Shown: piece by piece, positions 1-22,218 of the stretch
Numbering within the stretch: position 1 is the stretch's first letter
Layout: each line of letters opens with the position of its first letter
IMG/VR virus record: IMGVR_UViG_3300025137_000334
Span: 1 to 22,218 of that record
Source of the DNA: a virus
Direction: 5' to 3' (one strand)
DNA length: 22,218 bases
Position numbers and translations under genes: made by a program
Notes under the pieces: generated by a model
Told to the model about the DNA's origin: nothing
The model's input: only the letters and a program-made list of their open reading frames with translations
Databases searched by the model: none

Positions 1-791
1 TAAGTAGTACCTGTTGAGTAAGATCCTAACCCTAATATGACTCCTGCTGCTCCTACTGAATCAACCGCTAACCCTCTGTTTAATTGTAAAGGATAAGCTC
101 CTGTGTCTGTGAATCTCGAAGTTCCAGAGCTTCCAGTTGTTATAGCTCCAGAACTTATTGTACCTGCAAAGGTTGCATTACCAGAATCATCAATCGATGC
201 GACATTAGCAAAGTTACTTGAGTGTGTACCTACTTTAAAATTAAAAGACTTACCACCAGCACTTCCTTGAGCAATAAAATTGACTTTAGCACTATTATCC
301 AAACCAAGGATATTAAGAGATGAGCCACTTGCCGAAATAGTGTGGCCTTGTCCTAAAGAAATACTGTGAGTTCCATCAATAGATAAAGTTCCATCGATGG
401 CCACATTACCTGCGTTTGTCACAGAAAACTTAGAGGAAGTTCCTCCACCATACCAAACTAAACTACCAGTTGCGCTAGTATTATAATTTAATCCTATTTC
501 ACCGTTTCCGCCAGGAGAAATTCTGACTGAAGAACTTCCGAGATATAAATTACTCGCTGTCACTCCATTAAACGTTGGAGATGCTGTGCTGCGAACATCT
601 TGGTTCAAATGAAACCCGTCAGTAGTATCTGCATCTCCTGCGTTAAGTTTAGCTGGTGTTGCAGACGCTCCACTTTTATAATATAAGTGACCATCTGCAT
701 AGTTAAGAGCGATTTCACCTAATGAAAGATCACTTGAACCCGGTGCATTCCCTGATACGCCCGACTTTTTAAGGGTAATAGTGTTTGACAT
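1..791 (-). CDS. Tail fibre-type virion protein, N-terminal part (3' end beyond window)
   Basis: An open frame reads from the ATG at 791 to the window edge with 263 sense codons and no stop, so the gene is cut by the left edge. The product starts MSNTITLKKSGVSGNAPGSS and continues with LSLGEIALNYADGHLYYKSG. This is the same kind of N-terminal module as in the 557-residue protein just upstream (IRIKRRASGSSGAPSSLKNG, then GELAFNEVDDILYY). The module is typical of fibre and tropism-determinant proteins of marine T4-like phages, where it is thought to anchor the fibre to the tail. The rest is Gly/Ser/Thr/Asn-rich with short beta-type repeats (VTNAGNVAIDGTLSIDGTHS), as expected of a trimeric fibre shaft. 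The receptor-binding end is not in the window. No Shine-Dalgarno sequence precedes the ATG. A late-promoter octamer at 868-875 and two hairpins lie in its leader. Family-level call is good; exact role is inferred. Confidence 0.8.
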   Translation of the reverse strand, partial: MSNTITLKKSGVSGNAPGSSDLSLGEIALNYADGHLYYKSGASATPAKLNAGDADTTDGFHLNQDVRSTASPTFNGVTASNLYLGSSSVRISPGGNGEIGLNYNTSATGSLVWYGGGTSSKFSVTNAGNVAIDGTLSIDGTHSISLGQGHTISASGSSLNILGLDNSAKVNFIAQGSAGGKSFNFKVGTHSSNFANVASIDDSGNATFAGTISSGAITTGSSGTSRFTDTGAYPLQLNRGLAVDSVGAAGVILGLGSYSTGTT

Positions 792-810
792 GATTATAGA
801 ATCGGTAGAA

Positions 811-828
811 ATAGACTATAGAGTCTAT
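811..828 (-). repeat. Perfect inverted repeat in the fibre-gene leader
   Basis: Arms of 7 bp (811-817 ATAGACT and 822-828 AGTCTAT) flank a 4-base loop. The RNA could form a small AU-rich stem-loop about 20 bases before the ATG at 791. It may affect translation or mRNA stability, but it is short and AT-rich, so function is uncertain. Confidence 0.4.
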
Positions 829-836
829 ATAATAAA

Positions 837-866
837 ATATCGTAAGGATATTAACCCCTACGATAT
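837..866 (-). terminator. Strong hairpin after the 557-residue fibre gene; terminator-like or 5' stem-loop
   Basis: Read on the minus strand, arms of 11 bp (866-856 and 847-837) pair completely with one G-U wobble around an 8-base loop (GTTAATAT). The stem is followed by a T-rich stretch (TTTTATTAT), so it resembles a Rho-independent terminator for the gene ending at 896. However, the late-promoter octamer at 868-875 lies immediately upstream. A transcript starting about six bases after the octamer would begin inside the first arm and could still form a 7-bp 5'-terminal stem-loop. Terminator and mRNA-protecting leader are both possible. Confidence 0.45.
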
Positions 867-867
867 C

Positions 868-875
868 TATTTATA
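868..875 (-). promoter_or_regulatory. T4-type late promoter octamer TATAAATA
   Basis: Exact match to the T4 late promoter -10 octamer on the minus strand, followed by G (TATAAATAG). It lies in the 104-bp space between the stop at 896 and the ATG at 791. In T4 this element is read by RNA polymerase with the phage late sigma factor gp55 and the sliding clamp. Here it would drive the left-most fibre gene. The hairpin at 837-866 starts directly after it. Confidence 0.7.
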
Positions 876-895
876 CAAGTTATGTATTGCAATTT

Positions 896-2569
896 TTAAA
901 ATGTTCCACCGTCTATAGTACAGCTTGTAAGAACTGTATTTTTAAGACCGCCATTAGCCTTTAAACCAGTACTAAGAACCATTTGTTGGTTTGAGCCAGA
1001 GTTATATTCAAAGATAAACGAAACTTCAGCACCGCCGCTCCCTTGACCTAGAAGAAGACCAGCTCCAGTTAGCTGCGCGAGCCCGGTGTTTTTAGCCAGT
1101 TGAAGATCTTTATCAGCTATTTCAATAGTTGTAGAGCTTACTGTCGTAGTACTGCCGTTAACAACAAGATTACCTTCAACTGTAAGAGTTCCAGTCGCAT
1201 CACCATGCGCCGCAGGATCAATCGTAAAATCTGCCGGGCCGCGCAGGTAACCAGTAGTCGTAATATTATCAAATGTTACATCATCGGTAGTTGCAACAGG
1301 TTGGCCAATAGCTATAGTAGGTGTTGCTCCTTCAGCTCCTACATTGCCTGTAATAGTAACACCGGTGCCTGCAACTAAAGAAGCAACATAACTTCCGGAA
1401 GTGTGCGTTGTAAGAGCTACAACACCTGCAGTAATTTCTTGTCCAGATAAACTTAGATAGTTTTGTCCAGCTAATGTAACATTTGTTGAATTATCAGTAC
1501 CTGCTGCATCGACGACGAGATTAGTTCTTGCAGCTGCGGCTGTAGATGCTCCTGTGCCACCATGCGCCACCGCAACATCAGTTGCTGCCCATGTACCTGC
1601 TGCAATAGTCCCGAGAGTTGTAATACTTGTTGAACCTGCAGCAGGAGCTCCACCAATATCACTAAGAACATCTGCTCCAGTTCTAAACTTAACATCGCCG
1701 CTATCTGACACAAGAAACTTACTCGCGGTAGACCCTTTGTTCGCAAGCGCGCTGAATGTCACTGTAGAAGCTGCTTCAAAATCTGTACTGACTAGTAAGT
1801 CTCCTGTTACCGTAGCATTATTTGAAACTGATAAAGTACTTAATGTTGTTGTTCCAGCGATACTTTGACCGCCTGTAGTTCTAATAACTGTACTATCAAC
1901 TGCTACTGTAGTTGCGGTACCTTCTCCGGCAGCGCCAGTAATAGTAATACCGGAAGCGCCAGATGCTCCAGCGACCGTCGCGACATAGTTTCCAGAAGTG
2001 TGTGTTCCAAGAGCAACATTTCCCTGAACAATATCTTGACCACTTAACGTAATATAGTTATGTCCTGAAGTTGTAGCAAGAGCATCTGTCGTTAAAGCAA
2101 AAGTACCAGTACCGCCTGGAATCGTATGGCCGTTTATTTTGCCACCGCCCGTAAGACCAAGATTAGCAGCGGTTACAGATCCCGCAGTAACAACATCACC
2201 GTCATTTCCTGCAACACTAAACACCGTGACACCAGAATTAGATACTGCAATCCCTTGAGATCCAGAACCAACAACTGCAATACCACCGTTTGCGTTTAAA
2301 AGAGAAGTAAGTGTTTTTACCCCAGCAACGTTTTGGGCAGTTGTTAGATCGACAAAGTCCGCGTTTGTTGGAATATCTGAAGTCTCAGCGAAGTTCCCTT
2401 CACCACCGATCGCCACTATCGTGGCCGCGGTATCTCCTCCGCCGGAGGTTCCTTTTCCATAGTATAGAATATCATCTACTTCGTTAAAGGCTAATTCTCC
2501 ATTTTTAAGTGAGCTCGGCGCGCCGCTTGAACCCGATGCTCTCCTTTTAATTCTAATTGAGTTCGACAT
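896..2569 (-). CDS. Tail fibre-type virion protein, 557 residues
   Basis: Likely trimeric fibre protein on the virion surface. Residues 1-40 carry the marine T4-like fibre N-terminal module (RIKRRASGSSGAPSS, then LKNGELAFN and DDILYYGKG), probably the attachment end. The shaft is Gly/Thr/Ser/Ala-rich. It has a duplicated block at residues 172-224 and 371-422 (each with LSGQ, THTSG and YVA). It also has the fibre motif GGTGASTAAAARTNL (337-351) and the widespread segment TTTVSSTTIEIADKDLQLA (474-492). The protein ends CTIDGGTF, like the upstream 119-residue product, which ends DIMDGGNF. A late promoter octamer at 2602-2609 lies 32 bases before the ATG. No Shine-Dalgarno sequence is evident. 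Family-level fibre assignment is firm; whether it is the receptor-binding or an accessory fibre is unknown. Confidence 0.85.
   Translation of the reverse strand: MSNSIRIKRRASGSSGAPSSLKNGELAFNEVDDILYYGKGTSGGGDTAATIVAIGGEGNFAETSDIPTNADFVDLTTAQNVAGVKTLTSLLNANGGIAVVGSGSQGIAVSNSGVTVFSVAGNDGDVVTAGSVTAANLGLTGGGKINGHTIPGGTGTFALTTDALATTSGHNYITLSGQDIVQGNVALGTHTSGNYVATVAGASGASGITITGAAGEGTATTVAVDSTVIRTTGGQSIAGTTTLSTLSVSNNATVTGDLLVSTDFEAASTVTFSALANKGSTASKFLVSDSGDVKFRTGADVLSDIGGAPAAGSTSITTLGTIAAGTWAATDVAVAHGGTGASTAAAARTNLVVDAAGTDNSTNVTLAGQNYLSLSGQEITAGVVALTTHTSGSYVASLVAGTGVTITGNVGAEGATPTIAIGQPVATTDDVTFDNITTTGYLRGPADFTIDPAAHGDATGTLTVEGNLVVNGSTTTVSSTTIEIADKDLQLAKNTGLAQLTGAGLLLGQGSGGAEVSFIFEYNSGSNQQMVLSTGLKANGGLKNTVLTSCTIDGGTF
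1304..1459 (-). repeat. Copy 2 of the internal duplication in the 557-residue fibre protein
   Basis: Codes residues 371-422, beginning YLSLSGQEITAGVVALTTHT and ending in GATPTIAIG. It aligns with residues 172-224 of the same protein, with the same spacing of LSGQ, THTSG, YVA, TITG and EG. The duplication is visible at protein level and partly at DNA level. Confidence 0.7.
1898..2056 (-). repeat. Copy 1 of the internal duplication in the 557-residue fibre protein
   Basis: Codes residues 172-224, beginning YITLSGQDIVQGNVALGTHT and ending in GTATTVAV. It is the partner of the block at 1304-1459. Between them lies about 150 residues of other shaft sequence. Confidence 0.7.
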
Positions 2570-2601
2570 AAATTTGTGCTATTGTTAAAAGTTCTTTTTT
2601 C

Positions 2602-2609
2602 TATTTATA
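2602..2609 (-). promoter_or_regulatory. T4-type late promoter octamer TATAAATA
   Basis: Exact octamer on the minus strand, again followed by G. It starts three bases after the stop codon of the 119-residue gene (2613-2615) and lies 32 bases before the ATG at 2569. The predicted leader is about 27 bases. It would drive the 557-residue fibre gene. Confidence 0.7.
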
Positions 2610-2612
2610 TTT

Positions 2613-2972
2613 TTAAAAATTTCCACCATCCATTATATCAGTGTTTTCAAACTTTGATGTTGTAGTATTATATTTGATTAAATCATCTTCACCAACGCCT
2701 GTTATAGTAACATCGCTAAGCTGATTTAATCCGGTATTAGTAAATGTTTTTGTTCCTTCAACTGTTTGATTTCCTGATGTCCGAAGAACGCTGTTATCAA
2801 CGGCAACAGTTTTTGGAGTAGCTCCGGTATAATGAAAATCAGTAATACCATCACCATCAGTTAAGGCAGCTCCACCCCCACCAGTCGAAACTTGTTTAGG
2901 TATAATCTTCTTATCTGGATTAACCTGAGCGTTTATAGTGTTTTGTGTAGTTACCTTAGCTTTAATTGACAT
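2613..2972 (-). CDS. Small fibre-like virion protein, 119 residues
   Basis: The frame is open from an ATG at 3029, but that start would overlap the preceding gene by 50 bases and add 19 residues unlike the rest. The ATG at 2972, just after the preceding stop at 2980, gives the more plausible product beginning MSIKAKVTTQ. The protein has a Gly run (31-34) and the block VAVDNSVLRTSGNQTVEGTK (56-75). That block closely matches residues 222-241 of the 557-residue fibre (VAVDSTVIRTTGGQSIAGTT). It also has the common fibre-type ending LSDVTITGVGEDDLIKYN and C-terminus DIMDGGNF. It looks like a minimal fibre or fibre-accessory protein made from the same repeat units. No enzyme motif is seen. Exact role unknown. 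Confidence 0.7.
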   Translation of the reverse strand: MSIKAKVTTQNTINAQVNPDKKIIPKQVSTGGGGAALTDGDGITDFHYTGATPKTVAVDNSVLRTSGNQTVEGTKTFTNTGLNQLSDVTITGVGEDDLIKYNTTTSKFENTDIMDGGNF

Positions 2973-2979
2973 TAGTATA

Positions 2980-3330
2980 TTATGTTTCTGGGGCAGAGGA
3001 ATCAAATGTGACACCAGGCGTGACATCAATCTGCCCTTCTAAAATCCGTGTTATTACTTTAGGACTACTAGGAGATACAATAATAACGTCGTAGACATAC
3101 CTGCCAGGTTTAAGGGCTGCAGTTTGAGCCGCAGTTAATGAAATTGATACTGTTTTAGCAGTACTATCAACAGATGCAGAGAATGTCGCTTTTGCAGTAC
3201 CGTCATAAGATTTAGCAACCTTACCCGCAGCAGTGTAATTAGTAAGTACTAAATTTGGAGTGTCGGATAGATCGATTGTCGTATTAAAATTCGATCCTTG
3301 ATCTATGAATAGGTTTGAAAATGTTGACAT
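2980..3330 (-). CDS. Small beta-rich virion protein, 116 residues
   Basis: The sequence suggests a single beta-sandwich: FSNLFIDQGSNFNTTIDLSD at the N-terminus, a Ser/Thr/Ala-rich middle, and RYVYDVIIVSPSSPKVITRI followed by LEGQIDVTPGVT. The latter pattern is common in small structural proteins encoded among the fibre genes of marine T4-like phages. It also recalls baseplate upper-protein N-terminal domains that hold receptor-binding proteins. The gene starts 4 bases after the preceding stop (3335). A weak purine-rich AGAGAG lies about 10 bases before the ATG. It is probably co-transcribed with its neighbours. Structural role is inferred from context. Confidence 0.7.
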   Translation of the reverse strand: MSTFSNLFIDQGSNFNTTIDLSDTPNLVLTNYTAAGKVAKSYDGTAKATFSASVDSTAKTVSISLTAAQTAALKPGRYVYDVIIVSPSSPKVITRILEGQIDVTPGVTFDSSAPET

Positions 3331-3334
3331 ATGA

Positions 3335-4039
3335 TTATACTCTCTGTTTTTGGAATGCTAATACTTTATATTTAACCGCATTGATACTACTATCATGTGA
3401 TCGTCCTTCAATTTTCCCGGCCGCGTCAGTCATTATAACTATATGACCTCCTTTTTCGCTACTTCCTACAACTAAAGCGGTAGCACCGTCAAACTGGTTT
3501 GTGTAAGCGGCCCAAGTCTCTCCATTAGTTCTAAAATACGCGCCTTCCGCAGAGCGGCTGCCATCTTGCAAACTAAGAACAACCAATGCTTTGTTTGAAC
3601 CTACCGCTGATGACAAATCAATATCGGTAAATGTAGTAGTAAGGTTAAACGTCCCAGTGGCATTACTCGTTGGTTGCTTAAGAGAGTACTCATCAAACAA
3701 GCTATCAACATAATCTTTAACGGCTTTAGATGAAGGAATCGTATCATCAGAATTCTGAAGCCCTGATGCAGTGACATCAATCTCAATTTCTACAACGTTT
3801 TGACTATCTGATGCAACATTGCCTAAAAGTTTATTGCCTGCTACTTTTTGTACCTTAGTAAGAGCGACCGTATTATTACCATCTTGAAAATTATTAACTT
3901 TGGTTTGTAAAGTGTCTAATTCAGTAGCCTCTGAACTAATTTTTGTTATAATACCATTCGTCTTCTTTCTCCAACTAGAAAGTGTATCGCTAAGTTCTAC
4001 ACCATTAGTGGTAAAGGTGCTAAAATTTGTAGAGTCCAT
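3335..4039 (-). CDS. Virion structural / fibre-associated protein, 234 residues
   Basis: The N-terminal part (about residues 1-60) contains heptad-like segments (SWRKKTNGIITKISSEATEL, then DTLQTKVNNF) that could form a trimeric coiled coil. The middle holds DDTIPSSKAVKDYVDS, a motif seen in many phage fibre proteins. The C-terminal 110 residues are beta-rich (LVVLSLQDGSRSAEGAYFRT, then GGHIVIMTDAAGK) and may be a globular head domain. The ATG at 4039 is five bases from a TATAAATA octamer (4045-4052), so the transcript could start at or next to the start codon. The gene sits in the fibre cluster and is probably part of the distal baseplate or a short fibre. Exact function unknown. Confidence 0.7.
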   Translation of the reverse strand: MDSTNFSTFTTNGVELSDTLSSWRKKTNGIITKISSEATELDTLQTKVNNFQDGNNTVALTKVQKVAGNKLLGNVASDSQNVVEIEIDVTASGLQNSDDTIPSSKAVKDYVDSLFDEYSLKQPTSNATGTFNLTTTFTDIDLSSAVGSNKALVVLSLQDGSRSAEGAYFRTNGETWAAYTNQFDGATALVVGSSEKGGHIVIMTDAAGKIEGRSHDSSINAVKYKVLAFQKQRV

Positions 4040-4044
4040 GTTGC

Positions 4045-4052
4045 TATTTATA
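4045..4052 (-). promoter_or_regulatory. T4-type late promoter octamer TATAAATA overlapping a stop codon
   Basis: Exact octamer on the minus strand, followed by G. The TAA stop of the 61-residue gene (4048-4050) lies inside it, and the next ATG (4039) is five bases downstream. With the T4 spacing, transcription would begin at about the ATG, giving a leaderless mRNA. Confidence 0.55.
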
Positions 4053-4233
4053 TGTTTGTAATTGCCTTAACTATTTCTTTTAGTTCTTCAAGTTGTGCTT
4101 TAAGAGATTTAATTTCTTTCTCTTGTTTTTCTTGTTTCCTACTTCTCTTCTTAGCCTCCATCCTAGCAGTATATGCTGTAATATTGTTATTAATTAATAT
4201 ACCTTTAGATTTTCTTATAAATGATTTTTCCAT
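4048..4233 (-). CDS. Small basic coiled-coil protein, 61 residues
   Basis: The protein starts MEKSFIRKSKGILINNNITA. From residue about 25 it is a highly charged helix (ARMEAKKRSRKQEKQEKEIK, then SLKAQLEELKEIVKAI) with leucine/isoleucine spacing typical of a coiled coil. No signal peptide, membrane segment or enzyme motif is seen. Its ATG overlaps the stop codon of the giant upstream gene by one base (TAATG), which suggests translational coupling and makes it likely to be real despite its size. It could be a small virion linker or an assembly chaperone for the giant protein; this is inference only. Confidence 0.65.
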   Translation of the reverse strand: MEKSFIRKSKGILINNNITAYTARMEAKKRSRKQEKQEKEIKSLKAQLEELKEIVKAITNI

Positions 4234-7200
4234 TATAACGTTGCGATTACTCTTAGGTTTTTAATCTCTGGGACAAACGTCTTATCTGAAGATTTAAACA
4301 GAATCTTGACAGCAACTTGATTAAACTGGTCGGCCGCACTACCTTCAAACTCGACTTCGCCAAATTCAAAGTTGGTACTTACTGGTATCTTAGACCCATC
4401 CTTAAGATTAATCCTTGTCCAACCAAGTGAGTCAAATGGTGTGGTTGAATTAAGTGTATTAAACTTAGCATATACTTCAATTGAAGTCGATCCATCAGGC
4501 CGCATCGCGTCCGCGTAAATATTAATTTGATCCGCGGGAGATTCAAGCTTTATGCTCTTTGTAATATACCTTGCAGCACATTGTCCATCATCGCGGGTTC
4601 CTTCAAACTCACTTGAATTATTAACAATATTATCAAACGTAACAAGTGATATACGATCTAAATCAACGACTGGCGAAATTCTAGAATCTGTTGTAGATAG
4701 TACAGCTTGAAGTTTTAATTGCTCTGCATTAGAACCATTGTAAGCACTAGTAGAATCGTGTGTAACACGCTTACCTGTATAAATCAATTCTCCAGGAAAT
4801 ACGTTATAAGTACCACCCGAACCACTAGTTGCATTATCTGTTAATGTGTAATTAACATTAGATTCTGGAAGAAGCATATCTTGAATAATTGGAAGATACG
4901 ATGATGCTTTCCAAGTGTCAACACTCGCAGTAGCTGTTGCAGCTGTTGCAGTATTAAGAGTTTGCTGTTTTCCACCGCGGTCTGTGAAAGCCACTTGAGT
5001 TGTAAATACTGCTGAAGTGTATAACTTAATTATTCTACTATATGGTACTTCGTTTCCATTTGAATCAATTGTTTTTGCGTAATACGTAGTACCATTCGTT
5101 AACCCGTTGATTGTTGATCCGCTGTTTGTCTTATATGTAAATGCTTGGCCATTTTTTGCCTCGAGAACACCGGCCGGGAGATAAATTTTGTTATTACCAA
5201 AATCAACACCTCCATCAGTTGTATTAAAGGCATCTGCGTGAATGCTAATCCCTTGATCAACAACTGCTACTGTAGGAGGGCCAGTATAACCAGATCCATT
5301 TGTAATAACTTCGATATGATCAATAACACCACCTTTTCCAACGTGTGCTTTTGCTGTTGCTCCAGATCCTGAACCGCCAGTAAATGTTACTGATGGAGAA
5401 CCACTAAGATAACCAGAACCACCAGAAACAACATTTACATATGTAACTTGTTTCCTCTGAGGCGATAGCCCAGTGAATACCGCTGTTGCGCTACTTGTTG
5501 TTTTAAAGTCTGCTCTCTTAAGTGCAAACTTAAGATCCTTATTCTGATCTGGTGTCCATGTTGAAGCATTTTGGCTCTTAAGCATTACTCCAAGATTAAC
5601 ATTCTTATTGATCTTCTCGGCATTTGCTCCAACATCGGTTCCACCAACTTCAGCGTGCCATACTCGGTATCTCGCGCTGTTCGATATTAGAACGATAGCA
5701 TATTCAACACCAGGTTGTAAGTAAACTGGTGTATCAAACATAAACTTAGTTTCATTACTGGCATTAGTCGCTGAAACATTAACATCGCCTGAAAGTTTAA
5801 CAACCTTTGAGAATGGAATTGTTTTCTGTGTAGGAATACCATTCTCAACAGATACGATGCTAAGCTCAACGGGGAGATAAGGATCTTTTTTCTGGAAGAA
5901 AATATCAATTGAAGAAAGGAAAATACCAGTTGGCTCGTTTCCTATCATGAAAGTCTGAGCAATAGGATCTCTTCGAACAACCTTTTCTCCTATAAGAAGA
6001 TTGCGGCTTTCTTTCAAACGTGTTCTTTCTAGAACTAGCTGGCGAGTCGAAAGTATAGTCTTCTGCCTTGTTTCTAAAAGTCCTTTAGCGTGATATGTAG
6101 ACTCAGCAGATGAAAGTTCAAGAGTTCTGTTATTATCAGATCTATCAGTCAAGCGAACTTGACGAGATCCGGTTCTGAATCGTAAGCTATTATTATTAGG
6201 AATAACAAACCATCCATCAACGTCTCCTGCAGAGTCTGTTGTAATAGTATTGGCCGAGTCTTCTGCGATTGTGTCGGTAATAGCTGCAGCTAAATTACCT
6301 TCATAGCGAGCAACATCAGTTCCTCCTGCGGTTGCAACATCACCACCAAATTGGGAAAAAGTCGCATCCCCATTAGCATAAGATGTAATGTTAACATCAT
6401 CAAAGAATAGATTAAATGTAGTATTCGGCTTAAGCATTCTACCTCTAAAGTAAACCTTACGGGAACGAATAAACGGAACAAAGGTAATATTTAGAAGATC
6501 ATCTCCTACAACTTCCCTTTCGGTATTCTCTACGAGAGATGTTTGAATACCCTCTCTGTTCTGACGAAGGAATTCCTTTTGATTTCCTCTCCTCCTAGAA
6601 GTCCACGTTGTTTCTGTGAATGTATCAGCAACTTGTATCGAACTAGTTTTAGCCATAAACCAACGGCCGTGTCGAACCTTTTTAGATTTCCACTGAGCTT
6701 CCCATTCGTTCCACTCTGTTCCAAGGATGTTGGCGTTATTAGCAATTTGGTTAATTAAAGCGCTGTTATCCCCTTCGATATTATTAATAATATCAGGAAC
6801 ATAGTTAACATCTTTCCATTCATCAGATGATGGAGAAAGTTCTAATGATCCGCTCCAAGTTGCTACGTCATAAGGATTAACGCTAATATGATCTGATGCA
6901 AATGGCTGATCAACCAATACTTTTTCAATAAAATCAAGTGTTAATGAATTTTTTCTTTTGCCGGAATAGATATTAGTAGAAGTAATCGTCCCACCGTTCC
7001 AGGTGGTACCACTACTTGCTGTGGCTGTGCTTTGTACACTACCCGACGTCCCTTTGATAAAACTCCATCTAACATTATCAGAAAGATAGGTAGGACGAGC
7101 AGTAAAGTTTTCTCGATCAATAGCGGCCTTATAACCAGGGCTACTAACATCACCTACACCATGACCTCTAAATGAGTCTGTGAGAATACCACCTTTAAAT

Positions 7201-9908
7201 CTTGGTCCTGCATCATCGGTTATTTGCGTATTAGCTGCTTCTGATTCAAGTTGGGATAAAGATGTGTAATACTCAAGATTCTGAATCCGGCTTTCAAGAG
7301 AACCAATATCCCTCATTGAATACCTTCGGTTTTCTATACGCTCGATTTTTAAATCATTTAGTGTATACAGATACCCTGGTTTTTCTATTCTATATAGAAG
7401 TATTGAGTCGTCCGGTGTTTGAGGATAAACGGGAGATCCGGAAGAAACCCCTTGAATAAATTTAATATCACCTAGTTGGTTAAGAACAACGATATCTTTT
7501 CTTTTATTATAGTGTGTAAACCCAACATTAACGATAGAGTTTGGTTTAATAGTTGAACCTTCAGTAGAGTGTGTTATTGGAAGTCTAAAGTCTAAACAAT
7601 TAGCAAGTCTTAATTCTTCATATGTAGGTGCATCTTCTAGATCTCCTGAATATGAACCTCTACCAAATACATTACCACTGCCGGTATGATTATAATATTT
7701 AAATGTTATCGTATTAGTCAATGAAGAATTCTTATAAAGACTAGAATCACCTTTATATACGACCTGCGAATATCCGTAATGCGTATCTGTCTGACCTGTT
7801 ATTAATTCATAATCACTAGCAGGAATCGTTACACCGTTATGAACAAAAGCTGTTATTTCATAAGCATCTACTTTATCAAATTGAATAATATCACCAGGGT
7901 CTATTCTAAGGGCGGCAATGGATTTTGTTCCTGTAGCAGAAGTTTTAGTTTTTAAACTTAGTGCTGTTTGTGTTGGAGCAAATACAGTTATTTTATTTCC
8001 TGAACTTGAAGATATAATAACAGCTTCATCATTTTTAGCTCTTAACAATTTAAGTGTTGCAACCTGCCCAACTATTGAAACATCGCTAACGTATGTTTCA
8101 CCTCCGACTGAATCAGCACCTGCAAGGCCTTGTACAACGACATAATCATCTGGATCTGTGCTCACAAATGAATCACTCCCTCCTGCGGTAATTTTTACTT
8201 CACCGGCTACCGCGGTGGTTGCCGTATTAGAATACCGTTTCTGGACTACAAATGTCGCGCCACTATTATTGATGTCCTTTACGTCATAGTTTCCTAAAGG
8301 GTAAATCATTCGCGCGCTATTGTCACCAATCTCTTTAAGTTCAAATCCGCTACTATTAGAAAATAGGGTTGCATTAGAAACAGTAGTAGCACCAGGGTCG
8401 AGTGTTATTCTTACACCATTCTTTATTGTTTTCCCCGAGACTAAATTTATATCATAGATATAAAGACGCTTTGTCGCTTTAGTGGAATCTGGTGTGTCTC
8501 CTCCACTTGCTGTCTTAACGCCAGTATTTTCAATTGAATGAATTCTGCATTCTCCAATTTTTGTTGAGCTTGTGTCGTATATATCATAAGTCAGATTTGC
8601 TTGAAATTTGAATTGGTTGATAGTAGGAGAATCTAATTGACCTCCAAGGTCCACAAGCGCACCTTCAATATACTGTCCGAGATTCGCAGAAAATTTGTAA
8701 TTGGTTTTTGCGGTTGTATCACTATTCTGTCTACCTTTATCTGCGACAACATCTTGTTTACTTTCTAGTTCAACACGATAACCTTGTACATAGGCAATAC
8801 CAGGTTCAACACCAATAATATATCTTTTAGCACCTTCAGCTGCGGCGCTGCTATCAGTAAGATCTAAAAGAGGATCACCGTCGTTTTCTATTTCTGTAGT
8901 AGTATATCTTCCGCGATTACCAGCAGAGTTATTTAGATATTCACGAACCTCGTATTTAAATGGGTTAACAACGTACGATCCGCTTTCTTCTTCGGTGCGC
9001 TGAGCAAGTGCTTTACCAAGCTCGCTATATTGTGTTCTCGCCGGCTGAACGACATTATCTTCTTTAATATCAAGAAGCTTAATACGGGATTGGCCAGTTG
9101 TAACACTTATAACAGTAGAAGGCACAAAACTTAAATTAAGAGAAATCTTATAACGATCAGCACCAGGTGCACTTGCGTTAGGTTCTCCATTAGCGTTATC
9201 GGCAAGTGAAGGGTCGGTTGTGCTTTCTACTACTGTCTCTACTATATCAAATAACGCTATACCAGTCAATTTAGCGGTTGAACTTGTTTTAGCATAAAAT
9301 GCTTCTGTCACATCTGTATGAACAAAGTGACCTTTAACAAAGAATACTCCGGCATCCTGAAAAACACCACCGTGGAAACCGGCCGGCTCAACAGCTGTGT
9401 AATAATTAGCTATTTTTGAACTACTAGATGTATATGTAGTTCCGCCAACAGTAATAGAATCTTCGCCTGCTGCTAGCTTTATGTCATTCTCATTTGCAAT
9501 TGTCCCTGCACCACCAATTGATTTTATATATAAGCGGTAACCAGCTGTATTATCAGTTACTTTAACAACACTAAGAATCTTTGCTCTCCAAGTTCCACCA
9601 GAATTGGTTATCTCTTTCCCCTTTAATGCTGTAAGTTCAGCTGCAGTAAGAGTCAGTGATGCGTTTGCCCATGTGACACCAATACTTTGAATAGAAGAAT
9701 CATAATTAGTATATCCGTCTAGCACGCGATCACCATCTTTAAAAACATGACGACCAAATTTGTCAATCTGGTCTTGAACATTCGATTGAAGTTGATTAAG
9801 CTCCCTTACCTGAACGCTTCTTCCCGGTCTAAAAAGAATTCTTAGATAATTCTTATCTTGACTAAAGTCATCAAAATAAGGTGTTGCAGAGTATGTGGTT
9901 ATTGCCAT
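4233..9908 (-). CDS. Giant DUF4815-type tail/baseplate structural protein, 1,891 residues
   Basis: The largest gene in the window, about a quarter of its length. The N-terminus contains FRPGRSVQVRELNQLQS at residues 26-42, the hallmark of DUF4815-type proteins found in marine T4-like phages. A short coiled coil is likely near residues 865-895 (SLESRIQNLEYYTSLSQLES). Residues about 1488-1553 hold a tandem of GxGY-PxV units (SGGSGYLSGSPSVTFTGG and TNGSGYTGPPTVAVV). The C-terminal 150 residues look like a beta-sandwich (IYADAMRPDGSTSIEVYAKF). There is no enzyme motif. It follows gp8 by 12 bases and precedes the fibre genes, the place where T4 has gp9, gp10 and gp11, so it probably forms the peripheral baseplate and fibre-attachment structure. 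No Shine-Dalgarno sequence; AATAAATA lies six bases before the ATG. The virion role is well supported by context, the exact position is not. Confidence 0.85.
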   Translation of the reverse strand: MAITTYSATPYFDDFSQDKNYLRILFRPGRSVQVRELNQLQSNVQDQIDKFGRHVFKDGDRVLDGYTNYDSSIQSIGVTWANASLTLTAAELTALKGKEITNSGGTWRAKILSVVKVTDNTAGYRLYIKSIGGAGTIANENDIKLAAGEDSITVGGTTYTSSSSKIANYYTAVEPAGFHGGVFQDAGVFFVKGHFVHTDVTEAFYAKTSSTAKLTGIALFDIVETVVESTTDPSLADNANGEPNASAPGADRYKISLNLSFVPSTVISVTTGQSRIKLLDIKEDNVVQPARTQYSELGKALAQRTEEESGSYVVNPFKYEVREYLNNSAGNRGRYTTTEIENDGDPLLDLTDSSAAAEGAKRYIIGVEPGIAYVQGYRVELESKQDVVADKGRQNSDTTAKTNYKFSANLGQYIEGALVDLGGQLDSPTINQFKFQANLTYDIYDTSSTKIGECRIHSIENTGVKTASGGDTPDSTKATKRLYIYDINLVSGKTIKNGVRITLDPGATTVSNATLFSNSSGFELKEIGDNSARMIYPLGNYDVKDINNSGATFVVQKRYSNTATTAVAGEVKITAGGSDSFVSTDPDDYVVVQGLAGADSVGGETYVSDVSIVGQVATLKLLRAKNDEAVIISSSSGNKITVFAPTQTALSLKTKTSATGTKSIAALRIDPGDIIQFDKVDAYEITAFVHNGVTIPASDYELITGQTDTHYGYSQVVYKGDSSLYKNSSLTNTITFKYYNHTGSGNVFGRGSYSGDLEDAPTYEELRLANCLDFRLPITHSTEGSTIKPNSIVNVGFTHYNKRKDIVVLNQLGDIKFIQGVSSGSPVYPQTPDDSILLYRIEKPGYLYTLNDLKIERIENRRYSMRDIGSLESRIQNLEYYTSLSQLESEAANTQITDDAGPRFKGGILTDSFRGHGVGDVSSPGYKAAIDRENFTARPTYLSDNVRWSFIKGTSGSVQSTATASSGTTWNGGTITSTNIYSGKRKNSLTLDFIEKVLVDQPFASDHISVNPYDVATWSGSLELSPSSDEWKDVNYVPDIINNIEGDNSALINQIANNANILGTEWNEWEAQWKSKKVRHGRWFMAKTSSIQVADTFTETTWTSRRRGNQKEFLRQNREGIQTSLVENTEREVVGDDLLNITFVPFIRSRKVYFRGRMLKPNTTFNLFFDDVNITSYANGDATFSQFGGDVATAGGTDVARYEGNLAAAITDTIAEDSANTITTDSAGDVDGWFVIPNNNSLRFRTGSRQVRLTDRSDNNRTLELSSAESTYHAKGLLETRQKTILSTRQLVLERTRLKESRNLLIGEKVVRRDPIAQTFMIGNEPTGIFLSSIDIFFQKKDPYLPVELSIVSVENGIPTQKTIPFSKVVKLSGDVNVSATNASNETKFMFDTPVYLQPGVEYAIVLISNSARYRVWHAEVGGTDVGANAEKINKNVNLGVMLKSQNASTWTPDQNKDLKFALKRADFKTTSSATAVFTGLSPQRKQVTYVNVVSGGSGYLSGSPSVTFTGGSGSGATAKAHVGKGGVIDHIEVITNGSGYTGPPTVAVVDQGISIHADAFNTTDGGVDFGNNKIYLPAGVLEAKNGQAFTYKTNSGSTINGLTNGTTYYAKTIDSNGNEVPYSRIIKLYTSAVFTTQVAFTDRGGKQQTLNTATAATATASVDTWKASSYLPIIQDMLLPESNVNYTLTDNATSGSGGTYNVFPGELIYTGKRVTHDSTSAYNGSNAEQLKLQAVLSTTDSRISPVVDLDRISLVTFDNIVNNSSEFEGTRDDGQCAARYITKSIKLESPADQINIYADAMRPDGSTSIEVYAKFNTLNSTTPFDSLGWTRINLKDGSKIPVSTNFEFGEVEFEGSAADQFNQVAVKILFKSSDKTFVPEIKNLRVIATL

Positions 9909-9920
9909 AAATCTTATTTA

Positions 9921-11519
9921 TTAAAGTTGTATAACGAGTTTTACCTCTTCAGTTTGATCTGTGTCTCGCGCAAAGGGCTGTCTATTTTCCATGAAAATGA
10001 CTTCGCCGTTTCTTTTGTCGGGATTATCGGTATTTGGAATAAACGGATTGTATTCCTTATTAAGATCAATCGCCGTAATGTCAGTGGCTATTACTGCATC
10101 TGTAGCTGCAACTTTAACATTCACAACGCCAAACGCCGGAGGAACAATTTGATTTACATCGCTATTAGAGTTTTGGTGATAAAACAGTGTGCCGGTACTA
10201 CTAGTCGCGGCTACATAGTAATCATAATAGAATTTAGAAGCACCCGCATATAAGACAGTGCCTTCAACTAAATTAGTCATGTTAGTACTATTAACTCCAG
10301 ATAAAGTTATAGAATTCAAACAGTCGAGAACAGCGTGAGCTTCGGCAGAGCTACCGTCACCGTCATCTGCCCTTGAAAAATTCTTAAGAAGCGAAACTTG
10401 TCTAAATTTTAAAATAGCAGAATCGCTATTAGTCTCGCTACCATCAAAGTCAGTATACATTCCAACAAACCAAGCTGGAAGAATGTCCAATGCGTTTTTG
10501 GCAAATCCAGTAATAGGTGCAATGGATGCATAGGCCTTCGCCGCTCGAGTGGGGCTGCCACCGCTAATAGTAACTGTTGCATACGCGATACGAGATGCGT
10601 TAGAAGAGTTTAAAAATCCAGATGCTTCGTTTTTCCAATACTCGTAAGAACCTGCGTGAGTTGGGTTTGTACTAGCGTCGCGTATATCAATTCGTGTAAT
10701 TACACCACCAGACACAGTTGCTACTAAGTTAATAGCCGCACTAGAAATCGCTAGGTGACTGCTTGTCGCTAAAGTTAGTGTAACTGTAGGAGTAGAACTA
10801 TACCCTGCACCTCCATCAGAAAGGCCGATATGTGTTAGTAGACCTCCAGTTGACTGTATTTGCGCAGAGTTAGGTGTTTGCGTATCGACTGGAGAGAATT
10901 GGCTCGTAGCAAGAGGATCATTTGAAGTGAATCCTGCAACTTCCGTCCAAACGTATCCATCACTGTTTGGAGTCGCAGTGACACCGAAAACAGGAGGAGC
11001 TGGGATTGAGGTTGAGGCAGCAGCAGTTCCACTAAAACCTCCAGTGACTGCTGTGTTGGAAAGACACATATAAATTTTGTTAGAGTATGATACAACACAC
11101 GGATAAAAATCTCCGGTAGAGTAAAACATATCATCATCAGTTTGATCATATACTTTATATTTTCTTCCAGTCGCCCATGGGTTTTTAGCAATAAGCTGTT
11201 TTACATTAGTAGATGTAATGTCTTTCAAAGTAAACAAATTACTAATGATATCATTATTCTCCTGAAAAGTTCCTTCTGGTGATGGAACAATAAATGACGA
11301 ATTTTCTTCTGCTTTGCCAGAAGAATCGTTCGGCCACTTATCGGCTTTACCTAAACCAATAGCGTACCTGTTATTTCCTCGGTAAGGCCAATTTGATTCG
11401 TTCGAGTTGCTCGAACTATTTGCCGTAGAGTCAAATTCGGGATCGCTCGATGCTTTAATGTCATTGACTAAAAGACGCGCTTGATTTCGGCGAAAGTCAT
11501 CTGTAATAATTGCTGCCAT
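9921..11519 (-). CDS. 8: Baseplate wedge subunit gp8
   Basis: Homologue of T4 gp8, a dimeric wedge protein that joins the gp10/gp7/gp8/gp6/gp53/gp25 wedge. The C-terminus GEVIFMENRQPFARDTDQTE (505-524) closely matches the T4 gp8 ending GEMIYMENRPPIIMAMDQTE. The mid-protein DGYVWTEV (187-194) matches T4 DGYVWEYL. At 532 residues it is much longer than T4 gp8 (334). The extra length includes a Ser/Asn-rich stretch (31-43) and a beta-rich insert around residues 228-330 with the GxGY-PxV motif (DGGAGYSSTPTVTL). A similar motif occurs in the giant downstream protein. It is preceded by two tandem late promoter octamers and lacks a clear Shine-Dalgarno sequence. Its stop is TAATAA within a TATAAATA-like word. 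Confidence 0.9.
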   Translation of the reverse strand: MAAIITDDFRRNQARLLVNDIKASSDPEFDSTANSSSNSNESNWPYRGNNRYAIGLGKADKWPNDSSGKAEENSSFIVPSPEGTFQENNDIISNLFTLKDITSTNVKQLIAKNPWATGRKYKVYDQTDDDMFYSTGDFYPCVVSYSNKIYMCLSNTAVTGGFSGTAAASTSIPAPPVFGVTATPNSDGYVWTEVAGFTSNDPLATSQFSPVDTQTPNSAQIQSTGGLLTHIGLSDGGAGYSSTPTVTLTLATSSHLAISSAAINLVATVSGGVITRIDIRDASTNPTHAGSYEYWKNEASGFLNSSNASRIAYATVTISGGSPTRAAKAYASIAPITGFAKNALDILPAWFVGMYTDFDGSETNSDSAILKFRQVSLLKNFSRADDGDGSSAEAHAVLDCLNSITLSGVNSTNMTNLVEGTVLYAGASKFYYDYYVAATSSTGTLFYHQNSNSDVNQIVPPAFGVVNVKVAATDAVIATDITAIDLNKEYNPFIPNTDNPDKRNGEVIFMENRQPFARDTDQTEEVKLVIQL

Positions 11520-11541
11520 AATTAGTTGTTTTCTTAATTGT

Positions 11542-11549
11542 TATTTATA
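11542..11549 (-). promoter_or_regulatory. T4-type late promoter octamer, proximal copy
   Basis: Exact TATAAATA on the minus strand, 22 bases before the gp8 ATG at 11519, inside the 66-bp space between gp7-like and gp8. The predicted leader is about 17 bases. Confidence 0.65.
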
Positions 11550-11550
11550 A

Positions 11551-11558
11551 TATTTATA
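11551..11558 (-). promoter_or_regulatory. T4-type late promoter octamer, distal copy
   Basis: A second exact TATAAATA separated by a single base from the proximal copy (TATAAATATTATAAATA on the minus strand). The two could give starts nine bases apart for gp8. One may be a duplicate or a decoy. Confidence 0.6.
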
Positions 11559-11585
11559 CGTCTGTTTTCTTGTTCTTATACGCAT

Positions 11586-12668
11586 TTATGATATATCTAT
11601 TTGAACTGTTGGTTGAGGCGCTTCTTCAGCATCTAAACGATTAGGAATATATTCTTGTTGGTATTCGTTGATCAGAGATGATAACGACATTTCAAATACA
11701 GTTAGTTTATTAAGTGTAGCTGGATCATCCCAGAAACCTCGATCAAAATAAAGCTTTGCATTAATGCTGTTTGACCAATTTGACGCTGGCAAATTAAATA
11801 TGCAATTAATAAAAGCTGACCTACTAAGATCCGAAGTGTTTGCATTTGAAGGTGTTTGATAGTAGTTATTAGCTAGACCAGTAATAAGTTGTGCTATGGT
11901 TGAGCTTAGCCAACCAGGTTGGTATCTAGGAGTATGAGAACCTGCGTATGAAGAAATTCCTCTTAAACGCGGGGGCCTTATACTTTCTAACCAACCTTCA
12001 GGATTCGTATCTGTCCCTTCGTAACTTTCTATTTTGTCCCATCGGCTTTCTGCTACGGCATCGAGTGTAATAAGAGAAAAGAATTTCATTCCTGCCGGGT
12101 GAACCAACCTTCTAAAAGAATTGCCCCACTTAGATAAGGGTATGTCTGATCTAACTTGGTAACTAAAGCTTTGCCAAAATTTAGAATCTTGAATTTTGTC
12201 AACCCCAGAAGCAAAGCCACTTTTTTTAGTATAAAGTTTGGAAGTGTCGTCGAATGTTCCGGCCGAAAGCTTAAACAAATTATCTCCTGGATAATAAACA
12301 TCAACTACTGAATTAAACATTAATTGGAAAAACGCGTTAATACTTTCGGGTGTTCCTTTTATACGATAGTAATGTATTATTCTTTTATATAATGTATTTC
12401 TGTCAATAACACTTGAGTTAGGAACAACCTTGGCTATTTCTCCTTGAATGGCGTCAAGATATTTTTCACTCGTAACATCAATATCATTTTCGTCAATAAT
12501 ATGACCTAATTCATATGAAGCAAAACCATCACGATTCAAATAGTCATAGTACTCCTCCATAAAGGAGATAAGGTTTGCAGAAGAATCGCGAAGGTACTGC
12601 GGTACGAGTTCTCTTACCTTTTCTCTCTCGTGATTAGGAGGTTTATGACTAGCAATAGACGTGTGCAT
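11586..12668 (-). CDS. Baseplate wedge protein, gp7 / P2 gpI-like
   Basis: No strong identity to T4 gp7 (1,032 residues) is claimed, but two observations point to that role. First, NTLYKRIIHYYRIKGTPESI (91-110) followed by FFQLMFNSVVDVYYPGDN (113-130) resembles the core of tail protein I-type proteins: a short helical region with a KGT step, then a beta segment. Second, the gene follows gp6 exactly as gp7 follows gp6 in T4 and I follows J in P2. In T4, one gp7 wraps a gp6 dimer to make the wedge core. Its ATG overlaps the gp6 stop by one base (TAATG), implying translational coupling. At 360 residues it would be a minimal version lacking the peripheral gp7 domains. Alternative: an unrelated virion protein at this locus. 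Confidence 0.65.
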   Translation of the reverse strand: MHTSIASHKPPNHEREKVRELVPQYLRDSSANLISFMEEYYDYLNRDGFASYELGHIIDENDIDVTSEKYLDAIQGEIAKVVPNSSVIDRNTLYKRIIHYYRIKGTPESINAFFQLMFNSVVDVYYPGDNLFKLSAGTFDDTSKLYTKKSGFASGVDKIQDSKFWQSFSYQVRSDIPLSKWGNSFRRLVHPAGMKFFSLITLDAVAESRWDKIESYEGTDTNPEGWLESIRPPRLRGISSYAGSHTPRYQPGWLSSTIAQLITGLANNYYQTPSNANTSDLSRSAFINCIFNLPASNWSNSINAKLYFDRGFWDDPATLNKLTVFEMSLSSLINEYQQEYIPNRLDAEEAPQPTVQIDIS

Positions 12669-14488
12669 TAGTAATTTTCGCGTGGGGTTGTGACATATTC
12701 GTTGGCACCCGCGGTACCTCGTGTTGCAACTGTATCAACGGCGGCCGCGATAGTAGTATTTAAAATATCAATTTCAAGGATTTGATTTCTCTTAGGAGCT
12801 ACATCATTTGAGGCCGGCCGAGTGAATATTGTAATTTCTGTGTTAGCTGTTATATTAAAATCGTAAATTTCAATAATGCCTGTTGAGCAATTGACAGTTC
12901 CAACATTTCTCTGATCTATTATTTCTACACCATCTGCATTAAGATAATATCTATAGATGTTTCTCACATTGGCTATGATTGAGTCTTCGTCTTTAAGAAA
13001 ATAAGTGACATTATCATAAACATAACTTGATGATGTAATAGATGACTGTGTAGGATCAGTTGGTTTTTCCAACTGAAAGTTATAATTGAGTTTATACGTG
13101 CTATTATTATTAGTAAGCGCATTGAATTTCTTAAGACAATAAACTCTGGCAAAAGAACTTAAAATAGAAGGATCCAAATCAGTTATATAATTTAAAAATT
13201 GTGAATACCTAAATACACCTTCAAAACTTTCTAAGAAAACGTCACTAAAGTTCGATAAGCCAGTTTTTATAAGCGAAGATATTCCTCCAGAAGATAGATT
13301 CGTCAATGAAGAATTGTAATTAGTAAATACATTAAAATAAAGATAAGTAAAATCGGGATCGACAAACTTAGGTCTAACTGTTAGAATCCCTTTTGAATCT
13401 AGGATAGGCAATAAGCGTTCTTTTTCATCAGATGTAAGTTTTGATGCATCCGCTGGTTTTGCCGATATAAAAACTTTACCGTATTCCGGAGGGTCATTAT
13501 CTTCCCCACCCCAAACTGATACTGCATTTGCAGTAGAGTTCGCTTTAATAAGAGCAGTATAATCATCAACAGTAACAGCTCTATTTTGAGATATAAATTG
13601 TAAAGGGGCGTTGGCTCTAATACTTTCAATACTTTCTTTCGAGCCTCCTCCTGAAGAAGCAGCTTGTGATTCTATTGTAGGTTTGTTAACACTATCGAAT
13701 AAAGAATCTGCTGTTGTAAATATAGATAAGCCATTCGCCGCTGCAGCGTCTGTGGTTAAATACTTAATCGATATAAGAGAACCAGGCAAAGGTTTTTTAC
13801 CTATTACTCCATCACCAAAGGATATCTCATATTTACCATTTGGGTTTTCGTTAATAAAATATACTGCCGACTCACTATTTAAACCAGGAAGCTCAGAAAA
13901 CTGAGTATAAACTTCTTTTTGTGTACTGCTAATAGAATCACTCACACTTATAACGAGCTTCGTACTATCTACATTTATATCTGGTATCTCAAACTTAAAA
14001 TTAGAAACCTTGTCATCAAAAATATATTCCTTTGTTTTAATCGCTCCTTGGTAAACTGTAAATTTTGACTCATTTGATACTGGAGTATCTTCAAACGCAA
14101 CAAAGTTATATGTTTCGTTATTCAGTGTATCAGAAGATGTGAATGCTGTATCTGCAGGAAGAGAAGTGATAGCTGCGTTAAGATTCTTCATCACAAGCTC
14201 AACTGCAGATGCCGATGTACTTTTAGGTGTATAACCAAGAGTCTTTGCGCGCGCTACAACATTCTTTCTAAGCTGTGCCGAAGAGATAAATGATTCATTT
14301 GCTGCAAGGTGTGCTAAGAACGCATTGTAGTGTGTGTTATGTGCAAGAATGTCAAGAATAACATTAAGACCGGAACCATCAAAATCAAAATCTTTAAATG
14401 GACCATCAGTCCTTTTGTAATATGATTTGATTTCATCCTTGATCTTATCGAAATCGAGTTCTGTAATATTGAGTTGTTTAATTGCCAT
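12668..14488 (-). CDS. 6: Baseplate wedge subunit gp6 (baseplate J-like)
   Basis: Homologue of T4 gp6 (660 residues; 606 here), which forms the continuous ring that holds the wedges together. The N-terminus (DFDGSGLNVILDILAHNTHY, 35-54) is typical of the T4-like gp6 family. The centre carries the baseplate-J signature EISFGDGVIGKKP (221-233) and then GGGSKESIESIRANAPLQF (280-298) with QNRAVTVDDY (301-310), matching the A-P-x-x-F and R-A-V-T-x-x-D-Y pattern of that family. The start is 5 bases after the gp25 stop. The stop overlaps the next ATG. No key element appears missing. Confidence 0.9.
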   Translation of the reverse strand: MAIKQLNITELDFDKIKDEIKSYYKRTDGPFKDFDFDGSGLNVILDILAHNTHYNAFLAHLAANESFISSAQLRKNVVARAKTLGYTPKSTSASAVELVMKNLNAAITSLPADTAFTSSDTLNNETYNFVAFEDTPVSNESKFTVYQGAIKTKEYIFDDKVSNFKFEIPDINVDSTKLVISVSDSISSTQKEVYTQFSELPGLNSESAVYFINENPNGKYEISFGDGVIGKKPLPGSLISIKYLTTDAAAANGLSIFTTADSLFDSVNKPTIESQAASSGGGSKESIESIRANAPLQFISQNRAVTVDDYTALIKANSTANAVSVWGGEDNDPPEYGKVFISAKPADASKLTSDEKERLLPILDSKGILTVRPKFVDPDFTYLYFNVFTNYNSSLTNLSSGGISSLIKTGLSNFSDVFLESFEGVFRYSQFLNYITDLDPSILSSFARVYCLKKFNALTNNNSTYKLNYNFQLEKPTDPTQSSITSSSYVYDNVTYFLKDEDSIIANVRNIYRYYLNADGVEIIDQRNVGTVNCSTGIIEIYDFNITANTEITIFTRPASNDVAPKRNQILEIDILNTTIAAAVDTVATRGTAGANEYVTTPRENY

Positions 14489-14493
14489 GGTCT

Positions 14494-14937
14494 TTAGCGG
14501 ATTCGGTCGAGGTAGAAAGATACCTCAGCGTTAGTATTTGTATTTCTAATTTGGAAAACTATTGTTACGAGAAGTCTGTTATATTCTTGATCCAGCTCTA
14601 CTTCTACTTTTGGTTTGCTGACTCGAGGCTCACGTCTTTTGATAATCCTTAATACCTCATCCTTAATTCCCATAGCAGTAAACTGATCGGCATTCTCGAA
14701 AAGATAGCGTGTTACGTTGGCACCAAGTTCAGGATGAAATGGCCGATCAGAAAAGTTACTTAGGACAAGAATCTTTACGGCCTGCCGGATCGCTTGAATA
14801 TCTGTAATAGGACGAATGTCCTTTGTATTAGGATGAGCGATAAAATCAAGAGGGATGTCAGCAAAAAGACCGGCCGTATCAACCGAGGCGATCGATGGTA
14901 CCTTCTCGTTAACGTTATAGTCTGATCTTAATCCCAT
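14494..14937 (-). CDS. 25: Baseplate wedge subunit gp25 (GPW/gp25 family)
   Basis: Homologue of T4 gp25 (132 residues; 147 here) and P2 gpW. It sits at the inner end of the wedge, contacts the tube/hub and is thought to initiate sheath polymerisation. The conserved RPFHPELGANVTRYLFEN (65-82) is the family signature, and the EPR motif (103-105, in KRREPRVSKP) is the strongly conserved element of gp25-type proteins. It is followed by gp6 after 5 bases, matching W-J in P2. The ATG is 6 bases beyond a late promoter octamer at 14944-14951, so a leaderless start is possible. No Shine-Dalgarno sequence is seen. Confidence 0.93.
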   Translation of the reverse strand: MGLRSDYNVNEKVPSIASVDTAGLFADIPLDFIAHPNTKDIRPITDIQAIRQAVKILVLSNFSDRPFHPELGANVTRYLFENADQFTAMGIKDEVLRIIKRREPRVSKPKVEVELDQEYNRLLVTIVFQIRNTNTNAEVSFYLDRIR

Positions 14938-14943
14938 AAAATC

Positions 14944-14951
14944 TATTTATA
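14944..14951 (-). promoter_or_regulatory. T4-type late promoter octamer TATAAATA overlapping a stop codon
   Basis: Exact octamer on the minus strand, followed by G. The TAA stop of the 141-residue gene (14947-14949) lies inside it. The gp25 ATG (14937) follows after six bases, at about the predicted transcription start. It would start a wedge-gene transcript. Confidence 0.6.
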
Positions 14952-15372
14952 TAAAAATTACACCGTTTACGTCAGGAAGCTTACCTTCTCTTAATATTAA
15001 CTCTTCATAAAGGCGAATACCTTCAGCAATATTAACCTCAGGTAGAAAAAGCTTTTGACTATCAATTCCAGGACAGGTCAGTGGATTGACGCTAAACAGC
15101 CCTATGCGTTCTACCTCTTCCAAAAGACCTGCTGAAGAATAGGACCTCACAAGCTTCTTAAAGTTAGCGTTAAGGTCAGAAGACGTCTTCATTAATGAAA
15201 TAAAGTATAACGCATACTCTTCTGGTTTACCGCTATAAACCTTATGTTTGTTTGCATTGCTTGGAACATAGCTGTTGAGCTTTGTCTTACGGACTTGATC
15301 AGATATTGCAACAGTAAGAAACTTTTCACTTACAAATCCGTTAACGTCTGGTTTTAGATATATATTTTTCAT
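14947..15372 (-). CDS. Unrecognised protein between hub and wedge genes, 141 residues
   Basis: I do not recognise a family. The protein begins MKNIYLKPDVNGFVSEKFLT and has a helical centre (EEYALYFISLMKTSSDLNAN, then FKKLVRSYSSAGLLEEVERI). It ends with a helical segment (IAEGIRLYEELILREGKL) and the hydrophobic tail VNGVIFI. There is no signal peptide, membrane helix or zinc motif; the single cysteine is in NPLTCPG. It starts one base after the stop of the M15-domain gene and ends inside the gp25 promoter, so it belongs to the baseplate transcription block. Its place between spike and gp25 suggests a structural or assembly role at the hub-wedge interface, by context only. Confidence 0.65.
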   Translation of the reverse strand: MKNIYLKPDVNGFVSEKFLTVAISDQVRKTKLNSYVPSNANKHKVYSGKPEEYALYFISLMKTSSDLNANFKKLVRSYSSAGLLEEVERIGLFSVNPLTCPGIDSQKLFLPEVNIAEGIRLYEELILREGKLPDVNGVIFI

Positions 15373-15373
15373 T

Positions 15374-17935
15374 TTAAACTCGATTGTCGAAGGCTGAGGT
15401 TAACCATTGTGGCGCGTGTTTCCTCCTATATTCTTTAGCCTTTGCACCCCAACAAGCTTTTTCTGATTTGTGCGGACCTAAATGCGAAATATCTACATGA
15501 AGGTTGCCAGTCATATAATCGTCATCGGCTCCTATAGAACCGATACCGTTATTTAAAAGCACTAGTACAAAATCTCTTAGCGCGTCGATGTCTTTAGAAC
15601 TCTTGCTGGCCGCGTGTATTCTTCGCCCTTTGTCGTTGTAAACACGCATGTCTACGGCATATCCACCATCGTGTCGTTTTGAACCTTCCCTTCTCGTACC
15701 TCGACCTATATAATCTTGACCACCTGAGTATATCACAAGACTATAATTTTTCTCAGCAGCAGAAGCTTCTAAGATTTTCATTAACTTTGGCTGAATTGGT
15801 TTATTACGTATTTTGCTGCTAAAGTTTGAAGAGTACGATACGTTACCAGGAACCGCATTTTTAAACTCGTCTGTGGGTGTGCCATTAATACTATCGTCGA
15901 CCGGGTCGCCTTCGCTGCCTTCATTTAAAGCATCTATAATCCTTTGTTTTTTCTCATTACCGAGCTCAGCGCTATATGCCCACGACGCCATAAATATAAG
16001 TTGGATGTTTATTCCTTCTTCGCTAAAGAAATATCTCTTTACAGCAGCGGCCATTTGGCCCGGAAATTTTGACAGTAAATCGTAATTGGCTTGATCCTGA
16101 AACGAGATATTCAGAGAGTTTTGACCTTCGAAAATAAAGCCGACTGGTGGGATTGTATCATCCTCCCAGATTAAAAAATCATTTATCTCGTAGTCAGGAG
16201 TCGGGAAGAATTCCTTCCTCAAATTATATATGTTCTCCTGCAAGTACTTTTGGTACCAAATGATCCAATCCGACATCATCTTATATGGAACCGCAAATAA
16301 ACCAACCTCGTGCATTTCAGCACGCATTTCGTCCAACCTAGCTTCTGACAGAGGAATAGGCTCTTTCGCATGCATAAATTCCCGAGCTGTCACGTAATCA
16401 GGACCCTTAGCTATTTCTTTTAATTTCTCCCATTTTTCTGGCCCATTCCTAAGATAATTTGCCCATATATAAGCATCATCATTTCTAAGCTCAGTCCACA
16501 AATTATGCCAATCGGAATACGCTTTCTCGTATTTTGCAGGAGTGATACCTGTGGCTGCCTGCACCTCGTTTTGCGCAGTGTTCTTTGACTGAGTAGGAAC
16601 AACAGAACTCTGCTCAGGATCCTCAATATCCCTCTCAGGTATACTAGGAAGCTCGGGTTTTTTTACCAAACTACCGTCGGCCCCTGTCTTTCCCTCAAGG
16701 CCAACCAGCGAACATATATCTAAACCTCCGATATCATCAAAGTAACCAGCTACGTTATCAACAGCACCCTTCCACTTTTCGTTGAGCTTGTCTATTGCAT
16801 TAAAATCGTCAGGGTCCACGCCCGCTATATCAGCAGCTAGATTTTGTATCTGAGCCCCTTTTGGCAGGCTGTTTTCTATATCGGCCTTTAACCCCTCGAG
16901 CTTTTTCTCGATATCCAAAAGGCCTGTTGAGGATGCTGCTGCAGCTACTGCTGCCTTAGCATCTTTGAGTCTTTCGCTTATGCCGTCTGTTGCTATGCCT
17001 GGTATTTTTATATCACCGGGAAACCCTACGCACTTTGTTGGGTCTAATGCTGGAACAACTGCAGCAACTACGGCGAACGCAGACAAAGCAGTTTCGAAAC
17101 TTGGAGTATCATCGATACCATCACCAGTTGTATCACCGGGTATATCTCTATATAACGTATTAGGTGACGTCATTGCAGCAACAGTAAATGGATATGTTAG
17201 TGCTCCACTATATACTGCATAAGACGTGTTACTACTATTATCAAATAACCATGTATCACCAGAACTATGTGGGCGTAGTGTCCAATTCGATTCTTTACCG
17301 TATATTGTTTCGAACTGTTCTTGTGTCGCGAATGGTGCAAACAATCCAAATCGATTATCTCCATTAGTACCAGCCATAACACTAAAATCTCCAAAGCCTC
17401 GAATCAAAGGTGTATTAGATACAGAATCACTATTGCAACCAATGAGTATATCAGTGATCGGGCCGTTTGTAAATATTGGTGTTATACTATCGATCGATCG
17501 TGCTGCAGTGTGGAACTTAGCTACAGGTGTTTGGCTACTCCCTAAGTAACCAGTATTAGTCACAGCTAATGTGTAATAAGGTCCATCAGTTAAAGTGCTA
17601 ATAACTGCCGGGGTAACTAATACGTTTGTAACAGAATCGCTCTGAGTATTTGAAAGTTGTGGATACGCTAAATTACTACCTAATGCATTATTACTATTAG
17701 GATCTTCGACAACATCGATTAGAATATAAAACGTATGATTTAAAGTTGTTTGACTCCAGCAATAAACAAAGTTACCGAATCGTACAACAGTCGGAAATGT
17801 ATCCCATAATGACCAATCAGTATCGGTATTAGTACTCCATATATCAGTGTAATCGTTACTACCATAGGCAATAACCTCTGCAGAACCTTCAGCACTTATG
17901 ACTGTTTTTGTTATTGGATAATTTATCGTTGCCAT
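15374..17935 (-). CDS. Large virion protein with C-terminal M15-type zinc peptidase domain (probable tail-associated lysin)
   Basis: Probable tail-associated cell-wall hydrolase of 853 residues. Near the C-terminus, HDGGYAVD (755-762) fits HxxGxAxD, the M15 peptidase zinc motif, and GNLHVDIS (810-817) supplies the second histidine (H813) in an HVD context as in M15 peptidases of the YcbK type. The predicted zinc ligands are H755, D762 and H813; acidic residues D804-D806 and D815 are candidate general bases. Such enzymes cut peptide bonds in peptidoglycan stems. The N-terminal 260 residues are beta-rich. DTTGDGIDDT (268-277) resembles a calcium-binding loop. Residues about 315-360 are helical and 480-690 are rich in Trp and Tyr. 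The gene starts after gp5, with AGGA inside the gp5 end as a ribosome site. gp5 lacks the T4 lysozyme domain, which fits this protein supplying the activity. Confidence 0.75.
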   Translation of the reverse strand: MATINYPITKTVISAEGSAEVIAYGSNDYTDIWSTNTDTDWSLWDTFPTVVRFGNFVYCWSQTTLNHTFYILIDVVEDPNSNNALGSNLAYPQLSNTQSDSVTNVLVTPAVISTLTDGPYYTLAVTNTGYLGSSQTPVAKFHTAARSIDSITPIFTNGPITDILIGCNSDSVSNTPLIRGFGDFSVMAGTNGDNRFGLFAPFATQEQFETIYGKESNWTLRPHSSGDTWLFDNSSNTSYAVYSGALTYPFTVAAMTSPNTLYRDIPGDTTGDGIDDTPSFETALSAFAVVAAVVPALDPTKCVGFPGDIKIPGIATDGISERLKDAKAAVAAAASSTGLLDIEKKLEGLKADIENSLPKGAQIQNLAADIAGVDPDDFNAIDKLNEKWKGAVDNVAGYFDDIGGLDICSLVGLEGKTGADGSLVKKPELPSIPERDIEDPEQSSVVPTQSKNTAQNEVQAATGITPAKYEKAYSDWHNLWTELRNDDAYIWANYLRNGPEKWEKLKEIAKGPDYVTAREFMHAKEPIPLSEARLDEMRAEMHEVGLFAVPYKMMSDWIIWYQKYLQENIYNLRKEFFPTPDYEINDFLIWEDDTIPPVGFIFEGQNSLNISFQDQANYDLLSKFPGQMAAAVKRYFFSEEGINIQLIFMASWAYSAELGNEKKQRIIDALNEGSEGDPVDDSINGTPTDEFKNAVPGNVSYSSNFSSKIRNKPIQPKLMKILEASAAEKNYSLVIYSGGQDYIGRGTRREGSKRHDGGYAVDMRVYNDKGRRIHAASKSSKDIDALRDFVLVLLNNGIGSIGADDDYMTGNLHVDISHLGPHKSEKACWGAKAKEYRRKHAPQWLTSAFDNRV

Positions 17936-17939
17936 ATTA

Positions 17940-19247
17940 TTATGATCCTACTCCTGTTCCCCCGATTGATGCGTTTGTATCGCCTTGTGATGTAGCGTCA
18001 GCTGCTGTATTTGGTTGTGAATGCATATGTGTTATAAGAGAAACACCACCACCTCCAGCTACTACATCACCGCTCACTCTTGCGTTTGGTGTATTTATGT
18101 GTATCTTTTCAGGACAGTTAATCTTAAGATTCTTAGAAGAGTTAATTGTTTTTGATCCTAAACATATATCAAAATCGTTGTTTATTATAGTATTATTTCT
18201 ATCAGCACCTACAATTAATATATCATTTACTGATATGTTTTGTGTTCGTGACGCACCTACTTGTAACGTTTGGTTAACGCCGATTGTAGTTTGCTGGTCA
18301 TCGCCTACACTAATAACTTGCCCGTCCTTTACTTTAAGCAGATCAGTAGTGCCTATATTAAATTCACGCTTGCCGACAACCTCTGTGATAGAGTCTCCGC
18401 CTATTTTAGTTTTAACATTACCTTCCACATTAAAGGTCATGTCTTTTCCTACGTCGACAACATAGTTACCCTCACATTTAACATTTACGTCTCCATCCAC
18501 GGTTAAATTGCAATTACCAACTATATAGACAGTGTTATCCTTAGAGTGTACTGTATAGCCATCCCCTACTATAGTATCTATCTTAGATCCATCACTTATA
18601 ATGTCAGACGATGTACCAGAGCTATGTGTAGTAGATATTCTCTCATAAGTAGGTGTATCATCGTATTCAATTATGTGTCCAGCCTCAGTTTGTGTAACAT
18701 TATTGTGTGGATATTGGGGATTATAGTATGTTTTTGGGTCTGGTAGTGATACACCTTTATCTTCTGGTTTATCTTCATCGGATAGGCTAGATAGATGTGG
18801 TTGTCTAGCAATAGGTATGTCTGTAACTCTTTGTGCTAGTCTGTTTTTGTATACATCTGATATAGAATCGGTAGCACTATTCGGTGTATCTGTTCCAGTT
18901 TGTTTAGGGTATGTACCATTCGGGTCTTTAAAACCTTCTCCGTCTTGTACTGGTTGTGTACTTTCTCCTGGTAGTGAGCCAAGTATCAAGGCTTCTTGTT
19001 CGTTCGGGCCGTCAATAAATGTACCAAACACCCAGCTGCCTTGTACGAGTCCGAGTGTCTGCCCTATACCTGATGTCGATGCGCATGTCACTGGCATAAC
19101 TACATTATACCATGGTAGGCTCTTGGTCGGCAGTAGTGTTAAATCTTCGGTGTGCTTACCAAATATACGTACGCGTACACGATTTAATTGAGATGGATCG
19201 TTATTATCTTCTACGACACCAATAAAGAATTGTGGATTTTGAATCAT
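17940..19247 (-). CDS. 5: Baseplate hub spike gp5, without lysozyme domain
   Basis: Central spike protein that pierces the outer membrane. Residues 1-95 form the expected OB-fold (FFIGVVEDNNDPSQLNRVRV, LPWYNVVMP, GSWVFGTFIDG, LILGSLPGE). A linker follows. From about 225 to 400 a repetitive stretch (VDGDVNVKCEGNYVVDVGKD and TTIGVNQTLQVGA) is the intertwined triple beta-helix. At 435 residues against 575 in T4, the T4-type lysozyme segment between OB-fold and helix is absent. The C-terminus has DVVAGGGGVSLITHMHSQP, with H407 and H409 forming an HxH motif. In P2 gpV-type spikes such histidines from three chains hold an iron ion at the tip. The ATG overlaps the preceding stop (ATGA), suggesting coupling with the gp27-like gene. 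Confidence 0.9.
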   Translation of the reverse strand: MIQNPQFFIGVVEDNNDPSQLNRVRVRIFGKHTEDLTLLPTKSLPWYNVVMPVTCASTSGIGQTLGLVQGSWVFGTFIDGPNEQEALILGSLPGESTQPVQDGEGFKDPNGTYPKQTGTDTPNSATDSISDVYKNRLAQRVTDIPIARQPHLSSLSDEDKPEDKGVSLPDPKTYYNPQYPHNNVTQTEAGHIIEYDDTPTYERISTTHSSGTSSDIISDGSKIDTIVGDGYTVHSKDNTVYIVGNCNLTVDGDVNVKCEGNYVVDVGKDMTFNVEGNVKTKIGGDSITEVVGKREFNIGTTDLLKVKDGQVISVGDDQQTTIGVNQTLQVGASRTQNISVNDILIVGADRNNTIINNDFDICLGSKTINSSKNLKINCPEKIHINTPNARVSGDVVAGGGGVSLITHMHSQPNTAADATSQGDTNASIGGTGVGS

Positions 19248-20608
19248 AATGTTGTTTCGGGTTGTATCGAATCAGTCTTTGCTACTATCTCTGTATCATG
19301 TACACCATCTTTGAACGTATGAATACAAGAAAATATAAGATACTGGCCCGATAACATAAGGTCATACCGCTCTGTATCTGATTTTCCAGTGTACTCTTTA
19401 TATATAAGTGGATCGGTTGCCTTCGGAAAATGTAATGCTATCGTTCTTCCTGGGTTAAGAAGTGTATCTCCCATCACAGTAAAGCTATGAGAACATGCAT
19501 CATAGTTAGAAATATATGCACGTGAGATATGTGATTGCTCTTCGGCGAGCTCATTCATATTCTTTGGTCCATTATACGACGAACGATTCACATAATGGTA
19601 TGCTATATTCGCTTGTGGTATCTTATTCAATGGTGATCCCGCCTCAGATTCACGTTTATTCTTGACAGATTGACCATACGCTACATTCTTTTTTGATGTA
19701 CTGTATTCACTCTTTAATACCTTTGAAGCATCGAATATATGCTTACGATAATTCTTTTTAGCGATATCCACATAACGATTTTCAGATGCAAACGCACCTT
19801 TCTTCGCTTGTAATGATGGTGCAAGGCCGATATTTGAATTGACTTTCAGCATCTGTGTAGACCTCTCTAGATAGTTGGCATGCGTATTCGGTGTAGTATC
19901 TAGTTGATTTGTACTTCGAAACGTTTTATAAATAGGATTCTCATCTCTATTGTTAATATAGCTCAAAGACGTAAGTTGAACAAACCCTGAAAGGTCTTGG
20001 TACAAAAAATATGGTGTGCGATTAATATCTGCAGCAGTATCTAGTACTGTCATAGCTGCTCTCAGTGGATTTGATATGTTTATATTACCATCGAATTGTG
20101 TACCGCATTTACCAAATGTAGCAAAATTCGACACATTCAAGTCGTCTTTCATGATTCGCTCGATGATAGACACGTTAGTTCCAGATATTGTTCGCGAAAT
20201 TGTTTTAAGCGGTGCAATATAAGCATGCTCTGACACAGCAACTAATGTATAAGCCTGCACCTGTGAGTTTTCAGCGTTCCTAGCGTAATCATTATATTCC
20301 TGTACGTAAAACTTATAAGATAGTGTACGTTCAACATCAAATGATTTAGTGACAATTTCAATATAAAGAATTTCGTTACCAGTAATGTTAAATTCTTCTA
20401 GGAAGTTTGATTCATCACGGATCCCAACCTCGCATACAAGCGCAGGAGAAAAAAGACTTTCGTGTATCTTAGTATAACCCACCATGCCACGTATGTCACG
20501 GCGTTGGCCGTTAACATTTTCCATGACACACTCTGTCAATTGATAGGCAGAATTCCCTATAGAATTACCTTTTTCATCAACAAAGCCTCTATTAAATTTA
20601 TCACTCAT
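19244..20608 (-). CDS. Baseplate hub protein, gp27-like
   Basis: Probable hub ring protein that links tail tube and gp5 spike. The match to T4 gp27 (391 residues; 454 here) is at the level of layout. ITGNEILYIEIV (76-87) resembles T4 MDGNEIIQISVA, and the C-terminal part has the pattern LNPGRTIALHFPK ... SGQYLIFSCIHTF ... DTEIVAKTD. This parallels T4 LTPGVKIIF ... EFYVDEVIHEL ... THLYMFTN. It lies directly upstream of gp5 and overlaps it by 4 bases (ATGA). It overlaps the gp53 end by 8 bases. Such D-V adjacency is also found in P2-like phages. No Shine-Dalgarno sequence is seen, so coupling is likely. An alternative is another hub subunit that is not orthologous to gp27. Confidence 0.7.
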   Translation of the reverse strand: MSDKFNRGFVDEKGNSIGNSAYQLTECVMENVNGQRRDIRGMVGYTKIHESLFSPALVCEVGIRDESNFLEEFNITGNEILYIEIVTKSFDVERTLSYKFYVQEYNDYARNAENSQVQAYTLVAVSEHAYIAPLKTISRTISGTNVSIIERIMKDDLNVSNFATFGKCGTQFDGNINISNPLRAAMTVLDTAADINRTPYFLYQDLSGFVQLTSLSYINNRDENPIYKTFRSTNQLDTTPNTHANYLERSTQMLKVNSNIGLAPSLQAKKGAFASENRYVDIAKKNYRKHIFDASKVLKSEYSTSKKNVAYGQSVKNKRESEAGSPLNKIPQANIAYHYVNRSSYNGPKNMNELAEEQSHISRAYISNYDACSHSFTVMGDTLLNPGRTIALHFPKATDPLIYKEYTGKSDTERYDLMLSGQYLIFSCIHTFKDGVHDTEIVAKTDSIQPETTL

Positions 20609-21614
20609 TCAGCAGTTTTTTAAATTCTCGTGCGAAGGCCTCTATGTATATTGGATCTACCACTTTGATTTTTTTTCTCAAATTATTTTCCTCTATTATG
20701 TCATCATATATTGACACATAATTGCTCGCTTCAGGACCTGCATTATATTCACTTATTTCCTCGTTAATATTTGTTGGATCGTAATAATGTGCAGGAGCAA
20801 GAGATCCGTCTTTCCAATACTGAGTAGATGTTAACGTGTAATTTGCATCTAAGATATCATCTGGATAATTTTCAAAAAAGGCATTCGGCCTAAATCTAAC
20901 TGCAATTGGTCTTAGCTCGTCTAAAAATGATTTACGAAGGCCTATAGTTGTTGAATTATCACGAAATTGAACGCTAAAATCTCCGGAAGCTTCGCTAATA
21001 TAGAATAAATTAATTTTTGATTCAGCCGAATATTTAATATCTAAGGTGCTTTCTGTGCCTACTTCAGCATTTACCGATGCATCTTCTGCAAACCAAGTGA
21101 TGTCGCTATTATCAATCCAAATAAGAGACATATTTGGATCATAATCTATAATCTTAGCCGAAGCAAATACTCGTTTATTTTGCTCAGTACCAATAACTTT
21201 ACACAACCTTAAATACGGAGAATAAGATGTATTTTTAAACGGAATACCCGTTATCATTGATCTCCTCCCTTGGCTGTCAGCCTCTCCAACTGGAAATCTA
21301 AACGCAGAAATGTTTTTGTACTGATTAGCTATATAGTTTTTAATCTCGCTATCGCCTTTTGGCCATGCTGATAGACCCTCTTTTAATGAGTCGTTAGTGA
21401 TAAAAAATGTCCAATAGTAATCAGGTGTGCCATAAAGTCTATGCGAAACTGTGTCAGGCCTTTCTGCATTGATAATATCAACTGTATTATATGCATATGA
21501 GTTTTGTGCTAATCGATCAATAACATCCACATAGCGAAAATAGTCGGTGATTACAGTTTGAATAGCATCGCCTTGTACACTATACAAAGCTTTTGGAAAT
21601 TGATTAAAAAACAT
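20601..21614 (-). CDS. 53: Baseplate wedge subunit gp53
   Basis: Homologue of T4 gp53, which clamps adjacent wedges around the hub. The N-terminal half shows the family pattern: MFFNQFPKALYSVQGDAIQT, a helical DYFRYVDVIDRL, then ERPDTVSHRLYGTPDYYWTF (51-70) and FITND. The last part matches T4 RPEELANAIYGNPQLYWVLLMCND. The C-terminus (residues 310-337) is helical (KKIKVVDPIYIEAFAREFKK), as in T4 (RQIKIIAKSDINSFMNDLIR). At 337 residues it is longer than T4 gp53 (196), with extra sequence in the middle (about 95-305). A 73-bp space precedes it without an obvious TATAAATA. Its end overlaps the next gene by 8 bases. Confidence 0.88.
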   Translation of the reverse strand: MFFNQFPKALYSVQGDAIQTVITDYFRYVDVIDRLAQNSYAYNTVDIINAERPDTVSHRLYGTPDYYWTFFITNDSLKEGLSAWPKGDSEIKNYIANQYKNISAFRFPVGEADSQGRRSMITGIPFKNTSYSPYLRLCKVIGTEQNKRVFASAKIIDYDPNMSLIWIDNSDITWFAEDASVNAEVGTESTLDIKYSAESKINLFYISEASGDFSVQFRDNSTTIGLRKSFLDELRPIAVRFRPNAFFENYPDDILDANYTLTSTQYWKDGSLAPAHYYDPTNINEEISEYNAGPEASNYVSIYDDIIEENNLRKKIKVVDPIYIEAFAREFKKLLNE

Positions 21615-21687
21615 TGTGTTATATTTACTTTATTATTCGTGTGGTGGATATAGATTTTTAACTTTTCAAAAATGTCGCGTGGCCATA
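21615..21687 (-). other. 73-bp intergenic space before gp53
   Basis: AT-rich in its downstream half (AATAATAAAGTAAATATAA on the minus strand). No exact TATAAATA, hairpin or ribosome-binding site is seen. A degenerate late promoter cannot be excluded. Confidence 0.4.
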
Positions 21688-22218
21688 TCATTTGCCAGTA
21701 ATTTTTTTGGCAAAATTAATTGCATTTTGGGCTGATTTCGCCTTAGTTATTTGTTCTTCACTTTCCTTTAGATTTTTCAGGGCCGTATCCTGAAGTTCTG
21801 CAACACTATCTGTTAAGCTGTTAAATGCTTCGTCAAATTCATTTTCTCTGATACCGTCTTCAAGATCAACAATTTCCTCCCGCGTAAGGATTTTTGTTTC
21901 TTGGAATTGTAACGACACGTCAATTTCATAAGGTGACATGTCTTCATCACGAAAAGTGTTTGACGACGCATTTATAACTGTATTTGCCGCTGTAAGATAA
22001 CATGAATAAATTTTAGGCATATAGGTTAATTCTTTCCCTCCTTTTGGCTCTAGAAATTCAATAATCCACTTTGGCGGGTATTTAAGCATAAAACTACTAA
22101 CACCTCCTAATTTCGATGCATACACCTTTTCTCTAAATACTCGTTGTATAGCATCGATCTCCTGGACTTCCTGCTTGGATTTTCCGATCATTTTAAAATC
22201 AAATTGGAAATTTCTAAG
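21688..22218 (-). CDS. Baseplate tail-tube cap/initiator, gp48/gp54 family, C-terminal part (5' end beyond window)
   Basis: The frame stays open past the ATG at 22191 to the window edge and adds LRNFQFDFK before that methionine. The ATG is therefore internal and the gene is cut by the right edge. The visible part reads FQFDFKMIGKSKQEVQEIDA, then FREKVYASKLGG, SFMLKYPPKWIIEFLEP, and ends with SPYEIDVSLQFQETKILTRE and a charged helical tail. A field of beta strands with the ending 'Y-E-I-D-x-S-L-x-F-x-E' is typical of T4 gp48 and gp54, which cap the hub and start tail-tube assembly. The fragment is too short to choose between gp48 and gp54. It lies just upstream of gp53, fitting the hub-to-wedge order. 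Confidence 0.75.
   Translation of the reverse strand, partial: LRNFQFDFKMIGKSKQEVQEIDAIQRVFREKVYASKLGGVSSFMLKYPPKWIIEFLEPKGGKELTYMPKIYSCYLTAANTVINASSNTFRDEDMSPYEIDVSLQFQETKILTREEIVDLEDGIRENEFDEAFNSLTDSVAELQDTALKNLKESEEQITKAKSAQNAINFAKKITGK

Follow-up and report, generated by a model that had tools for sequence, protein, structure and literature searches.

A virion-borne enzyme that cuts the cell wall is known at the baseplate hub of phage T4, where the muramidase of the gp5 tail lysozyme lies in the middle of the protein (PMC3004832). Most known virion-associated lysins are glycosidases according to a 2017 review (PMC5380687). Those of the peptidase type are known chiefly from phages of Gram-positive hosts, and phi6 P5 was given there as the sole demonstrated endopeptidase among the virion lysins of phages of Gram-negative hosts (PMC5380687). 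The gp5 of pelagimyophages is strongly divergent, which may reflect adaptation to host walls (PMC7029224).

We have analyzed a stretch of DNA of 22,218 nucleotides from a marine T4-like virus (IMG/VR record IMGVR_UViG_3300025137_000334), which we call the window. It encodes an 853-amino-acid protein, the carrier, that may be, like the T4 tail lysozyme, a virion enzyme of the baseplate hub that cuts the wall. The window differs from T4 in having no muramidase in gp5, and an M15-like domain on another protein.

The baseplate locus and its spike

By Pfam and PHROGs the window is a section of a T4-like phage baseplate module, in which all the genes are on the minus strand. The genes around the carrier are as follows.

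21688-22191, minus strand: tail-tube-cap protein (gp48/54-like) of the baseplate, phrog_230; the open reading frame continues beyond the window end
20601-21614, minus strand: gp53-like baseplate wedge protein, PF11246
19244-20608, minus strand: 454-amino-acid tail protein, phrog_350, probable gp27-like hub, the gp27-like assignment being made from position
17940-19247, minus strand: gp5 spike, OB fold and β-helix without lysozyme, with the C-terminal tip motif SLITHMHSQ (HxH)
15374-17935, minus strand: 853-amino-acid carrier directly downstream of gp5, with about 690 N-terminal amino acids and a C-terminal peptidase-like domain
14947-15372, minus strand: 141-amino-acid protein, matching no family
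14494-14937, minus strand: gp25 baseplate wedge, PF04965
12668-14488, minus strand: gp6 baseplate wedge, PF21379

More wedge and fiber genes lie downstream of gp6 in the window. Two proteins of the fiber region (2616-3029 and 899-2569, minus strand) have matches to BppL_N, a short motif found in lower baseplate proteins, the second below the cut-off. The nearest relatives of the gp6 among cultured phages are about 35% identical to it and belong to Kyanoviridae of Methylophilales, Pelagibacter and cyanobacteria. Full-length orthologues of the carrier are present in IMG/VR contigs, and in the complete loci inspected there the gene always lies between gp5 and gp25. All complete loci also conserve the gene for the 141-amino-acid protein (14947-15372), placed between those for the carrier and gp25.

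The gp5 of the window (17940-19247) has 435 amino acids, with Pfam matches to Gp5_OB at residues 35-136 (1.9e-23) and to the trimerization β-helix at 305-359 (3.1e-9). The Pfam search found no lysozyme family in it, including between the OB fold and the β-helix, and a lysozyme-bearing gp5 used as a positive control matched PF00959 in the same kind of search. An earlier note, made from the sequence alone, had described this gp5 as lacking the muramidase segment, and in this it was right. Its further proposal, that the wall enzyme had been moved from the spike or replaced in it, is not borne out. The gp5 proteins of HTVC008M, Mosig, C48C1, Vibrio phages D479 and Va3 and Pseudomonas phage Astolliot have no lysozyme, while that of Morganella phage vB_Mm5 has one. 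Because lysozyme-less gp5 is common among T4-like phages, no loss of lysozyme is demonstrated in the lineage of the window.

All gp5 orthologues of the window group that reach their C-terminus end in SL[IM]THxHxQ, an ending absent from the gp5 of the cultured Kyanoviridae compared. HxH is a metal-binding tip motif in P2-type spikes. No PAAR gene was seen near the gp5 of the window, and given the HxH ending the spike may therefore carry its own tip.

The C-terminal domain of the carrier

The carrier reading frame (15374-17935, minus strand) encodes 853 amino acids, and 15374-15820 corresponds to residues 706-853 plus the stop codon. The C-terminal part has these features.

15377-15856, minus strand: LAS/M15-like domain, type I, SGGQ subfamily, residues 694-853
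15716-15727, minus strand: SGGQ, residues 737-740, replacing the SGYR(S) of canonical M15 enzymes
15650-15673, minus strand: HxxGxAxD motif H755-D762, with H755 and D762 as putative zinc ligands, aligned with HTKGQAMD of MepK
15491-15499, minus strand: H813-V-D815, with H813 as putative third zinc ligand; HxD as in MepK
15449-15451, minus strand: W829, a Trp invariant downstream of HxD and aligning with the W in RHW of MepK

The HxxGxAxD string alone is weak evidence for a peptidase domain because the same string arises by chance in gp5 orthologues (those of loci L028, L029 and L030, within the β-helix). In the carrier the possibility that the motif is likewise a chance occurrence was rejected on the basis of the predicted fold and conservation. 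Among 12 aligned type-I domains, with identities down to 41%, H755, G758, A760, D762, H813, D815, W829 and the SGGQ of 737-740 are invariant, and every complete type-I orthologue retains the H755/D762/H813 triad. The domain is under purifying selection, with dN/dS = 0.14-0.29 against four orthologues.

The 853-amino-acid carrier gave no informative match against Pfam, NCBIfam or PHROGs, nor with phmmer against the PDB; its antibody and myosin matches are due to chance. A full-length AF2 model has a pLDDT of 57, and its 690 N-terminal residues are not interpretable. The significant BFVD matches of this model come with C-terminal-domain proteins.

Residues 690-853 were modeled with AF2 using only the window and IMG/VR sequences, giving a pLDDT of 84 and a pTM of 0.84. 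The model has the α/β architecture with antiparallel sheet of the LAS fold, with modest scores. In the PDB, the best 14 Foldseek matches all belong to the LAS clan (VanX, MepA, ChiX, hedgehog, T5 endolysin, LysECD7 and a Streptomyces DD-peptidase), with probabilities of 0.93-1.00 except for the Streptomyces enzyme, the last, at 0.47; E-values reach only about 1e-3 to 1e-2, with TM values near 0.4-0.5. With VIA the best 43 rows are all LAS-type with Z = 4.7-7.0 and unrelated folds start at Z = 4, where a Z below 8 can reflect merely a common arrangement. Among the best BFVD matches are proteins of 1070, 826 and 886 residues consistent with Rhizobium phage tail proteins, together with phage entries named 'Peptidase M15' and gp5 OB-fold proteins. 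The positions of the strands fit H755, D762 and H813 as putative zinc ligands at the sequence level. The model places the C-terminal domain in the LAS/M15-clan fold class.

The earlier note had located HDGGYAVD at H755-D762 and H813 within GNLHVDIS, and both the letters and the coordinates are correct. It took these to indicate an M15-type zinc peptidase domain on a separate tail protein. Comparison of the predicted structure of residues 690-853 with the PDB agrees, the best matches being M15, M74 and hedgehog proteins, all of the LAS clan. What stands of that claim is the LAS-clan fold and its place on a separate, large protein of the baseplate operon, and what finds no support is the move from the spike.

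The domain was aligned with E. coli MepK, an L,D-endopeptidase of M15_3/DUF882 type, with which it has 20% identity. SGYRS falls over SGGQ, HTKGQAMD over HDGGYAVD and FVHIDTGPARHW over LHVDI...W, so that the two share the order SG.., HxxGxAxD, HxD, W. MepK is a stand-alone cellular enzyme with the Arg of SGYRS, whereas the window domain is part of a carrier and has Gln there. M15_3/M15_2 (MepK-type) enzymes are characterized by HxD with a Trp after it close to the C-terminal end; the window domain has H813-x-D815...W829, compared to HID...W in MepK. The acid located three residues before the last zinc His in M15C and VanX is absent, the residue at H813-3 being G810, and MepK also lacks it. As read from the alignment, the arrangement is MepK-like, with HxD and no acid at H-3, and unlike VanX or M15C. 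The position of the SGYRS Arg is occupied by Gln740, and by Gln in the Rhizobium phage relatives also. The M15 Arg is thought to stabilize the transition state, as described for VldE (PMC11667670). Its role might be taken over by R754, which is invariant, or by R749, which is conserved, both lying just before H755.

No Pfam, NCBIfam or PHROGs model matched the domain, and the Pfam families M15_2, M15_3, M15_4 and VanY are not listed for it even at E ≤ 10. The domain profile (A5) found only weak matches among PDB sequences, three out of four being M15C peptidases. Alignment of type-I with type-II domains by hhalign gave E = 0.054 in the right register, which is not significant alone. Since no model in these libraries recognizes the domain, we call it M15-like and assign it to none of the named M15 families. 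It represents an uncatalogued subfamily of the LAS clan.

Exchange of the enzyme, and probable function

Three independent contigs (L029/L045, L030 and L046) have carriers with the same N-terminal modules and a different C-terminal domain. This domain contains SKHQTGRAIDI and WGGDFKxFYDGPHLEI, and its scores for Peptidase_M15_4 and VanY exceed the Pfam cut-offs; in PHROGs the domain of L029 matches phage endolysins at 3.5e-31. Gene position, N-terminal modules and the presence of a C-terminal M15-clan enzyme are all as in the window, but the enzyme is a canonical endolysin-type M15 with YRS, SKHxxGxAxD and DGPHLE, where that of the window is of SGGQ type. In the L029 protein (L029:7321-10278) the M15 domain also matches phrog_5115 at 2.3e-15; the label of that family, 'ferredoxin', is probably a misannotation.

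Identities differ between segments of the carrier. L024 and the window are 44-45% identical in residues 1-280 and 74-76% in both 281-440 and the enzyme. L024 and L029 are 66-67% identical in 1-280 and at most 41% thereafter, with different enzymes. Between L030 and L029 the identity is 40-49% in 1-280, but 96% in 281-440 and 89% for the enzyme. Divergence is greatest in the linker (441-690). The segment identities show that the modules reassort, and with the two C-terminal endings they indicate a conserved carrier on which the enzyme is an interchangeable module. As these are metagenome contigs assembly chimeras are possible; the pattern recurs across separate contigs. The carrier orthologues of L019, L043 and L044 are about 1157 amino acids long, with some 300 extra residues in the variable linker corresponding to residues 441-690 of the window protein.

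Homologues of the domain occur outside the carrier. Among 1088 open reading frames the domain HMM matches tail proteins from Rhizobium phages, with E-values of 5e-13 to 7e-12. These are large proteins encoded in tail gene clusters, in which the domain is preceded by the PF18013 tail lysozyme. The 'putative tail proteins' of RHph_TM30 and RHph_I42 (1070 and 889 amino acids) have the same SGGQ...RTGSxRHxxGxAxD...HxD domain and lie in a tail/baseplate gene cluster. They differ from the window in having the lysozyme in the same chain and a domain that is not at the extreme C-terminus, and their N-terminal part has no recognizable kinship to the carrier. A cellular homologue from Methylobacterium has HVG where the window has HxD, and is fused to a bacterial SH3 domain (SH3_3). 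SH3 fusion is common among wall hydrolases. A 335-kb contig binned to Neomarinimicrobiota (L061), virus-like by its neighboring genes, encodes a 362-amino-acid protein with an SGGQ-type domain two genes ahead of one with a PAAR-like start and M15_3 at 4.8e-19 (L061:3401-4489 and 5289-6077), and thus two wall peptidases near one another.

We consider that the carrier is probably a modular virion-associated endopeptidase, a LAS-clan zinc peptidase domain borne on a protein associated with the baseplate hub that opens the wall at infection; we infer the virion location, zinc, catalysis, substrate and timing. This explanation draws on gene position, the triad, purifying selection, the LAS-type predicted fold, homology to lysozyme-bearing tail proteins and natural exchange. 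The position of the gene in the baseplate operon suggests that the carrier is a virion component, and the homologues suggest that its domain would cleave peptidoglycan. It might be delivered with or beside the lysozyme-less gp5 spike, to which its link is genomic, and, with the tube being driven through, the peptidase domain would enter the periplasm. A single zinc ion held by H755, D762 and H813 could then activate water, and cutting of a stem peptide or cross-link would open the wall locally for passage of the tail tube.

Three other explanations were weighed against this. The domain could have the LAS fold and perhaps bind zinc yet be catalytically dead, serving to bind the cell wall or cell surface, much as hedgehog has the fold in a signaling role. 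Hedgehog structures are indeed among the best structural matches, and the domain has Gln (in SGGQ) for the canonical M15 Arg and no acid at H-3. But MepK also lacks that acid, and the remainder diverges to 41% around three putative zinc ligands that do not vary. Moreover the Rhizobium relatives combine the domain with a tail lysozyme, and its replacement by a canonical endolysin-type M15 domain in relatives suggests that an enzyme function is kept. We therefore regard a dead domain as unlikely. The exchange, in which both fillings are of the M15 clan, is the strongest functional argument that the sequences offer.

The same exchange bears on whether the enzyme might instead act during assembly, as a processing protease in the maturation of baseplate or hub proteins. 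A zinc peptidase fold is encoded inside an assembly operon, and T4 gp5 is itself proteolytically processed (PMC3004832), but the endolysin-type domain that is swapped in and the SH3 domain of the Methylobacterium relative point to the cell wall, and the relatives in other phages adjoin lysozyme domains. We give this role very little weight. Just as improbable in our judgment is a peripheral baseplate or adsorption protein, not associated with the hub, whose peptidase acts on a surface protein or other outer layer before the wall is reached. Like host-recognition modules, the linker and the N-terminal 280 or so residues vary and undergo independent recombination, and any contact of the carrier with gp5 is conjectural; yet the gene is invariably between gp5 and gp25, and the recognizable homologues are peptidoglycan-type M15 enzymes.

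Within the favored explanation of an entry endopeptidase, we suggest tentatively, as a possibility that we would not bet on, that the carrier is a plug-in enzyme holder, with a conserved hub-side part and a socket for exchangeable wall peptidases. The socket would take either an SGGQ-type LAS enzyme, in which Gln replaces the catalytic Arg and cross-link specificity may differ, or an endolysin-type M15, the choice tracking the peptidoglycan of the host.

Wall enzymes at other T4-like hubs

In the literature searched we found no published M15 peptidase adjoining gp5 in T4-like phages, which does not prove that there is none. The gp5 of Ochrobactrum phage vB_OspM_OC provides one parallel, a T4-like spike region with an M15_3 peptidase (5.7e-13), like the M15-like domain near the spike of the window. 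There gp5 itself contains the peptidase, which follows the OB domain and is accompanied by a second, lysozyme2 domain, whereas in the window it is on a separate protein. In this gp5 (L016:4279-6705) M15_3 and the PF18013 lysozyme both follow the OB fold. An M15 domain is probably also present in the split gp5 of Melnitz, where VanY falls below the cut-off, and at the end of gp5 in Caulobacter phage Cr30, where the match is weak.

Pseudomonas phage Astolliot has, as in the window, a lysozyme-less gp5 and an M15 peptidase on a nearby hub protein. That protein has 334 amino acids and an N-terminal PAAR tip domain, compared with the 853 of the window carrier. Its gene (PAAR-M15_3, L057:6937-7941) adjoins gp5 and is annotated only as hypothetical. 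Searching the whole records of HTVC008M, Mosig, S-PM2 and C48C1 with VanY and M15_3 gave no matches, so that a recognized M15 domain is not universal in Kyanoviridae. A 'peptidase' annotated beside the hub genes of C48C1 matches no Pfam peptidase family.

The general pattern in these sequences is one of gain and loss of wall enzymes at the hub, on different proteins. From these loci, zinc enzymes that cut peptides seem to be widespread at the T4-like hub and to be exchanged as modules, which fits the divergence of gp5 in pelagimyophages (PMC7029224). The analysis also defines a recognizable enzyme subfamily that is named by none of the profile libraries searched. Virion-borne wall-cutting enzymes such as the T4 tail lysozyme being already known, what is new here is a modest twist: an M15-like subfamily, so far uncatalogued, borne next to gp5 on a carrier whose enzyme is exchangeable.
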